The notes below the pieces were generated by a model. It was not told where the DNA came from. It was given only the letters and a program-made list of their open reading frames with translations, and ran no database searches. Below, in pieces: positions 1-64,000 of a stretch of 64,000 nucleotides of DNA (its first letter is position 1; every line of letters starts with the position of its first letter). A program made the translations under genes and the position numbers. Location: positions 154,156-218,155 of the forward strand of contig NZ_VIKW01000002.1 of NCBI RefSeq assembly GCF_009711975.1, read 5' to 3'. This DNA is from Anabaena sp. UHCC 0204. GTDB lineage: Bacteria; Cyanobacteriota; Cyanobacteriia; Cyanobacteriales; Nostocaceae.

Positions 1-1053
1 TGCTTTTCCACCGTTAATTGTATTAGTAAAGGTTATATCTGTACCACTACTAAAGGTAGAATCACTATCGAGTATGACATTACCTTGCAATGAAATTTTA
101 CCAGTAGCTGATAAATCTGTACCAATAATCAGATTTTGTGCTGCAAACAAGTCAATTTGAGCAGTTGGGACAAGTAATGTAGTATTTTGAATTACTACAT
201 CCCCAGCATTTACAGTCATTCCTGAACCTGTCAGTTGTACTTGTCCGTTATTAATAGTTACACCATCAGCATTACCAATATTACCTGTTAATAAATCTAA
301 CAAAGTAGCAGGAGATGTACCTGATAATGGTTCAACTTCTAAACTCAGCAAATGTCCTGGTTGAGTGATGCGTAAAAGTTTTTCACCAGGGACTGATACA
401 ACTTTAATATTACCTCCTGGTGCTGATAAACTGCCAGTGCTAAGGACTGTACCACCGAGTAAGTTTAAGTTCTTATCATCACCGACTGCTAAGTTGGCAA
501 AATTAACAATACTTCCTGGTTCGGAAGTGGAAAAACCAAAAGCATTGGGAGTTCCTACTAAATTTGCATAGTCGTTACTACCAACTGCATTAAACCTATT
601 TTCACCCAGTAAGATGCTATTAGCTGTAGTAGCTGTAAAGTCAGCGGGTAGGTTTAAGCTGGCATTAGCGCCAAAGAGAATCCCCGCAGGATTCATTAAG
701 AATAAGTTAGAATTTCCACCAGTAACTTGTATAATTCCATTGATCAGGGAAGGATCACCACCGATGATGCGCCCCAAGATGTTCTGAATATTGGGGTTGG
801 AGAGAAAGTTAGCTATCTCGGTGGAGGTGAGTCCAAATTGTTGGAAGCTGTGAAACAGATTTGTACCATCATTAGAAAGACTGCCACCACTGATGTCTAT
901 TTGATTGCCTACGGGAGTCACAACTGTACCCGTACCATCGTTAGCAGGGGTGATAGATTGGGCTTTAACAGGGGTTATGGTTTGGAGAAGAGTGACAAGT
1001 GCGATCGCCTGAGTCAGAATAAATAGAGTAGTTTTTCCAGTTAACAAATTCAT
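1..1053 (-). CDS. Two-partner-secretion adhesin TpsA, haemagglutination N-terminal domain (partial)
   Basis: This reading frame runs leftward from an ATG at 1053 and stays open to base 1, so 351 residues are visible and the C-terminus is missing. The start encodes a signal peptide ([18 protein letters not shown], cleavage probably after VKA). It is followed by the haemagglutination-activity domain of TpsA proteins, recognisable by [21 protein letters not shown] and [13 protein letters not shown]. The rest is Asn/Gly/Ser-rich beta-helix-like sequence. TpsA proteins are exported by the Sec system and then through an outer-membrane TpsB pore; a TpsB gene lies at 4441-6408. The gene has its own upstream region after the terminator at 1185-1206. 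The exact ligand or activity cannot be told. Confidence 0.88.
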
Positions 1054-1184
1054 ATAAATCCTGGTATAAATATTGCCAATTTAAATTGTCCCTCATTTAA
1101 CAGCATTATTCATATACGTGAATATGCTTAAAGTTTTCCAAATATAAATTAAACTGCCTCTGTATTATTACCGCCTTACATTAA

Positions 1185-1206
1185 AAAGCCCGTGCAGACG
1201 GGCTTT
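1185..1206 (-). terminator. Rho-independent terminator
   Basis: A perfect 9-bp stem (AAAGCCCGT / ACGGGCTTT) with a GCAG loop. On the minus strand it is followed by a T-rich run. It lies just beyond the stop of the leftward protease gene and before the leftward tpsA gene, so it separates the two transcripts. Confidence 0.8.
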
Positions 1207-1264
1207 CTAGTTTCTTACTTGGAAAAGACGCAAGAATGACTTATTAATTTGTAACAAGTCTTAA

Positions 1265-2326
1265 TTACCATAAAGGAGTGACGGGGGGAGTAGGAGTAGT
1301 GTTTTTGCTGGGTGTTGGCTGTATAGGAAGAGTGCGAGCAGGTTTAACTTGAGTTGGTACGGGACGTGATGGGGTGCTATTTTTAGGAGATTTGTTAACC
1401 ACTTCGGTAACGGCATCTGCTGCTTCTTCTTCTATAATGTTGGTTACAGGACGACCTCTGGTAGCATACAACTGCGCTGTCCCTGGTTCAGACTTGTCAA
1501 ATGTCATGCCTAATTTATAGATAGCACTGGGGGCTAATTTTCTCAGAAAAGTCTGAATAGGAATAGCTAAATTAAATCCAGTTTTATCGGGAACACGCTG
1601 GGGTCCACTTTCCTGACTACCTTGTGACGATGCTGCTAATTTAGGCATTTCGTCTCTATCACCTCTGCCATGAATACCCACAACTCGCCCTGACACATCG
1701 AAAACTGGTCCACCACTCATTCCTGCTCTTGTGGTAGCTGTATAAGATATAGCATATCCATCATCCACTCCGGTGTCTTCTTCACCTGCTACTGTATCCC
1801 CATCTAAACGACTGGAAACTAAGGAAGAAGTGAATTGAAACACACGCCTTGTAATTGCTTGTCCGGGGTTAGGAAATCCAGAAACATAGACACCAGCACC
1901 TTCAGTTGTATGGTCAGAATTACCAAGGGTAGCTGTATTAAACTTGTGTTCACTACGAAACTTGACAATCGCTAAATCTACACCTGGCAATCTCTGAATA
2001 TCTTGCTCGGTGGAAATACTGATTTTTTGTCGTCTTCTGTCTCCTGCCATAGGAACAGGAGTGATAACTTTATATTCATCATCTGGGTGTTCAACAACAT
2101 GGTTGGCTGTTAATACCACATAAACGATTTTGCCATCTTCTTTGTAGTTACCAACAATTACTCCTGAACCGGGATAATTAACTGTGGGGGCAATCTGCAC
2201 TACGGTAGATTTAGCAATACTGGCTACATCCTTGGGTGTTAGGGCTTGTTTAGCAATGGCTGGACTGGCTACCATGACCATTGCTGAACCGATAAAACAA
2301 CCTGATAATAAATAACGATTTAACAT
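1265..2326 (-). CDS. Secreted trypsin-like serine protease
   Basis: A 353-residue protein with a signal peptide (hydrophobic segment to about residue 25, ending SPAIA). The chymotrypsin-fold triad is visible: His76 in LTANHVV, Asp117 in GVDLAIV and Ser204 in GMSGGPV. The C-terminal 60 residues are Pro/Thr-rich, low complexity and probably disordered. There is no PDZ domain, so it is not a typical DegP/HtrA. It probably acts in the periplasm or outside the cell. A second, shorter trypsin-like gene lies 46 bases upstream on the same strand, so the two may be co-transcribed. Both sit between tpsA and tpsB, which suggests, without proving it, a role in processing surface proteins. Confidence 0.86.
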   Translation of the reverse strand: MLNRYLLSGCFIGSAMVMVASPAIAKQALTPKDVASIAKSTVVQIAPTVNYPGSGVIVGNYKEDGKIVYVVLTANHVVEHPDDEYKVITPVPMAGDRRRQKISISTEQDIQRLPGVDLAIVKFRSEHKFNTATLGNSDHTTEGAGVYVSGFPNPGQAITRRVFQFTSSLVSSRLDGDTVAGEEDTGVDDGYAISYTATTRAGMSGGPVFDVSGRVVGIHGRGDRDEMPKLAASSQGSQESGPQRVPDKTGFNLAIPIQTFLRKLAPSAIYKLGMTFDKSEPGTAQLYATRGRPVTNIIEEEAADAVTEVVNKSPKNSTPSRPVPTQVKPARTLPIQPTPSKNTTPTPPVTPLW

Positions 2327-2372
2327 GATGCTATTTCCTGAAACTTTAAATTTATGACTATTAACAAATCAA

Positions 2373-3278
2373 TTACCAAACCCACATAGAACGTTTTGGC
2401 ACATTCGCAGGTATTGGGGTTGACGGTGCTGAAGTTGAATAGAGAGAATCAACTTCAATTTCGCTCAAAGATGATCCGATTGGTGAGTTAATCACACCTT
2501 GAGAAAATTGGGGGGCGCTGTTGAGGAATGTTGCGACTGGTACAGCCCAGCTAGAATACTCAAACTGATTGCGAGTTTGTAAGTTTGGGGTAGAACCATC
2601 TTCAAAAACAAAGGGATTTCCCCAAAGAGGAAATTTGTGTCTACCATTAATAGCTACTAATTCACCACGCTGATTGAGTACGGGTCCACCACTCATACCT
2701 TTGAGGATATCGTTGCTGTAACCGACTCGATAACCACCTTGGAAAGATTTAGATAGTATGTAGTCAACCTTTCCGGTTGTGAATGACCAAGTTTTGGTTT
2801 CATTGGGGAAACCAGCAGCAAAGGTTTTTTCTCCTATTTCTAAGGGTGATTTAGCAATTGAGGCGATCGCATAATTACTGCTACTCTTAAAACTGAGTAA
2901 TCCCAAGTCATCATCATTGAAATTTACAGCTTTAACTTTTTGGCCTGGATAGATTTTACCATCGGGAGTTTGGATTTGATAATTACTACCAATTCTCAAA
3001 ACATGAGCGTTAGTGAGGACTGTATAACCCTGACCTTTTCTTTGGATAATAATTCCTGAACCCCAACCTTCTCCAGCCATAATTTTTACCGTAATCGCGC
3101 GGGCTTTTTGACGCACAATTTTTTCTGACAATTTCTCCTCAGTCTGAGAAATCTTTGTATCAGCAGTCGGTGTTTGCTGGTCTAAGGAATATACAGCCTG
3201 GGTCGAAAAAGCAAAAGAGAGGCAGCTAATTAAAGCCACAAAACTAACTTTAGAGAAATCCATGTTCTTCAAACTCAC
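2373..3278 (-). CDS. Secreted trypsin-like serine protease
   Basis: A 301-residue protein with an N-terminal hydrophobic export signal (about residues 10-30). Catalytic residues are His92 in LTNAHVL, Asp124 in NDDDLGLL and Ser196 in GMSGGPV. The order and spacing match the neighbouring protease at 1265-2326, and both end in W with a preceding Pro-rich stretch, so they are probably old duplicates. No PDZ domain is visible. An alternative start is Met6. The substrate is unknown. Confidence 0.85.
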   Translation of the reverse strand: MSLKNMDFSKVSFVALISCLSFAFSTQAVYSLDQQTPTADTKISQTEEKLSEKIVRQKARAITVKIMAGEGWGSGIIIQRKGQGYTVLTNAHVLRIGSNYQIQTPDGKIYPGQKVKAVNFNDDDLGLLSFKSSSNYAIASIAKSPLEIGEKTFAAGFPNETKTWSFTTGKVDYILSKSFQGGYRVGYSNDILKGMSGGPVLNQRGELVAINGRHKFPLWGNPFVFEDGSTPNLQTRNQFEYSSWAVPVATFLNSAPQFSQGVINSPIGSSLSEIEVDSLYSTSAPSTPIPANVPKRSMWVW

Positions 3279-3423
3279 AAACAGTTAACTAATCATATCA
3301 ATTCTCTAAAATTCAACAATAGATCATGACTTTTGAATTTTATTGATTTGATATATCTCCTCCTGACTAGATTTTCACTTTTGAGGAGGAGAATTAGTCT
3401 ATGTTAATCAAACTTTCAGCCTC

Positions 3424-4002
3424 TTACCAGCCCCCACCACTTGGTGTTGTGCTGGGCTTATTATTCACTACACTGGGTTTTTGTTGTGCGCTTCTATTGC
3501 TATCTACACCTAGATCACTCAACATTTTATTCACGTCTATATAAACGCGGCCGGAGGATTCGTTCACAACTGCACCAGTAGCACCAGCACGATTATCAAA
3601 AAGTGTTTGCAAGATACCCGCTACGTTACGGCTATTTCTGCGATTTAAGGTGAATAAAACATTGCTGCTATCACAGGAAGCACCAGGTGAGGCTGCACAC
3701 ACTACGGGCATTCCTCTTACCATCCCAGCAGTAATGTAGTTTAACTGACCTGCGCTGTAAAAGTGGTTAAATCTTGACGATACTTCCATACATCTACGCA
3801 CCCGGTCATATCCAGAACCTGCAAACTCATTTGTTCTCCAGCGCATTACTGTTGCTCTTCCTGCACCTACTACAGTTGTTAGATTATTGGTATCGCAACT
3901 AAAAGGACCACCGGGGTCAGCATAGCTGGGGCTACTAACTGCTGCTCCCAAGCTGCTGACAATAACTGCTCCACTAAGAATTGCTAAGGATTTACGTAAC
4001 AT
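3424..4002 (-). CDS. COP23-domain exported protein
   Basis: A 192-residue protein with a signal peptide (cleavage near SPSYA-DP). The body matches the COP23 family named after circadian oscillating protein 23 of cyanobacteria. Typical features are FSCDTN near the mature start, the arginine-rich TVMRWRTNEF stretch, the paired cysteines in RRCMEV and VVCAA...CDSSN, and the LFTLNRRNS strand. The tail is Ser/Thr/Pro-rich and ends GGGW. The function of the family is not established. It is the first gene of a leftward run that continues with the two proteases, although 145 bases separate it from the next gene. Confidence 0.8.
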   Translation of the reverse strand: MLRKSLAILSGAVIVSSLGAAVSSPSYADPGGPFSCDTNNLTTVVGAGRATVMRWRTNEFAGSGYDRVRRCMEVSSRFNHFYSAGQLNYITAGMVRGMPVVCAASPGASCDSSNVLFTLNRRNSRNVAGILQTLFDNRAGATGAVVNESSGRVYIDVNKMLSDLGVDSNRSAQQKPSVVNNKPSTTPSGGGW

Positions 4003-4440
4003 TTTATTCTCTCCTAAAGTGATTATTTAAGTATCTTGACTGCTTAAAAGAAACCTTGTGAGTTAGGCTGAAATCTTATTTGCTTATTAATTTACAGGGC
4101 TTCAGATTGGTTGTTTATTTTTTTGTTTGATTTCTATACTTCACAAATAGATTAGCTTATAATCATGTACCCTGTAAGAGTAAATTTACGGATAGTACGT
4201 ACTGATTTTTTTTTAGGGAACTTATGGAAATTTTTACGAAAACTACATAATTTTTGGGTATTTATTTTTAATAAAGTATTGAATATGACTTCAATTTCTG
4301 TTATGTCTCAACTGATTGCCGCTATTTATGGAAAAAACACTAAAATTTGACTTTTACTCTATCCAGAAGTAACATAGCGTGTTAATTTTGGAACAACAAG
4401 CTTATATAAGTATAAAAATCCATCCAGGAGTAATAGTTTT
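4003..4440. other. Divergent intergenic region, no convincing gene
   Basis: This AT-rich 438-bp stretch separates the leftward COP23 gene from the rightward tpsB gene and must carry both promoters. A 61-codon open frame at 4165-4350 has no recognisable features and low-complexity codons, so it is not called. No clear hairpin or repeat was found. Confidence 0.5.
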
Positions 4441-6408
4441 ATGCGTTGGCATTTAGAAGGTAGAATATGTTCTGTATTTTTAATTCCCAGTGTGTTCTTA
4501 GTTGTCTCTGCATCAGCTAGTTATGCTCAATTGTCTGATTCATTTGTATTCTTAGAATTACCAGATAAGCTACTAACACAAGTCGCAAATAAACAAGTTG
4601 AAGCAAATCAGCAATCACCTAGTAATCCTGAATTGTCTGATTCATTTATATTTTTAGAATTACCAGACAATTTGCTGGTACAAACAGCAAATCCAAGTGG
4701 TGATATTATCAATCAGGAAAGATTTCTGCAATCAGCACCTATTCCCGAACTGCTACCGTCAGAAAATCAGGAGATGGCACAAGTAGCAAATCCAAGTGGT
4801 GATATCAATCAGGAAAGATTTCTGCAATCAGCACCTATTCCCGAACCGCTACCGGCAGAAAATCAGGAGATGATCCCATCAGAACCTGTACCAGAAACTC
4901 CACCAGAAACAGTTACCGAAAATATTCAGATTGATAAAATTGAGGTAACGGGGAGTACAATTTTTAACCAAGAGCAATTAAATGCCCTAACTCAGCCAGT
5001 GCAAGGACGTTTAGTTAGTCTGGAAGAACTTAGAGGGGTTGCTAATGCTATCACCCAACTCTACTTAGATCGGGGTTATATTACCTCAAGAGCCATTTTA
5101 GCCAACCAAACAATTAGCGATGGTGTAGCGCAAATTCGGGTAATTGAAGCTGGTGTTGAGAAAATCGAAATTGAAGGTACAAAACGCCTTAATCCTAATT
5201 ATGTGCGATCGCGTGTAGCTTTAGGAATTAAAACACCTCTTTCTACAGGTGATTTAGAAGACCAGTTAAGATTATTACGAGCAGATCCTTTATTTTCTAA
5301 TGTAGAAGCCAGTGTCCGCACAGGTACTCAGGTAGGGCAAAATATTTTAGTCGTCAGAGTTACCGAAGCTAGTTCTTTGAAAGCATCATTGAGCGTTGAT
5401 AACTATTCCCCTCCAAGTATCGGTTCAGAAAGATTTGGAATTAATACTAGTTATCGTAATCTCACAGGATTGGGTGATGAATTAGCCGCATCATATTACT
5501 TTACACCTCGCGGGGGGTCAAATATCTATGATTTCAATTATCGCCTACCTCTAAATGCAATGAATGGGGCTTTACAATTGCGAACAGCAATTAATAATAA
5601 CAAAGTCATCCAAGAACCTTTTCAGAGTTTCGATATTCGGGGAGAATCCCAACTATATGAAATTAGTTATCGTCAACCATTAGTGCGATCGCCCCGCCAA
5701 GAATTTGCCTTATCATTAGGGTTAACTTTGCAAGATGGTCAAACCTTTACCTTTGCAGGTCCCACAGCATTTGGTTTTGGTCCAGATGATAACGGTAACA
5801 GTCGCACTCGTGTCATTAAATTTGGACAAGACTATCTCGCGCGAGATATACAAGGTGCTTGGTCTTTGCGTTCTTTATTCAGTTTTGGTATTGATGTATT
5901 CGATGCCACAAGTAATGCAGATCCTATTCCTGATGGTCAATTTTTTAGTTGGTTAGGACAAGTACAACGAGTACAACGCTTTAGTAATAACCATCTTTTA
6001 ATTGCCCAAGCCGAAGTACAACTCACCCCCGATGGTTTATTACCCTCACAGCAATTTGTCGTTGGTGGTGGTCAGTCAGTGCGGGGTTATCGGCAAAATG
6101 CCCGTGCTGGTGACAATGGAGTGCGATTTGTCCTAGAAAACCAACTGACAATCCACAAAGATGAAAGTGGAAATATCCTCAAAGTTGCACCGTTTTTTGA
6201 TTTAGGATATGTGTGGAACACAGATGATAACCCCAACCGCTTACAGAAACAAACCTTTTTAGCTGGGACAGGAGTCGGAGTTTTATGGCAACCCCTACCT
6301 AGTTTTAATATGCGGTTAGATTATGGTCTACCTTTGATCAACTTAGATGATAAAGGCGTAAATGCCCAGGACGAAGGCTTTTACTTCAGCGTAGGATATA
6401 AGCTGTGA
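4441..6408 (+). CDS. TpsB outer-membrane transporter (FhaC/ShlB/HecB family)
   Basis: A 655-residue outer-membrane pore for two-partner secretion. It has a signal peptide (cleavage near ASYA-Q30), an unusual repetitive linker (about residues 31-160), two POTRA domains (about 161-320, with IQIDKIEVTGSTIF and VEKIEIEGTKRL beginning the strands) and a C-terminal beta-barrel (about 325-655). The ShlB-family hallmark VVGGGQSVRGYRQN lies near residues 540-553. The likely cargo is the TpsA at the left edge of the window, encoded on the other strand 3.4 kb away. An AGGAG sits about 9 bases before the ATG. Confidence 0.9.
   Translation: MRWHLEGRICSVFLIPSVFLVVSASASYAQLSDSFVFLELPDKLLTQVANKQVEANQQSPSNPELSDSFIFLELPDNLLVQTANPSGDIINQERFLQSAPIPELLPSENQEMAQVANPSGDINQERFLQSAPIPEPLPAENQEMIPSEPVPETPPETVTENIQIDKIEVTGSTIFNQEQLNALTQPVQGRLVSLEELRGVANAITQLYLDRGYITSRAILANQTISDGVAQIRVIEAGVEKIEIEGTKRLNPNYVRSRVALGIKTPLSTGDLEDQLRLLRADPLFSNVEASVRTGTQVGQNILVVRVTEASSLKASLSVDNYSPPSIGSERFGINTSYRNLTGLGDELAASYYFTPRGGSNIYDFNYRLPLNAMNGALQLRTAINNNKVIQEPFQSFDIRGESQLYEISYRQPLVRSPRQEFALSLGLTLQDGQTFTFAGPTAFGFGPDDNGNSRTRVIKFGQDYLARDIQGAWSLRSLFSFGIDVFDATSNADPIPDGQFFSWLGQVQRVQRFSNNHLLIAQAEVQLTPDGLLPSQQFVVGGGQSVRGYRQNARAGDNGVRFVLENQLTIHKDESGNILKVAPFFDLGYVWNTDDNPNRLQKQTFLAGTGVGVLWQPLPSFNMRLDYGLPLINLDDKGVNAQDEGFYFSVGYKL
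4531..4692 (+). repeat. Imperfect 60-nt direct repeat in the tpsB linker
   Basis: Two 60-nt units, 4531-4590 and 4633-4692, both encode LSDSF.FLELPD.LL.Q.AN. They are separated by 42 bases. Most differences between the units are in third codon positions. Confidence 0.85.
4687..4872 (+). repeat. Near-identical 90/87-nt direct repeat in the tpsB linker
   Basis: Units 4687-4776 and 4786-4872 encode ANPSGD.INQERFLQSAPIPE and differ by one codon and a few bases. The unit overlaps the end of the 60-nt repeat, so two duplications are nested. The high identity suggests a recent event. Confidence 0.88.
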
Positions 6409-6526
6409 ACTATCACACACTGACTTTCGGTACAGTGTGGGCTTCCCAATTCATCTTAAAATCCTTTAAGTCTTTAATTTTAATCTTACTGGTTGGAAAA
6501 TACCAATCCCAAATTGCCAAAGATGA

Positions 6527-6760
6527 TTATGGGAAAGTTTCCCATGCTTGGGCAACCAACTGACTTAACCAGCGTCTTTGTTGTCTGTCTAACATCTGGT
6601 CATCTTCTAATACCTGGGCAGTTAATTGATCTAAAGACTGACCTTGAGAGCGAACAACTTTAACAACACCAGCAATTACCGCAGCCACTAATTCCTCATC
6701 AATTGGCTGTTTTCTGAGTGCAAAAATTTCTTGGGGACTGTCTGGGATAGGATAATTCAT
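6527..6760 (-). CDS. Small conserved hypothetical protein
   Basis: A 77-residue soluble protein, acidic and Gln-rich, with no signal peptide or membrane segment. It contains a helical pattern (EELVAAVIAGVVKVVRSQ, then DQMLDRQQRRWLSQLVAQAW). I do not recognise a function. The codon use resembles neighbouring genes. It lies divergently from the cruA-like gene, 130-160 bases away. Confidence 0.6.
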   Translation of the reverse strand: MNYPIPDSPQEIFALRKQPIDEELVAAVIAGVVKVVRSQGQSLDQLTAQVLEDDQMLDRQQRRWLSQLVAQAWETFP

Positions 6761-6919
6761 GGCATGGGTTTACAAAATTTACAACGTGAACAATAAACTT
6801 GATAAATCATTAAAATTCTTCATGGAATCTTTATGAAGCTAATTAGGGCAGAGTTTAACCTAGTTTCTGCCTTTTTCAAATCTGTCTGAGTGAGTAGATT
6901 TATGGGAGATATCAGCAAT

Positions 6920-9004
6920 ATGCAAGAACTTCTTTACTTAGAAATTCCTACACCCGATACAGCCTCTGTACGCCAATGGCTACAAGCAGATTTTGTCCTA
7001 GATAACGGGGAAAAAATCATCACCCCAGATGGGGTACGCTGGAAAATCCCAGTTATAAATGCTACTTTTGGTGGAGTAGAACTCTCGGTCTTTGTGTGGT
7101 CGGTGCAGCGGACAACTTACCTGAAAGTATTCCTGTGGGGAGATCAACCTTTTCCTGATCAAAAGCGCATTCTCCAATATCTGACGAAGGAAATTAGAAA
7201 CCGCTTTCCCAATTGCTACCCAGAACCACCTGTGATTGATGCCCAAAAATCAATTTTCGCAGAGCTAGAACCATATTATCCCCTAACTGTCAAGTATTTT
7301 CAGAAAATGCCTAATGGGGAATATGATTTGAAACGGGCTTACTGGTGGGAGCAAAGATGGCGCGAAGGGGTGAAAAATCCCCAAAAACCACGTCAAGTGA
7401 TCTTTTATCAAGAAAATAATGGGGAAGAAAACACAAAAAATTCCTCCTCTTCTTCTTCTTCCTCCTCCTCACTGTCACCTGTCACCTGTCCCCTGTCCCC
7501 TGAATATGACCTCATCTACATCGGTGGCGCTTTAGGGTCAATTCATGCGGCAGTTATGGCTAAATTAGGCTATAAAGTCCTGTTGATAGAAAGATTACCT
7601 TTTGGGAGAATGAACCGCGAATGGAATATTTCTCGTGATGAAATTCAAAGTTTGATAAATTTGGGTTTGTTGACAAATGCTGAGGTAGAAAAAATTATTG
7701 CTAGGGAGTATAAAGACGGATTCAATAAATTTTTTGATGCTAATAATCCCTCTAAGTTAAGATCGCCTGTTCTCCACACTCCCACTGTCCTAAATATAGC
7801 TTTAGATTCAGATAAATTATTACAAGTATGTGGAGAAAAGCTCAAAGCTGCGGGTGGTGATATCTGGGATGAAACGGAGTTTATTCGGGCAGATATTAGC
7901 AGTTCACAAGTTAGTATTAATATCAAACATTTACCGACTGGGAATGAACAGCAAGTTAGTGGACGTTTGTTGATAGATGCAATGGGAACGGCTTCCCCAA
8001 TTGCTTGGCAATTAAATGGTGGTAGGGCTTTTGATAGCGTTTGTCCAACAGTAGGAGCAGTGATTGAAAAAGGCTTTGAACCTGGTGTTTGGGATGCTGA
8101 TTATGGGGATGTTCTCTACAGTCATGGAGATATTTCTAGGGGGAGACAGTTGATTTGGGAGTTATTTCCTGGTTCTGGGGAAGAATTAACAATTTATCTA
8201 TTTCACTATCATGAAGTCAATGAAAAAAATCCCGGTTCTTTGATGGAAATGTATGAGGACTTTTTCACAATTTTGCCAGAGTATCGGCGCTGTGATCTGG
8301 ACAAGCTAGTGTGGAAAAAACCAACCTTTGGCTATATACCAGGACATTTTAGTACGAGTAGTAGCGATCGCACAATTGCTGTAGATAGATTAATTGCCAT
8401 TGGTGATGCTGCTTCTTTGCAATCTCCTCTAGTCTTTACTGGTTTTGGTTCTTTAGTCCGCAATTTAGAAAGGTTAACCACTCTATTAAATACTGCTCTC
8501 AAACATGATTTATTAACTTCCCAACATTTAAACAAAATTCGTGCTTACCAGAGTAATGTAGCTGTCATGTGGTTATTTTCTAAGGGAATGATGGTTCCTA
8601 CAGGAAAATTTATCGCACCTCAATTGATAAATTCCATGCTCAATACTTTCTTTGGATTATTAGCAGGTGAAAGTCTAGAAGTAGCAGATAATTTCATTAA
8701 AGACCGTTGTGATTGGTTCACTTTTAACCGTCTAGCCTTGAAAGCAGCTATCAAAAATCCAGCCTTATTACTGTGGATTTGGCAATTAGCTGGTTGGCAA
8801 GATTTATTACGCTGGGTTGGTAATTATGTTAGCTTTGCCCGTCATGCTTTAGTTAGTGCTTTATTAGGTATATGGTTTTCACAATTCTTGAAATGGAGTC
8901 AATCTTGGCTAGAAACGCACTTTCCTGGATTATGGTTGCAATTGTTAGTAATTAACTACGCCATTTCTACAGGTAGGCCACGATTACCGCCGGCTTTGCG
9001 TTAA
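6920..9004 (+). CDS. cruA: CruA-type lycopene cyclase / FAD-dependent oxidoreductase
   Basis: A flavoprotein of 694 residues from the ATG at 6920. GTG 6890 and ATG 6902 are alternative starts, and a GGGAG lies 12 bases before 6920. An N-terminal domain (about residues 1-165) is followed by a Ser-rich linker (about 172-195). A Rossmann FAD-binding fold then begins with YDLIYIGGALGSIHAA and contains LLIERLPFGRMNREWNIS, typical of the CruA/CruP family. Later motifs are DAMGTASPIAWQL and AIGDAASLQSPLVFTGFG. CruA-type enzymes cyclise lycopene to gamma/beta-carotene. The long N-terminal extension favours CruA over CruP, but the paralogue assignment is by eye. The linker is encoded by a simple repeat. 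Confidence 0.78.
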   Translation: MQELLYLEIPTPDTASVRQWLQADFVLDNGEKIITPDGVRWKIPVINATFGGVELSVFVWSVQRTTYLKVFLWGDQPFPDQKRILQYLTKEIRNRFPNCYPEPPVIDAQKSIFAELEPYYPLTVKYFQKMPNGEYDLKRAYWWEQRWREGVKNPQKPRQVIFYQENNGEENTKNSSSSSSSSSSLSPVTCPLSPEYDLIYIGGALGSIHAAVMAKLGYKVLLIERLPFGRMNREWNISRDEIQSLINLGLLTNAEVEKIIAREYKDGFNKFFDANNPSKLRSPVLHTPTVLNIALDSDKLLQVCGEKLKAAGGDIWDETEFIRADISSSQVSINIKHLPTGNEQQVSGRLLIDAMGTASPIAWQLNGGRAFDSVCPTVGAVIEKGFEPGVWDADYGDVLYSHGDISRGRQLIWELFPGSGEELTIYLFHYHEVNEKNPGSLMEMYEDFFTILPEYRRCDLDKLVWKKPTFGYIPGHFSTSSSDRTIAVDRLIAIGDAASLQSPLVFTGFGSLVRNLERLTTLLNTALKHDLLTSQHLNKIRAYQSNVAVMWLFSKGMMVPTGKFIAPQLINSMLNTFFGLLAGESLEVADNFIKDRCDWFTFNRLALKAAIKNPALLLWIWQLAGWQDLLRWVGNYVSFARHALVSALLGIWFSQFLKWSQSWLETHFPGLWLQLLVINYAISTGRPRLPPALR
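7439..7502 (+). repeat. Short tandem repeats inside the cruA-like gene
   Basis: A TCC/TCT run (7441-7470, polySer) is followed by four 7-nt units, CTGTCAC twice and CTGTCCC twice (7472-7499). Heptanucleotide tandem repeats of this kind are normally intergenic in filamentous cyanobacteria. Here the reading frame stays open across them. Confidence 0.88.
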
Positions 9005-9419
9005 TTTAATTTATGGGCAATCAAATTGGGATTTTGGAGTCATCAAACCTCTAAAATCCCAATTTTTAATTTTATCAGGACTTACGCAAAATCATGAAGA
9101 AACGAACCCCAGAGGACAGGTCGAAATAAGAGTTTCAAAGAGTTATTAAGTAAGTCCTATTTATGATTGATTTAATAATTAATGAAAGTTGCAAAATCAC
9201 TATCCTTTTATCACCATATATAACCTTTTCATAACTAAAAATTAATTTTTAAACCGAATTTTTTAATCAAGAGACAGTTAAATCATAGTAAAACCTTAAC
9301 CTCTGGATGAGAATTTAAAAAAACGTAATATTCATATCTCAGTAAATTAGGTTTTCCTAAATTTACCAAATTCGGACTTATTGATTTAGTACGAACTACA
9401 AAGAGGATTAAGGAATTTC
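9005..9419. other. Intergenic region with terminator and dispersed repeat
   Basis: This 415-bp gap holds the terminator at 9023-9068, an element bounded by AGGACTTAC (9077-9085) and its inverted partner TAAGTCCT (9151-9158), and then an AT-rich leader for the PhoX gene. Elements with AGGACTTACGCA ends are common dispersed repeats in Nostocales. No small gene was seen. Confidence 0.6.
9023..9068 (+). terminator. Rho-independent terminator of the cruA-like gene
   Basis: A long stem pairs AATTGGGATTTT.GAG (9024-9039) with CTC.AAAATCCCAATT (9049-9064) and is followed by a T-rich run. It lies about 20 bases after the stop codon. Confidence 0.82.
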
Positions 9420-12400
9420 ATGGCTATATCATTCGATACAACCCAACAGGCTCAAGTTAAAGGGCTAAATGGTTACACTGTTGACCCACTTTTTACCGTT
9501 GGCGACAAAATTGGCGACTATGTACCACCCGGAATTCTCGATGGTATTGGAGCTTTTTCACTCAACGATACAACTGTTCGTGTATTAGTGGTTAATGAAG
9601 TAGGAAGTGCGGATGGTTATAAGTACACCCTCAAAAACGGTACACAACTTCCTGGTGCAAGAGTTAACTATTTTGATATTGATAAGCGCACATTCCAAAT
9701 CGTCAATGCTGGACTAGCCTACGACACCATCATCAACCGTGGTGGTGAAGTCGTTGATGCTGCTGCTGATTTAGAATTTGGTGGTATTCAGCGTTTTTGT
9801 TCTGCTGCTTTGTTTGAAGCGAACCAATTTGGTGCAGGTATTGGTTTAGCTGATCGTATTTTCTTCTCTGGTGAAGAAACCAGTGGCGGCACACAATTCG
9901 CCCTAGATACACAAACAAATACTTTATATGCCCTACCTGCATTCGGTCGTGCTGCATGGGAAAACATCACAGAACTAAATACAGGCCGCACTGATAAAGT
10001 AGCCTTTTTAATTGGTGATGACAGAAGCAACGCACCTCTATACCTCTATGTCGGCGACAAAAAGGCTGGTAATTTCCTAGATCGCAATGGTTTAGCACAA
10101 GGTAAGCTATTCGCATGGGTGGCTGATGATCCTGCAAGTGCTACTGATGTAATTGAACTTAATCCTGGTGAATTTAAAGGCAGTGGTAGTAGCACAAATG
10201 GTCAGTTTGTAGAAATTGCTTACTACGATCCCACGAAAGCAAATACTACAGGTTATGACACTCAAGGGTATGTTACACAAGCCAAGCAAGATGAGTTAGC
10301 TGCCGCAGTTAATGCCTTCAAATTCTCTCGTCCTGAAGATATCGCTACCAATCCTTTTGATGGTACTCAAGCAGTCTTAGCTTCCACTGGTATTGCTGCA
10401 GGACCTGATGTTTGGGGTACAACCTACAAAATTGACGTTGACTTTAGCAAACTTCTTTCTACTACTGCTACTGTTCCTACAGCAGAAGATACTGCACCGT
10501 TCTTGCTACCAACCGGTTTTACTCAAACAGAAATTGTCGATCGCAATACTGCTAATTTAGATCCCGACTTTGCTGCAACCTTTGGTAACTGGGATATGGT
10601 GGCATTAGATCCCACCAACCGCTATATTTACATTCCCACAGAAGTAGGTGCTGGAGCTGGACTAGTTCGCTATGATACTCAAACACAAGACTTTGTTGCT
10701 GCTCTTACTGGTAAAAGTGCATTAGATTTCACTACCAATCCTGCTATTTGGGATAAAAATAATGATGACTTCGCAGCATTTGACCCTGCTGTATATACTC
10801 CTCATGGAACTGTTTTAGTTGCAGAAGAAAGAACTAATGGGCGGTTATTTGAGTGGCTTAACCCCTTGATGGCTGCTGGTGAAACAGCAAATGTGGTTTG
10901 GCGTAGTAATATTCCTGCGGTTTCCCACGAAGGTTTGAAGATTGATGCTGCTGGTACTTTGTACTTTATTGATGAGAACAACTCCGGTTCTATTTACAAG
11001 TTTGTACCTACAACTGCTGGTGATTTGAGTGTTGGACAAAGTTTTGTCTTGAAGGTAACTGCCTTTACAGGTAATGCTTCGGAAAACTGGAACTCTGCCA
11101 CCAATACAAGTACAACTCGAACTGGTGCTGCTACTTGGGTTGCTATTACTGATACTAACGGTGTAAAGCTAACCACAGCCAATCCCTTTGACTTTACCAG
11201 TGCGACTACAGGTGGACGTGCGGCTGCCGATGAATTGGGTGGTACACCCTACGGTCGTCCAGAAGACTTAGAAATTATTGGTGACACTCTATATGTCGCT
11301 ACAACCAGCGAGAACTCAGTCTATGGTATTAACCTCAAAACCAATGAAGTTAAGCTTTTTGCTAGTCGTAGCACCATTGACGGTGGTACTGGTTTAGCTG
11401 CCGGTAGCAACCTCAATAACCCTGATAACTTGGCTAGTGATGCTGCTGGTAATCTCTACATTATTGAAGACAACAATCCTGGCGATATCTGGAAGGCATC
11501 TGATAGCAATAAGGATGGTGTCGCTGAGTCCATCACTCGCTGGGCTAGTTTGGGAGTTTCTGGATCTGAACCTACTGGCTTAATTTCCACAAATAACCCC
11601 AATGAATTTATCGTTGCAATTCAACACCCCACTTCTGGAAATGATGCCCTGTGGAAGATCACAGCAGCACCAGAAATCACCGCAAAAATTGACATCCTTT
11701 ACGACGGTAACGAAGCTGACAAACAAGACTTTGGTTTACGTAGCCCTGATAACCTGGATTGGGCTGATGATGGCAAAATCTACATCCAAGAAGACCGCGC
11801 ACTCGGAGCAAGCATTTGGGGCGCAACTTCTCAGCAAGAAGCATCTATTTACGTTCTTGATCCTGCTGCTACAAATCCAGCAGCCAGCTTAACTAAAGTT
11901 GCACAGGTTGATCGCTCGGCTGTCCCTTCTGGTCAAACTGATTCTAATCCAACTGATATCGGTAACTGGGAAACTTCCGGTATTCTTGATGTTTCTACTC
12001 TGTTTGGTAACGCTCCTGGTACACAGTTTATCTTTGATGTCCAGGCTCACAGTGTTCGTTCTGGAACAATTATTACTGCTACTAACATTGATGGCAATGG
12101 TGATGGAACACCAACTAGACAAGAAAACCTGGTTGAAGGTGGTCAGTTAGCGTTCTTAGTTGCTCCTAATGCAAATCTTGTTCAAAGCTCTTCTTTAGTT
12201 GCAGGTGCTACTTCTGGTGCTGACATAATCGAAGCTAAGGTTACAGCAGGTTTTGATGGTATCAACGATATCGTCTTTACTGGTGCTGGTAATGACTATG
12301 TTGATAGTGCCATAGGTGGCGCTCTGGCTAGTGGCAACAATATTGACACTGGTAGCGGCAATGATGAAATCTTTATTGCCAATGGCGATCGCGCTTTTGG

Positions 12401-12833
12401 TAGCGATGGTAATGACACATTTGAAGCAGGTACTGCCACCAACTATCGTGCCTCTGGTGGTGCTGGCAATGATATCTTCTATCTCCGTGACGGGTCTAAT
12501 GGTCGTGCCTTGGGTGGTGATGGTGATGATAAATTCTACGCTGGTAATAAAGGTGGCAACTTGCTCTCTGGTGGCGTAGGTGCTGACCAATTCTGGATTG
12601 CGAATGCCGCACTACCAACCGCTGCTAACACCGTTCTTGACTTCCAAATTGGTACTGATGTAATTGGTATCAACGGTGCTGCTGGTTTGGGTATCACCAC
12701 GGCTAATCTTAGCTTGACTCAAGTTGGTTCTGATACTGCAATTATCTTTGGTGGTCAAACCTTAGCTACTTTAACTGGCATTCAAGCAAGTTCCTTGAGT
12801 TTAACTAATACTAATCAGTTTGTCTTAGCTTAA
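9420..12833 (+). CDS. PhoX/DUF839-like secreted beta-propeller protein with calcium-binding C-terminus
   Basis: A 1137-residue protein whose first 850 residues resemble PhoX-type calcium-dependent phosphatases (DUF839). Motifs include VLVVNEVGS, FFSGEETSGG, YGRPEDLEI, NNPDNLASDAAGNLYIIED and EPTGLISTNNPNEFIVAIQHP. Residues about 930-1060 contain RTX-like GxDGxD repeats (GSGNDEIF, GSDGNDTFE, GGAGNDIFY, GGDGDDKFY). A short beta domain (FQIGTDVIGING) ends the protein. No Sec signal is present at the start; together with the RTX-like tail this suggests type I secretion. A GAGGATTAAGGA ribosome site precedes the ATG. A likely role is phosphate scavenging from organic phosphate. The exact activity is inferred from the family, and some members are not phosphatases. 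Confidence 0.82.
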   Translation: MAISFDTTQQAQVKGLNGYTVDPLFTVGDKIGDYVPPGILDGIGAFSLNDTTVRVLVVNEVGSADGYKYTLKNGTQLPGARVNYFDIDKRTFQIVNAGLAYDTIINRGGEVVDAAADLEFGGIQRFCSAALFEANQFGAGIGLADRIFFSGEETSGGTQFALDTQTNTLYALPAFGRAAWENITELNTGRTDKVAFLIGDDRSNAPLYLYVGDKKAGNFLDRNGLAQGKLFAWVADDPASATDVIELNPGEFKGSGSSTNGQFVEIAYYDPTKANTTGYDTQGYVTQAKQDELAAAVNAFKFSRPEDIATNPFDGTQAVLASTGIAAGPDVWGTTYKIDVDFSKLLSTTATVPTAEDTAPFLLPTGFTQTEIVDRNTANLDPDFAATFGNWDMVALDPTNRYIYIPTEVGAGAGLVRYDTQTQDFVAALTGKSALDFTTNPAIWDKNNDDFAAFDPAVYTPHGTVLVAEERTNGRLFEWLNPLMAAGETANVVWRSNIPAVSHEGLKIDAAGTLYFIDENNSGSIYKFVPTTAGDLSVGQSFVLKVTAFTGNASENWNSATNTSTTRTGAATWVAITDTNGVKLTTANPFDFTSATTGGRAAADELGGTPYGRPEDLEIIGDTLYVATTSENSVYGINLKTNEVKLFASRSTIDGGTGLAAGSNLNNPDNLASDAAGNLYIIEDNNPGDIWKASDSNKDGVAESITRWASLGVSGSEPTGLISTNNPNEFIVAIQHPTSGNDALWKITAAPEITAKIDILYDGNEADKQDFGLRSPDNLDWADDGKIYIQEDRALGASIWGATSQQEASIYVLDPAATNPAASLTKVAQVDRSAVPSGQTDSNPTDIGNWETSGILDVSTLFGNAPGTQFIFDVQAHSVRSGTIITATNIDGNGDGTPTRQENLVEGGQLAFLVAPNANLVQSSSLVAGATSGADIIEAKVTAGFDGINDIVFTGAGNDYVDSAIGGALASGNNIDTGSGNDEIFIANGDRAFGSDGNDTFEAGTATNYRASGGAGNDIFYLRDGSNGRALGGDGDDKFYAGNKGGNLLSGGVGADQFWIANAALPTAANTVLDFQIGTDVIGINGAAGLGITTANLSLTQVGSDTAIIFGGQTLATLTGIQASSLSLTNTNQFVLA

Positions 12834-12877
12834 TTCAGACAGATATTCAAGGGTAATTAATGGCGATTAAATACCTT

Positions 12878-12916
12878 GGCAAAACTTCTATTATTAAAAG
12901 TTTTGCCTCGGTTTTT
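12878..12916 (+). terminator. Rho-independent terminator
   Basis: A 10-bp stem, GGCAAAACTT (12878-12887) with AAGTTTTGCC (12898-12907), is followed by TCGG and five T. It ends the PhoX-like transcript and separates it from the gene at 12991. Confidence 0.85.
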
Positions 12917-12990
12917 CTATAGCCTTCTTTAAAAAGACTGAATAAACAAATTTAACCCAGTATCTACTAATTATTTGTGAGGAGAATCAA

Positions 12991-14886
12991 ATGGCGATAT
13001 TATCTGTAGAAGCTTTTAAAACGAATGTCACCTTAACTGGTACAGCAGAAAATGATTATCTTGATGCCTTAGTTGGAGGGGGAAACAATACCCTTAATGG
13101 TGGTGACGGAGATGATGAGTTATTTGCTTATAGTAGTGACCAACTCTATGGAGAAGCGGGAAACGATAAACTCCACTCCCAGGGTAATGGTAACAATACC
13201 TTATCTGGTGGTGAAGGCAACGACTATATTTATGCTGACCGCAATGATATTGTTTTTGGTGATGCGGGCGATGATATAATTTTTGGTGGTCTTGGTGGCA
13301 ATACTATCACGGGTGGTCTTGGTAAAGATACATTCCATTTAGCTAATGCTGAATATCCAAATAATCCCAATATCATTACTGATTTTAATCCCACAGAAGA
13401 TTTATTGCAGGTCAATGTTGATGAGTTTAATGAAATCAATAAACTCACATTTACAACCCAGGGGAATGACACTTTAATTAGTGCTGGTAGTAAACAATTA
13501 GCTATTTTAAAAAATTATGAATTACCTCAGTTTTCTATCGCTTCCGCTTCCGCAATAGAAGGTAATGCCATAAATTTCACGATTACCCGGACTGGAAATA
13601 GCCAAGCAAACCAAAGTGTAACTGTATCCACATCTATAAATTCAGATGATACAGCTAGTGAAAATGACTTGACTGCCAAAAATGAAACTCTCACATTTAC
13701 TCAGGGAGAAACAAGTAAAACTTTTACAGTGCAAACAACTCAAGATTCACTGATAGAAAAAGATGAGACTTTTACAGTCGCTTTAACTAATTCTACTAAT
13801 GGATCAATTATCAATAATAAGGGAATTATTAAAAATGATGATATTCCCATAGCAAATCTTAAAAATAATGATATTTTTACTATTAAAGGTGAAGGTAATC
13901 AAGTCAGGCTAAAAGTCAACTTAGTAGAACTCAATTCTACTTTTATCAATGAATTAGGTGTATTTAAAGTTGATGATACTCAAGGTAAAATCAATGGGAT
14001 TTCTCCGGGTGCAGCAAATTATAATGAAGAAGTTTTAAAGAGAGCAAAGGTAGTTTTTTCTGCTATTTCTAATCTCCCTAATGGAGTTAAAACTGGAGAT
14101 TTTACCCGATCTTTAGAATTTGATAGTGGTGATAATCTGAAATTCTTTTTAATCAAAGATGGAACAATAGATTCTGCAAAAGCTGGTAAAATTTCCTTAT
14201 CAAATTTATTATTCGCTGATGCTTCTACCCAAAAAATTATAGATTTTGGGACTGAAGGTTTTAGTCTTTCTTGGGAAGATGGTTCTGGGAATGTTACAGA
14301 TTTCAAAGATATAGTGGTGAAGATTCAATCCACAAAAGAAGCCTTAGTTATAGGTACAGGATTGCAAGGTGGAAATCAAGGGGAACTGATTGATTTACGA
14401 GATATTCAAGGTCAAGTAAAAGCCAATGTTTCTGTTCATAGAGAAGCTGCATTTAACAACGAAGTCTATTTTTATGAAGTTGATAATGCTGATGGACAAA
14501 TTGGGAATTTACAACCAAGTTCAGTCAATCGGAGTAATTATCTACAAGCAGCATTAAATAATATTATCAAAGATGTTCAAAGTGGTGTAAATATCAAATT
14601 TGCCACTGCTAATCAAGGTGTTCAAACTAGTACAACAACTATTAATGGTGGTACAATTCTTGCTCCCATGATCATAGTTAATGGTACGTTGTCTCAGCTT
14701 TTAGATAGCGATGCTAATAATAATCCCCAAGTGTATTTTTCCTATATGGGAGTAAATAGTGATGGTGTTGATCACATTCGCTTACTAGGAAATAATACTT
14801 TTGGTTTTGAAGATTTACCTAATGGTGGTGATTTGGATTATAATGATATGATTGTCAAAATGAATTTTACTGAGATTATTGCGTAA
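12991..14886 (+). CDS. Exported calcium-binding protein: RTX repeats, Calx-beta, DUF4114
   Basis: A 631-residue protein. Residues about 15-125 carry RTX-type nonapeptide repeats (GGDGDDELF, GEAGNDKLH, GGEGNDYIY, GDAGDDIIF). Residues about 175-283 form a Calx-beta domain (FSIASASAIEGNAINFTITR ... DDTASENDLT ... IIKNDD). Residues about 290-631 form a module ending in the DUF4114 signature NNTFGFEDL..GGDLDYNDMIVK. There is no Sec signal, so type I secretion is likely. The C-terminal 340 residues are clearly homologous to the C-terminus of the giant protein at 50707-54195. A GTGAGGAG ribosome site lies before the ATG. The 3' end overlaps the convergent rsmI gene by 11 bases. The function is probably structural or adhesive. 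Confidence 0.84.
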   Translation: MAILSVEAFKTNVTLTGTAENDYLDALVGGGNNTLNGGDGDDELFAYSSDQLYGEAGNDKLHSQGNGNNTLSGGEGNDYIYADRNDIVFGDAGDDIIFGGLGGNTITGGLGKDTFHLANAEYPNNPNIITDFNPTEDLLQVNVDEFNEINKLTFTTQGNDTLISAGSKQLAILKNYELPQFSIASASAIEGNAINFTITRTGNSQANQSVTVSTSINSDDTASENDLTAKNETLTFTQGETSKTFTVQTTQDSLIEKDETFTVALTNSTNGSIINNKGIIKNDDIPIANLKNNDIFTIKGEGNQVRLKVNLVELNSTFINELGVFKVDDTQGKINGISPGAANYNEEVLKRAKVVFSAISNLPNGVKTGDFTRSLEFDSGDNLKFFLIKDGTIDSAKAGKISLSNLLFADASTQKIIDFGTEGFSLSWEDGSGNVTDFKDIVVKIQSTKEALVIGTGLQGGNQGELIDLRDIQGQVKANVSVHREAAFNNEVYFYEVDNADGQIGNLQPSSVNRSNYLQAALNNIIKDVQSGVNIKFATANQGVQTSTTTINGGTILAPMIIVNGTLSQLLDSDANNNPQVYFSYMGVNSDGVDHIRLLGNNTFGFEDLPNGGDLDYNDMIVKMNFTEIIA

Positions 14887-15748
14887 TTGTAGATTCAGAA
14901 TTCATTTCAATTCCTAAAGCTAGTTGGTACAAATAGCGACGGGATAGTAAAGTATCTTTTGCTAACTGACGACTAGCTTGGGAACGGGATATTCCCTGTT
15001 GCATTATTTGTAATAACTCAGCTTTGAGTTCTGTTTCTGTGAGTTGGATCTGGCTTGGTGAAGTTCCTGCGACTAAGAGAGTATATTCTCCTTGAGGTTC
15101 TTTTTGGGTATAATGAGCGATCGCTTCCCCAATTGTCCCCCGCCAAAATTCCTCGTATAATTTAGTTAGTTCTCTAGCTATAACTATAGAGCGATCGCTT
15201 CCCAAAATTTCCCCAAAATCTGCTAAAGTATCTCGTAAGCGGTGGGGTGATTCATAAAAAACTAAAGTCCGGGATTCCCCTTGCAGAGATTCTAAATATT
15301 GCTTTCTTTGTTGAGTTTTAGCAGGTAAAAAACCATCAAAAATAAACCTATCTGTAGGTAATCCAGCCGCACTCAAAGCTGTAATTACTGCACTTGCTCC
15401 GGGAATAGGGACAACAGTTATATTGGCATCAATACAAGCCTTAATTAACTCATATCCTGGGTCAGAAATTCCGGGCATTCCTGCATCACTTACCAGAGCG
15501 ATCGCTTTTCCATATTGCAAATGTTCTAACAATTCAGGAATACGACTATTACTGTTATGTTCATGATAACTGATTTGGGGAGTTTTAACTTGAAAATGTT
15601 GGAGTAATCTTCCTGTATGGCGTGTATCTTCGGCTGCAATTATATCAACTGCTTGCAAAATTCGCACAGCCCTAAAAGTCATATCTTCTAAGTTACCAAT
15701 TGGGGTAGCAACAATATAAAGTGTTCCTGGTTTTGGTTCAGTTTGCAT
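14876..15748 (-). CDS. rsmI: 16S rRNA (cytidine(1402)-2'-O)-methyltransferase RsmI
   Basis: A 290-residue tetrapyrrole-methylase-fold protein that 2'-O-methylates C1402 of 16S rRNA using SAM. Hallmarks are GTLYIVATPIGNLEDMTFRA at the start, DIIAAEDTRHTGRLL, VSDAGMPGISDPGYEL and FYESPHRL. Length and motifs are normal for the family. It converges on and overlaps the preceding exported-protein gene by 11 bases. Confidence 0.95.
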   Translation of the reverse strand: MQTEPKPGTLYIVATPIGNLEDMTFRAVRILQAVDIIAAEDTRHTGRLLQHFQVKTPQISYHEHNSNSRIPELLEHLQYGKAIALVSDAGMPGISDPGYELIKACIDANITVVPIPGASAVITALSAAGLPTDRFIFDGFLPAKTQQRKQYLESLQGESRTLVFYESPHRLRDTLADFGEILGSDRSIVIARELTKLYEEFWRGTIGEAIAHYTQKEPQGEYTLLVAGTSPSQIQLTETELKAELLQIMQQGISRSQASRQLAKDTLLSRRYLYQLALGIEMNSESTITQ

Positions 15749-15780
15749 ATCAATTTAAACACGGATTCGGCGGATTAAAG

Positions 15781-15827
15781 GATTTCACAGATTTCATCAC
15801 CTTAAAGATCATGAAATCTGTGAAATC
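15781..15827. repeat. Perfect 17-bp inverted repeat
   Basis: GATTTCACAGATTTCAT (15781-15797) is exactly complementary to 15811-15827, with a 13-base loop. It sits between two leftward genes and could act as a transcript terminator for the PH-domain gene, although no strong T run follows. The sequence is simple (TTTCACAGA) and resembles dispersed intergenic repeats. Confidence 0.8.
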
Positions 15828-15867
15828 TTGAGTTTGGAAAAAAGTAATTTAAAATTAAACCTTAAAT

Positions 15868-16479
15868 TTAGTTGTTAATAAATTTCTCAAAAACCTCACC
15901 AAAATCTTTACGTACATAAGTTTCATGGGCATACTTTAACCAATTAAAAGCATACTGGTTAATTGCCTTAAATTGCTCTTCTGAGGTAGATGTAGTTGTC
16001 GAACGACTAACCGTATTAGCTGCTGTATTTAAACTAGTTTGAGCATATTGATGATAGAGGGCATTTTCTTTTTGAATTGAGGCAATTTTCAGTAAAGCTT
16101 TGTACAAGTCTTTCAAAGCAGCAATATGAACTTTGGCAACATCAATAGAATAGGATTGATCACCCATTGCTAACTTGATTTCTATATCCATATCTATTGT
16201 TCCTGCTGTTTCTAGTTTCACATCTTTAATAATGTTGTGACTATAAGTAAAACGTTTGAGTAAGCGTTTTTTACTAACGGCAGAAGTTCCATCCAAATGA
16301 ATTAGAGCTAAATTTGTAAAACAGTATTCATCAGTTTTTGACTTGATCAAAAAATAAATTTTTTCCCCTTCTTCATGGATCACATAGTCATCACTATCAA
16401 CCTTGTTATAATCTTCCGGTTTGATGACAGCACCAATATCACTCAAACCTAGTGCATCCATGGCCATATTTTTGAACAT
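15868..16479 (-). CDS. Bacterial PH-domain protein
   Basis: A 203-residue soluble protein that looks like a bacterial pleckstrin-homology-domain protein with a YvbH-like C-terminal helical region. Strand patterns such as DDYVIHEEGEKIYFLIKSKTD and YCFTNLALIHLD, with the KKRLLKRFTYSHNI segment, fill residues 20-125. Residues 130-203 are helical. Such proteins are thought to oligomerise; their cellular role is unknown. It is a single gene with its own leader. Confidence 0.7.
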   Translation of the reverse strand: MFKNMAMDALGLSDIGAVIKPEDYNKVDSDDYVIHEEGEKIYFLIKSKTDEYCFTNLALIHLDGTSAVSKKRLLKRFTYSHNIIKDVKLETAGTIDMDIEIKLAMGDQSYSIDVAKVHIAALKDLYKALLKIASIQKENALYHQYAQTSLNTAANTVSRSTTTSTSEEQFKAINQYAFNWLKYAHETYVRKDFGEVFEKFINN

Positions 16480-16595
16480 AATTTTTTGCTCTCTCCAAAA
16501 AAAGGACTTTGATTATTTTCCGTTAATTATATACCATTACTATTGGATTTATATATTTACTTAACAGTATTTTACTAAAATTTGTATCATACCTC

Positions 16596-17033
16596 TCAAC
16601 TATCTTCGCTGGGTAAAAAGTCAGGTGCGAAAATTTCTGTTAAACTATAAGGACAAGTTTCGGGAAATGAAGATAATCCAGTTTCTCTTTCGGCGCTAAT
16701 AGTAGCAATTTGATAAGTTTTTGCGAGAAAATCAGTTAAACATGATTTAAAGCTAGGATTTTCTGCAATAAGTTTTTCTAAACGTAAGCGTTGCTCTTTG
16801 ATAGTTAATTGCCAAGTTCGAGAACGTAAGTTAGGCTGAAGTTGCCATTTTAGTAAGTGTATAAGTAATACTTCTAATCGGCTTTCTAATTCCCACTTTT
16901 CAGAACGTCCCATATCTTCAATTTCGTCAGCAATATGATCAAAATCAATTTGGTTAACTTGTCCAGTTCTTAGTAAATGCACTTGTTCTTGTGTCCAGGC
17001 ATAAAAATCATAGTCATGGGTATTGAGATTCAT
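16596..17033 (-). CDS. DUF29-family protein
   Basis: A 145-residue protein of the DUF29 family, widespread in cyanobacteria and often multicopy. Typical stretches are YDFYAWTQEQVHLLRTG near the start, DHIADEIEDMGRSEKWELESRL and LIHLLKWQLQP. The molecular function is not established. It is divergent from the sugar-kinase gene, with only 49 bases between the starts, so their promoters overlap. Confidence 0.85.
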   Translation of the reverse strand: MNLNTHDYDFYAWTQEQVHLLRTGQVNQIDFDHIADEIEDMGRSEKWELESRLEVLLIHLLKWQLQPNLRSRTWQLTIKEQRLRLEKLIAENPSFKSCLTDFLAKTYQIATISAERETGLSSFPETCPYSLTEIFAPDFLPSEDS

Positions 17034-17082
17034 AAATTCTCCTATAATTCATTTAATTATTAAATAAAGTTACCAATTACCA

Positions 17083-17940
17083 ATGATCAATTCTGCCTTA
17101 TTTATAGGTTTAACTACCTTAGATCTAATTTACCTGGCTGACTCTCCTCCCCAAAATAATCAAAAGCTCGTTGCTACTGACTATACTGTAGCAGCAGGTG
17201 GTCCAGCAACAAATGCTGCTGTTACTTTCAGTCATTTAGGTAATCAAGCGACAATCTTGGGTATACTTGGTTCTCACCCCATGACAAAGCTAATTCACAC
17301 AGACTTAGAAAATTACCAAGTCGCAATTATTGACTTAGATGTTGATAAAGATACACCACCACCAGTTTCTTCAATTATTGTCACACAATCTACTGGTGAA
17401 AGGGCAGTAATTTCTATTAATGCAATCAAAACCCAGGCAAATATTACCTCCATACCGCCAAATATTTTAGAAAATATTGATATTGTCTTAATTGATGGTC
17501 ATCAAATAGGGGTGAGTAAAATTATTGCCCAAATTGCTAAAAACCAGAATATTCCCATTGTTATTGATGGTGGCAGTTGGAAACCAGGATTTGAGGAGAT
17601 ATTACCTTTTGTTGATTATGCAATTTGTTCTGCAAATTTCTATCCTCCTACTTGCCAAAATCAAGAAGATGTTTTTGCATATCTGCAAGATTTTAACATT
17701 CCTCATATTGCCATTACTCAAGGGGAAAAGCCAATTCAATATTTAATTGGTGGTCAATATGGTATTATCAACGTGCCGAAAATACAGTCCGTTGATACAT
17801 TAGGCGCAGGAGATATTTTCCATGGTGCTTTCTGTCACTATATTCTTAAGACAAGTTTTACTGATGCCTTAGCTTTAGCTAGTCATATTGCTGCTGAAGC
17901 TTGCCAGTATTTTGGTACACGACGTTGGATGAATTCATGA
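17083..17940 (+). CDS. PfkB/ribokinase-family sugar kinase
   Basis: A 285-residue PfkB-fold carbohydrate kinase. The N-terminal AGGPATNAAVTFSHLG motif (about residues 38-53) and the C-terminal DTLGAGDIFHGAF motif (catalytic Asp244 and the GAGD anion hole) are both intact. The substrate cannot be told; ribose, adenosine or fructose-like sugars are possible. The stop codon overlaps the start of the downstream cysQ-like gene in an ATGA arrangement, so translation of the two is probably coupled. Confidence 0.85.
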   Translation: MINSALFIGLTTLDLIYLADSPPQNNQKLVATDYTVAAGGPATNAAVTFSHLGNQATILGILGSHPMTKLIHTDLENYQVAIIDLDVDKDTPPPVSSIIVTQSTGERAVISINAIKTQANITSIPPNILENIDIVLIDGHQIGVSKIIAQIAKNQNIPIVIDGGSWKPGFEEILPFVDYAICSANFYPPTCQNQEDVFAYLQDFNIPHIAITQGEKPIQYLIGGQYGIINVPKIQSVDTLGAGDIFHGAFCHYILKTSFTDALALASHIAAEACQYFGTRRWMNS

Positions 17941-18791
17941 AAGACTTATCAGAAATATTAACAATTGCGCGGGAAGTGGGTTGGGGTGCAGCCAGTTTAC
18001 TCAGTTCTTATTATCACGGTACTGCCACCGAACCAAATTTAGATATCAAGTATAAAGACAATGAACCTGTTACAGTTGCCGACTTGGCTGTAAGTGAATA
18101 TATCTTGTCACAGCTACAGTCAGCTTTAGGAAATGAAGACTTTGGTTATGTCAGTGAAGAAACTCATAAATCACAACAGGGAAAAAATCCTTCTGAATGG
18201 GTATGGATTATTGATCCTTTAGATGGGACAAGAGACTTTATCAATAAAACTGGGGAATATGCTATTCACATTGCCTTAGTGCAAGGGACACAGACGATGT
18301 TAGCGGTGGTAGTAGTTCCCGAAACACAAAAATTGTATTATGCTACTAGAGGCAGTGGTACTTTTATAGAAACTTCAACTGGTTCTGTACCTGTACGAGT
18401 TGACTCAAAGAAAAATATCCAAGATTTAATTTTGGTTGTTAGTCGCTCACACCGCAACGATAGGTTAGAATATTTACTACAGCATTTACCCTGTCAAAAT
18501 CAAAAAGCAATTGGTAGCGTCGGTTGCAAAATTGCGGCGATTGTTGAACAGCAAGCAGATGTTTACATTTCCCTTTCTGGTAAGTCCGCACCTAAAGACT
18601 GGGATATGGCTGCTCCCGAACTAATTCTGACGGAAGCAGGTGGTAAGTTTACCCATTTTGATTGCACGCCATTAGAATACAACACCGATGATATTCATCA
18701 ATGGGGTGAGTTACTGGCGAGTAATTATCAGAATCATGAGGTACTGTGTCAGGAAGCACAAAGCATCCTATCACGGTTTACTTCTCACTAA
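17937..18791 (+). CDS. cysQ: 3'(2'),5'-bisphosphate nucleotidase CysQ / inositol-phosphatase family
   Basis: A 284-residue magnesium-dependent phosphatase of the IMPase superfamily, from the ATG at 17937 that overlaps the kinase stop by four bases. A longer frame opens at 17901, but the ATGA overlap is the natural start. Metal-binding motifs are EE (residues 74-75), DPLDGTRDF (93-101) and WDMAAPELILTEAGG (near 222). CysQ removes the 3'-phosphate from PAP(S) in sulfate assimilation. Overall similarity favours CysQ over inositol monophosphatase, but not decisively. Confidence 0.82.
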   Translation: MKDLSEILTIAREVGWGAASLLSSYYHGTATEPNLDIKYKDNEPVTVADLAVSEYILSQLQSALGNEDFGYVSEETHKSQQGKNPSEWVWIIDPLDGTRDFINKTGEYAIHIALVQGTQTMLAVVVVPETQKLYYATRGSGTFIETSTGSVPVRVDSKKNIQDLILVVSRSHRNDRLEYLLQHLPCQNQKAIGSVGCKIAAIVEQQADVYISLSGKSAPKDWDMAAPELILTEAGGKFTHFDCTPLEYNTDDIHQWGELLASNYQNHEVLCQEAQSILSRFTSH

Positions 18792-18994
18792 AGCAGTATT
18801 TGTAGGGGTATTTTCCTAGCAATGCTGGTAATTTTGTTGGGAAATTTTGTTCATTATGAGTTCATATTTCCATGTGGTGCTATACTTGGGGATATAAAGA
18901 TTATTTTCGGTGGAGTAAGTCGTTTTAAGTTTTTTTTAAATACGTCTCTCCGAATCTAACTCTCTACACTCTCTGATTTGGGAGACCCTCGTCT

Positions 18995-19339
18995 ATGTCG
19001 ATTTACGTTGGTAATTTGTCCTATCAGGTAACAGAAGAAGACCTGAAACGGGCTTTTGCGGAGTACGGAACGGTTAGTCGCGTGCAGCTACCTACAGACC
19101 GGGAAACTGGTCGTCCACGGGGTTTTGCCTTTGTGGAAATGGAGAAAGAAACAGAAGAAGCCGCAGCCATTGAAGCCCTTGATGGTGCTGAATGGATGGG
19201 TCGTGATCTGCGAGTAAACAAAGCTAAACCCCGCGAAGACAGAGGTTCTTCTCGCGGCGGTGGCGGCGGAAGTTGGAGCAATCGCGGTGGCGGCGGAGAT
19301 CGCAGTGGCGGTAGTGGCGGCGGTGGTCGTCGCTATTAA
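18995..19339 (+). CDS. rbp: RRM-type glycine-rich RNA-binding protein Rbp
   Basis: A 114-residue protein with one RNA recognition motif (RNP2 IYVGNL at 3-8, RNP1 RGFAFVEM at 42-49) and a Gly/Arg/Ser-rich tail (about 86-112). Cyanobacterial Rbp proteins bind single-stranded RNA, and several are cold-induced. The gene has a leader of about 200 bases and is followed at 123 bases by rpsU, the known rbp-rpsU arrangement of Anabaena. High local GC in the tail comes from GGC/GGT glycine codons. Confidence 0.93.
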
Positions 19340-19370
19340 GTCTGTTTAAAAAAATTAACATCTAGAGTAT

Positions 19371-19404
19371 CCAGCAGATACAGCCCTGGTCTAAACGCTG
19401 CTGG
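19371..19404 (+). promoter_or_regulatory. Hairpin between rbp and rpsU (possible attenuator)
   Basis: CCAGCAG (19371-19377) pairs with CTGCTGG (19398-19404), with a 20-base loop, and is followed by AATATTTTATTTT. It may partly terminate or stabilise the rbp transcript ahead of rpsU. Confidence 0.5.
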
Positions 19405-19462
19405 AATATTTTATTTTAGCTCTAGTCGGCAAATATTGATTTAGCATTAAGGAGAAACGAAA

Positions 19463-19660
19463 ATGACACAAGTGGTTTTAGGTGAAAATGAAGGTATTGA
19501 GTCAGCATTGCGAAGATTTAAGCGGGAAGTTTCTAAGGCGGGAATTTTCCAAGATATGCGGAAAAAGCGTCACTTTGAAACACCTTTAGAAAAAGAAAAA
19601 CGCAAAGCGATCGCTAGACACAAACAACGCCGTCAACAACGTTCTCGCTTCAAACGATAA
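19463..19660 (+). CDS. rpsU: 30S ribosomal protein S21
   Basis: A 65-residue very basic protein with the S21 pattern: [20 protein letters not shown], then [15 protein letters not shown], ending in a Lys/Arg-rich tail. It is part of the small ribosomal subunit near the anti-Shine-Dalgarno end of 16S rRNA. A strong AAGGAGAAA ribosome site precedes the ATG. It lies downstream of rbp on the same strand. Confidence 0.96.
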
Positions 19661-19685
19661 ATTTTTAGTCATACCGGCTAAAACT

Positions 19686-19709
19686 GGAAATCCTCTCAGG
19701 ATTTCCTTT
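19686..19709 (+). terminator. Terminator after rpsU
   Basis: A 9-bp stem, GGAAATCCT (19686-19694) with AGGATTTCC (19698-19706), has a CTC loop followed by TTTA. It starts 25 bases after the rpsU stop. Confidence 0.75.
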
Positions 19710-19798
19710 AATCTACGATAGATTTTAATTAAATTATTATTACTAAAAAAGTCTTTTCATTAGGGCTAAAAGTCAGGAAAAAATGCTATTGGAGTTGA

Positions 19799-19836
19799 TT
19801 AGGGGCGAGTTTATCTTGCCCCTAAGTTGTTTTTTG
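19799..19836 (+). terminator. Second hairpin with T-run downstream of rpsU
   Basis: TTAGGGGC (19799-19806) pairs with GCCCCTAA (19818-19825) and is followed by GTTGTTTTTT on the plus strand. It lies before the stop of the convergent gene at 19853 and may back up the first terminator. Confidence 0.65.
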
Positions 19837-19852
19837 AACAATAGATTAACTG

Positions 19853-20740
19853 CTAGATTTCAGCTATTGCTCGTTCAATTAAACGTCGTGCTAAAGTCTG
19901 CGTTCCTGTGTGTTCATAGTAATTTGTAGACATATCTAGAAATGCTGCTACATAGTCCAATTTATCATCAGCAACGTCTAGAAAACCTTTGAAATGACCC
20001 AAGACTGATTGTGCTGTTAAAGCATTAGCGGAGACAATACCATTCATCCAACCTTTAACAGAATCTAGACTATTACCAAGAAAGTCCATTTTCCCACCAA
20101 TACCGTTACCAGGAATGGCATCTTGCATAGTTGCAAAAGTTGAGTTTTGTTGTAACTCTTGGGGTTTCATTTGACTGAGCATTGATAATGACTTATCAAT
20201 AAAATCTGGACCAAGGGGAATTAAACCATCAACACAAATTAACGCCACCATGCGGATAAGTGACTCGCCACCATACTCACCTAAAGCACCGACAAAATCA
20301 CCAATACTGTCACCGGGAATGCCATTAATTTGGCAAAAAGCAACTAATTCAGCAACTATTTTTAAGGTGAGATCGATGGTTTGAGCTTTGTCTGCTTTAG
20401 GAGTAATAGAGTTTAAAAAACCGAAGAGAGGAATTGCTTCACCAACTTTGTTAGCTAAAGCTGCTGCACCCAAAGCTCTATCTGTAGAGTCAACTGTTTG
20501 ATAAAGCCAGAGGGCAGTTTGATATCCTTGGGATTTATCATTAAACAGATAAATCGCTCTTTCGCCAATTTGTTGAATTAAGTCTTCGTCATCTTCACCT
20601 GTCACAGTTTTAATGGTATTGACAAAACCGACAGTGTTTTTCCACTCACCAGGAGCAACAAAATCTAAAGCATTTAGTAGAGAAATTGTCAATCCCTTGG
20701 TAGGAAGTTCATCAACTAACTCGAAAATTGGTTTACTCAC
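19853..20740 (-). CDS. Conserved hypothetical protein
   Basis: A 295-residue soluble, mostly helical acidic protein. It has no signal peptide and no clear membrane span. I do not recognise a family. It contains several Gly/Leu-rich amphipathic stretches (LGAAALANKVGEAIPLFGFL, IGDFVGALGEYGGESLIRMV). It is followed on the same strand, 60 bases before its start, by a lipoprotein gene that may form an operon with it. A GGAGAC ribosome site lies before the ATG. Confidence 0.65.
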   Translation of the reverse strand: MSKPIFELVDELPTKGLTISLLNALDFVAPGEWKNTVGFVNTIKTVTGEDDEDLIQQIGERAIYLFNDKSQGYQTALWLYQTVDSTDRALGAAALANKVGEAIPLFGFLNSITPKADKAQTIDLTLKIVAELVAFCQINGIPGDSIGDFVGALGEYGGESLIRMVALICVDGLIPLGPDFIDKSLSMLSQMKPQELQQNSTFATMQDAIPGNGIGGKMDFLGNSLDSVKGWMNGIVSANALTAQSVLGHFKGFLDVADDKLDYVAAFLDMSTNYYEHTGTQTLARRLIERAIAEI

Positions 20741-20800
20741 AAAAGTCTCCTTATCAATGTTTTGTATTAACGTCCGTTGTTAGTTAGGGAAGTGGTGAAA

Positions 20801-21310
20801 CTATTTCAACTTTTCTAAACCACTAAGATTGAATCTTTCTATCCATGCTGCGCGATCGCTCGCTGTAAATGATGGATCTTTAGAAATTACTTTCACTTGG
20901 TACTTATTCACCAAAACCGAAGTTTGGGTTTTACCAAGTTCTACTGCGGGATAACCACCAATTTTTTTGGAGCTATTAGCAAATTTTGATGCTGCTGCTG
21001 GTGTGCTACTCGTATCAGAAATAGCCAATTGGGCAACTACTTTATCGCCTTTTTTCAAATTGGCTTCTGAAAAGCCTTTCTTTTCTTGAGTATAAACTCG
21101 ATTATAGCCATCTCCGCCACTAGGGAAGAACGCATTTAACTTACTCCCCTGAGTCGCATCTTTAACAACAGCCTGTCCGCTTTTTTTCTGGGTACTTTCC
21201 TGTTGTACCTGATCAAAACGACTAGGTGCTTTTGTAGCACAAGCTGTAGTCAGTAACATCACTGATAGTAATACAGCCGCTAATACTTTCTGCCCACGCT
21301 TTGTAAACAT
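20801..21310 (-). CDS. Putative lipoprotein
   Basis: A 169-residue protein with a type II signal: a basic start (MFTKRGQK), a hydrophobic core and the lipobox LTTAC with Cys24. The mature part is Ser/Lys-rich and then folds into a small alpha/beta domain ending in WIERFNLSGLEKLK. It is probably anchored to the inner face of the outer membrane or the outer face of the plasma or thylakoid membrane. The function is unknown. It is upstream of, and likely co-transcribed with, the gene at 19853-20740. Confidence 0.72.
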   Translation of the reverse strand: MFTKRGQKVLAAVLLSVMLLTTACATKAPSRFDQVQQESTQKKSGQAVVKDATQGSKLNAFFPSGGDGYNRVYTQEKKGFSEANLKKGDKVVAQLAISDTSSTPAAASKFANSSKKIGGYPAVELGKTQTSVLVNKYQVKVISKDPSFTASDRAAWIERFNLSGLEKLK

Positions 21311-21448
21311 TTTTGGCTTCTCCTAAATACTTGAGCTTATTAGGCAATTATCAACTCTGCCGTCACCCACAAGCCAGAAAATTTACTTTTATATAACTAT
21401 TCAAGGTATTGATAATCACCAATATTTAATAGTTAGTGTAGTATAATA

Positions 21449-22096
21449 CTAGGTTAGACGATGAGCTATCACCGCATATAAAGGATCTCCACCCGGTACT
21501 CCTAACCACTGTAAAAAACTTGGTGCTGTTGACCTTTGAGCAATAACTTCTGGGGTTGTAAATCCCGGTACTGACGTAAAGTAGCCCTTGACCAATTCTA
21601 CTCTAAAAGCTTCCGAACCATCGCGCCAAGCTTGAATTGCTTTTTGAAAAAACATCCGGTTAGAAAAACTAATAATTGCTATTCCACCCGGTTTAAGAAT
21701 GCGATGTATTTCTGAAAATATCGCCTCTGGGTATTGAATATATTGAACAGAAACACAGTTAATAACAGCATCAAAGTCTTGATCTGGGAAAGGTAACTGC
21801 GGATTTGTGTTGATATTTTGCACAAAATAATGATTTAATTGAGCATTTCGGGCTAGTTCCTCCGCGTTGAGTCCATGGCCTTCCACATGGGCAAAATCTA
21901 TATCTGTGGGTAGATGCGATACCCAACTACTCATTAAATCAAGAATACGCGTCTGAGGTTGGAGTCGCTGACTATACAAATCCGTTAATTGCTGAATAAA
22001 ACCATCATCTACATGAGTGACAAAGCGAGGGTAACTGTAGAATAACTGATCATCTGAGTCATCTAACTTAATGCGTTGATCTGGTTTAAGAAGCAT
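21449..22096 (-). CDS. Class I SAM-dependent methyltransferase
   Basis: A 215-residue protein with a Rossmann-type methyltransferase core: ILDLMSSW (motif I, glycine-poor), FDAVINCVSVQYIQYP (motif II/III region) and EIHRILKPGGIAIISFSNR (post-II). It resembles the Methyltransf_11/UbiE-like group. The glycine-poor motif I is unusual but seen in some family members. The substrate is unknown. It is divergent from the GT39-like gene. Confidence 0.8.
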   Translation of the reverse strand: MLLKPDQRIKLDDSDDQLFYSYPRFVTHVDDGFIQQLTDLYSQRLQPQTRILDLMSSWVSHLPTDIDFAHVEGHGLNAEELARNAQLNHYFVQNINTNPQLPFPDQDFDAVINCVSVQYIQYPEAIFSEIHRILKPGGIAIISFSNRMFFQKAIQAWRDGSEAFRVELVKGYFTSVPGFTTPEVIAQRSTAPSFLQWLGVPGGDPLYAVIAHRLT

Positions 22097-22208
22097 AAAC
22101 GTCTTATTTGTACAAGTTGAGAATTTTGGCTAGTATTTGCATTGAATGAGTTAGTATCATAACGCAAATTATTTTACCCATGTAAAAATTGATATTTATA
22201 ATCTATCA

Positions 22209-23849
22209 ATGTTTTTTAAATCACCCCTAATTTTAGCTTTTTGGCAATTACTTTGGCGATTTTGGCAACTTCCATATAGCAAATTGTTAATTTGGTTAAT
22301 ACCTTTATTACTATTTACATCTGGAGAAACCAGTCTTATGGCTCATGACGAAGCCCTGTATGCTGGAAGAGCAAGACAAATGTTCGAGACTGGTGACTGG
22401 GTAGCTCCTTGGGGTAATGCTCATCATAAAACGCCTGGTTTCTATTGGTTGATTGCTATTTTTTATCAGCTATTTGGTATTAGTGATTTTACGGCAAGAA
22501 TGCCTACCATGATTGCTGGTATTATTAGTATATTCATTATCTATGAAGTCGGGAAAATACTATTAAATAAACAATTAGCATTTCTAGCAATTATTATTTT
22601 AAATATACAATTTCTCTGGTTACAGTATTGTCGTTTATCCGCACCAGATATACCAAGTATATTCCTAGTATTCGTTGCTATTTTTTGTTTACTAAAATCT
22701 GATATAGATCCTCGAAAACGATTTCTTTATGGTTTTATTGCTGGGTTAAGTTTTAGCTTAGGTTTTTTGCTCAGAAGCTTAATGATTTTTTTGCCTATGA
22801 TGGCATTATCACCTTATTTAATTATCAATCATAACCGTCATCGCCATTTAACTAACCCCATGTTGTATTTAGGGTTTTTAGTGGGTTTAATTCCTACAGT
22901 AGCTTGGCTTTATTTTAGCTGGTTGCGTTATGGTAGCAATAGTATTGGGGCTTTATTGGGATTTGTTGTAGAACTAGGTAGCAAGGAACAACATAAAAAT
23001 GGCATTTTGTTTTATGTTTGGAATCTATCTTTAAAATCTTTTCCTTGGTTCTTTTTTAGTTTATTGGGATTAGTATTAGTCATTCGTCGTTCTATGTCTG
23101 CTTATTCACTAATATTAATAGGTTTCCCAATTATCTTATTTATTGAACTTAGTATATTTACAACTCGGTTATCCCATTATAGTCTTTGTCTTTATCCATT
23201 TATCGCTTTTCTGGCTGCGGTGGGTTTAGATTGGTTAGGAAAAATTTACCAAAAAGGATTTGCAGATAAATTTCCATCTAGTAATATGGGTTTTTTAACC
23301 CGAAATTTTAGTTATGCTTGGGGAATATTAGGCATCATTTTAATATTAGCTGGAATAGGTATTTTAATATGGGGTGATGTAGAAATTCACAAATATGCAA
23401 TTCTGTCTATTATTTCTGGGTTTGGTAACTTAATTACACCATTGGTATGGATAGGAAATTTTCACTACCAACAAAAGTTTCTTAATGCTAAATATTGGCT
23501 AGGTGGATTGTTAGTTAGCTGTTGGTTATCCTTAGCTACAGCCGGGATTTTGGGTTTATTAGGAGATTTTAACCCAAAATTTAGAGTATTTTACCAACAA
23601 GAATCAATTGCTGGGATTTTAGAGAATTATCCCATTAATTTTGTTAAAAATAGCCAATTTGGTGATAAAGAATCTGTGCTAATTCAATTCTATACTCCTA
23701 AATATGGTGAAAGTGTAGATTCAATATCTCAGTTATCTAGTTTAAGCTATGCTTGGATTTATCAACCAAGTTCTGGTAATTCACCAACAAATTATCGGGT
23801 AATTGGTAGTTTTAAAGATTATCAATTAATTCAGGTTTTACCTGAGTAA
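22209..23849 (+). CDS. Glycosyltransferase family 39 (ArnT/PMT-like) membrane protein
   Basis: A 546-residue integral membrane protein with about eleven hydrophobic segments. The first periplasmic loop has the GT39/ArnT signature MAHDEALYAGRARQMFETGDWVAP (Asp-Glu catalytic pair), followed by HHKTPGFYWLIAIFYQLFG. Such enzymes move a sugar from a polyprenyl-phosphate carrier to lipid or protein. The acceptor here is unknown. It is a single gene with a divergent methyltransferase upstream. Confidence 0.85.
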   Translation: MFFKSPLILAFWQLLWRFWQLPYSKLLIWLIPLLLFTSGETSLMAHDEALYAGRARQMFETGDWVAPWGNAHHKTPGFYWLIAIFYQLFGISDFTARMPTMIAGIISIFIIYEVGKILLNKQLAFLAIIILNIQFLWLQYCRLSAPDIPSIFLVFVAIFCLLKSDIDPRKRFLYGFIAGLSFSLGFLLRSLMIFLPMMALSPYLIINHNRHRHLTNPMLYLGFLVGLIPTVAWLYFSWLRYGSNSIGALLGFVVELGSKEQHKNGILFYVWNLSLKSFPWFFFSLLGLVLVIRRSMSAYSLILIGFPIILFIELSIFTTRLSHYSLCLYPFIAFLAAVGLDWLGKIYQKGFADKFPSSNMGFLTRNFSYAWGILGIILILAGIGILIWGDVEIHKYAILSIISGFGNLITPLVWIGNFHYQQKFLNAKYWLGGLLVSCWLSLATAGILGLLGDFNPKFRVFYQQESIAGILENYPINFVKNSQFGDKESVLIQFYTPKYGESVDSISQLSSLSYAWIYQPSSGNSPTNYRVIGSFKDYQLIQVLPE

Positions 23850-24156
23850 TAAGTAGTCGGACAAAATTAAATTCACTCGTTGAGAGAGGGAACAGAAAAA
23901 TCAGTTGTGTCAGTAACTAGACCAAAATAAATCAACTTAGATTAAGTAATGTAAAAAATATTGAGATGCTTTGGTAGTAAGGGCTGAAGCCCTTAAATAA
24001 GGACTAAAGTCCTCACTACAAACCGGGAATTATTTAGTCCGTTCTACTTAATTAATTCTGTCCAATTACTTAAAAATACAGTTACAAAAAATGAAGATAC
24101 TTGTAAATCAAGTTAAATATGTTGTAATTAATAATAAGTCTTAATACTAACTGATC
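23850..24156. other. Intergenic region with a REP-like palindrome
   Basis: This 307-bp region contains the palindromes at 23979-24013 and otherwise AT-rich sequence. It includes the leader of the lipoprotein gene. No coding frame was seen. Confidence 0.5.
23979..24013. repeat. Double palindromic dispersed repeat
   Basis: AAGGGCTGAAGCCCTT (23979-23994) is followed at six bases by AGGACTAAAGTCCT (24000-24013), flanked by GTAGT and CACTAC, which also pair. This looks like a known type of cyanobacterial extragenic palindrome. Confidence 0.8.
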
Positions 24157-24987
24157 ATGAAAAAATTAATTTCCACAGTTTCTTTAATTATTACCTGTAT
24201 ATCAATAGTAAGTTGTGGTAGCGCATCAAGTGATATAGATGCGAGTAATACTGTCAAACAAAGTCAAACAGAATCTTCTCCAGCAACCGCAACTCAGGAA
24301 GAGGAAAATAATCAAGAAGATCCTCAAAAGCCTGTCCGCGAAAATCTAGCTAGTACGGTAAACAACAATAATACTACTACGAAAAATGCCGATAAACAAC
24401 CAAAAGTAGGGATAGTTAAGGAGTTAGTGAATGGTGATTTGCTATGTTACGTTACTCTGGTAGATGAAAAAGGAATTGAACATAATGTTGGCGCGACTTT
24501 TGAAATTTGTGAGGAGGAAAAAAAATTCCTCAATAAAAAAATACGTGCTGTTTATGAAATAGAATCAGTTAGTGATTGTGAAAGTATAGAACCTTGTGGT
24601 AAAACTCGCCAAGAATCCATTATTACTAAAATGGAAGTTGTCAATGAAGATTCCCGCAAACAATCTGAAAGTAGTAATTCACAAACTTTAAGTAATGGGG
24701 AATGGACGATTACACTCGGTAATACAGATTCTTGGAATGGGGTTAATGGTACAGGAAATGTGAGTTATCAAGGATGTGATGCTAATGGTAAATGTCTCAA
24801 ATTGACAGGTGGTAAAATTTCCTGTCGAGATGGTAAATGTGTTACAGGTTGGGTAAATGGAGATTATGTTTACATTTTAGAACAACCGATTACTGAAGAA
24901 GGAAATGCTTCTCCAACTTTGAGAGTCAGAAAAGATGATAACGAGATTTTGAAAGCTACGGGATTTAAAGTTGTATCTGGTAATTAA
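24157..24987 (+). CDS. Putative lipoprotein of unknown function
   Basis: A 276-residue protein with a type II signal (lipobox IVSC, Cys20). A low-complexity Ser/Thr/Asn/Gln linker spans about residues 22-85. A domain with four cysteines (LLCYVTL, FEICEEE, SDCESIEPCGK) follows. A second Cys-containing beta-rich domain (about 185-276) includes NVSYQGCDANGKCLKL and KISCRDGKCVTGW. Paired cysteines suggest disulfides outside the cytoplasm. The family is not recognised. It converges with the ABC ATPase gene and overlaps it by four bases. Confidence 0.68.
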   Translation: MKKLISTVSLIITCISIVSCGSASSDIDASNTVKQSQTESSPATATQEEENNQEDPQKPVRENLASTVNNNNTTTKNADKQPKVGIVKELVNGDLLCYVTLVDEKGIEHNVGATFEICEEEKKFLNKKIRAVYEIESVSDCESIEPCGKTRQESIITKMEVVNEDSRKQSESSNSQTLSNGEWTITLGNTDSWNGVNGTGNVSYQGCDANGKCLKLTGGKISCRDGKCVTGWVNGDYVYILEQPITEEGNASPTLRVRKDDNEILKATGFKVVSGN

Positions 24988-26081
24988 GCTGGAAAAATTC
25001 TTGCACCAGTTTGACAGTTAAATACAAATAACTGATTTAGGTCTAATTGTAAGTTCAATTTTTCTCCAGGATGCAAACGGATATTGCCACCAATCTGCAC
25101 ATTCAAAAACCAGGAACAACCAGGTAAACTGGCACGAATTAAAGTTTCTCTTCCTAATGGTTCAACCACTTTCACATCTGCAAATAATCCTTCTGAATTT
25201 TCCTCTTTTTGCTCTTGATTAAGATGAAAGTGTTCAGGACGAATACCTAAATTATAACTTTCGCCTGAGTTTAAATGCAATTTTTCTTGTAAATCGGGAG
25301 GAATTGCTAATATCTGCCCACTAATATTAAAATTATCACCATGATAGATAGCGGGAAGAATATTCATTGGTGGATTACCTAAAAAACTGGCTACCATTTC
25401 ATTAGCAGGTAAAGCATAAATACTTTGAGGATCACCAATTTGTTGAATTCTCCCTTGATTAAGGACGACAATTTTATCAGCTAAAGTCATGGCTTCAACT
25501 TGATCATGGGTGACGTAAATTGTCGTAATTCCTAGTTGTTGATGTAGCTGTTTTAATTCGGCTCTGGTATCATCTCGTAATTGGGCATCTAAATTAGATA
25601 AAGGTTCATCAAGTAAAAATAATTGAGCTTGACGAGCGATCGCTCTTCCTAATGCTACTCGTTGTTGTTGTCCTCCTGAAAGCTGTTTGGGTTTTCTGTC
25701 TAAAAGATGTTCTAGAGAAAGCGATCGCGCTACCGTTAATACTCGTTCTTTAATAGTTTTCGGAGCAACCTGACGCATTTGTAACCCAAAAGCGATATTC
25801 TCGGCTACCGTCATGTGTGGATATAGGGCATAGTTTTGAAATACCATGGCTATATCGCGTTGTCGTGCAGGAACATCATTAACCAGGCGATCGCCTATAT
25901 ACAAATTACCAGATGTCGCAGTTTCTAAACCAGCTATAGTTCGCAAAATCGTTGATTTACCGCAACCAGACGGACCAACTAAAACCCAAAACTCACCATC
26001 GGGAATTTCCAAGCTAATATCTTCAATAGCGGTGACGTTGTTGAATTTACGCTTGATATTTTCGAGTAGAACTTTTGCCAT
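24984..26081 (-). CDS. ABC transporter ATPase, MalK/UgpC type
   Basis: A 365-residue ATPase of the carbohydrate-uptake family. Walker A is GPSGCGKST (36-44), the Q-loop MVFQNYALYPHM, the signature LSGGQQQR (134-141), Walker B LFLLDEP and the H-switch VTHDQ. A C-terminal TOBE/OB domain (about 240-365) includes LGIRPEHFHL, typical of MalK/UgpC. No permease or binding protein lies beside it. This is common in cyanobacteria, where one such ATPase may serve several sugar or glycerol-phosphate importers. Its partner cannot be told here. Confidence 0.88.
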   Translation of the reverse strand: MAKVLLENIKRKFNNVTAIEDISLEIPDGEFWVLVGPSGCGKSTILRTIAGLETATSGNLYIGDRLVNDVPARQRDIAMVFQNYALYPHMTVAENIAFGLQMRQVAPKTIKERVLTVARSLSLEHLLDRKPKQLSGGQQQRVALGRAIARQAQLFLLDEPLSNLDAQLRDDTRAELKQLHQQLGITTIYVTHDQVEAMTLADKIVVLNQGRIQQIGDPQSIYALPANEMVASFLGNPPMNILPAIYHGDNFNISGQILAIPPDLQEKLHLNSGESYNLGIRPEHFHLNQEQKEENSEGLFADVKVVEPLGRETLIRASLPGCSWFLNVQIGGNIRLHPGEKLNLQLDLNQLFVFNCQTGARIFPA

Positions 26082-26152
26082 TATGAAATTGATTAGTTGT
26101 ATTTAATTTACCCAATTATAAGGGAATATTAAATCAAAAATCAATTATCAAC

Positions 26153-26179
26153 TAGAGACGTTCTGCCGGAACGTCTCTA
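26153..26179. repeat. Dispersed palindrome, copy 1 of 4
   Basis: TAGAGACGTTC...GGAACGTCTCTA, a near-perfect palindrome with a short centre. It lies between two leftward ABC genes. Further copies are at 36509-36529, 49268-49293 and 50659-50682. Confidence 0.85.
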
Positions 26180-26197
26180 CAGACTCCTGCTGTAATA

Positions 26198-27034
26198 TTA
26201 TTCATCTACTGTAAAATTTTCGTCGAGAAAATTTAGAGCCTGGTTGCGGAGTTCAAAATATTCTTTGGAATTACGCATTGCTATTCTATCTCTAGGACGC
26301 TGAAAGGGAACTTTTAAAATTTTTCCTATCTTTGCAGATGGTCCATTAGTCATCAAAACAATGCGATCGGACATATAAATTGCTTCGTCTACATCATGAG
26401 TAATCATCATTACCGCTTGACGATGATTTTCCCAAATATCTAATACTTGACGTTGCAATTTACCGCGAGTCAAGGCATCCAAAGCCCCAAAAGGTTCATC
26501 CATTAATAACATTTTCGGACGAATTGCTAAAGCTCTAGCAATACCAACTCTTTGTTTCATTCCTCCAGAAATTTCATCAGGATATTTATCTGCTGCTGCT
26601 ATTAAATTTACCATTGCTAAGTGTTCATTGACAATGCTAATTCTTTCGGCACGATTAGCTTTTTTTAACACTTCATCTACAGCTAACCGAATATTTTCGC
26701 GCACAGTTAACCAAGGTAAGAGAGAATAATTTTGAAATACCATCATCCTATCTGCACCTGGTTTACGGATCTCTATGCCATCTAAACGAACTGATCCAGA
26801 TGTGGCTGTTTGAAACCCACCGATAATCTTCAGTAATGTTGATTTACCACAACCAGAATGACCTATTACAGAAATATATTCATCTTCACCAATTGTTAGA
26901 TTAACACCATCTAAAGCAACATACTCACCTTTGTCTGGTGTGGGATAAGACTTGACCAAATTTTCTATTTCCAAAAATCCATGACGGGGCATAGTTTCTG
27001 TATAATTGCGGTATGGTGAAACTGTATATTTCAT
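26198..27034 (-). CDS. ABC transporter ATPase, nitrate/bicarbonate/taurine type (NrtD-like)
   Basis: A 278-residue ATPase from the ATG at 27034, which has an AGGAG eight bases upstream; an ATG at 27040 is too close to it. Walker A is GHSGCGKST, the Q-loop MVFQNYSLLPWLTVREN, the signature ISGGMKQR, Walker B MLLMDEPFGALD and the H-switch ITHDVDEA. These match NrtD/CmpD/SsuB/TauB ATPases. It is the third gene of a leftward permease / binding-protein / ATPase operon. No NrtC-type fused ATPase is present. Confidence 0.9.
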   Translation of the reverse strand: MKYTVSPYRNYTETMPRHGFLEIENLVKSYPTPDKGEYVALDGVNLTIGEDEYISVIGHSGCGKSTLLKIIGGFQTATSGSVRLDGIEIRKPGADRMMVFQNYSLLPWLTVRENIRLAVDEVLKKANRAERISIVNEHLAMVNLIAAADKYPDEISGGMKQRVGIARALAIRPKMLLMDEPFGALDALTRGKLQRQVLDIWENHRQAVMMITHDVDEAIYMSDRIVLMTNGPSAKIGKILKVPFQRPRDRIAMRNSKEYFELRNQALNFLDENFTVDE

Positions 27035-27077
27035 GATCATTTCTCCTGGATATTGTTAACTATTTGCTTGGATTTAT

Positions 27078-28520
27078 TTAAGACATAAAGAAGCGACTAG
27101 GAGCATTAGCTCGGATGGCAAAACTATTAAGATATCCTACGGGATCACTAGGATCAAATCCTTTTTTATCTATAAACACTTCTGGAGGTTCAACTTTATA
27201 ATCTTCCTGGGGACATTGAATACCCATTTCTGCGGCTATCTCTCGATATAAATCTGTTCTCCAACCTTTTGCCGCTATTTGGTCTGCATTTTTAGGCATT
27301 TCCTTGATTTGTCCCCAACGGACAGCTTGAGTCATTAACCAAATGCTTTGAGAACGCCATAAAAATGTAGAATCTTCTGCTTTTTCATGAGGAACATTAT
27401 TAGGAATTTCCGAGAAAATTGTCGTGTCTTCAGCTTTGATAGTCCTGTTTTTACCATCAAAACCACCATAGTTATAATTGCCAATAATTCCCGGTCCAGT
27501 AAACTTAGTCATAGGAACACCTGAATTTTTGGGTTTTGCCCCAGTAAATGAGCGTTCTGTGAGTAATTCGGCTACTTCTTGATGATTTTCTGGTTTGCCA
27601 CAATATTGACAAGCTTCTATCATTGCTTTCACCAAAGAACGGTAAGTTTTGGGATAATTGACGATAAAAGATTCCATTACTCCTAGTAGTCTGTCTGGGT
27701 GTCCTTGCCAAATTTCCTTACCTTGGGCGAAGGTAAAACCGATACCTTCATTACCTGTAATTGCTCTGGTGTTCCATGGTTCGGCAACCATGTAAGCTTG
27801 CATTGCGCCAATTCTCATGTTTGTCACCATTTGCGGTGGAGAAACAATAATCACCCGAAATTCCTTCAGAGGATCTATTCCCGCCGCAGCAGATATATAG
27901 CGAACAAAGTATTCATAAATAGCGGAACTGAGGACGACAGCCCAAACTTTCTTGTCTGGGGATTGTGTATCAAAATAGCCCCGAAAGTCCTTTCCAAAGG
28001 CTGCTAAAGCCCCATCACCGTATTTTTGCTGGTATTCAAACCAAGGACGTATTCCAAAGTCCCACATTTCTTTGTTCATGGTCATGGCGTTACCATGACG
28101 GTGTAAGGTCATCGCTGCACATAAGGGGGCATGACGCGCCCCTTCTGCGCCAATTCTGGCGTTGGTGACAGCACCAGAAACGACGGGTGCAGCATCAAGA
28201 CGACCGAAAATTAAACCGTCGCGGGAGTTTCCCCAACTAGCTTCACGGCTGAGTTTGACATTTAAGCCATATTTGCGGAAGAATCCTTTTTTCCAAGCGA
28301 TCGCAAATGGCGCACAATCATTTACAGGTACATAACCAACGGTAATATTGGGTTTTTCTAAGTCTTGAGGTTTAACTAAGGGTTCTACAGCTAATGCTGC
28401 TTCTGTCAATCCTGTAGCCGATTTATCTTTTGATATTCCACAGGATGATAAAGCTAAACCCGCAGTCATTAAACCGATTCCCTGAATAAAGTCTCTGCGT
28501 TTCCAATGATTTTCACTCAT
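27078..28520 (-). CDS. ABC transporter substrate-binding protein, NrtA/CmpA family, Tat lipoprotein
   Basis: A 480-residue binding protein. The N-terminus has a twin-arginine motif (KRRDFIQGIG) and a lipobox (LSSC, Cys27), so it is probably exported folded and lipid-anchored. The body resembles NrtA/CmpA (ITVGYVPVNDCAPFAIAWKKGFF, LDAAPVVSGAVTNARIG, MTLHRHGNAMTMNKEMW, MVAEPWNTRAI). Family substrates include nitrate, nitrite, bicarbonate, cyanate and sulfonates. Which one applies is unknown, and neither nir nor cynS genes are nearby. It lies between its permease and ATPase genes. Confidence 0.87.
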   Translation of the reverse strand: MSENHWKRRDFIQGIGLMTAGLALSSCGISKDKSATGLTEAALAVEPLVKPQDLEKPNITVGYVPVNDCAPFAIAWKKGFFRKYGLNVKLSREASWGNSRDGLIFGRLDAAPVVSGAVTNARIGAEGARHAPLCAAMTLHRHGNAMTMNKEMWDFGIRPWFEYQQKYGDGALAAFGKDFRGYFDTQSPDKKVWAVVLSSAIYEYFVRYISAAAGIDPLKEFRVIIVSPPQMVTNMRIGAMQAYMVAEPWNTRAITGNEGIGFTFAQGKEIWQGHPDRLLGVMESFIVNYPKTYRSLVKAMIEACQYCGKPENHQEVAELLTERSFTGAKPKNSGVPMTKFTGPGIIGNYNYGGFDGKNRTIKAEDTTIFSEIPNNVPHEKAEDSTFLWRSQSIWLMTQAVRWGQIKEMPKNADQIAAKGWRTDLYREIAAEMGIQCPQEDYKVEPPEVFIDKKGFDPSDPVGYLNSFAIRANAPSRFFMS

Positions 28521-28635
28521 GGTTGTATACCATTATTGGATTGTACAAAAATTGCTGGATTAGCTGTGCAGCTTTCCATCTATCGCCATCATTTTTCAAA
28601 TTGGTATCAATGATTCATTAATTCAGATCAGACTC

Positions 28636-28671
28636 AGACGCAAACTCGAATTGCGTCTTGCAGTTTTTTTT
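28636..28671. promoter_or_regulatory. Intercistronic hairpin between permease and binding-protein genes
   Basis: AGACGCAA (28636-28643) pairs with TTGCGTCT (28651-28658). The T-run follows on the plus strand, not on the coding strand, so it is not a normal terminator of the leftward operon. It could stabilise the downstream binding-protein mRNA, which usually needs higher expression, or end an antisense transcript. Confidence 0.5.
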
Positions 28672-28683
28672 CAACAAATTGTA

Positions 28684-29535
28684 TTACTTCAAACTTCCTG
28701 GACGGTGGGTAACTAATTCTTGAATTTTGCCCAAACCATAATCTAAAACTAAGCCAGTTAAACCAATGACAATTACAGCCAAAAATACAGAACTGAGATT
28801 TAAACGACTCCATTCATCCCAGACAAAAAAGCCGATTCCTACACCACCTGTGAGCATTTCTACAGCCACAATTACTAACCAAGCAATTCCTAAACTAATT
28901 CGCAATCCTGTAAAAATATAGGGCAAACTGGCAGGCCAAATAATTTTGGTAATTTGTCGCCATCTTGGCATTTCCAAGACTTGCGCTACATCTAAATAAT
29001 CTTTTGGTACACTAGAAACTCCCAATGCCGTATTAATAATAGTTGGCCACAGAGAGGTAATGAAAATTACAAAAATAGCAGAAGGATCTGCCAAATTGAA
29101 CAGAGATAAAGAAATCGGCAACCAAGCTAAGGGTGATACTGGTTTCAAAATCTGAATAATGGGATTGAAAGCCAGCATTGCCGGTCTAGATGTTCCTATC
29201 CAAAACCCCAAGGGAACTGCTACTAATACACCTAAACCAAATCCTAAAATTACCCTGTACAAACTTGCTAATAATAACCAGCCAATTCCTAAGTCACCTG
29301 GACCTCTTTGATAAAATGGATGTAAGATATACTCCCAATTAGCAATTAAAGCTTCTAATGGTGTGGGCATTAATTCATGATTAGCAAGTGCTACCACCCA
29401 CCACAATAAAATAATTCCTAAAAAGCCCAATGCTGGGTATAGGAAAGTATCCTGAAAAATTACAGGTTTGGTTTTTTTCCAAACAGCTTGTCCAGCAACT
29501 GCAATGACAGCAGCTACATTTAATTGAAATATCAT
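28684..29535 (-). CDS. ABC transporter permease, NrtB/CmpB/SsuC type
   Basis: A 283-residue inner-membrane permease with about six transmembrane helices. It has the BPD_transp_1 loop for ATPase contact (DYLDVAQVLEMPRWRQITKIIWPASLPYIFTGLRISLG, near residues 180-220). It is the first gene of the operon and is preceded by a GAGGTGA ribosome site and, about 75 bases further upstream, by a ydaO-class riboswitch. The partner genes are at 27078 and 26198. Confidence 0.9.
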   Translation of the reverse strand: MIFQLNVAAVIAVAGQAVWKKTKPVIFQDTFLYPALGFLGIILLWWVVALANHELMPTPLEALIANWEYILHPFYQRGPGDLGIGWLLLASLYRVILGFGLGVLVAVPLGFWIGTSRPAMLAFNPIIQILKPVSPLAWLPISLSLFNLADPSAIFVIFITSLWPTIINTALGVSSVPKDYLDVAQVLEMPRWRQITKIIWPASLPYIFTGLRISLGIAWLVIVAVEMLTGGVGIGFFVWDEWSRLNLSSVFLAVIVIGLTGLVLDYGLGKIQELVTHRPGSLK

Positions 29536-30253
29536 CTATTTCACCTCAACAGAGTTAAGCGTGGGTACGAAAACATTAACTAGTACCAACCTTGGACACT
29601 GATGAGATCAGAATATAATCAAAATTCTGTCTCTTCAGTCTCCTCTCAGTGCCTACGAAGTTAGCTGACGGGCTAGGGTTGAGAGATCCCCTTTTTTGCT
29701 CAATTTTGAATTTTTTTGAGTTACAAACCTCAAATTACTAAACTAAATCAAGACAAAAATACGCCCCACAATTTGGTTCCTCCGTTCCAGTACGGCTGAT
29801 TGTGATGTACTGGACTAGGCTGACTTACTCGAAATTAATGATAGCACCTTAACATTGATGTTTCGTCATAACATCAGTATTGAGAATAAATATTTGTTAC
29901 TTAACTACTAGATTTTTTGGGTATCCTAGATTTTGAGTATTAATTCTTAAGCTATAGTTGTCATACGAGCAAATCTTTATCCATAGGCATATACTAGATA
30001 ATTAGATTTACTAAATTTAAATAACTGGATTTTAGCCAAGTATTAGCTGATAAAAGTGATAATATCATAGCTAAATGGGTGATAGCTGTTCGTTAATATA
30101 AACAGATAGAAAGTGCTGACAATCTATCTTTTAGTGCAATTAAAAATCACATTCCATATATATTTTTACCTTTGCAAATGGAAATTAAAGAAAGTTGATT
30201 TCGCTCAAAGATACAAAATATATTTTTCCAGCTTTGAGTAAAATCAACAATTA
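29536..30253. other. Long leader region containing a riboswitch
   Basis: This 718-bp gap between the leftward permease gene and rnc carries the riboswitch at 29612-29825. The remaining 430 bases up to 30253 are AT-rich and hold the promoter of the transporter operon, with no recognised coding frame or repeat. Confidence 0.6.
29612..29825 (-). ncRNA. ydaO/yuaA-class riboswitch (cyclic di-AMP)
   Basis: The minus strand shows the conserved blocks of this aptamer in order: GAACGGAGGAACC (29787-29775), GGGGCG, GGGGATCTCTCAACCC, then GCCCGTCAGCTAAC (29673-29660), TTCGTAGGC and GAGAGGAGAC (29647-29638). The helix CTCTC/GAGAG that closes the second half is intact. A variable AT-rich insertion separates the two halves (about 29700-29760). 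The class is known to bind c-di-AMP and usually turns genes off when bound. Downstream, CAGAAT/ATTCTG can form a hairpin, but no terminator T-run is obvious, so the expression platform is unclear. The first gene it precedes is the NrtB-type permease. Confidence 0.92.
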
Positions 30254-30952
30254 TCAATCTAATAAACCCTGTTTTTTCAATTTAGCTAAAGCATCTTCAG
30301 CAGCAGCTTTTTCTGCTTCTTTTTTATTGCGTCCTTTACCTGTTCCGTGCAATTCGGATATTCCATTAACTACTTCAAATACCTTAGATACAAATACTGG
30401 TGCGTGAGAGGGTCCGTCAACTTGTTCTGTAACATATTTGGGAGGAGTTGTGTTACCTTGAGCTTGTACCCATTCTTGAAAGCGATTTTTTGAATCTACA
30501 TTTGAACGAATTTCCACAATATGTTTTGAGGCAGAATCAAATAATTCTTTAACTATGGGACGCAGTGGTTCAACATTACAATTATTATCTAAATAATAAG
30601 CACCAATTACAGCTTCAAAGGTGCTACTAAGTAAATTAGGATTGTGATATCCTCCATCTAAAATTGCCCCTTGTCCTAATCGCATTCTAAAATCTAAACC
30701 TACTTCAATGGCAAATTTTGCTAGTTGTTTTTCTTCTACTAATGCGGAACGAAGACGAGTTAATTCATCTTCTCCTTTTTTCGGGTGAAGACGATAAAGG
30801 TATTCTCCACTCAAGAAGTTAAGGATAGCATCACCTAAAAATTCTAAGCGTTCGTTATGTTCCCCTTCTCCTGGGTTTTCGTTAACATAAGAACGGTGGG
30901 TTAATGCTTGACGCAGGAGTTTTTCGTTTTGGAATGTTAGAAGTTTGTGCAT
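30254..30952 (-). CDS. rnc: Ribonuclease III
   Basis: A 232-residue double-strand-specific endoribonuclease. The catalytic signature HNERLEFLGDAIL (32-44, Glu37 and Asp41 metal ligands) and the second acidic motif STFEAVIGAYYLD are intact. A C-terminal dsRNA-binding domain (about 157-230) includes GTGKGRNKKEAEKAAAEDAL. It processes rRNA precursors and structured RNAs. Filamentous cyanobacteria often carry more than one rnc paralogue, so this may not be the only one. Confidence 0.94.
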   Translation of the reverse strand: MHKLLTFQNEKLLRQALTHRSYVNENPGEGEHNERLEFLGDAILNFLSGEYLYRLHPKKGEDELTRLRSALVEEKQLAKFAIEVGLDFRMRLGQGAILDGGYHNPNLLSSTFEAVIGAYYLDNNCNVEPLRPIVKELFDSASKHIVEIRSNVDSKNRFQEWVQAQGNTTPPKYVTEQVDGPSHAPVFVSKVFEVVNGISELHGTGKGRNKKEAEKAAAEDALAKLKKQGLLD

Positions 30953-31001
30953 TTTATTTTTTAGTTTTGTTGGTAAGATGAATTTTATTTAAACATGAAA
31001 A

Positions 31002-31018
31002 AACCGCATCTTGCGGTT
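31002..31018 (-). terminator. Rho-independent terminator of the NYN gene
   Basis: AACCGCA / TGCGGTT stem with a TCT loop, followed on the minus strand by a run of six T. It lies 68 bases beyond the stop of the leftward gene at 31086. Confidence 0.85.
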
Positions 31019-31085
31019 ATCATAAACCAGTTATTTTCATAAACTGGGATTTTAAAGTTTTTACAACCAATGTCCAGAGTGGATT

Positions 31086-31832
31086 TTAGGCAGCTATTTG
31101 ATTTAATTCAATTAAAAACAACTCCTGATTTTGTTTTTTAACTTTACCTTCCTTGACAGCCATATCCACAAATTGTCCAAAGCTTTTAATTTTTTTACCA
31201 TTTGGTGTAGATATTGAAGCAACTCCTTGATATTTGGAAAATAGTTTACGCATCAATTTACCAATATGGCTATAGTCTGTAGGTTGATTTTGTCTTATTG
31301 CATTTTCAACAGTTGCAATCAAACAATCCACAGCTTCATTATAACTAATCTGACAATTTATGACTGTGGTTTGAGGTTCGGTTTTTTCTCCAACAAATTT
31401 ATGTAAGTCATCTATGAAGTAAAATTCATCCGCCACATCTTTTAGACTTTTCTTAGCATTACCTTCTCTGGCAAAGATTATCACATATTTACCTTGATCT
31501 CGTAACATTTTAACACAATTCACGAAATCTCCATCTCCTGAAACCAAGATAAATGCATCTGGTGAATTATCGCTGTAAATATCATCAAGTAAATCAGATT
31601 TGATTTGATTATCTACAGCATTTTTTAAGGGAAAAGCAACATCTACTATTTTCACAATTTGTTGAAAATCAGATGCTAAACTCCATTTAGCAAAATTTCT
31701 TCCTGATGAATTAGTGTATATCCTTTGGCTGATTACACGATCTTTTTTTAATGTAACAAATTCTATCAATTTGGTTGATAGATCAGAAGTTGCATGAACG
31801 TTCTCAGAATCCCAACAGATAGAAACTTTCAT
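31086..31832 (-). CDS. NYN-domain (LabA/DUF88) protein with C-terminal LOTUS-like domain
   Basis: A 248-residue protein. The N-terminal NYN/PIN-like nuclease fold (residues 1-150) has conserved acidic residues Asp8 (CWDSENVH), Asp80, Asp100 and Asp102 (VSGDGDFV). The C-terminal 80 residues (YNEAVDCLIATVENAI ... IGKLMRKLFSKYQG ... FGQFVDMAVKEGKV) resemble the OST-HTH/LOTUS domain often fused to NYN. A role in RNA cleavage or RNA binding is expected; LabA-type relatives affect circadian output. It is divergent from xisH, with the inverted-repeat element between them. Confidence 0.83.
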   Translation of the reverse strand: MKVSICWDSENVHATSDLSTKLIEFVTLKKDRVISQRIYTNSSGRNFAKWSLASDFQQIVKIVDVAFPLKNAVDNQIKSDLLDDIYSDNSPDAFILVSGDGDFVNCVKMLRDQGKYVIIFAREGNAKKSLKDVADEFYFIDDLHKFVGEKTEPQTTVINCQISYNEAVDCLIATVENAIRQNQPTDYSHIGKLMRKLFSKYQGVASISTPNGKKIKSFGQFVDMAVKEGKVKKQNQELFLIELNQIAA

Positions 31833-32422
31833 TTTGTTAATTCCTGAATTTGTTTAGTGGAAATTAACAGCTTTAACAAATCACACATCTATAGCAATTT
31901 AACTAGATGAAAGAAAAACTAAAAAATTAGTTTCATCTCATTTAGTTCCTCATGTTAATCAGTTTCAGTCTCAGTATTAGGATTCATTGTTGATAAATCC
32001 CGGTTGGTGAGTACGATGAACACTTACCAAAGTTCATACACCTTATTTTTAGCATTACATCAATTGTTTAACAAATTGGACACTATATTTGTGGCAGGTT
32101 TGATTACAATTGGGTGTAACGGACTAAATAATGGTGCAATAAAACATTAAAGCAAGTGTTTATCGTACCCAACAACCGGGACTTGTCAACAATGAATCCT
32201 ACCGCTGAGACAACTACCGACACTTAGGGGTTAGAGTCTCACTTAAGATTGCAGTTGTTTAACTGTCTTGTTTATACACTGACATAGTGAATCTGGAATG
32301 TCAATACTGAATTTCAATTTAAAAATAAGCAGCTTTTTATACTATCGAGTAGTCTGATTTATTTCTGTAAGGTGAGATAAAATTTATTATAATAATAAAT
32401 AAAAATACTAAATTTAAAACGA
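31833..32422. other. Intergenic region containing a 244-bp inverted-repeat element
   Basis: This 590-bp gap between the divergent NYN and xisH genes is dominated by the element at 31968-32211. The last 200 bases are AT-rich and carry the xisH leader. No small gene was seen. Confidence 0.6.
31968..32211. repeat. 244-bp element with 58-bp gapless inverted ends
   Basis: The left arm 31968-32025 and right arm 32154-32211 are complementary over 58 positions without gaps, with 8 mismatches. Shared blocks include TAGGATTCATTGTTGA, TCCCGGTTG and GTACGAT.AACACTT. The 128-bp centre has no open frame. It could be a non-autonomous transposable element (MITE) or encode a long-hairpin RNA. Confidence 0.85.
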
Positions 32423-32839
32423 ATGCCAGCTAAAGATATTTTTCATGATGCTGTTAGAAAAGGATTAGAAAAAGAGGGTTGGGTAATCACAGATGATCCT
32501 TTGAGGATTGAAATTGGTGATGTAGAAATGTATATTGATCTTGGGGCTGAGGAAATTCTAGCTGCTGAAAGAACTGGAGAAAAAATAGCAGTTGAAATTA
32601 AGAGTTTTACTGGTACATCGAATATTTCTCAATTTCATACAGCCGTTGGACAGTTTTTTAATTATCGTTTCGCATTAGAAAATAAAGCACCAGAAAGAGT
32701 TTTATATTTGGCTGTCCCTTTAGGAGTTTATCACGCTTTCTTTCAATTGCAATTTATCAAAACAGTTATCGAGCATTATCAACTTAAAATCATTGTTTAT
32801 GATCCGATTGAGGAGGCAATTGTAGAATGGAAAAACTAA
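32423..32839 (+). CDS. xisH: XisH-family protein (PD-(D/E)XK-like nuclease fold)
   Basis: A 138-residue protein of the XisH family, first named as a control factor for excision of the fdxN element in Anabaena. Conserved features are LEKEGWVITDDPL, DLGAEEI (Asp39) and KIAVEIKSF (Glu58-x-Lys60), which together form a PD-(D/E)XK-like active-site pattern. Many copies exist in genomes that lack the fdxN element, so another role is likely. The stop overlaps the xisI start by 13 bases. Confidence 0.92.
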   Translation: MPAKDIFHDAVRKGLEKEGWVITDDPLRIEIGDVEMYIDLGAEEILAAERTGEKIAVEIKSFTGTSNISQFHTAVGQFFNYRFALENKAPERVLYLAVPLGVYHAFFQLQFIKTVIEHYQLKIIVYDPIEEAIVEWKN

Positions 32840-33162
32840 AGCAATATCAAAATTATGTTCAACAAGTTATTAGAGAGTATGCTCAAATAGGTTCAACTAA
32901 GGACGAGATTGAACAACAACTGATTTTTGATCCTGTTGGTAATCATTATCAGTTAATGTATGTTGGTTGGAAAAACAGACGCAGACAGCATGGTTGTCTT
33001 TTGCATCTTGATATTAAAAACGACAAGATTTGGATACAACATGATGGAACTGAAATTGGGATTGCAGATGAATTAGTTAAATTGGGAGTACCAAAAGAGG
33101 ATATTGTTTTGGCTTTTCATGAGCCTTTAATGAGACAATATACAGGTTTTGCAGTTGGTTAA
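32827..33162 (+). CDS. xisI: XisI-family protein
   Basis: A 111-residue protein of the XisI family: KLKQYQNYVQQVIREYAQIG near the start, DPVGNHYQLMYVGWKNRRRQHGCLLHLDIK in the middle, GIADELVKLGVPKEDIVLAFHEP at the end. It always accompanies XisH and probably forms a complex with it. Translation is coupled through a 13-base overlap. It is followed by a palindromic repeat and the convergent gun4 gene. Confidence 0.92.
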   Translation: MEKLKQYQNYVQQVIREYAQIGSTKDEIEQQLIFDPVGNHYQLMYVGWKNRRRQHGCLLHLDIKNDKIWIQHDGTEIGIADELVKLGVPKEDIVLAFHEPLMRQYTGFAVG

Positions 33163-33167
33163 TTTCA

Positions 33168-33196
33168 GATCCTCGACTTCAAAGAAGTCGGGGATA
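33168..33196. repeat. Palindromic repeat between xisI and gun4
   Basis: GATCCTCGACTTC and GAAGTCGGGGATA form a hairpin with an AAA loop. A related but more degenerate copy lies at 44933-44964. It may also serve as a bidirectional terminator for the two converging genes. Confidence 0.8.
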
Positions 33197-33199
33197 TAA

Positions 33200-33916
33200 C
33201 TACTTATTCCAAGCTGGATGACACAATAAAGAAGACATCACCCGCACACCACGCAATTGATTAGACAAGGGTAAATGACCTCTAGGGGCGCTTAAATCCC
33301 AAGTGAATTCATGGGGGTATCTTGTCCAGTTATTACCACTTTTCCAGCCAATTTTTGGCCAGAGATTAACCCAATTTTTACTTAAACCTAACCAAATTTC
33401 GCGCTGTACTGAAAAGCCAAATTTACCTTCTGAGTGGACTACCCAGAGATGATTAATGGTGTGTAAGTCTTGAATTGGTAAATTTTCTACTTCTGTGAAA
33501 TACAGCCATTTCCGTTGTACTGCTTGAGAACCGGCTGCTTCACACATCTTTTGAATTGTCAAGAGATCGGCAGCTTGAAAATCTTGATCTGCAAGTAGCT
33601 TTTGCAAAGAATTGTAACTGATCCCACAGTCCGATTTTAGAGGTACAATTCCTTCAGGGAAGTTAGTTTGGAGAAATTCTTGACTTGTCGGTGCATCAGT
33701 ATTGTAGATGACTTGGTAGACTTTGCCATCAATCCAAGTTGCTGGAGCGTCACGACGGCTTAGTAAAAATTCCTTCAAGATATCTAACCCATCATTACCC
33801 AAGTCAGCTAACTGCGGGATGATTTGTTGTTGGACTTTTTCGGACCCAGCGATTAACTTTTGGCGAAGGGAGTCGAGATCATTTGTAGTGCCTGATACAA
33901 TCATTGGGTCTGTCAT
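33200..33916 (-). CDS. gun4: GUN4-domain protein, Mg-chelatase regulator
   Basis: A 238-residue stand-alone Gun4, close to the usual cyanobacterial length. An N-terminal helical domain (about 1-85) precedes the porphyrin-binding GUN4 core (about 90-235), with SDCGISYNSLQKLLADQDFQAADLLT, FPEGIVPL and SEGKFGFSVQREIW. Gun4 binds protoporphyrin IX and Mg-protoporphyrin IX and stimulates Mg-chelatase in chlorophyll synthesis. It converges on xisH-xisI. This is the likely housekeeping copy; a second GUN4 domain appears in the AAA fusion at 61600. Confidence 0.92.
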   Translation of the reverse strand: MTDPMIVSGTTNDLDSLRQKLIAGSEKVQQQIIPQLADLGNDGLDILKEFLLSRRDAPATWIDGKVYQVIYNTDAPTSQEFLQTNFPEGIVPLKSDCGISYNSLQKLLADQDFQAADLLTIQKMCEAAGSQAVQRKWLYFTEVENLPIQDLHTINHLWVVHSEGKFGFSVQREIWLGLSKNWVNLWPKIGWKSGNNWTRYPHEFTWDLSAPRGHLPLSNQLRGVRVMSSLLCHPAWNK

Positions 33917-34233
33917 GCCATTACTCGTGTTAGCGTGAGCGTGAATAAACTATCTATTGCTATCGGTTATTCTACAAAATGAAGTACAAATAGCGAAAAG
34001 TAGTTTACTCCAAATCTTGGGGAAAATTTGCAAGCCTCTTGAGTATGTAACTGAAAAAATGACTCACGGTGGCTTTAGCGAAATCTCAGCCAACAATACT
34101 TTATCAGGTAAAGTAGGGGATGATCTGCGCCTCATGACTAAGGAGTTCACAAATCCAGGAGTTACAGAATACAAAAGTTACTTCAATTATACAGCAGGAA
34201 TCAGGAGTCTTAGGAGGGAAGCATTTGGTGTAA

Positions 34234-34298
34234 GGGCGAAGCATTCGGAAAATAAACTTGGGAAAAAACTGATAATTTATCGCCCGAATGCTTCGCCC
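34234..34298. repeat. Inverted repeat with GC-rich arms
   Basis: GGGCGAAGCATTCGG (34234-34248) is exactly complementary to CCGAATGCTTCGCCC (34284-34298). The arms are far GC-richer than the surroundings. It lies inside a spurious open frame and is a typical dispersed intergenic repeat. Confidence 0.82.
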
Positions 34299-34386
34299 CT
34301 ACAGTGTATAGGTTTCAATTTAGATTCTGTACCTCATTGATCTGCAATCTGCTGTATATGAACTACTGTAGGGGTGCAGTAATTTG

Positions 34387-34440
34387 AGTCATTCGAGGGC
34401 GCAGTAATTTGAGTAATTTGAGGGCGCAGGCCCTGCGCCC
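34387..34440. repeat. GC-rich palindromes and short direct repeats upstream of icd
   Basis: The stretch contains GGGCGCAG repeated with AATTTGAGT spacers and ends in the palindrome GGGCGCAGGCCCTGCGCCC (34422-34440). It sits about 40 bases before the icd start and could affect its leader. Confidence 0.75.
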
Positions 34441-34480
34441 CTACGACTCCTGAACTTCTTCTATTTGGAATGTGTGAAAT

Positions 34481-35902
34481 ATGTACGAAAAGATTACTCC
34501 TCCCACTATCGGCGCAAAAATTACCTTCAAAAATGGTGAGCCGGTTGTTCCTGAAAATCCTATTATCCCTTTTATTCGGGGTGATGGTACGGGTATAGAT
34601 ATTTGGCCAGCGACGGAAAAGGTGCTTGATGCTGCGATCGCAAAAGCGTACAAAGGCAAAAGAAAAATTAGCTGGTTTCGGGTTTATGCTGGTGATGAAG
34701 CCTGTGATTTATATGGTACATATCAGTATTTGCCTCAAGATACATTAACGGCTATTAAAGAATATGGCGTAGCTATCAAAGGACCCCTAACTACTCCCGT
34801 CGGTGGGGGAATTCGTTCTTTGAACGTAGCATTACGCCAAATTTTTGACCTTTATACCTGCGTGCGTCCTTGTAGATATTACGCTGGAACACCTTCTCCT
34901 CACAAGACTCCTGAAAAACTGGATGTGATTGTTTATCGGGAAAATACGGAAGATATTTATTTGGGGATTGAGTGGAAGCAAGGAAGTGAAATAGGCGATC
35001 GCCTGATAAAATTCCTCAATGAGGAATTGATACCCGCTACACCAGAACATGGTAAAAAGCAAATTCCTCTCGATGCTGGTATCGGTATTAAACCCATCAG
35101 CAAAACCGGTTCTCAGCGGCTTGTGCGTCGCGCTATCAAACACGCCTTGTTATTGCCCAAAAATAAGCAACAAGTCACCTTGGTGCATAAAGGCAATATC
35201 ATGAAATACACTGAAGGCGCTTTCCGTGATTGGGGTTATGAATTAGCCACTACGGAATTTCGTCAAGAAACTGTGACAGAACGAGAATCTTGGATTTTGG
35301 GTAATAAGGAGAAAAACCCCAATATTTCCTTAGAAGAAAATGCCCATGAGATTGATCCTGGTTTTGATTCTTTGACACCAGAGAAAAAGGCGCAAATTGT
35401 CAAAGAAGTAGAAACAGTTCTAAATACAATTTGGGAAAGCCATGGAAATGGCAAATGGAAAGAGAAAATCATGGTCAATGATCGCATTGCTGATAGTATC
35501 TTTCAACAAATCCAAACTCGTCCAGATGAGTATTCTATTCTGGCGACAATGAACTTAAATGGTGATTATTTATCTGATGCGGCTGCTGCTATCGTTGGCG
35601 GTTTAGGCATGGGTCCAGGGGCAAATATTGGCGATTCCTGCGCGATTTTTGAAGCTACTCATGGGACAGCACCAAAACACGCTGGTTTAGACAAAATTAA
35701 CCCCGGTTCTGTGATTCTTTCCGGTGTGATGATGTTGGAGTTTATGGGTTGGCAAGAAGCCGCAGATTTAGTTAAAAAGGGATTAGGTGATGCGATCGCT
35801 AATGGTCAAGTTACTTATGACTTAGCACGGTTAATGGAACCACCTGTAGAACCATTGAAATGTTCTGAGTTTGCTGACGCAATCATCAAACATTTTGGTT
35901 AA
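34481..35902 (+). CDS. icd: NADP-dependent isocitrate dehydrogenase
   Basis: A 473-residue enzyme that oxidatively decarboxylates isocitrate to 2-oxoglutarate, the carbon skeleton for ammonium assimilation. Motifs include [15 protein letters not shown], the substrate-binding [34 protein letters not shown], the catalytic Lys in [17 protein letters not shown] and [11 protein letters not shown]. Length suits cyanobacterial Icd, which carries an insertion relative to the E. coli enzyme. NtcA regulation is known for the family, but no clear NtcA box was seen in the repeat-filled leader. Confidence 0.96.
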
Positions 35903-35917
35903 TTTGGCTTAATTTTC

Positions 35918-35938
35918 AGGGCGGGTTTTTCCCGTCCT
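35918..35938 (+). terminator. Probable terminator of icd
   Basis: AGGGCGGG / CCCGTCCT stem with one mismatch and a TTTTT loop, 16 bases after the icd stop. There is no strong T-run after it, so it may be leaky towards the next gene. Confidence 0.55.
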
Positions 35939-35966
35939 CATTCCCCTTTATCTATTTCCTGGAATT

Positions 35967-36500
35967 ATGCTGACTTCAACTGATTTTACCGGCTTATTTA
36001 ATGAGCGATTTTTTCATAATTTTTTACCCATACCCGCTTTAGATAATTTTAGATTGGGTGTGGGAACACCGGACTTTAAATTATCGAATATTACTAATAA
36101 TACTGTCATCAAATTATCTGATTTTCGAGGTAAACAACCTGTATTGCTGGCTTTTACCAGGATTTTTACCGAAAAGCAATATTGCCCATTTTGTTATCCC
36201 CATATTAAAGCTTTAAATGAGAACTATGAACAATTTAAAAATCAGGGAATTGAAGTTTTATTAATAACTAGCACCGATAAAAAGCAAAGTCAAATAATCG
36301 TTCAAGATTTAGGCTTAAAAATGCCATTATTGAGTGATCCTAGTTGTCATACATTTCGTATTTATAAAACTGGACAAGCATTAGGAGCGCCATTACCAGC
36401 ACAATTTGTATTAGATAAAGATGGGAGATTAATCTATAGGCATTTGTTTTCTTTCATAGATCACAATGCCACTATAGAGAATTTGTTAGAAAAGTTTTAA
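35967..36500 (+). CDS. Peroxiredoxin-like (AhpC/TSA or redoxin) protein
   Basis: A 177-residue thioredoxin-fold protein. PDFKLSNI...IKLSDFRGKQPVLLAF matches the AhpC/TSA entrance. The active site is YCPFC (Cys73 and Cys76), a two-cysteine motif more like thioredoxin or bacterioferritin-comigratory proteins than the TxxC of AhpC. LPAQFVLDKDGRLIYRH fits the C-terminal strand. It lies 64 bases after icd on the same strand and may share its transcript. It probably reduces peroxides or disulfides; the physiological partner is unknown. Confidence 0.8.
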   Translation: MLTSTDFTGLFNERFFHNFLPIPALDNFRLGVGTPDFKLSNITNNTVIKLSDFRGKQPVLLAFTRIFTEKQYCPFCYPHIKALNENYEQFKNQGIEVLLITSTDKKQSQIIVQDLGLKMPLLSDPSCHTFRIYKTGQALGAPLPAQFVLDKDGRLIYRHLFSFIDHNATIENLLEKF

Positions 36501-36508
36501 TTCTGTAA

Positions 36509-36529
36509 AGACGTTCCCCTGGAACGTCT
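36509..36529. repeat. Dispersed palindrome, copy 2 of 4
   Basis: AGACGTTCC-CCT-GGAACGTCT, between the peroxiredoxin-like gene and the convergent DnaJ-like gene. It may double as a terminator for both. Confidence 0.82.
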
Positions 36530-36545
36530 CCACAGAGTTTTGCTA

Positions 36546-37529
36546 TTACAACTTAACTTGCTCCAAATGACTGCGGGGATTGTAGGTACGAATAGCCCGG
36601 ATTTTTTCATAATACTCTCTCTCTTGAGGGCTGAGGTCTTTCGGAGGTGCGATCGCTACTTTCACAAATTGATCACCACGTCCACCCTTAGCTATAGGCC
36701 AACCTTTACCACGCAACCGCAGAGATTGACCGGAACGGACTCCCGCAGGTAATTTAACATTAACATGACCATCAGGAGTGGGAACATCAATAGCCGCACC
36801 TAACGTCGCTTCATCAGGAGTAATTAACACTTCACAGACGAGATGATCACCTTCAATTTGGAAAAAAGAATGGGGTTGTAATTCCACCTTTAAATATAAA
36901 TCTCCCCGTTGTTGACTCATGGGGTTAATTTGCCCTTTTCCTTTCACTCTTAAGCGAGTTCCAGCTTTAGCACCAGCAGGAATACGCACATCAATCGTTT
37001 CAGTTCCTAAACTAAACCGTTTCTGCACACCAGAAAAAGCTTCTGCCAATGTTAAAGTAATGATAGCTTCTGTATCTTGTGTTCCACCAGCATCTTGAAA
37101 GCCAAAATCATTAAAACCGCCAAAACCGCTACTTGGTCTACCAGTGGAAGTACGATAAGAATAACTTTGTCGTCCACTGCGTGGTCCTGCACCACCAAAT
37201 AATTCAGTTAAGAAGTCATTAAAACTGCCGTATTGACCGAAGTCAACGCCACCCATATCCGCACCAACACCACCGGAGGGGAAACCTTGACCAGCTTGTT
37301 TCCAATATTGACCAAATTGATCGTACTTTTTCCGTTTATCTGGGTCAAATAAAACCTCATAGGCTTCATTAACTTCTTTAAACTTGGCTTCAGCCTGTTT
37401 GTTATTGGGGTTAACATCAGGATGATATTTGCGGGCTAGTTTGCGAAAAGCTTGTTTGATTTCTTCTGAAGTGGCAGTTTTACTAATTCCTAAAATTGCA
37501 TAATAGTCTTTAAAGTCGGTTGCAGCCAT
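36546..37529 (-). CDS. DnaJ/CbpA-like J-domain cochaperone
   Basis: A 327-residue J-protein. The J domain spans residues 6-70 with the HPD motif at 36-38. A Gly/Phe-rich linker (about 75-150) follows, then the two DnaJ C-terminal beta domains (about 155-310; LRVKGKGQINPMSQQRGDLYLKVEL and LRLRGKGWPIAKGGRGDQFVKV). The cysteine zinc finger of DnaJ is absent, so it is a class II (CbpA-type) protein. It stimulates Hsp70 ATPase and binds unfolded clients. Confidence 0.92.
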   Translation of the reverse strand: MAATDFKDYYAILGISKTATSEEIKQAFRKLARKYHPDVNPNNKQAEAKFKEVNEAYEVLFDPDKRKKYDQFGQYWKQAGQGFPSGGVGADMGGVDFGQYGSFNDFLTELFGGAGPRSGRQSYSYRTSTGRPSSGFGGFNDFGFQDAGGTQDTEAIITLTLAEAFSGVQKRFSLGTETIDVRIPAGAKAGTRLRVKGKGQINPMSQQRGDLYLKVELQPHSFFQIEGDHLVCEVLITPDEATLGAAIDVPTPDGHVNVKLPAGVRSGQSLRLRGKGWPIAKGGRGDQFVKVAIAPPKDLSPQEREYYEKIRAIRTYNPRSHLEQVKL

Positions 37530-37739
37530 CTACCAGCCTCCTGTAGAAATTTAAGTTATGTTTTTTTCTAAGATATAGCGTTTATCAGTGGGATGAAAAC
37601 ATACAGTGATCATAAAAATCTGATCCCCTTATGATTTTCATTCCTGTGACCCGTTCCCTGCTATATGAGATTTACTGTCTACTTGGTCTAATGCCAGGCA
37701 TAAAGATTCTAATTCTAAACTAACAAACAATCCTCAACA

Positions 37740-38249
37740 TCAAGTGGGGTTTTTGCTGAATGTACCAGCGCAATTCCCGTACTGTTCCTCTGGTGAGTAG
37801 AAAATCAGGTCATTTATCCCTTCTTCTAGGCTGGGGGGAGCATCCCGGAGTTGGCGGGACATTCGGAAAATTATGTCCTCTGGAACTTGGCGAATCCGTC
37901 TTTGATTCCGTGCTAAACATAACCAGATTGGAGTTCTCACCCAAACCGCTGTAATCTGACTAAAGCCACAATCACGGGCTAGGTTAATCACTTCCCGGCG
38001 ATTTCTTCTTTGGGCGTTGGTAGCATCGAAAATCACTCCTTGATCTGCGGTTATGGCTTGTTGAAATTGTCGTTCCAGTTCCTGCCAAATCAGCAGCCAA
38101 GACCCTTGAATTGCTTCTGAACCAAAAAGCTGCCCCCGGATGGCATCTGTGGCAATTAGTTGCATCTGGGGGCATTCTGTTAACAATTGTTTTGCTAAAG
38201 TTGATTTACCGCTACCAGGAAGACCAATCAGCAAAATTAATTTAGTCAT
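37740..38249 (-). CDS. P-loop kinase (AAA_33/polynucleotide-kinase-like)
   Basis: A 169-residue ATP-binding protein: Walker A GLPGSGKST (9-17), ATDAIRGQLFG, then VIFDATNAQRRNRREVI (Walker B-like) and a lid segment RNQRRIRQVPEDIIFRM. This pattern is that of AAA_33/zeta-like small-molecule or RNA-end kinases. The substrate is unknown. It lies 95 bases downstream of glgC on the same strand, with the tandem repeat at 38258-38299 in between. Confidence 0.8.
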   Translation of the reverse strand: MTKLILLIGLPGSGKSTLAKQLLTECPQMQLIATDAIRGQLFGSEAIQGSWLLIWQELERQFQQAITADQGVIFDATNAQRRNRREVINLARDCGFSQITAVWVRTPIWLCLARNQRRIRQVPEDIIFRMSRQLRDAPPSLEEGINDLIFYSPEEQYGNCAGTFSKNPT

Positions 38250-38257
38250 TGGTTATT

Positions 38258-38299
38258 GGTCAGTGGTCAGTGGTCAGTGGTCAGTGGTCAGTAGTCAGT
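38258..38299. repeat. Six-copy 7-nt tandem repeat (GGTCAGT)
   Basis: Six head-to-tail copies of GGTCAGT, the last with one change, lie between glgC and the kinase gene. They are followed by repeated AACGAACAACTGAC units (to about 38342). Such heptanucleotide repeats are typical of filamentous heterocystous cyanobacteria. Confidence 0.93.
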
Positions 38300-38344
38300 G
38301 GTATTGAAACAACGAACAACTGACAACGAACAACTGACAACTGA

Positions 38345-39634
38345 TTAAATGATTGTACCGTCAGCAATGACAGCATTTTTGAGAACAACAACAATGCCGC
38401 TACGAATGTAGAAGCCTTGACTTTCTCTTTCTGCTTCTTGGATGTTGTCTTTATTGATAATTTTTACATCGTGACCGATGCGGGCATTTTTATCAACGAT
38501 CGCACGACGAATAATGGTGTCTGTACCAATACCGACGGGGATATCATTCTCTTCTAAACTACATTGCCGTTCAACAGATGGTTGATAATAGTCAGCACCC
38601 ATCAGCAGAGATTCTTCAATCACACATCCAGATTCTATCCGCGATCGCACTCCCAAAACTGAATGTTGAATGCGGCAATCTTTTAAAATACAACCGTCGC
38701 CAATCATGGATTCTGTGATTTGGCAATTCAGCAGTTTCGAGGGTGGTAAATAACGAGCGCGAGTATAAATTGGTGCTGCTTCATCGTAGAAGCTAAAGGG
38801 AGGGAGGGGTTGCTTAGTCAGGGCTAAATTGGCTTCATAAAAAGATTCAATTGTCCCAATGTCTTCCCAGTAGTCATCAAACAAGAAGGCTTGAACGTTG
38901 TGATCCTTGGCTGCATCAGGAATAATTTCTTTGCCAAAATCAGTCCGTTCTAAAGATTCTTTCAACAACTTAATCAAAACATCTTTTTTAAAGACATAAA
39001 TCCCCATAGAGGCGATATATGGCTGTAATTCGGCTTGTTCTTTTGTCAATCCCAAAATGGTAGTATCAACACGCATTTTTGCTAGATCATCACCTTTGGG
39101 TTTTTCGCTAAAATCAATCACCCTACCCGATTCATTGATTTTCATCAAACCGAAATCCGAAGCCCGGCGATCGTCAATGGGAATTACAGAAAGTGTAATA
39201 TCAGCATTTGTGTCTCTGTGACGCTGGATAAACTGACGGTAATCCATGCGGTACAGGTGATCACCTGAGAGAATCAAAAATTCGTCTACATCCCAATCTT
39301 GTAACATCCAGATATACTGACGCACAGCATCAGCCGTACCTTGAAACCAGTTGGGGTTTTCTGGAGTTTGTTGTGCTGCTAACACTTCCACAAACCCATC
39401 ACTAAACCCACTGAAGTTGTAAGCACGAGCGATGTGACGATTCAGAGAGGCTGAGTTAAATTGAGTAAGGACGTAGATTTTGAATATTTCTGAATTGATG
39501 CAGTTGCTAACAGGGATATCTATCAAGCGATACTTCCCAGCCACTGGTACTGCTGGTTTGGCGCGGAGTTTGGTTAACGGATAAAGCCGAGTACCCGCAC
39601 CCCCACCCAGAATAATTGCTAAAACTTTTTTCAC
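38345..39634 (-). CDS. glgC: Glucose-1-phosphate adenylyltransferase
   Basis: A 429-residue ADP-glucose pyrophosphorylase, the first committed enzyme of glycogen synthesis. The nucleotide-binding start [25 protein letters not shown], the catalytic region [10 protein letters not shown], the glucose-1-P site FSEKPKG and the C-terminal left-handed beta-helix ([22 protein letters not shown]) are complete. Allosteric control by 3-phosphoglycerate and phosphate is known for the cyanobacterial enzyme. It is a single gene; the P-loop kinase lies downstream. Confidence 0.97.
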
Positions 39635-39939
39635 AGAATTTCTCCCGACTGCCTTTCAACTCTCATCTACAGTTTAGGACTGTATGTAGCAGCTGATAAG
39701 GGGGGATCAAAGAATCTTGAGGAAGAATTTTATTATCGAAAGATTTGTGCTTAATAGCACTAGTAAATCAGCAGTATTTGTAGAACATTTGTATTATGTT
39801 CTCGACCAAATAAAAATGCGTCTCTAAATAGACATCTAGTGAGAAAATTAAAGACATTATCAAAAACGTCTCTAAAATTCCTTAATTCGTCCTATTTGGG
39901 CATAAGCTAACCTTCTCAAATTTAATCAAAATTAAAGTT
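39635..39939. other. Divergent intergenic region, no gene seen
   Basis: This 305-bp region separates glgC (leftward) from the GH13 gene (rightward) and holds both promoters. It is AT-rich. No hairpin or repeat beyond short CGTCTCTAAA copies (near 39821 and 39869) was seen. Confidence 0.45.
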
Positions 39940-41385
39940 ATGCAAATTCAAACACCAGATTGGGTTAAACACGCAGTTTTTTATCAAATATTTCCCGACA
40001 GATTTGCCAGAAGTCAACACTCCCGTCAGAGTTTTTTAAATAATACCAATTTGGAAGCGTGGGATAGTCCACCCACACAACAAGGTTATAAAGGTGGTGA
40101 TTTATGGGGTGTTTTAGAAAAATTAGACTATATCCAAAGTTTAGGAGTTACGGCTATTTACTTTACACCAATCTTCCAATCTGCTAGTAATCATCGTTAT
40201 CATACCCATGATTATTATCAAGTAGATCCAATTTTGGGAGGTAATCAGGCTTTTCGAGAATTATTAGATGCAGCCCACGCCAGAAATATGAAAATAGTTC
40301 TAGATGGAGTATTTAATCATTCTAGTCGGGGCTTTTTCTTCTTTCATGATGTTTTAGAAAATGGATCTAATTCCCCTTGGGTAGATTGGTTTAAAATTGA
40401 AGGTTGGCCACTGTCACCTTATGACGATAAATTACCACCTAATTATGGTGCATGGGCTGGTGTCCGATCTTTACCAATTTTTAATCATGATAATCCAGAT
40501 GTCCAAGAATATCTGATGGAAATTGCTGAATATTGGATTAAATTTGGGATTGATGGTTGGCGTTTAGATGTGCCTTTTGATATTAAAACTCCTGGTTTTT
40601 GGCAGGAATTTCGCCAAAGAGTTAAAGCCATTAATTCAGATGCTTATATTGTGGGTGAGGTGTGGTCAGATGCCCGTCAATGGCTCGATGGCACACAATT
40701 TGATGGGGTGATGAATTATTTATTTAATGAGGCCACAATTGCCTTTGCAGTAGGCGATCGCGTCGTCTTAAAGCACGTACAATGTCGAGATTATTATCCC
40801 TATCCAGCTATAGATGCGGCTGGATATGCTGCTAAAATTGAAGCCCTTTTAGCACTTTATCCTTGGGAAATTCAACTTACTCAATTAAATTTACTCGGTA
40901 GTCACGATACATCTAGAATCATTACTATTGCTGATAGTGATCAATCTAGTGTAGAACTATGTGTATTATTACTATTGACTTTTCCCGGACCACCAAGCAT
41001 TTATTATGGTGATGAAGTTGGTTTAGCTGGTGAAATAGATCCAGATTGTCGGCGAGTTTTTCCCACAGAATCTGACTGGAATCAAGCAATTCTCAATACT
41101 CATAAACAATTAATTTCTCTGCGTCACAATTACCCAGCTTTGCGAATTGGTAATTATCAAGTTCTTTATGCTAAAGCCACAGTTTATGTATTTGCAAGAA
41201 CTTTGGAAAATGAAGAATTAATTATTGCTGTGAATGCAGGAAATGAACCAATGTCAGTAAATGTAGATTGTAGACTTTTACAAAATCAACCTGATCAAAT
41301 TCTATTTGGTAATGGAGAAATTGCTTGGAATAGTAACAATCTTGGTTTAACTATTCCTCCCCAAACTGGGTTGATTTTGGGCTAA
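39940..41385 (+). CDS. Alpha-amylase-family glycoside hydrolase (GH13)
   Basis: A 481-residue GH13 enzyme with the (beta/alpha)8 barrel. The family regions are visible: DGVFNHSSR, DGWRLDVPFDI (nucleophile Asp210), IVGEVW (acid/base Glu240) and LLGSHDTSRI (Asp323). YKGGDLWGVLEKLDYIQSLGV and YYGDEVGLAGEIDPDCR resemble neopullulanase/maltogenic amylase or cyclomaltodextrinase rather than classical alpha-amylase. There is no signal peptide, so it probably acts on intracellular maltodextrins. It is divergent from glgC. Confidence 0.9.
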   Translation: MQIQTPDWVKHAVFYQIFPDRFARSQHSRQSFLNNTNLEAWDSPPTQQGYKGGDLWGVLEKLDYIQSLGVTAIYFTPIFQSASNHRYHTHDYYQVDPILGGNQAFRELLDAAHARNMKIVLDGVFNHSSRGFFFFHDVLENGSNSPWVDWFKIEGWPLSPYDDKLPPNYGAWAGVRSLPIFNHDNPDVQEYLMEIAEYWIKFGIDGWRLDVPFDIKTPGFWQEFRQRVKAINSDAYIVGEVWSDARQWLDGTQFDGVMNYLFNEATIAFAVGDRVVLKHVQCRDYYPYPAIDAAGYAAKIEALLALYPWEIQLTQLNLLGSHDTSRIITIADSDQSSVELCVLLLLTFPGPPSIYYGDEVGLAGEIDPDCRRVFPTESDWNQAILNTHKQLISLRHNYPALRIGNYQVLYAKATVYVFARTLENEELIIAVNAGNEPMSVNVDCRLLQNQPDQILFGNGEIAWNSNNLGLTIPPQTGLILG

Positions 41386-41494
41386 TATCAATAACTGTTA
41401 GGCGAGGATATTTTGCAGAACGGAAAACAAAAAGGAGAAGTCCAATTTTGTCTACGTTTACTTAATTAACAGTTTGGGTAAATTGATTTTTGGT

Positions 41495-41514
41495 GTTGGG
41501 TTTTTTAACCCAAC
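41495..41514. terminator. Bidirectional hairpin between converging genes
   Basis: GTTGGGTT / AACCCAAC with a TTTT loop, just beyond the stop of the leftward DUF2085 gene and about 110 bases after the GH13 stop. Confidence 0.6.
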
Positions 41515-41519
41515 CGACT

Positions 41520-42020
41520 TTATAACTTGCGGAAATGCAAAATCGGCATAGTAAATAAACCCCAAGCCAAACCAGTAATCAACCCAAAAGGAGTAACAAT
41601 ATAATTATTAAAATCCCATAAACCGAAAACTTGCGCTGCTAATTCCAACGGATAAGCCATCATCAATACACTAGCAAAAGCCGCACCAGTCCAACCATAT
41701 TGATTTAACCAAAAAATACCTTTTCCATCAGTTAAACCATATAAAATCCGAGTAACCAACAAACCCGTTACTGTTCCATAGCAGCGCATACACACCGCCA
41801 TAATAAAAGGTGGTGCTAACTCTAAACCCATAGTAGGCTGTGGACAGACATGATTACCCATAAAGTAAATAATGTCCGCAATACCCGGAAGCACAAACAC
41901 ACCAGACGCAGCTAAAAAAGGAGCAATAGGGGGACCAAACACCATCCCAGCTAACAGGAAATCAGCAAAAAAACTCACCCAATTAACCTGTAAACCCCTT
42001 GACAAAACCACCCTTTGCAT
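41520..42020 (-). CDS. DUF2085 membrane protein
   Basis: A 166-residue membrane protein with about four hydrophobic helices. The DUF2085 core is visible around GNHVCPQPTMGLELAPPFIMAVCMRCYGTVTG, with two conserved cysteines in VCMRCYG and one in HVCPQ. The function is unknown; the family is a small cysteine-containing membrane protein widespread in cyanobacteria. The start at 42020 encodes MQRVVLSRGLQVNW before the first helix. Confidence 0.82.
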   Translation of the reverse strand: MQRVVLSRGLQVNWVSFFADFLLAGMVFGPPIAPFLAASGVFVLPGIADIIYFMGNHVCPQPTMGLELAPPFIMAVCMRCYGTVTGLLVTRILYGLTDGKGIFWLNQYGWTGAAFASVLMMAYPLELAAQVFGLWDFNNYIVTPFGLITGLAWGLFTMPILHFRKL

Positions 42021-42136
42021 CTTCTTACCTTTGTGTGAAATATTTCTTAATATATTATATCTGAAGTTGATAAAATATGAAGATTGGGAGCTTCCTTTTG
42101 AATAAATTTTTCTATTAGAAGCGGGGTTTAATAGTG

Positions 42137-42457
42137 ATGAAATATAAAGGTTATCAGTCAGTAGTAGAATTTGATGATGAAGCTAAAATTTTTCACGGCG
42201 AAATTATTAATATTAGAGATGTGATTACATTTCAAGGTAGTAGTGTAGAGCAATTAAAACAAGCCTTTGAAGATTCAGTAGATGATTATTTAGAATTTTG
42301 TAAACAACGTGGTGAAGAACCATATAAACCATTCTCAGGAAAATTTGTGGTGAGAATTAACCCACAATTACACCAAGTAATTGCCATACGAGCTAGACAA
42401 GAAGGTAAAAGCCTAAATTCTTGGATAGAGCAGCGATTGTCTGAATCTATTGCGTAG
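42137..42457 (+). CDS. HicB-like antitoxin protein, apparently orphan
   Basis: A 106-residue protein from the ATG at 42137. The N-terminal partial-RNase-H-like HicB fold (KYKGYQSVVEFDDEAKIFHGEIINI) is followed by LEFCKQRGEEPYKPFSGKFVVRINPQLHQVIAIRARQEGKSLNSWIEQRL, a ribbon-helix-helix DNA-binding tail. HicB normally neutralises the HicA mRNA nuclease. No HicA frame was recognised on either side. It may regulate an unlinked toxin or act alone as a repressor. Confidence 0.83.
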   Translation: MKYKGYQSVVEFDDEAKIFHGEIINIRDVITFQGSSVEQLKQAFEDSVDDYLEFCKQRGEEPYKPFSGKFVVRINPQLHQVIAIRARQEGKSLNSWIEQRLSESIA

Positions 42458-42519
42458 CTAATAATTAGTTAAAAAGGTAGTTAGAAACCGCGTCTATACA
42501 GGTAAAACTATTGATTTTT

Positions 42520-42641
42520 CAACACCTTGTCCATTTTCTGTAGGTTGGGTTAAGCGACAGCGCAACTCAACGCATTTGTTGGGTTTCATGCTTCAACCCA
42601 ACCTACAAATCAAGGCTTTTTCCAGTTTGAACAAGGTATTG
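42520..42641. mobile_element. MITE-like element, copy A
   Basis: The ends are inverted repeats, CAACACCTTGTCC at the left and GAACAAGGTATTG at the right. The right end matches the copy at 60352-60466 in inverse orientation (CAAATCAAGGCTTTTTCCA...). The centre holds an inverted TAGGTTGGGTT / AACCCAACCTA pair. There is no open frame. It lies between the HicB-like and Rpn-like genes. Confidence 0.78.
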
Positions 42642-42697
42642 ATTTTTATTAGAAGTTTGTTTGTATGGCCGCGATTTCTAGCCGACAGAACTGTGAA

Positions 42698-43696
42698 TTA
42701 TTTATATGTTGCCGATTCTAAAGCCTGTTTAAAATCATCTAAAGAATTAACTGTTACAGCCAATTTCAACATTTCATCCAAAATAGATAGATTAGAAATC
42801 TGAGCTAAAGATGCAGTAATATCTAAAGAAACCTCACCCAGTCGAGTTTGCAAAACAGTTTTGACACTATCACGCGCCTTTTGTAAAGCACCAATTTCCT
42901 TACCAATCTCTTTACCAATTTCTTTCCCAATCTTCTTACCGCGTTCTATTGCCAATTCTTCTGTAGGACTGATAAAAGGCATTTTTCTTTCCTCCTCAAA
43001 ACTATTAATTTTATTCACTAACTTTTGCTGCAATTGCTCAGGTAATGTCATCATTTTATCAATGATTTTAAAGAGGGTAACAATTTGTTCTTTAGTTAAG
43101 CCTCTATCATATAGTCCGCGAATTAATGTCCATTTCCATTGCTCCCGTTCTGATAAATTCCCAGTGGTTGCTTTAGTTTTCAAATGTGCCATTACTATGA
43201 TAGCAAAGGGATTGTCACTAGATTCTAATTCCTGCCAACGTGATTCATAGTCAAGCAGTTTAGCAATGGGAAATTTAAGACTAACTTCACACCCTCCCAG
43301 GGAATAACCATAAGCACTGGGTCGCCAATTGTTCCTTTCATCACCTAAAACTGCTAGACTAACTACAGGTTTGTGATACAGATCAAAGGAACGATAATTA
43401 TAAATGTACATTCGTTGCCCAAAATCTACTTCATATTGACTTTGAATTTCCACATGAATTAATATCCAAACTTCTCGTTTGTCAAGTAACCAAACTTTAT
43501 AAAGTTGGTCAGCAATCCGTTTTTCTGTTTCTGATGAAGCCGTAATCTCCTGTAGTTCTTTATCAAGGGACTGAGGAGTTTGTGTCCAATCAATTAATTG
43601 ATGGACTTCAGGAAAAAAGAATGTCAAAAAGCTTTCAAAATACTCCGTTAATGCTTCTTTCCAAGATTCATCATAATTGGCAGTTACTTCTTTCAT
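42698..43696 (-). CDS. Rpn-like PD-(D/E)XK nuclease family protein (DUF4351-like)
   Basis: A 332-residue protein resembling cyanobacterial Rpn/transposase-like nucleases: SFLTFFFPEVHQLIDW near the start and KVWLLDKREVWILIHVEIQSQYEVDFGQRMYIYNYRSFDLY with the E-x-Q pattern of the nuclease fold. Residues 254-266 contain an odd GKEIGKEIGKEIG run just before a C-terminal helical domain. Its cellular role is unknown; it lies close to a MITE-like element. Confidence 0.75.
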   Translation of the reverse strand: MKEVTANYDESWKEALTEYFESFLTFFFPEVHQLIDWTQTPQSLDKELQEITASSETEKRIADQLYKVWLLDKREVWILIHVEIQSQYEVDFGQRMYIYNYRSFDLYHKPVVSLAVLGDERNNWRPSAYGYSLGGCEVSLKFPIAKLLDYESRWQELESSDNPFAIIVMAHLKTKATTGNLSEREQWKWTLIRGLYDRGLTKEQIVTLFKIIDKMMTLPEQLQQKLVNKINSFEEERKMPFISPTEELAIERGKKIGKEIGKEIGKEIGALQKARDSVKTVLQTRLGEVSLDITASLAQISNLSILDEMLKLAVTVNSLDDFKQALESATYK

Positions 43697-43712
43697 AATT
43701 TTACCTTTATTT

Positions 43713-44894
43713 TTAATTCTCTCCAGTTACTAATTTCACTTGACTAGCTGCTTTTGTAGCCTTTTCTCTAGCTTCTTGAATATCTCCACCTTTGGCTAAA
43801 GCTACACCCATGCGACGATAAGGATGAGCAGTAGGTTTACCAAATAACTTAATATCAACATCTTTTGCGGCTAAAGCTTCAGCTACACCAGTAAAACTAA
43901 TAGAATCAGATTTTTCTGAAGCTAAAATTACTGCACTTGCGGAAAATCCTAACTGTTCAATGTGGGGAATTGGTAAACCTAAAATCGCCCGCAGATGTAA
44001 TTCAAATTCATTCAAATTCTGGGAAATTAATGTTACCATTCCTGTATCATGAGGTCTGGGAGATAGTTCTGAAAAAATAACTTCATCTTTAGTAATGAAA
44101 AATTCTACGCCAAAAATTCCCGCACCACCTAAAGCATCAGTAACTTTTTTAGCAATTTCTTGAGATGCTACTATCTTATCTTCAGAAATAGCTGCTGGTT
44201 GCCAAGATTCTTGATAATCACCTCTTTCTTGACGGTGGCCAATGGGAGAACAGAAAATTGTGGGGGCGTTCCATTGTTTAATTGTTAGTAAAGTAATTTC
44301 AATTTCAAAATTAATGAATTCTTCGACAATTACTTTTTGACTATCACCACGAGAATTAGAAATTGCATAATTCCAAGCTTTTTCTACTTCAGTTCTATCA
44401 TTAACTACAGATTGTCCTTTCCCAGAAGAAGACATAACTGGTTTAACAACATTGGGAAAACCAATTTCCTCGGAAATAGTAATTAATTCTGCTAAGGTAA
44501 CTGCATAACCATATTTAGCAGTTCTAATTCCTAATTTTTGATGTGCTAATTCTCTAATTCTGTCGCGGTTCATGGTGTAGTTAGTAGCCGCGGCTGTAGG
44601 AATAACTGTAATTCCTCTTTGTTCAAATTCTTCTAACTTTTCGGTTCTAATGGCTTCAATTTCGGGAATGATAAAATCAGGCTGATGTTTATTTACTACT
44701 GCTTCTAAGTCATCAGCACTCAGCATAGAAATAACTTCTGCACAATCTGCAACTTGCATAGCGGGAGCATTTGCATATCTATCAACAGCAATGACATAAT
44801 TACCTAACCGTTGAGCAGCAATTACAAATTCTTTTCCTAGTTCTCCTGAACCAAGAAGCATTAATTTTTGGGGTAGTTTTAGCACCTTAATCAT
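43713..44894 (-). CDS. purT: Formate-dependent phosphoribosylglycinamide formyltransferase
   Basis: A 393-residue ATP-grasp enzyme that formylates GAR using formate and ATP in purine synthesis. KLMLLGSGELGKEFVIAAQRLG at the start, ADCAEVISML, VVKPVMSSSGKGQSVV (ATP-grasp) and FSELSPRPHDTGMVTLISQ near the end match PurT. It provides a folate-independent route beside PurN. It is separated from the downstream nuclease gene by 16 bases and may share a transcript with it. Confidence 0.94.
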   Translation of the reverse strand: MIKVLKLPQKLMLLGSGELGKEFVIAAQRLGNYVIAVDRYANAPAMQVADCAEVISMLSADDLEAVVNKHQPDFIIPEIEAIRTEKLEEFEQRGITVIPTAAATNYTMNRDRIRELAHQKLGIRTAKYGYAVTLAELITISEEIGFPNVVKPVMSSSGKGQSVVNDRTEVEKAWNYAISNSRGDSQKVIVEEFINFEIEITLLTIKQWNAPTIFCSPIGHRQERGDYQESWQPAAISEDKIVASQEIAKKVTDALGGAGIFGVEFFITKDEVIFSELSPRPHDTGMVTLISQNLNEFELHLRAILGLPIPHIEQLGFSASAVILASEKSDSISFTGVAEALAAKDVDIKLFGKPTAHPYRRMGVALAKGGDIQEAREKATKAASQVKLVTGEN

Positions 44895-45206
44895 GAATTT
44901 ATGGAAATTATTTCAATGATACGAAAGTTTTAGATCCTCGACTTCTTAGAGAAGTTGAATATTTGGTTATTGGCTTGTGCAATAATGTACGATTATATCA
45001 TCAAGTGTTAAATCAATCGGATTCGCTGAGTAAAAATATGAATAAGCCTCACGCAGAGGCGCAAAGATTAAGAGATATTGAGTTGGGAAATTTTATACTT
45101 CAGTAATACCAATAAATCTTTATGTTGGTGTAATAGAAAAAATTAACCGCAGATAAACGCAATGTGTTCGCGGATATCGGCGGTTATAAATTAGAAAATT
45201 ATTCAG
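44895..45206. other. Intergenic region with repeat fragments
   Basis: This 312-bp stretch includes GATCCTCGACTTC...GAAGTTGA (44933-44957), a degenerate copy of the palindrome at 33168-33196. The CACGCAGAGGCGCAAAGA and ACCGCAGATAAACGCA segments look like dispersed repeats. No gene was seen. Confidence 0.55.
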
Positions 45207-47021
45207 TTATCTTCCTGCTAATAATGCTTTGGTTGCAGATTCTCCTAAGACTTTGATTTTTCGATTTAATTGCCAGTTTAACAAGGCTACAACTGTAAAA
45301 TCAGCTAAAAGTGCCATGAAGATTGTTGTTGTTCCTGCGTGTTCTATCGCAGCCCAAGGGAAGGTAGAAAATAACCACAAAGCTGGATTTTCTGATGGAT
45401 TAATATCCGCAACTAAAAGAATAATTGATGGCAGAAACATAGCTACCCCTATAGTCCCAACTGCCCATATATAACGTTTGGGGTTTTTCATGAGTAGCAT
45501 TAGTTGAGCGATTGTGGCATATATCAGCATTAAACTGAAGGATAAAACCATCGCTAAGAGGACTTTATTTTTGTCAATATTATCATCATAGAAATTGTTA
45601 GGAGAGAACAAAATCCAGATCATTATTGGTGTAGTAGCAATTAAAAGATTAATTACTATGGCAACAATTGCCGGGCTTTTTTCACCAAAAACTAAATCTT
45701 GTAATAAAGATTTATCTCGATGATTTTGGTGTCTATATCTTGCCCAATCTTGGATAGTTTGACGATGGGGTGAAAGTACAATAGTTAATGCTAGAACTAA
45801 GGTAAAATTGAATAAAGCAATCAGGAATATCATCCCTACATCGTATCTATCATCTACTGCGGGTATAGTTAATCCTAAAAACATGACCTGAGTAAAAGCT
45901 ATAAATAAATAACTTTGTCCTTTACTCAATATTGTACTATCTGCATTCCGAAAGCAGCGTTTCATTGCTTGCCAAATGCCGTAGGAGCAAATTCCGTAAT
46001 TAACTAATTGAAAGCCAACCAAGGTAATTAAATTTTGTCCTATTGGTAAATAGAAGAATTGTAGCTGCTCTATTGATGAGTCTCTATATGAACGAAACAG
46101 ATTAGGAAATAGATAATTGGTAATATCCCAAGGACTAAAGAATCTAATCCAAGTTAGGGGATTATTGAATTCTCCATAAGACGATACCATTGTCATTGTC
46201 ATAAACAAGAACACAAGTACAGCACCACTACCTAACCAAGGTTGAAAGCTGCTAAACCAGCGACTAATTAAACCAAAAATTAGGGCTGCACTGTAGAAGA
46301 AAATGCAACTAGCAACTAGAACAGCGTAATAACTGAAAATGTGACTTGAGGCAATTTGAGCAGAATGTCCTGCCCAGAAATGTAGAGGAATTGCGGTGAG
46401 AACAAAGAGATAAATTAAACTAGGGACTCCAATGATTTTTCCAGTCAAGAGGCTTGTTTCTGTTTGGGGACTAAGCCGAATAAAGTTCAATGTTCCCCGT
46501 TGTTCTTCTTTGGCTAAATCACTAATTAGTAAATAAGTTCCCCCAACTAATAGTGTAAAAATGAAAATTACACTAAATGCTAAAAATGTGTATTCCCAAT
46601 GATCTCGCCACCACAATTGCCAATCTATTTTATCTAATGGACAAATATTTTTAGATAAATAATGCTGGAGGCTGGATAGCTCATTTTGAACTTGTTGAAG
46701 TTGAGCTTGTAACTGGGGGATAATGGTATTATCTGTGAGGGGAATTTGGCGATAACTTTCTATTCTTTGAGTAAGTACATTTTGTTGTTGATAAAGTGCT
46801 TGCTCTTGCTTTTCATAGCCCGCTCCCAAAGTACAGTAGGTTGCTTTGATATAGTAGTTTTCATCGGGAAATTCTCGTAGTTGAAAGAGGAAAACTATGA
46901 GTTGTAATATTAAAGAAGAACCCATAGCTATCAGGATATTAAAAGGCTTGAATCTGCCTTTAAGTTCTCGGAATAGTTGGGGATTTAATTCTCCCACTCT
47001 GTCTATGAAATTGAGTAACAT
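45207..47021 (-). CDS. ABC-2-type exporter permease subunit
   Basis: A 604-residue membrane protein from the ATG at 47021, which has GGAGGT seven bases upstream; a longer frame opens at 47063. It has about ten or more hydrophobic segments in two blocks and a cytoplasmic or extracytoplasmic loop of about 100 residues with many Gln (about 50-130). DLAKEEQRGTLNFIRLSPQTETSLLTGKI is the usual coupling segment of ABC-2 permeases. The partner ATPase is directly upstream on the same strand, 92 bases away. The cargo is unknown. Confidence 0.83.
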   Translation of the reverse strand: MLLNFIDRVGELNPQLFRELKGRFKPFNILIAMGSSLILQLIVFLFQLREFPDENYYIKATYCTLGAGYEKQEQALYQQQNVLTQRIESYRQIPLTDNTIIPQLQAQLQQVQNELSSLQHYLSKNICPLDKIDWQLWWRDHWEYTFLAFSVIFIFTLLVGGTYLLISDLAKEEQRGTLNFIRLSPQTETSLLTGKIIGVPSLIYLFVLTAIPLHFWAGHSAQIASSHIFSYYAVLVASCIFFYSAALIFGLISRWFSSFQPWLGSGAVLVFLFMTMTMVSSYGEFNNPLTWIRFFSPWDITNYLFPNLFRSYRDSSIEQLQFFYLPIGQNLITLVGFQLVNYGICSYGIWQAMKRCFRNADSTILSKGQSYLFIAFTQVMFLGLTIPAVDDRYDVGMIFLIALFNFTLVLALTIVLSPHRQTIQDWARYRHQNHRDKSLLQDLVFGEKSPAIVAIVINLLIATTPIMIWILFSPNNFYDDNIDKNKVLLAMVLSFSLMLIYATIAQLMLLMKNPKRYIWAVGTIGVAMFLPSIILLVADINPSENPALWLFSTFPWAAIEHAGTTTIFMALLADFTVVALLNWQLNRKIKVLGESATKALLAGR

Positions 47022-47113
47022 AGTCAATACCTCCAAAAATTGAGAAGTTTTATTTTTGAACAATTTTTAACTTTGTGCAGAAAATAAATCCAAAATCTAA
47101 AATCCAAAATTAT

Positions 47114-48064
47114 CTATGATGCTTGTTTGTGACCTAATTTCAGGAAAATAGTTTCTAGGTCTTCTTGGGTACAATGAAACTCTGTTAAAGGAATTCCTGT
47201 ACTGACAAGCGATCGCAATAAATCAGCAGAATCTTCTGGTTTACCGGAAAAATTGACTCGCACACTATTTTGACTAGGTATTACCTCCCACTCTTCTACT
47301 AAAGGATGATTTTTTAGTTCACTCACTAATATATCTATATTGCCCAAAGTGGAGACTAAAATCTGCTGTCGGGAAAGACGCTGATAAAGATGTTTGAGTG
47401 AAGAACTTTCCACTAAAAAACCTAGTTCCATAATTCCCACTGACGTACACAATTCCGCTAAGTCACTGAGAACGTGGGAGGAAATTAAAATTGTCATTCC
47501 GGCTTCTTGTAAAGCTTTAATAATTTCCCGAAATTGCATCCGCGCAATGGGATCAAGTCCAGAAACAGGTTCATCTAAAAGGAGTAAAATTGGTTCATGA
47601 ATAATGGTGCGGGCTAAACTTAAGCGCTGCTTCATGCCCCGTGAGAGGGTAGAAATCATGCTATGGCGTTTATTACCCAGTTGAATGAGTTCTAGAACTT
47701 CGTGGAGACGTTGGGTACGGTGCTTTCCTTGCAAGCGATACAACCGCGCAAAATAATCTAAATAATCCCAAACTGTCAAATCTTCATATAGTGGGTAGTC
47801 ATCAGGTAAATAACCAAGACGACGTTTAAGTTTGAGGTTGCTTTGATCTCGTAAAAGGCGATCGCCGTTAATATAAATCTCACCAGTAGTCGGTTCTTCA
47901 GCAGTGGCTAACATCCGAATTAGGGTGGTTTTACCCGCCCCATTAGGACCAATTAATCCGTAAACTTCACCCCTATGGATTTCTAAGTCAACATCATTGA
48001 CAGCAACGTGCCTTTCAAATTGCTTAGTTAGTCCAGTGGTGCGAATTGCTATTTCTTTTACCAT
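47114..48064 (-). CDS. ABC exporter ATPase (ABC-2 type)
   Basis: A 316-residue ATPase from the ATG at 48064; a longer frame opens at 48091. Walker A is GPNGAGKTT (39-47), the signature LSRGMKQR, Walker B LLLLDEPVSGLDP and the H-switch SSHVL. The C-terminal 90 residues (SLKHLYQRLSRQQILVSTLG...) are typical of ABC-2 exporters such as NatA/CcmA-like proteins. It is paired with the permease at 45207-47021. Confidence 0.88.
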   Translation of the reverse strand: MVKEIAIRTTGLTKQFERHVAVNDVDLEIHRGEVYGLIGPNGAGKTTLIRMLATAEEPTTGEIYINGDRLLRDQSNLKLKRRLGYLPDDYPLYEDLTVWDYLDYFARLYRLQGKHRTQRLHEVLELIQLGNKRHSMISTLSRGMKQRLSLARTIIHEPILLLLDEPVSGLDPIARMQFREIIKALQEAGMTILISSHVLSDLAELCTSVGIMELGFLVESSSLKHLYQRLSRQQILVSTLGNIDILVSELKNHPLVEEWEVIPSQNSVRVNFSGKPEDSADLLRSLVSTGIPLTEFHCTQEDLETIFLKLGHKQAS

Positions 48065-48314
48065 CGCGGCTGGGGTGTGGCTTGTGTGCAATAGTTAACT
48101 TAACTTGTTTATACAGTAGTCTTTATCTTTGTTTCGGAAATAGAAACAGAATAATTAAAAATTAAAAAGAATTTGTTTTTTGCATCTTGCCTTTTGCTTA
48201 ACTCAAACTCCCACAGATCGGTTAAATTAGCGGTATGCTAGTTGGAAAATACCACTCTCAAATAACTTGCGGCTGAATAGTGTCTGCTTCATTTGAGTAA
48301 TTATAGAGGCGAAT

Positions 48315-48836
48315 ATGCCAAGAACACAGAAAAACGATAACTTTGTTGACAAATCCTTTACCGTGATGGCAGATATCATCCTCAAGATATTGCCAACCAA
48401 CAAAAAAGCCAAAGAAGCATTTGTCTATTACCGAGATGGGATGTCCGCACAGGCAGAAGGTGAATATGCCGAAGCACTGGATTACTATGTAGAAGCCTTA
48501 GAAATGGAAGAAGACTCTAATGATCGGAGTTATATTCTATATAATATGGGGTTAATTTATGCTAGTAACGGTGATCATAATAAGGCTTTAGAGTATTATC
48601 ATCAGGCTATTGAGTTAAATCCCCGCTTACCCCAAGCTTTGAATAACATCGCTGTAATTTATCATTTTCAAGGTGAGAGAGCTAAGGAAACTGGGGATAA
48701 TGACGGTGGTGAAGCATTATTTGATCAAGCAGCGGATTATTGGATTAGAGCAATTCGCATGGCCCCTAATAATTATATTGAAGCCCAAAACTGGCTCAAA
48801 ACTACTGGGCGATCGCAAATTGACATATTCTTTTAA
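48315..48836 (+). CDS. ycf3: Photosystem I assembly protein Ycf3
   Basis: A 173-residue thylakoid-associated TPR protein required for Photosystem I assembly. The conserved start [21 protein letters not shown], three TPR units ([57 protein letters not shown]) and the ending RSQIDIFF are all present at normal length. It is followed by a tandem repeat and gatC. Confidence 0.96.
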
Positions 48837-48869
48837 ACAATTAGTCGGTTGTCAGTTGTTTTATTTCCC

Positions 48870-48904
48870 CTGACTACTGACTATTGACTATTAACCACTG
48901 ACCA
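48870..48904. repeat. Degenerate five-copy 7-nt tandem repeat
   Basis: CTGACTA, CTGACTA, TTGACTA, TTAACCA, CTGACCA run head to tail between ycf3 and gatC. The unit is close to the GGTCAGT family read on the other strand. Confidence 0.8.
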
Positions 48905-48914
48905 CAAATAAATT

Positions 48915-49205
48915 ATGATTGATAGTGAACAAGTTCGTAAAGTTGCTAATCTCGCTCGTTTAGAATTGACAGCAGAGGAAGAAACAAAATTTACTACTCA
49001 ACTAGGTAGTATTCTGGATTATATAGAACAACTAAATCAACTGGATGTTACCAATGTCGCGCCAACAACCAGAGCTATTGATGTTAGCAATGTTACTAGA
49101 GAAGATATTCTCCAACCCTATCCTGAAAGGGAAGCAATCCTCAACAGTGCGCCTCAGCAGGAAGGTGATTTTTTCCGAGTTCCCAAAATTCTCAATGCTG
49201 ATTAG
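48915..49205 (+). CDS. gatC: Asp-tRNA(Asn)/Glu-tRNA(Gln) amidotransferase subunit C
   Basis: A 96-residue GatC that stabilises the GatA/GatB amidotransferase in indirect Gln-tRNA and Asn-tRNA synthesis. VRKVANLARLELTAEEETKFTTQLGSILDYIEQLNQLDV and ILNSAPQQEGDFFRVPKIL are family hallmarks. The gatA and gatB genes are not adjacent, as is usual in cyanobacteria. Confidence 0.95.
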   Translation: MIDSEQVRKVANLARLELTAEEETKFTTQLGSILDYIEQLNQLDVTNVAPTTRAIDVSNVTREDILQPYPEREAILNSAPQQEGDFFRVPKILNAD

Positions 49206-49712
49206 GAACTAACTGGAGAGATAGGGAAGAATTTTTCCTTCTCCCTTTCAACTTCAATACAAAAGAGTAGAGACGCTCCGAGGAACGTCTCTACATCCCC
49301 GTAGGGACAGGGGATTAGGGGATTAGGTTTTTGGGTATGAGAATAATATAGCAGATGATTTTTTATTTGCCAAGTATTTGACAACAATTTTCTGCCTACT
49401 GATGTCAAAAAATATCCGTATTGCTGGGGTAGATTACAAAAATAACTTAATAATCCATTAGTGTTAACTGCAAGTGCAACCTTTTTTCCTCCGAAAAAAC
49501 AACAAAAATCATCTTTATATTTTAACTCAAGTTGCTAGTTATCTAGTTGAGACTGGTAATGGGTAATTGATAAATTTCTGTTTTCATCCTGTTAATCCTT
49601 TAATCGGTGGACATCCTGATATGGCTTGCGCCACGCTACGCTATCAAACAGTTTACTTAACTAAAGACTTTTCAAACATCCTCTCAACAGACTAGGAAAC
49701 CCTATATACAAA
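49206..49712. other. Intergenic region with a dispersed palindrome, no gene seen
   Basis: This 507-bp gap holds the palindrome at 49268-49293, GGGATTAGGGGATTAGG short repeats, and GCTTGCGCCACGCTACGCTATC (about 49624-49645), a repeat type common in Nostocales. A 68-codon leftward frame (49202-49408) overlaps repeats and is not called. Confidence 0.55.
49268..49293. repeat. Dispersed palindrome, copy 3 of 4
   Basis: TAGAGACGCTCC...GGAACGTCTCTA, about 60 bases after the gatC stop. Confidence 0.82.
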
Positions 49713-50207
49713 ATGCAAAAACCAAATATTACAATTAGAAAAGCCACTATAAATGATCATCCAGGAGTGAACAAGTACGCACTCAAACTCGTTCATCAAC
49801 ATCAAAATTTCAATCCTTTAAGATTTGTTGAATTTGAAAATCATCAACAACAGCTTTTTGATTTTTTTGCTCAACAAATTGTAAATCCTCAAGCAGTTGT
49901 ATTGGTTGTAGAAGTAGAAAATGAAATTGTTGGTTACTCCTTTATCCGGTTAGAAGAAAGCAGTTTAGTTGATATTGCCCCAGCAGCAGTATGGCTTCAT
50001 GATATATACATTGATGAATCAGCGCGGGGACTGGGAGCAGGAAAATTACTATTAAATGCTACAGTAGATGCAGCAAAACAATTAGGTTCAAAAATATTGA
50101 TCCTCCAAGTTGCAGCCCAAAATCAGTTTGCTAAAAAGTTATTTGAAGATCATGGATTTAATGTGGCAACTTACGAGATGATGATGAATTTAAATCTTGA
50201 AGAATGA
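49713..50207 (+). CDS. GNAT-family N-acetyltransferase
   Basis: A 164-residue GNAT fold protein: VVLVVEVENEIVGYSFIRLEE, then the core WLHDIYIDESARGLGAGKLLLNATVDAAKQLG with the acetyl-CoA loop RGLGAG, and LQVAAQNQFAKKLFEDHGF. The substrate is unknown. It is a single gene. Confidence 0.86.
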   Translation: MQKPNITIRKATINDHPGVNKYALKLVHQHQNFNPLRFVEFENHQQQLFDFFAQQIVNPQAVVLVVEVENEIVGYSFIRLEESSLVDIAPAAVWLHDIYIDESARGLGAGKLLLNATVDAAKQLGSKILILQVAAQNQFAKKLFEDHGFNVATYEMMMNLNLEE

Positions 50208-50447
50208 AAAAGTCTAATTAATTATTAGCTCTGGCGATTATAAATCGCCCAAAAATCATCATATATCATCTTGATCAATAAAAAATCTAACTTCCGAGAG
50301 ATGAAGATTTAGTCCTGGAGTTTTCTTGCCAATGTTCAAGATTTTGTATTAGAAAACACTATTTACTGCGGCCAAAATTTTCACCACTTCTTCCCGTTTG
50401 TTCACAAAATCCCAGAATCTTGTAAAGGATTAGGAACGGGAATAAAA

Positions 50448-50585
50448 ATGATGAAACAGCTAAAACAGTCGCAGCCGACACAAACTAATATTCTAATTTA
50501 TCTGATTGTCCCCTTTGTCTTTCTTGTCCTCCTGATTGTCCTAGTCTTCCTTGCACCTTTAGTCCAAGATTCCCAGGAAGACTAG
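50448..50585 (+). CDS. Small single-span membrane protein (45 residues)
   Basis: A 45-codon frame with a polar N-terminus (MMKQLKQSQPTQTN), one strongly hydrophobic span (about residues 15-36, rich in Leu/Ile/Val/Phe) and an acidic C-terminus (QDSQED). The sequence is protein-like, with a typical small membrane protein layout, but the ribosome site is weak (GGAACGGG about 7 bases upstream). It is not one of the photosystem or cytochrome b6f small subunits that I recognise. Confidence 0.5.
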   Translation: MMKQLKQSQPTQTNILIYLIVPFVFLVLLIVLVFLAPLVQDSQED

Positions 50586-50658
50586 ATTAACAATTCAAAT
50601 TCCCCTGCATATAGTTTGGGAATTAAGGAAATTAGGGTTTATGAGCGATCGCATTATC

Positions 50659-50682
50659 AGAGACGTTCCATAGAACGTCTCT
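50659..50682. repeat. Dispersed palindrome, copy 4 of 4
   Basis: AGAGACGTTC-CATA-GAACGTCTCT, close to the stop of the leftward giant gene. Confidence 0.85.
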
Positions 50683-50706
50683 ATCAGGATTCTAGAACAT
50701 GATCTT

Positions 50707-53700
50707 CTAAGCTACAGGAGTCAAATTCACTTTAACAACCATATCATTGAAGTCTTTGTCACCACCACCAAATAGATCCTCAAAACCAAAAGTATTATCA
50801 CCTAAAATCCGCACATGATCAGCGCCATCTGAATTAGCACCCAAGAAGGTAAAGTAAATATTTGGGTTATTATTAGGATCGCTATCAAGTAGGGCATCGG
50901 GTGTACCATTAGCAATCAGAAATGGTACAAAGAGAGAACCACCGTGAAGTGTCGCATTAAAAACTGCTGTTCCACTGTTGTTTACAGTTAAATTAATATC
51001 AGGAACACGCCCATTCAGAGCCGCTTGAATATAACCATCTTGTCCAGGGAGAATATCGGCCGTACCATCACCATTAATATCAATCCCACCATTCTCATCT
51101 GTGATGCGATAGAAGCCAATAAAATTGTTAAAACTTGCTTCTCGGTTAACAACAAACTCAGCGTTTACTGTACCAGTAATATTCCGCAAATCCAGCGATT
51201 CTCCCTGTGGTTTATTTTGTAGATTTGTACCCAGAGATATAGCTTTATCACTTGCCTTAATCGTGACTAGCAAATCCTCAAAACCATTAGGATTACCAGA
51301 ACCATCTTCCCAAGCTAGGGAGAAACTATCAGATCCCAAATCTGTAATCTTGAGGGTAGAAGGGGCAGGAAACAGGACATTTTCTTTGGCAGTGGTGTTA
51401 TTGAGTACAGACTCGGTTGAACCACCTTTAACCAAATAGAATCTCAAATTATCATTAGAATTAAATCCTAATAATCGGCTGAGGTTAGTGGGATCAAAGC
51501 CAGCAGGAGGATTAGTAAGCGCAGAGAAAATTACCTGACTTCTTAATAAAGCTTTTTCTGCATAACCCGCAGCACCTGGAGCAATACCGTCAATTGTACC
51601 AGCCGCATCATCAACGGTAAATACCCCTATTTCATTAATAAAACTAGAACTGCGTCCTGTTAATTTAACGTCTAGAGTAGCGTTGCCATTATTAGCTTTG
51701 ATATTAAAAACATCATCACTAATCTTTGTCAGAAATTTGTTAGAAGCTGTTCCACCGTTACCATTTTCGTTGATATCGTTAATATTGATGGTTAACGCTT
51801 TTTCATAAATTAGTCCAGCTGCATCTTGTGTTTTAACTCGGATACTGTAATTGGACTTAGTTTCAAAATCTGGAGAAAAGTTAATTTTGAGTTGATCTCC
51901 ATCAATAGTGAAAGCACCATTATCATCATCACCATCACCCTCAATTAAGTGATAAGTGAAAGTATCTCCTGCATCTGGATCAGTAGTAGTCAATACACCA
52001 ACAACAGAGTTAGCGGCAACATTTTCATCAATACTGGTATTGCTAATTCCTAAATCTGTGGGCGCTGTATTTGTACCTGTTTCGTTGATATCATTGATGG
52101 TGATAGTCAACTGTTTCTCATGAATTAGTCCAGCCGCATCTTGTGTCTTGACTCGGATACTGTAATTAGACTTAGTTTCAAAGTCTGGAGAAAAGTTAAT
52201 TTTGAGTTGATCTCCCTCAATAGAGAAAGCAGTATTATCAGTGTCTCCCTCACCCGCAACTAGGTGATAAGTAAAAGTATCTCCTGCATCTGGATCAGTA
52301 GTAGTCAATACACCAACAACAGAGAAAGCGGCAACATTTTCATCAATACTTGTATTGCTAATTCCTAAATCTGTGGGTGCTGAATTTGGTAGTGTTTCGT
52401 CAATATCATTGATGGTAATCGTCAACTGTTTCTCATAAATTAGTCCACCTTTATCTGTAGTGCGGACTCGGACAGTGTAATTGGACTTAGTTTCAAAATC
52501 TGGAGAAAAGTTAACTACCAAGCTATGACCATTAATGCTGAAAGCACTATTATCAGCATCGCCATCACCAGCAACTAGGCTATATGTAAAAGTATCGTTT
52601 TGGTTGGGGTCAATGGTGCTGAGTGAACCAACAACTGTATTAACTGGAACATTTTCATTAATACTTGTATTGCTGAGTGCTAAATCTGTGGGTGCTTGAT
52701 TGACAAATTTGCCGAATATCACATAAGCTGCTCCAGATTTGATACCATTAGCATCAGCAAAAGGAGAGCTAATAATGATGTCTTTAACACCATCACCATT
52801 AACATCCCCAGCACCGCTAACGGAGAAACCTAACTCTTTATCTATGGAAAGACCATCAATAACAAAGCCATTCTCTCCGTTGAGACTTGATATATCAAAG
52901 GTAGGACTAAAGGGAGTTTTACTACCATAGACTACATAGGCTTGACCCTTGGAATTAGCAAAGGGAGCGCCAATAATGATGTCATCAATACCGTCATCGT
53001 TAACATCCTTTAAATCACTGACAGACCAACCGAAATTGTTAAAAGGAGCAATACCGTTGATGGCAAAGCCATTGTTGCCATTGAGTTGTGACAGTTCAAC
53101 AGTATTATCAAAACCGCCCTCTTTACCAAAGACTACATAGCTTTTACCAGTAAACTCTATACCTCCATCTCTTGCACCAATGATTAGATCACCAATTCCG
53201 TCACCATTGATATCTCCAGCTTTACTAACAAAGAAGCCAGATTGATCAACATCTTGTCCATTGATGGTAAAACCATCGTTAGGATTAAGGTTGGAGACGT
53301 TGATATCATAAGTAAAGGGGTTGTCTTGTTTACGTCCATAGATCACAAAACTGCTGCCAGAATTGTTACCATTAGGGTCTGCATAAGGCGCACCAATAAT
53401 GATGTCATCAACACCATCACCGTTCATATCCCCCGCATCACTCACGGAATAGCCTAAGTTGCCTAAGTTATTTTTATCATTGCTGTAGATGATCAAGCCG
53501 TCATCAAACCCAAAGTCTGGAGAGTCGAGGTCTATGACTGAAGGAAGATTCGTTTTCCCAAAGATGACATAGCTTTCGCCGTAAATACCTGGTCCATTAT
53601 TGCCAGGATTAGTTGCACCAATTAATAGGTCTTTGATGCCATCACCATTAAGATCACCGGCACTACTAACAGCCCAACCTGCATTACTACTTAATTCAAA

Positions 53701-54195
53701 TGTACTGCCTGGAATAGTAACGCCCTTGTTGCCAAGGTTGGAAAGTTCAATGGGATTACTAAAATAGTTGGATTCTTTACTACCAAAGATGACATAAGCA
53801 TTGCCGAGACTATTGGCAATAGGACCAGGTGCGCCAATTGCTAGGTCATCAACACCATCACCGTTCATATCCCCAATGTTGCTAACGGAACGGCCTGATT
53901 CATCAGCACTTGCAGCCCCGTTGATCACAAAACCTTTAGTACCATCAAGAGTCGAAAGATCAATGGTTTGACTAAAGCCTTCTTTACTACCAAAAACTAC
54001 ATAAGTCTTACCTGCATCACCTTGATTATTGGGATTGGCTAACGGCGCACCAATTACGATGTCGTCAATACCATCACCATTCATATCTCCAGCATTGCTA
54101 ACTGAGTAGCCTAATGTGTCGTTTTCTTCTTCACCTTTAATAATAAAGCCGTTGTTACCGTCAAGTGTGGAGAGATTAAAAATTGCTTCGCTCAT
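50707..54195 (-). CDS. Giant exported protein: seven FG-GAP blades, three cadherin-like repeats, DUF4114
   Basis: A 1162-residue protein. Seven FG-GAP repeats, each with a D.NGDG..D..IG calcium loop (for example DMNGDGIDDIVIGAP), fill residues about 15-495 and should form one seven-bladed integrin-alpha-like propeller. Three cadherin-like repeats follow (about 498-600, 602-706, 708-812), each starting APTDL..SNTSI.ENV and ending LTI.INDI.E. The last 350 residues form a DUF4114 module (NTFGFEDLFGGGDKDFNDMVVK). There is no Sec signal, so type I secretion is likely. A role in adhesion or surface coating is expected. The region upstream carries three repeated hairpins. Confidence 0.85.
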   Translation of the reverse strand: MSEAIFNLSTLDGNNGFIIKGEEENDTLGYSVSNAGDMNGDGIDDIVIGAPLANPNNQGDAGKTYVVFGSKEGFSQTIDLSTLDGTKGFVINGAASADESGRSVSNIGDMNGDGVDDLAIGAPGPIANSLGNAYVIFGSKESNYFSNPIELSNLGNKGVTIPGSTFELSSNAGWAVSSAGDLNGDGIKDLLIGATNPGNNGPGIYGESYVIFGKTNLPSVIDLDSPDFGFDDGLIIYSNDKNNLGNLGYSVSDAGDMNGDGVDDIIIGAPYADPNGNNSGSSFVIYGRKQDNPFTYDINVSNLNPNDGFTINGQDVDQSGFFVSKAGDINGDGIGDLIIGARDGGIEFTGKSYVVFGKEGGFDNTVELSQLNGNNGFAINGIAPFNNFGWSVSDLKDVNDDGIDDIIIGAPFANSKGQAYVVYGSKTPFSPTFDISSLNGENGFVIDGLSIDKELGFSVSGAGDVNGDGVKDIIISSPFADANGIKSGAAYVIFGKFVNQAPTDLALSNTSINENVPVNTVVGSLSTIDPNQNDTFTYSLVAGDGDADNSAFSINGHSLVVNFSPDFETKSNYTVRVRTTDKGGLIYEKQLTITINDIDETLPNSAPTDLGISNTSIDENVAAFSVVGVLTTTDPDAGDTFTYHLVAGEGDTDNTAFSIEGDQLKINFSPDFETKSNYSIRVKTQDAAGLIHEKQLTITINDINETGTNTAPTDLGISNTSIDENVAANSVVGVLTTTDPDAGDTFTYHLIEGDGDDDNGAFTIDGDQLKINFSPDFETKSNYSIRVKTQDAAGLIYEKALTININDINENGNGGTASNKFLTKISDDVFNIKANNGNATLDVKLTGRSSSFINEIGVFTVDDAAGTIDGIAPGAAGYAEKALLRSQVIFSALTNPPAGFDPTNLSRLLGFNSNDNLRFYLVKGGSTESVLNNTTAKENVLFPAPSTLKITDLGSDSFSLAWEDGSGNPNGFEDLLVTIKASDKAISLGTNLQNKPQGESLDLRNITGTVNAEFVVNREASFNNFIGFYRITDENGGIDINGDGTADILPGQDGYIQAALNGRVPDINLTVNNSGTAVFNATLHGGSLFVPFLIANGTPDALLDSDPNNNPNIYFTFLGANSDGADHVRILGDNTFGFEDLFGGGDKDFNDMVVKVNLTPVA
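51760..52390 (-). repeat. Tandem cadherin-like repeats 2 and 3, about 315-bp period
   Basis: The DNA for repeat 2 (about 52075-52390) and repeat 3 (about 51760-52070) is nearly identical over long stretches (shared SPDFETKSNYSIRVKTQDAA and DENVA...VVGVLTTTDPDAGD). Repeat 1 is clearly more diverged. This points to a recent tandem duplication. Confidence 0.85.
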
Positions 54196-54317
54196 AGTGG
54201 TGTAATATTGTTGGTTTTTTCAATTTTTGATAAACTTCCGGTACTGGAAAGCCTTTTGAACAGGCAATTTCACCCTATTTACAGAAATATTTGCTATAAA
54301 TCTGCGTTCAGAAATAG

Positions 54318-54345
54318 CTCTAGGCTGTAGTTGAGTAGCCAGAGT
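54318..54345. repeat. Constant-loop hairpin, copy 1
   Basis: CTCT-A-GGC and GCC-AGAG arms (one bulged A) surround the loop TGTAGTTGAGTA. It lies in the region upstream of the leftward giant gene. Confidence 0.75.
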
Positions 54346-54402
54346 CACTGTTGATGGCAATATGAACACCCTTAGTTAGGGTAAATCTGCGTTACGAAAT
54401 GG

Positions 54403-54429
54403 CTCTAGGCTGTAGTTGAGTACCTAGAG
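54403..54429. repeat. Constant-loop hairpin, copy 2
   Basis: CTCTAGG / CCTAGAG perfect 7-bp stem with the same TGTAGTTGAGT loop. The 18 bases before it (AAATCTGCGTT..GAAAT.G) are also shared with copy 1. Confidence 0.78.
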
Positions 54430-54718
54430 TGAGTGCAATACTTTGTCGGTTAAGAACCTGAAAGTTATCAATTCGTTGGGGAAAAGCTTTAAGGGTAAAG
54501 GGTTTTCTTCATCCTTTTCCTTTTCTTCTTTCCCCTCCTAACCGCGCAGTATTAAGAGTAGGTGTTACAGCAAATTGTGATCAAACTTGCCACAAGTCAA
54601 AGTCATAAAACCAATGCAGAACTTCGCATGGGATTCATTTTTGTGGTTTATTTGCTCGAAAACTGCTGTAATTGCAGTAGCGGAATAGAAATTAATGCCC
54701 TGGTGTAGTGTTACTGTT

Positions 54719-54741
54719 CTGGCTTGTAGTTGAGTGGCCAG
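54719..54741. repeat. Constant-loop hairpin, copy 3
   Basis: CTGGC / GCCAG stem with loop TTGTAGTTGAGTG. The stem sequence differs from copy 2, but both sides changed together. Confidence 0.72.
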
Positions 54742-54908
54742 AGTTAGTATAGATAATTTGTTGGGGATGGTTAGCCCAATTCGGCAAAGCATAATTAAAA
54801 ACTTAAAAAGCAGATTAAACCAGCTTTTTAGAAATTTTTAATGATGTTTATTTTTGCTGCGCTGCACTAGATTAACTTTCATGCTCAGTGAAACCTCGAC
54901 ATTAATAT

Positions 54909-54996
54909 AATCAAATCCAGGTCTATGGAAGACTTGGGGTTTTTGCCGATGACACCCAAACGAGTGAAGATGCTAACGTGTATGCCTGATTTGATT
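54909..54996. other. Possible structured RNA element
   Basis: AATCAAATC-C-AGG (54909-54921) pairs with CCTGATTTGATT (54985-54996), 12 bp with one bulge. Inside are GTCT/AGAC (54921-54933) and TTGGG/CCCAA (54934-54959). This is a multi-stem layout found by eye, without support from related sequences. Confidence 0.3.
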
Positions 54997-55950
54997 GAAG
55001 GGCTTGGGTTTTTTACTAACAAGAAAGTTTACATTCATTGCCCGAAAACAGTATAGCTCATATATTGTGCTTTTAATTGTGAAGTTTTTGCAAACTTTGG
55101 GTCAATAACACGCAAATTCCTGAGTTGGGCTTTTATCATGAGCTTTAAGCACCGCATAAGACCTAGACTGGGGTGATGATACTTGAATTCAGGGGAAAAA
55201 ATTTCTCTTCCTGGTTCTCAATCCCCGCTTCCCATTACCTCATCCCTAATTACCACTGTCCAATCCGGACTTCTCTTAAATATTTTGACTACTTCTCATC
55301 TACTGTCTCCACCAGTAATACTAGGGTGTGGTTAATGATGGGGTTAGTATTGAATGGGTAAAAATGGGAATTTTGGGGAAAAAAGTCTGCTACTTGTTGT
55401 CAACGGGATAAACGCTGCCTTTTTAAGCAAATCTAAATTCTTTTTGTGAGTATAAGTTTAAATCAAGTATAGAGCAAAGTGTTGCTTGTTAGGTTAAGGG
55501 CGAAAAGATGCAAATATTTATAGTAATGCTATTTGATTTTTTGAAATATGCGTAAAGTCCGTTGTAGTTGGTATTGTCCACAACAACCCTATTAACGTAA
55601 ATTAGGTATAGATAAGCGCAAATATCCGGCTGCGCTAACCAAAATCAAAGAGGAGTCCTATATGTCCAGATTTATGAGTTGAAATCAGTTTTTCATGGAC
55701 AGATGTTTAAAAACCTATCTATCTCCAGCGTCGGATGATAATTATCTGTTAAAAAACGATAGTTCAACACAAGTTCTCTATTTAAATAAGAGAACTTTAT
55801 CTTATTTTTTTCCAAATGAGAATTGCTGGGATCTGACACCCGCATATCCCCTAAATCCGCCTTTTTAAGGGTGAATTTGAGGAATTTAGCTTTCCTTGGT
55901 CAGGAGGGTTGGGGGGATATTGATTAATTCTGATACTTTTCAAACATCCT

Positions 55951-56370
55951 CTAACCCCTTTGCCAAAACTGCTGTAATATTTCTCCTGGTTTTCTATCCC
56001 AGGTGTCAATATGTTCATATATTAAACAATCTGCATTCAATTTGTAAGTTGAATAACCATTAAACAGTAACTTTGCTTGCCAAGGAACGCGTAAAACCCC
56101 TCTCACTGTCCATGTAGCTAGAATTGTGTCATCACTAGACTGTGATACCTCATGTAAATCAAAGTAAATTTGTGTGAAAAATAATTGAGCATGAAATCGT
56201 AAAGTCCAAAATATTAAGCGATAGTTAAATTTACCTTTAAATTTATTGACTGGATCACAAAAGTAGATATCATTTGTGTATATTTCATAGGAAATATCCT
56301 GCTCAAACAGTGTAGGTAAGTCCTGTTGCAGAGTTGTAATTAGTTGTTTTATCTGTAATTGGGATTCCAT
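55951..56370 (-). CDS. DUF2358-family protein
   Basis: A 139-residue protein with a SnoaL/NTF2-like cone fold pattern: LQQDLPTLFEQDISYEIYTNDIYFCDPVNKFKGKFNYRLIFWTLRF, then ILATWTVRGVLRVPW and YEHIDTWDRKPGEIL. DUF2358 proteins are conserved in cyanobacteria and plastids; their function is not established. It is divergent from the pentapeptide gene. Confidence 0.82.
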   Translation of the reverse strand: MESQLQIKQLITTLQQDLPTLFEQDISYEIYTNDIYFCDPVNKFKGKFNYRLIFWTLRFHAQLFFTQIYFDLHEVSQSSDDTILATWTVRGVLRVPWQAKLLFNGYSTYKLNADCLIYEHIDTWDRKPGEILQQFWQRG

Positions 56371-56520
56371 ATAATTTAGTAATTAGTAATAAATTCCTAT
56401 TCCCACTTTGAGAAAAAATATCAAAGTTGTGATTTTAATCAACATTCTCCAGCCAACTTGTGAGATAATGAAGTTGTGAGGTAAAGAACGGACATAACTC
56501 CATTATAAGGGGGAAATTTT

Positions 56521-56985
56521 ATGAAACTTCAATTATTAGCCGCTATGGCATTGGTAACTCCCCTGTTTCTAGCTAATTCAGTCCAAGCTGGAAGCCAGCA
56601 AGATATACAGAAACTTTTGTCAACTAGAGAATGTATCCAGTGTAATCTATCAGGAGTCAACCTCAGCGGCGCTCATCTCATAGGTGCTGACTTACGAGGC
56701 GCAAATCTACAAGGTGCTAACCTCACAGAGGCTAACTTAGAAGGTGCTGACTTAACTGGAGCAAATTTAGCAGGTGCTAATTTAACATCAGCTTTTGTTA
56801 CAAATGTTAATTTAAAACAAGTCAATTTAAACGGTGCAAACCTGACTCGTGCGACAATTAATGATTCCAACGTTTATCAAGCATCAATGGATAACATGGA
56901 TATCACCGATGCTGATATATATTACACTGGAATTGGGATTGGTGGAGAAGATGGAGCAATGATTCCCGATTGGGATGCTCCCTAA
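56521..56985 (+). CDS. Exported pentapeptide-repeat protein
   Basis: A 154-residue protein with a signal peptide (cleavage near NSVQA-GS). About sixteen A(D/N)LxG/x pentapeptides (SGVNLSGAHLIGADLRGANL...) cover residues 40-125 and form a right-handed quadrilateral beta-helix. CIQCN just before the repeats has two cysteines. The end GEDGAMIPDWDAP is acidic. It probably acts in the periplasm or thylakoid lumen; the function is unknown. A GGGGGAAA ribosome site precedes the ATG. Confidence 0.88.
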   Translation: MKLQLLAAMALVTPLFLANSVQAGSQQDIQKLLSTRECIQCNLSGVNLSGAHLIGADLRGANLQGANLTEANLEGADLTGANLAGANLTSAFVTNVNLKQVNLNGANLTRATINDSNVYQASMDNMDITDADIYYTGIGIGGEDGAMIPDWDAP

Positions 56986-57010
56986 ACTTGAGCTATCTAT
57001 GATTAAAAAA

Positions 57011-57045
57011 TGAGGCTATAGATGATCAAATTGTCTATAGCCTCA
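57011..57045. terminator. Bidirectional terminator
   Basis: A perfect 12-bp stem, TGAGGCTATAGA with TCTATAGCCTCA, and an 11-base loop. On the minus strand it is followed by six T. It lies between the pentapeptide gene and the convergent metK. Confidence 0.88.
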
Positions 57046-57073
57046 ATTGCAATTTTGTGAATAAACTAACTGA

Positions 57074-58336
57074 TTAAGCGATCGCTTTTGAATGAGATTT
57101 ATTCAAGCATTGCTTTAATATGTCTGCTTTATCAGTGCGTTCCCAAGGCAGATCTAAATCAGTTCTTCCAAAATGACCGTAAGCTGCAACGTCCTGATAA
57201 AAACGTCCGCCTCTTTCACTTGGTAAGTTCCGTAAATTAAAAGCATGGATAATTCCCGCTGGACGTAGTTCAAAGTTGTCCTTAACTAGGTTCAACAGAA
57301 TTTCATCATCTACTGTACCAGTACCGAAAGTATCAACAAAGATACTCACTGGCCGCGCTACACCAATGGCATAACTTAGTTGCACTTCACACTTTTGAGC
57401 TAACCCGGCCGCAACAATATTTTTGGCTGCATAACGAGCAGCATAAGCCGCAGAACGGTCTACTTTTGTGGGATCTTTACCAGAGAAAGCACCACCACCG
57501 TGGCGAGAATAACCACCGTAGGTATCAACAATAATTTTTCGTCCTGTTAAACCAGAATCTCCCTGGGGTCCACCAATGACAAATTTGCCAGTGGGGTTGA
57601 CTAAAAATTTTGTCTCCTGAGTTGGTTTCACAGTAATATCACCAAATACAGGTTCTACCACCTCTGTCCACAGGTCAGCTTTAATCTTGGCCTGTATTCC
57701 AGCATCATCTGTAATATTGCCAATGGTAGCTGTATGTTGAGTGGAAATTAAGATAGTGTCAATACCTACAGGTTTTCCATCTTCATAAACTACAGTAACT
57801 TGAGTTTTCCCATCAGGACGCAGATAAGGAAGAACACCTGCTTTGCGAACTCCTGCCAATCTCCGGGCAATACGATGAGCTAAACTGATCGGTAAAGGCA
57901 TCAGTTCGGGTGTTTCGTTACAAGCAAAACCGAACATGAGTCCTTGATCACCAGCACCAATTTTATCGAATAGTTCTTCACTATCCTGAGTGCGCGTTTC
58001 TTGGGCTACATTGACACCTTGGGCAATATCAGGTGATTGTTCATCCAAAGCTATCAAAACACTGGCGCTATCCGCAGAAAAACCATTACCTGCGTCAGTG
58101 TAGCCTATTTCCGCAATTTTTTTACGGGCAAGATGCACATAATTGACATGAGCTTTGGTACTAATTTCTCCAGTAATTAATACTAAACCAGTATTAACCA
58201 CCACTTCTGCGGCTACTCTGCTACTAGGGTCTTCTGTCAATAACGCATCAATAATCGTATCCGAAATTTGATCGCAGATTTTATCTGGATGACCTTCTGT
58301 AACTGACTCGGAAGTAAATAAATAACGACGAGACAA
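57074..58336 (-). CDS. metK: S-adenosylmethionine synthetase
   Basis: A 420-residue enzyme making SAM from methionine and ATP. It is called from the TTG at 58336 ([19 protein letters not shown]), because AGGAGG lies exactly eight bases upstream and the protein then starts like other cyanobacterial MetK. An ATG at 58366 would add ten residues and put the AGGAGG inside the gene. The motifs [27 protein letters not shown] and [23 protein letters not shown] are intact. It is a single gene. Confidence 0.95.
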
Positions 58337-58659
58337 AGGAATTTCCTCCTGAGAGAATGTTTTCACTGATGAGATACATCAGTTACTAATTTCTGAAATC
58401 ATAACAATATTTACAGTTTTTGTAATAAGTATCTTTTATCTAAGTATTTTCAGGCTTATATGTATAGCATGAGGCAGATGTAGGGGCGGGGTTTCCCCAC
58501 TCAGAAGTTAGTATCATTATCAAGTATGAATTTTTAATATCTACCAAAAAAGTTATCAGCAGCCTAAAATTTGATCAGCGTTACAGTTTTGATCACTATA
58601 AAGGATAAAATACTGCACATACACAGTATTGCTGATCATATTTCCAAAAAACGACGTTG

Positions 58660-60312
58660 ATGAAAAAAATTCTGATTTTAACAGCTAACCCCATTAACAC
58701 AAAACCATTACGTTTAAGTGAAGAAATAAGGGACATTAAACAAGCTTGGGAACGTTCCCAAAAACGTGAACAATTTGAAATTATTGTCGAACAAGCTGTA
58801 CGTCTTCAAGAATTCCGTCGTACTCTATTAGGACATAAACCAGATATTGTTCATTTTTCAGGACATGGTGGAGGAGAACATGGTTTAGCTTTAATGGCAG
58901 ATAATGGAGAAGCATTTTTAATTAAAGTTGCTGCTTTAGCCAAATTTTTTAAAGCATTACAAGAAATCTTTTTTATTGATTGTGTTTTTCTCAATGCTTG
59001 TTATTCAGATGTACAAGCAGAAGGTATTTATCCTTATGTTAATTATGTCGTAGGGATGAATCAAAAAATTGGTGATCAAGCAGCTAAACAATTTGCTATT
59101 GGTTTCTACGATACTTTATTTGCAGGAGAATCAATTCAAAGTGCTTTTGATTTAGGATGTAATGCGATTGAAATGGAAAATATTCCAGAGCATTTAACTC
59201 CGGTTTTGAGGACAAAAGATGCAACGACTAAAAAAGCCATTGTTCAGGATTTAAATGAATCAAAATCTGAACCAATTCCAGCAAGAAGTATTGATATTCC
59301 TTTTGAAAATTTAGATGGACAAGTTCCTCTAAATTCTCCTTTTTATGTTGAACGTCCTCCTGTGGAATCTAACTGTTATAAAGCTATTATCAAACCTGGG
59401 GCATTAATTAGGATTAAAGCACCTCGACAAATGGGAAAAACTTCATTAATGAGTAGGATTTTAGCCCAAGGAGAAAAGCAAGATTATCAAACAGGATTTA
59501 TTAATTTATGGAGTCGAGAATTATTTAAAAATCTCGATAGTTTTTTAGAGTCTTTTTGTGCAAATGTCAGTTTAGAATTAGGGATTGAAGAAAAGATAGA
59601 TCAATATTGGAATACTAAACGTTATAGCAGTCAAACTAATTGTACAAATTATTTCCAATCCTATCTTTTAAAAGAATTGAAACAGCCTGTGATTCTAGGA
59701 TTAGATGAAGTGGATAGAATCTTTCAATATAGTGACATTGCTGATGAATTTTTCACTATGTTACGTTCATGGCATGAAAAAGGCAAAAATAATGAAACTT
59801 GGCAAAAATTGAGATTAGTTATTTCCCATTCTCAGGAGGTTTATATTTCTTTGGATGTGAATAAATCTCCTTTTAATGTCGGTTTACCTATTGACTTAAA
59901 TAAATTTAGTTTAACTCAAGTTCAAGATTTAGTTAAACGGCATGGATTACAATGGTCAGATACAGAAATTAATCAATTAATGGGGATGATTGACGGTCAT
60001 CCTTATCTAGTAAGAACAGCATTATATCATATTGCTACTAACCAATTAACCTTAAACCAATTTTTAGAAATAGCTCCCACTGAAGAAGGTTTATATGAAG
60101 ACCATTTGTATCGTCATCTTTTGATTTTAGAAGAAAATAAACAACTAAAATCAGCGATGTTAAAATTAGTTAATAGTGATGATGCAGTTACATTAGAACC
60201 AACTTATGCTTTTAAATTAAAAAGTATGGGATTAGCGGAGTCAAAAGGTAATAAGGTAATTCCCTTATGTAATTTATATCGGCTTTATTTTTGCGATCGC
60301 TTGCAAGACTAA
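58660..60312 (+). CDS. CHAT-domain caspase-like protease fused to AAA-like ATPase
   Basis: A 550-residue protein from the ATG at 58660. The N-terminal CHAT domain (about 1-200) has the caspase-like dyad in VHFSGHGGG (His69) and FLNACYS (Cys114). A linker is followed by an AAA-like domain (about 220-545) with PFYVERPPVE, Walker A-like APRQMGKTSLM (about 255-265) and Walker B VILGLDEVDRI. CHAT and AAA-like domains are common in cyanobacterial signalling and defence proteins. The last 120 residues form a winged-helix-like sensor region. It lies upstream of xisH-xisI and an AAA-GUN4 gene on the same strand. Confidence 0.87.
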   Translation: MKKILILTANPINTKPLRLSEEIRDIKQAWERSQKREQFEIIVEQAVRLQEFRRTLLGHKPDIVHFSGHGGGEHGLALMADNGEAFLIKVAALAKFFKALQEIFFIDCVFLNACYSDVQAEGIYPYVNYVVGMNQKIGDQAAKQFAIGFYDTLFAGESIQSAFDLGCNAIEMENIPEHLTPVLRTKDATTKKAIVQDLNESKSEPIPARSIDIPFENLDGQVPLNSPFYVERPPVESNCYKAIIKPGALIRIKAPRQMGKTSLMSRILAQGEKQDYQTGFINLWSRELFKNLDSFLESFCANVSLELGIEEKIDQYWNTKRYSSQTNCTNYFQSYLLKELKQPVILGLDEVDRIFQYSDIADEFFTMLRSWHEKGKNNETWQKLRLVISHSQEVYISLDVNKSPFNVGLPIDLNKFSLTQVQDLVKRHGLQWSDTEINQLMGMIDGHPYLVRTALYHIATNQLTLNQFLEIAPTEEGLYEDHLYRHLLILEENKQLKSAMLKLVNSDDAVTLEPTYAFKLKSMGLAESKGNKVIPLCNLYRLYFCDRLQD

Positions 60313-60351
60313 TTAATGTCATCTAAAATGATAAAAACCAAATAAATATAA

Positions 60352-60466
60352 CAATACCTTGTCCAAATTGGAAAAAGCCTTGATTTGTAGGTTGGGTTGT
60401 GGAACGTAAACGTTCGCGAAGCAATCAGCATGAAACCCAACAAAGCAGAAAATGGACAAGGTATTG
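60352..60466. mobile_element. MITE-like element, copy B
   Basis: Terminal inverted repeats CAATACCTTGTCC and GGACAAGGTATTG bound a 115-bp element. Its reverse complement matches copy A at both ends (CTTGTCCATTTTCTG and CAAATCAAGGCTTTTTCCA). The centre differs and holds a GTTCGCGAAGC insertion. Confidence 0.82.
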
Positions 60467-60688
60467 ATATAACCAAAGTTATTTTGTGATGAACATAACT
60501 TGCTCTAAACTAAAGTAACCTACGGAAACGCTACGCGAACAGGACTAATAACTAAACTCCGTTAAAACGGACTATAAATTTTTATTCCATTGCTGGGAGC
60601 GATGATTACATGATGTTTGATAGAATAGTTGTAAAAGTTTCATCATAGTATATATAGCTGTATGCAGTTGAAGGAGATACATCATACG

Positions 60689-60714
60689 CCCCCTCCTCGC
60701 TTGCGGGGAGGGGG
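60689..60714. repeat. GC-rich hairpin repeat upstream of the second xisH
   Basis: CCCCCTCC-TCGCTTGC-GGGGAGGGGG followed by TTGGGGGTGGGG. It is a common type of intergenic palindrome in cyanobacteria. Confidence 0.75.
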
Positions 60715-60840
60715 TTGGGGGTGGGGTTCTTGTATTTCACTCAACCAAGAACCGCTATAATGTAAATATTATCTATCGTAGTGCGGTCATTTTATGAACA
60801 TAGATATGGAATCTAAATAACCAACCGTTAACGAAAAAAA

Positions 60841-61260
60841 ATGTCTAGGAGAGATAATTTACACTTATCATTACGTCATACCTTAGAAAAGGATGGTTGG
60901 AAAATTACCGATGATCCCTTAATTTTAGCACTAGAAAAAACATTACTCAAAGCCGATTTAGGCGCAGAAAAAATTTTTAGTGCTGACAAAGAAGACCAAA
61001 AAATTGCCATTGAAATTAAAGATTTTGATTCTCCTTCTGTGATTAGTGAACTAGAAAAAACCATAGGACAACTTCAACTCTATCAATGGGCTTTAGCAGA
61101 ACAAGAACCAGAAAGAAAACTTTTTTTAGGAATTAGTCAAGCTATTTATTTAAAACACTTTCAAAAACCTATTTTTCAATTGGTTGTTAAACGTAATAAA
61201 ATTAATCTAATTGTTTTTGATCCTGAAAATGAGGTAATTTTACAATGGATAAATCACTAA
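60841..61260 (+). CDS. xisH: XisH-family protein, second copy
   Basis: A 139-residue XisH paralogue of the protein at 32423. [20 protein letters not shown] (Asp39) and KIAIEIKDF (Glu58-x-Lys60) occupy the same residue positions, so the presumed nuclease-like site is intact in both. The stop overlaps xisI by 16 bases. It lies in the run CHAT-AAA, xisH, xisI, AAA-GUN4. Confidence 0.92.
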
Positions 61261-61547
61261 AGTACACTGAGATTTTAACCCAAGTTTTAAGAAAAGAATC
61301 TGCTATTCAACCTCGACTACAAAAACTTAAACTTAGTTCAGTTTGTGATCAAGAATCAGGACAATTTTTGATTATTATGACAGGTTGGGAAAAACAAACT
61401 TGGACTGATACTATTTTATTCCATGCTCGATTATTAAATGATAAAATTGTCATTGAAGATGATAATTTTGAGCAAGGATTAACAAATGCTTTAATTCAAG
61501 CAGGAATACCTCCAGAAGATATTGTTACCGGAATGTTTCAACAATAA
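61245..61547 (+). CDS. xisI: XisI-family protein, second copy
   Basis: A 100-residue Xis[49 protein letters not shown] and [22 protein letters not shown]. It is translationally coupled to xisH by a 16-base overlap and lies 52 bases before the AAA-GUN4 gene, so the three are probably one transcript. Confidence 0.9.
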
Positions 61548-61599
61548 AATTACAATAATATAGAAATTTACCCTAATTTATCGGTATTCAACAAATTAA

Positions 61600-64000
61600 A
61601 TGGAAAATTTAGACTCAATTAATTATGAATATCAAGTAGGTGGTTCTCTCCCAGCTTCTGCTCCTACTTATGTGACTAGAAAAGCCGATAATGAACTTTA
61701 TCAAGCTATAAAAAAAGGAGAATTTTGTTATGTTTTAAATTCCCGTCAAATGGGTAAATCTTCTTTAAGAGTTCAAACAATGAAACGACTTAAAGAAGTA
61801 GATGGATTTGCTTGTGCTGCTATTGATTTAACTGAGATTGGTTCAGCTAATATTACCCCTTTACAATGGTATGCAGGAATTATTATTGAATTAATTAATA
61901 CCTTTGAATTAAATGAAAAATGTGATATAGATAGTTGGTGGGATAAATATGATCAAGAATCTTTATCTGCGGTGAATTTCTTTGGTAATTTTCTGCGCGA
62001 TATTCTTTTAAAATATGTTGATTCAAATATCGTTATTTTTATAGATGAAATTGATAGTACCATTAGTTTAGAGTTTAATGTTGATGATTTTTTTGCATTG
62101 ATTCGCTCTTTTTATAATCGTCGAGTTGATAATGCTGAATATAATCGTCTGAGTTTTGTGTTATTAGGAGTAGCTACTCCCAACGATTTAATTCAAGATA
62201 AAACACGGACTCCTTTTAATATTGGTTATGGGGTGGAATTAACAGGTTTTACTTTTGCAGAATCTCAACCATTAGCACTGGGATTGAGTGTTAAAACTAA
62301 TCACTCAGAAAAGTTATTAGAATTAATTTTACATTGGACTGGAGGACAACCTTTTTTAACTCAAAAGGTTTGTAATTTAGTCTTAAATTCTTCTGAATTA
62401 TATGAAGGAAATGAAGAAGCATGGTTAGAAAATTTAATCAGAACTAATATTAGTGAAAATTGGCAAACACAGGATAACCCAGAACATTTACGCACTATTG
62501 GAAAACGGATTTTAAATGATGAACAAATGGCAGGTGAATTATTAGAGATTTATCAAAAGATTTATCAAGCAGGAGAAGTAGTTAGTCAGAATACTGGAGA
62601 GGAAGGAAAGTTACAGTTATCGGGTTTAGTGGTGAAAAAAAATAATCATTTACAGATTTATAATCCCATTTATCGAGAAGTTTTTAATCAACAATGGATT
62701 GATAATCAATTAGCCGCTTTACGTCCCTATTCTGAGGCTTTTAGGGCGTGGTATAATTCAGGCTGTCAGGAAAATTCTTGGTTATTACGAGGAAATGCTT
62801 TAAAAACAGCAGAAGCATGGGCAGAATCTAAGAATGTAAGTTATCAGGATAAACAATTTTTAGCAGCTTCTCGTCAGCAGGAAATTGAGGAAGAAATTAT
62901 TGCAAGGGAAAAGGAAGCTGAGTTAGATAGGGAAAGAAAGGAGAAAGAAGCCGCAGAAAGAGCGAGAAAAATTGAAGAGGAAGCTAGAAAAAGAGCAGAA
63001 AAACAATTAGGGAAAGCTAAGAAAACAGGAGGATTAGTTTTATCTATTAGTGTAGGTTTGGCTGTAGTTTTTGGAATAACCGCATTTATAGCAAAACAAA
63101 ATACTGATAAAATGGAACAAAATGTTTCTAAAATTAAAGAACTATCAGCAGTAGCTTCTCAACTTCAACAAAAAAATCAAGTAAATGAAGCCAATCAATT
63201 TTTAAATATTGCAGGTTTAGTTTTACAAGATAAAATCAAAAATCAAGAACTAAAAGAAGCTTTATTAGATAGTTCTTTAGTTTTAGGATATGAATCTTTA
63301 CAAACAGAAGAGGATAAAAATCTAGAATTAGTTCCAATAGATCCAAAATATAACAAAGCTAAAGAAGATTTGAACAAAAGTTTTGAAAAATTACCAAAAG
63401 AAAATAATGTTGGTAATAAAGAACCTAGTTATTTAGCAACATTAGTTTATATTTATTATGTAAAAGGTAAATTAGGAAACTCATTAAATAATTACCGTAC
63501 AGCATTAGCTAAATATAATCTTCTCAAATCTCAATTAACATCTAATATTGAGTTATTTACTTTAGACCTGAATATTCTCTATAATGGTAATGTTGATATT
63601 GTCGCTAATCTTTATCGTCAACTTAATGATTTAGATAGTAAAAGTACAGTTTATCATGAAGATTTAAAGAAACATTTATTAGCTGAATTAGATTATTTAA
63701 TGAGAAAAAATAGATGGAAAGAAGCAGATAGGAAAAATGATCAGTTTCTTCTGGTTTCAGCCAAAAGAGAAAAAGAAGGTTATTTAAATTTAGAAGATGT
63801 GAAAAACTTTAACTGTGATGATTTAGAAAAAGTAGATAAATTATGGGTGGATAAATCAGGAGGAAAATTCGGTTTTAGGGTCCAAAAAAGGATATGGAAG
63901 GAAACAGGTAATTCTTTAGATTTTTTATATTTTAACTGGGGAAATAGAAAAAAGAATTGGGAAAAATGGAGCGATGAAGGGTATAATAGGTTTGCAGAAC
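61600..64000 (+). CDS. AAA-like ATPase with coiled coil, membrane span and GUN4 domain (partial)
   Basis: The frame opens at ATG 61600 and runs off the right edge with 800 codons visible. Residues 1-440 form an AAA-like domain (GGSLPASAPTYVTRKAD, Walker A-like NSRQMGKSSL at 47-56, Walker B IVIFIDEIDS at 144-153, WTGGQPFLTQKVC). Residues about 432-475 are a Glu/Lys/Arg/Ala-rich coiled coil. One membrane span follows (about 478-498), then a helical region of about 230 residues. A GUN4-type domain begins near residue 730 (LEKVDKLWVDKSGGKFGFRVQKRIW). The C-terminus is missing. The GUN4 part suggests porphyrin or ligand sensing linked to the ATPase. Confidence 0.85.
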   Translation, partial: MENLDSINYEYQVGGSLPASAPTYVTRKADNELYQAIKKGEFCYVLNSRQMGKSSLRVQTMKRLKEVDGFACAAIDLTEIGSANITPLQWYAGIIIELINTFELNEKCDIDSWWDKYDQESLSAVNFFGNFLRDILLKYVDSNIVIFIDEIDSTISLEFNVDDFFALIRSFYNRRVDNAEYNRLSFVLLGVATPNDLIQDKTRTPFNIGYGVELTGFTFAESQPLALGLSVKTNHSEKLLELILHWTGGQPFLTQKVCNLVLNSSELYEGNEEAWLENLIRTNISENWQTQDNPEHLRTIGKRILNDEQMAGELLEIYQKIYQAGEVVSQNTGEEGKLQLSGLVVKKNNHLQIYNPIYREVFNQQWIDNQLAALRPYSEAFRAWYNSGCQENSWLLRGNALKTAEAWAESKNVSYQDKQFLAASRQQEIEEEIIAREKEAELDRERKEKEAAERARKIEEEARKRAEKQLGKAKKTGGLVLSISVGLAVVFGITAFIAKQNTDKMEQNVSKIKELSAVASQLQQKNQVNEANQFLNIAGLVLQDKIKNQELKEALLDSSLVLGYESLQTEEDKNLELVPIDPKYNKAKEDLNKSFEKLPKENNVGNKEPSYLATLVYIYYVKGKLGNSLNNYRTALAKYNLLKSQLTSNIELFTLDLNILYNGNVDIVANLYRQLNDLDSKSTVYHEDLKKHLLAELDYLMRKNRWKEADRKNDQFLLVSAKREKEGYLNLEDVKNFNCDDLEKVDKLWVDKSGGKFGFRVQKRIWKETGNSLDFLYFNWGNRKKNWEKWSDEGYNRFAE

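Follow-up and report, generated by a model that had tools for sequence, protein, structure and literature searches.

A c-di-AMP riboswitch aptamer in front of an Nrt/Cmp-class ABC importer operon recurs across cyanobacteria

The region analysed here, a stretch of 64,000 nt from the genome of Anabaena sp. UHCC 0204 (the window), raises the question whether a c-di-AMP riboswitch controls an importer related to the nitrate and bicarbonate pumps and, if so, which process such a switch would serve. In cyanobacteria, c-di-AMP has been tied to night survival and salt acclimation, with few direct gene targets named (PMC10117731; here and below, sources are cited from the passages available of each). 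The ydaO-yuaA riboswitch is described as regulating varied transporters, possibly acting in osmoregulation (PMC3766115), and the targets named for the class include potassium importers, cell-wall genes, osmolyte genes and slr0753 (PMC10117731, PMC3766115, PMC5575661). The last of these, coding for a putative chloride efflux transporter, is regulated by a c-di-AMP riboswitch in Synechocystis (PMC10117731), and Nelson 2013 is cited for genes of osmoprotectant synthesis and transport in cyanobacteria (PMC5986932, PMC4284465). In the literature searched, as far as its available passages go, there is no mention of the importer as a riboswitch target, the gene tables of Nelson 2013 and Block 2010 being the most likely places to list it. 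The riboswitch class itself is known, and the importer may already figure among its targets in published gene lists (Nelson 2013, Mantovani 2022, Haffner 2025, Block 2010, Jones 2014).

The first-pass annotation of the window had recognised four sequence blocks of the ydaO aptamer on the minus strand and had proposed a covariance search as a check. This search (cmscan, Rfam) returned the c-di-AMP riboswitch model RF00379 at 29831-29635 on the minus strand with 65.9 bits against a gathering threshold of 38 (E-value 4.6e-13). The match spans the complete model (positions 1-134) and includes a long peripheral stem, with 55 positions hidden in the alignment. It is the sole match above gathering in the 64-kb window and the sole RF00379 match in the 5.74-Mb genome. 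All four blocks were located in the order given, namely GAACGGAGGAACC (29787-29775), GGGGCG (29767-29762), GCCCGTCAGCTAAC (29673-29660) and GAGAGGAGAC (29647-29638), and, both strands considered, each of the two longest is found a single time in the window. The span originally assigned to the aptamer, 29612-29825, does cover it for the most part but misses 6 nt on the 5' side and overruns the 3' end of the model by 23 nt, which fall in a hairpin 3' of the aptamer. The permease start codon (ATG, 29535) lies on the same strand, 99 nt past the Rfam end of the aptamer and, as the annotation had it, 77 nt from the end of the original span. The c-di-AMP-type aptamer in front of the importer operon is thus genuine, and ligand binding by this RNA as well as the direction of switching would be expected to follow the riboswitch class. 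On the side of ligand supply, a single diadenylate cyclase gene (PF02457, 129.7 bits) was found in the genome, together with one for a 7TM-HD protein (PF07698, 92.6 bits), the type of phosphodiesterase named for cyanobacteria (PMC5986932).

Downstream of the aptamer, the minus strand carries three genes. They code, in this order, for an NrtB-like permease of 283 aa (28684..29535; TIGR01183 ntrB, 225.5 bits, cut-off 209; PF00528), a substrate-binding protein of the NrtA/CmpA superfamily of 480 aa (27078..28520; PF13379 (NMT1_2), 216.1 bits, gathering 24.7) and an NrtD-like ATPase of 280 aa (26198..27040; TIGR01184 ntrCD, 361.7 bits, cut-off 291.8). These family matches agree with the earlier assignment to an operon of the nitrate-bicarbonate class and, together with the RF00379 match, support the claim of a c-di-AMP-type riboswitch in front of an ABC importer of the NrtA/CmpA class. 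The binding protein stays below all NCBIfam cut-offs; its N-terminus, judged by eye, carries a twin arginine and a lipobox-like LSSC, and its PDB matches are regulatory domains of CmpC and NrtC, NrtA and CmpA, the best being CmpC-type regulatory domains. The ATPase matches PF00005 alone and is devoid of the regulatory domain of NrtC and CmpC, which is acted on by PII and, by model, by SbtB (PMC8786288, PMC13249358). As the domain is absent, we speculate that riboswitch control may take the place of protein control.

A UgpC/MalK-type ATPase gene (24984-26081, minus) lies directly 3' of the importer; we rejected it as an operon member, as 2 of 48 importer loci have it in this position, namely the window and one locus of the same genus, several loci ending too early to judge. 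Likewise, the upstream RNase III gene was rejected as the regulated gene because 422 nt separate it from the aptamer. A repeat search over 24000-31900 gave nothing of use. On the plus strand, overlapping genes for XisH and XisI, factors in the excision of a heterocyst DNA element, are found at 32423-33162 (PF08814, PF08869).

In order to place the pair of riboswitch and importer in a wider context, 388 cyanobacterial genomes were compared. RF00379 scored above cut-off in 195 of them, in a search whose filters lose some weak matches. A close ortholog of the binding protein was found in 119, counted as one place per genome with at least 62% identity (62-100%, partial copies included); below this range there is a gap, followed by ten places at 42-44% and others at 39% or less. 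Further pieces in G309, G304 and G076 are left out of this set, the one in G076 lying behind its riboswitch. At 103 of the 119 ortholog loci, an RF00379 match precedes the binding-protein gene in the same orientation at a distance of 625-3351 nt (median 1068), usually with the permease gene in between; the figure combines the riboswitch and ortholog lists with two RF00379 searches of the 76 genomes until then unaccounted for. Since a matched genome has one to four such riboswitches, linkage of this extent excludes chance. The riboswitch was also present at all 19 named loci tested (chosen from 80 returned), including those of Nostoc punctiforme NIES-2108, Fischerella muscicola PCC 7414, Chlorogloeopsis fritschii PCC 6912, Anabaena catenula FACHB-362 and Dolichospermum planctonicum NIES-80. 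As a control, only one of the ten relatives at 42-44% (G050) belongs to a genome among the riboswitch matches listed, and there the riboswitch precedes an SLC13-like gene on a different contig. The association is widespread and not confined to the genome of the window. The comparison makes a regulatory link well supported; the linkage is in all likelihood functional, and the c-di-AMP signal appears to have the importer as one of its regular targets. The linkage is also more general than could be seen from the window alone.

What else these riboswitches control was surveyed at 151 riboswitch loci, i.e. the best matches of the RF00379 list plus the window's own, using five queries only. The importer lies downstream on the same strand in 48 loci (within the stretch fetched), an SLC13/ArsB-like gene in 42 and a universal-stress-like (USP-like) gene without importer in 45, of which 7 also have an antiporter-like gene; other combinations of a second USP-like and an antiporter-like gene account for 3 loci, and 13 have none of the queried families. 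Judged by the first open frame alone, USP-like (45) and SLC13-like (40) frames form the largest clusters among 101 non-importer loci. Family names were checked on one representative each (Usp PF00582 with 27.7 bits, cut-off 24, for the USP-like proteins; CitMHS and ArsB for the SLC13-like ones), and 'antiporter' (cation/proton) is a reading by eye. Three main target groups emerge, namely the importer, SLC13/ArsB-like transporters and universal-stress-like proteins. Several of these genes even share a locus: a second c-di-AMP riboswitch, at about 5.3-5.7 kb, follows the importer in 12 of the 19 named loci tested, and a USP-like gene stands behind it in 66 of the 80 named loci (L188-L267), 42 of which also have an SLC13/ArsB-like gene. 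Ten of the 14 named loci without USP (L190, L191, L195-L202; among them Dolichospermum, Aphanizomenon, Cuspidothrix and Anabaena) are near kin of the window, and in four congeners the riboswitch-USP pair is located elsewhere. Searches of the window genome for relatives of USP and SLC13, run without positive control, gave no match.

A few loci of this survey deserve separate mention. At L043 (G155), the frames behind a riboswitch-SLC13 pair resemble, by eye, nitrite/sulfite reductase and uroporphyrinogen methyltransferase, which would fit a nutrient role for the SLC13-like transporter there. The first downstream frames at L113 and L164 are M23-type peptidase-like and that at L103 is glycosyltransferase-like (by eye), representing possible further targets. 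At L159 (G381), the riboswitch precedes a frame for an NrtD-like ATPase, and the 5 kb fetched contain neither a permease nor a binding-protein match, so that this is possibly an operon remnant; at L116 (G288) and L173 (G118) the riboswitch stands in front of a paralog of the binding protein with only 28% identity.

With regard to the substrate, NrtA is reported to balance nitrate via Lys269 and His196, and CmpA to bind calcium via Glu271, Gln198 and Gln155 (PMC8786288, PMC13249358). In the ungapped parts of the alignment, Arg277 of the binding protein sits at the position of NrtA Lys269 and CmpA Glu271, and Tyr202 at that of NrtA His196 and CmpA Gln198; both residues are invariant in all 24 orthologs aligned out of 45 extracted proteins, CmpA Gln155 being left out because its position could not be placed. 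An arginine in a pocket devoid of the calcium ligands points to an anion that is bound directly, and with the equivalent of His196 lost, nitrate is not assured as the substrate. On the basis of these two positions, we regard an anionic substrate as somewhat favoured. The genome also has a separate nrtABCD-like operon, without riboswitch, beside a frame read by eye as nitrite reductase, and apart from the NrtA-like and NrtC-like proteins of this cluster no further relative of the binding protein was found in the genome at E-values up to 1e-5; a CmpABCD system is therefore not evident.

These data bear on the suggestion of the first-pass annotation that the switch would tie c-di-AMP to the uptake of nitrogen or carbon. 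An importer of such nutrients (nitrate/nitrite, cyanate or bicarbonate) would couple uptake to day-night or energy state through c-di-AMP, and it would accord with the scores of the permease and the ATPase above the NCBIfam thresholds for subunits of nitrate ABC transporters, with the lack of an evident CmpABCD and with the link of c-di-AMP to carbon metabolism and to the recovery from nitrogen starvation in Synechocystis (PMC10117731). The pocket, however, differs from those of both NrtA and CmpA at two positions, and the cluster beside the nitrite-reductase-like frame already resembles nrtABCD, so that a role in nitrogen or carbon uptake is unproven and the suggestion found no support; moreover, of the families queried around the riboswitches, a set without nitrogen and carbon genes, those found are USP-, SLC13- and antiporter-like. 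We consider the nutrient explanation unlikely. A function in ion or osmotic balance fits better because the partners of the riboswitch are SLC13/ArsB-like, USP-like and antiporter-like genes. We therefore favour a lipoprotein-fed ABC importer for a small anion, which would form a third branch beside NrtABCD and CmpABCD and would serve ion and osmotic balance together with the other riboswitch targets; for the role in ion balance taken by itself, we see an even balance of probabilities.

The RNA extends beyond the Rfam model. The loop of the hairpin preceding the CCCGUCAGCUAAC core pairs with the tail following P1 (29686-29680 with 29648-29642), the loop strand being UCUCUCA (29680..29686, minus) and the tail strand UGAGAGG (29642..29648, minus; also seen in the leader alignment). 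When loops and tails were swapped among 101 distinct pairs, own partners scored 6.89 compared to 6.00 for swapped ones, with a maximum of 6.24 in 200 swaps. We assume that this pseudoknot may already be known for the c-di-AMP riboswitch class. Immediately 3' of the tail lies a conserved hairpin, H1, with the arms GGAGACUGA and UCAGUGUCC (29594..29643, minus), which has two bases in common with the tail strand. The 70-nt stretch of the window with H1 has a fold z of -3.02, and the mean fold z is -2.28 in 47 importer leaders and -1.62 in 97 other leaders. In an alignment of the 47 importer leaders, 97.2% of the cells of the named H1 structure are paired, its covariation score is 0.209 vs 0.142 in shuffles (reached by 0 of 500) and 7 of 17 pairs have changes on both sides, which 3 of 500 shuffles equal; further pair types, one of the five measures, showed no excess over shuffles (224 of 500). 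This alignment test used a structure named from the sequences and is biased towards H1, whereas a swap of the arms is independent of that alignment. Own arms gave -15.07 kcal/mol compared to -11.75 kcal/mol for swapped arms among 144 distinct leaders drawn from every target group (60 swaps, the lowest at -12.2), and -16.43 compared to -14.06 among the 47 importer leaders (lowest swap -14.98). L047 and L169, without a core recognisable by pattern, were excluded from the pseudoknot test, the fold z and the H1 swap. RNAalifold did not predict H1 on the leader alignment, and the pseudoknot is beyond its reach. By these sequence comparisons, pseudoknot and H1 covary across leaders, and the results of arm swap, covariation and folding make H1 look like a conserved component of the c-di-AMP switch in cyanobacteria.

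How the aptamer would act on the operon was approached through the remaining leader. The permease has a Shine-Dalgarno sequence GAGGUG (29542..29547, minus), part of which is overlapped by a small hairpin CUUAA-CUCUG-UUGAG (29545..29559, minus), a candidate expression platform. In scans of 45 of the 48 importer loci, a Shine-Dalgarno hairpin with a score of at least 4 was found at 17 of 45 start sites of the permease, compared to 4 of 32 for the binding protein and 3 of 39 for the ATPase, with a Fisher p of 7e-4 that overstates the difference because the leaders share kinship; the hairpin is short and falls below the score threshold in 28 of the 45 leaders. No alternative pairing joining H1 to the Shine-Dalgarno sequence was established. 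A transcription terminator as the platform was rejected, with no terminator-like site in the window and terminator-like hairpins in only 2 of the 45 importer leaders by script. With its position over the ribosome-binding site, the small hairpin points to translational control, which we regard as rather more plausible than transcriptional control. On the 5' side of the aptamer, a 67-nt block (29850..29916, minus) is retained with 79% identity in two congeners without riboswitch, G136 and G178; as it is kept without the aptamer, it may mark the promoter region. A scan for sigma-70-type promoters gave no excess (3 sites, 3.6 in shuffles).

For the direction of switching, the reference is the ydaO riboswitch of B. 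subtilis, described as an OFF switch with two ligands bound (PMC5575661). Alternatively, c-di-AMP could switch the operon ON, or H1 could act as an antiterminator against a downstream terminator. In a few leaders, judged by eye, the 3' arm of H1 could indeed pair downstream before a U-run (with GAGGGAC or AGGAC; L092, L046, L057), and 2 of the 45 leaders have the terminator-like hairpin mentioned above; this pairing is not general, though, and both the lack of a terminator-like site in the window and the precedent of B. subtilis speak against such a mechanism, which appears quite improbable. An OFF switch is what we take as the probable direction. Two c-di-AMP molecules, the number described for the class, would lock the aptamer together with the loop-tail pseudoknot before H1; binding would stabilise pseudoknot and H1, and the locked aptamer would alter access to the ribosome-binding site of the permease about 100 nt downstream, so that high c-di-AMP would most likely shut off the operon. 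The aptamer, the operon, their conserved linkage and the covarying pseudoknot and H1 are direct results of the comparisons above. The joint reading, a c-di-AMP riboswitch, most likely OFF, on a small-anion importer for ion and osmotic balance, is in our judgement likely.

No linked riboswitch match was found at 16 of the 119 ortholog loci, in part due to contig breaks. A contig end cuts through the aptamer in G198 (truncated match of 35.9 bits), the binding-protein gene lies at a contig end in G027, G290 and G297, and riboswitch and permease are at the end of another contig in G123, G051 and G076; in G177, only core-like motifs were seen, with no match at E 0.1. G123, G051, G027, G290 and G076 were left out when the sequences of the unlinked loci were re-examined. 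Eight loci from four genera (G178, G136; G151, G199, G108, G179; G275; G007) have the permease upstream and no detectable aptamer, the permease match of G179 being split over two frames and G007 lying 510 nt before a contig end. The importer can thus exist without the switch. In two of these, L274 (G178) and L275 (G136), the synteny of rnc and permease is kept with a 29-nt remnant of the aptamer 5'-end (86% identity), and the Shine-Dalgarno region is also retained by eye, without any riboswitch match; on sequence grounds, this is a natural loss of the switch in two congeners. That the switch, real in relatives, is decaying in the window genome as well, as its loss in G178 and G136 and the failure to find a second riboswitch and USP and SLC13 relatives there might suggest, is highly improbable given a window copy of 65.9 bits over the full model with pseudoknot and H1 retained.

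The presence of the riboswitch-importer pair in 103 of the 119 genomes with the importer points to a core and testable c-di-AMP target in cyanobacteria, for which congeners with and without aptamer offer a natural comparison. The link also offers a starting point for finding the substrate of this importer, with its permease and ATPase scores above the thresholds of models for nitrate transporters, nitrogen or carbon uptake being the weaker reading. More broadly, and tentatively, cyanobacterial c-di-AMP could govern anion balance and not only that of potassium, through riboswitches on an ABC anion importer, an SLC13/ArsB-like anion transporter and a universal-stress-like protein that in many named loci would form one block with two riboswitches; we would call this conceivable but doubtful.

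Compared to known systems, the leader is a full-length match to the RF00379 class above gathering, but its target is an Nrt/Cmp-class importer instead of the potassium, cell-wall and osmolyte genes named for the class in the passages cited above. The slr0753 leader of Synechocystis belongs to the same riboswitch class, and the SLC13/ArsB-like targets may be its counterpart; in contrast to slr0753, described as above, it is an ABC importer operon and not a secondary transporter that is controlled here. With NrtABCD, the operon has in common the NrtB-like permease and the NrtD-like ATPase, both above NCBIfam cut-offs, and a related binding protein, whereas it consists of three genes in the order permease, binding protein and ATPase, has no NrtC with a regulatory domain, and replaces Lys269 and His196 by Arg277 and Tyr202, the arginine keeping the positive charge. 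CmpABCD (BCT1) belongs to the same superfamily and supplies, with the CmpC-type regulatory domains, the best PDB matches of the binding protein, yet its calcium ligands Glu271 and Gln198 are replaced here and the operon contains no CmpC-type ATPase. Gene content and pocket positions rule out membership in NrtABCD or CmpABCD proper, and by its sequence the importer is a relative of, yet distinct from, the cyanobacterial nitrate and bicarbonate pumps.
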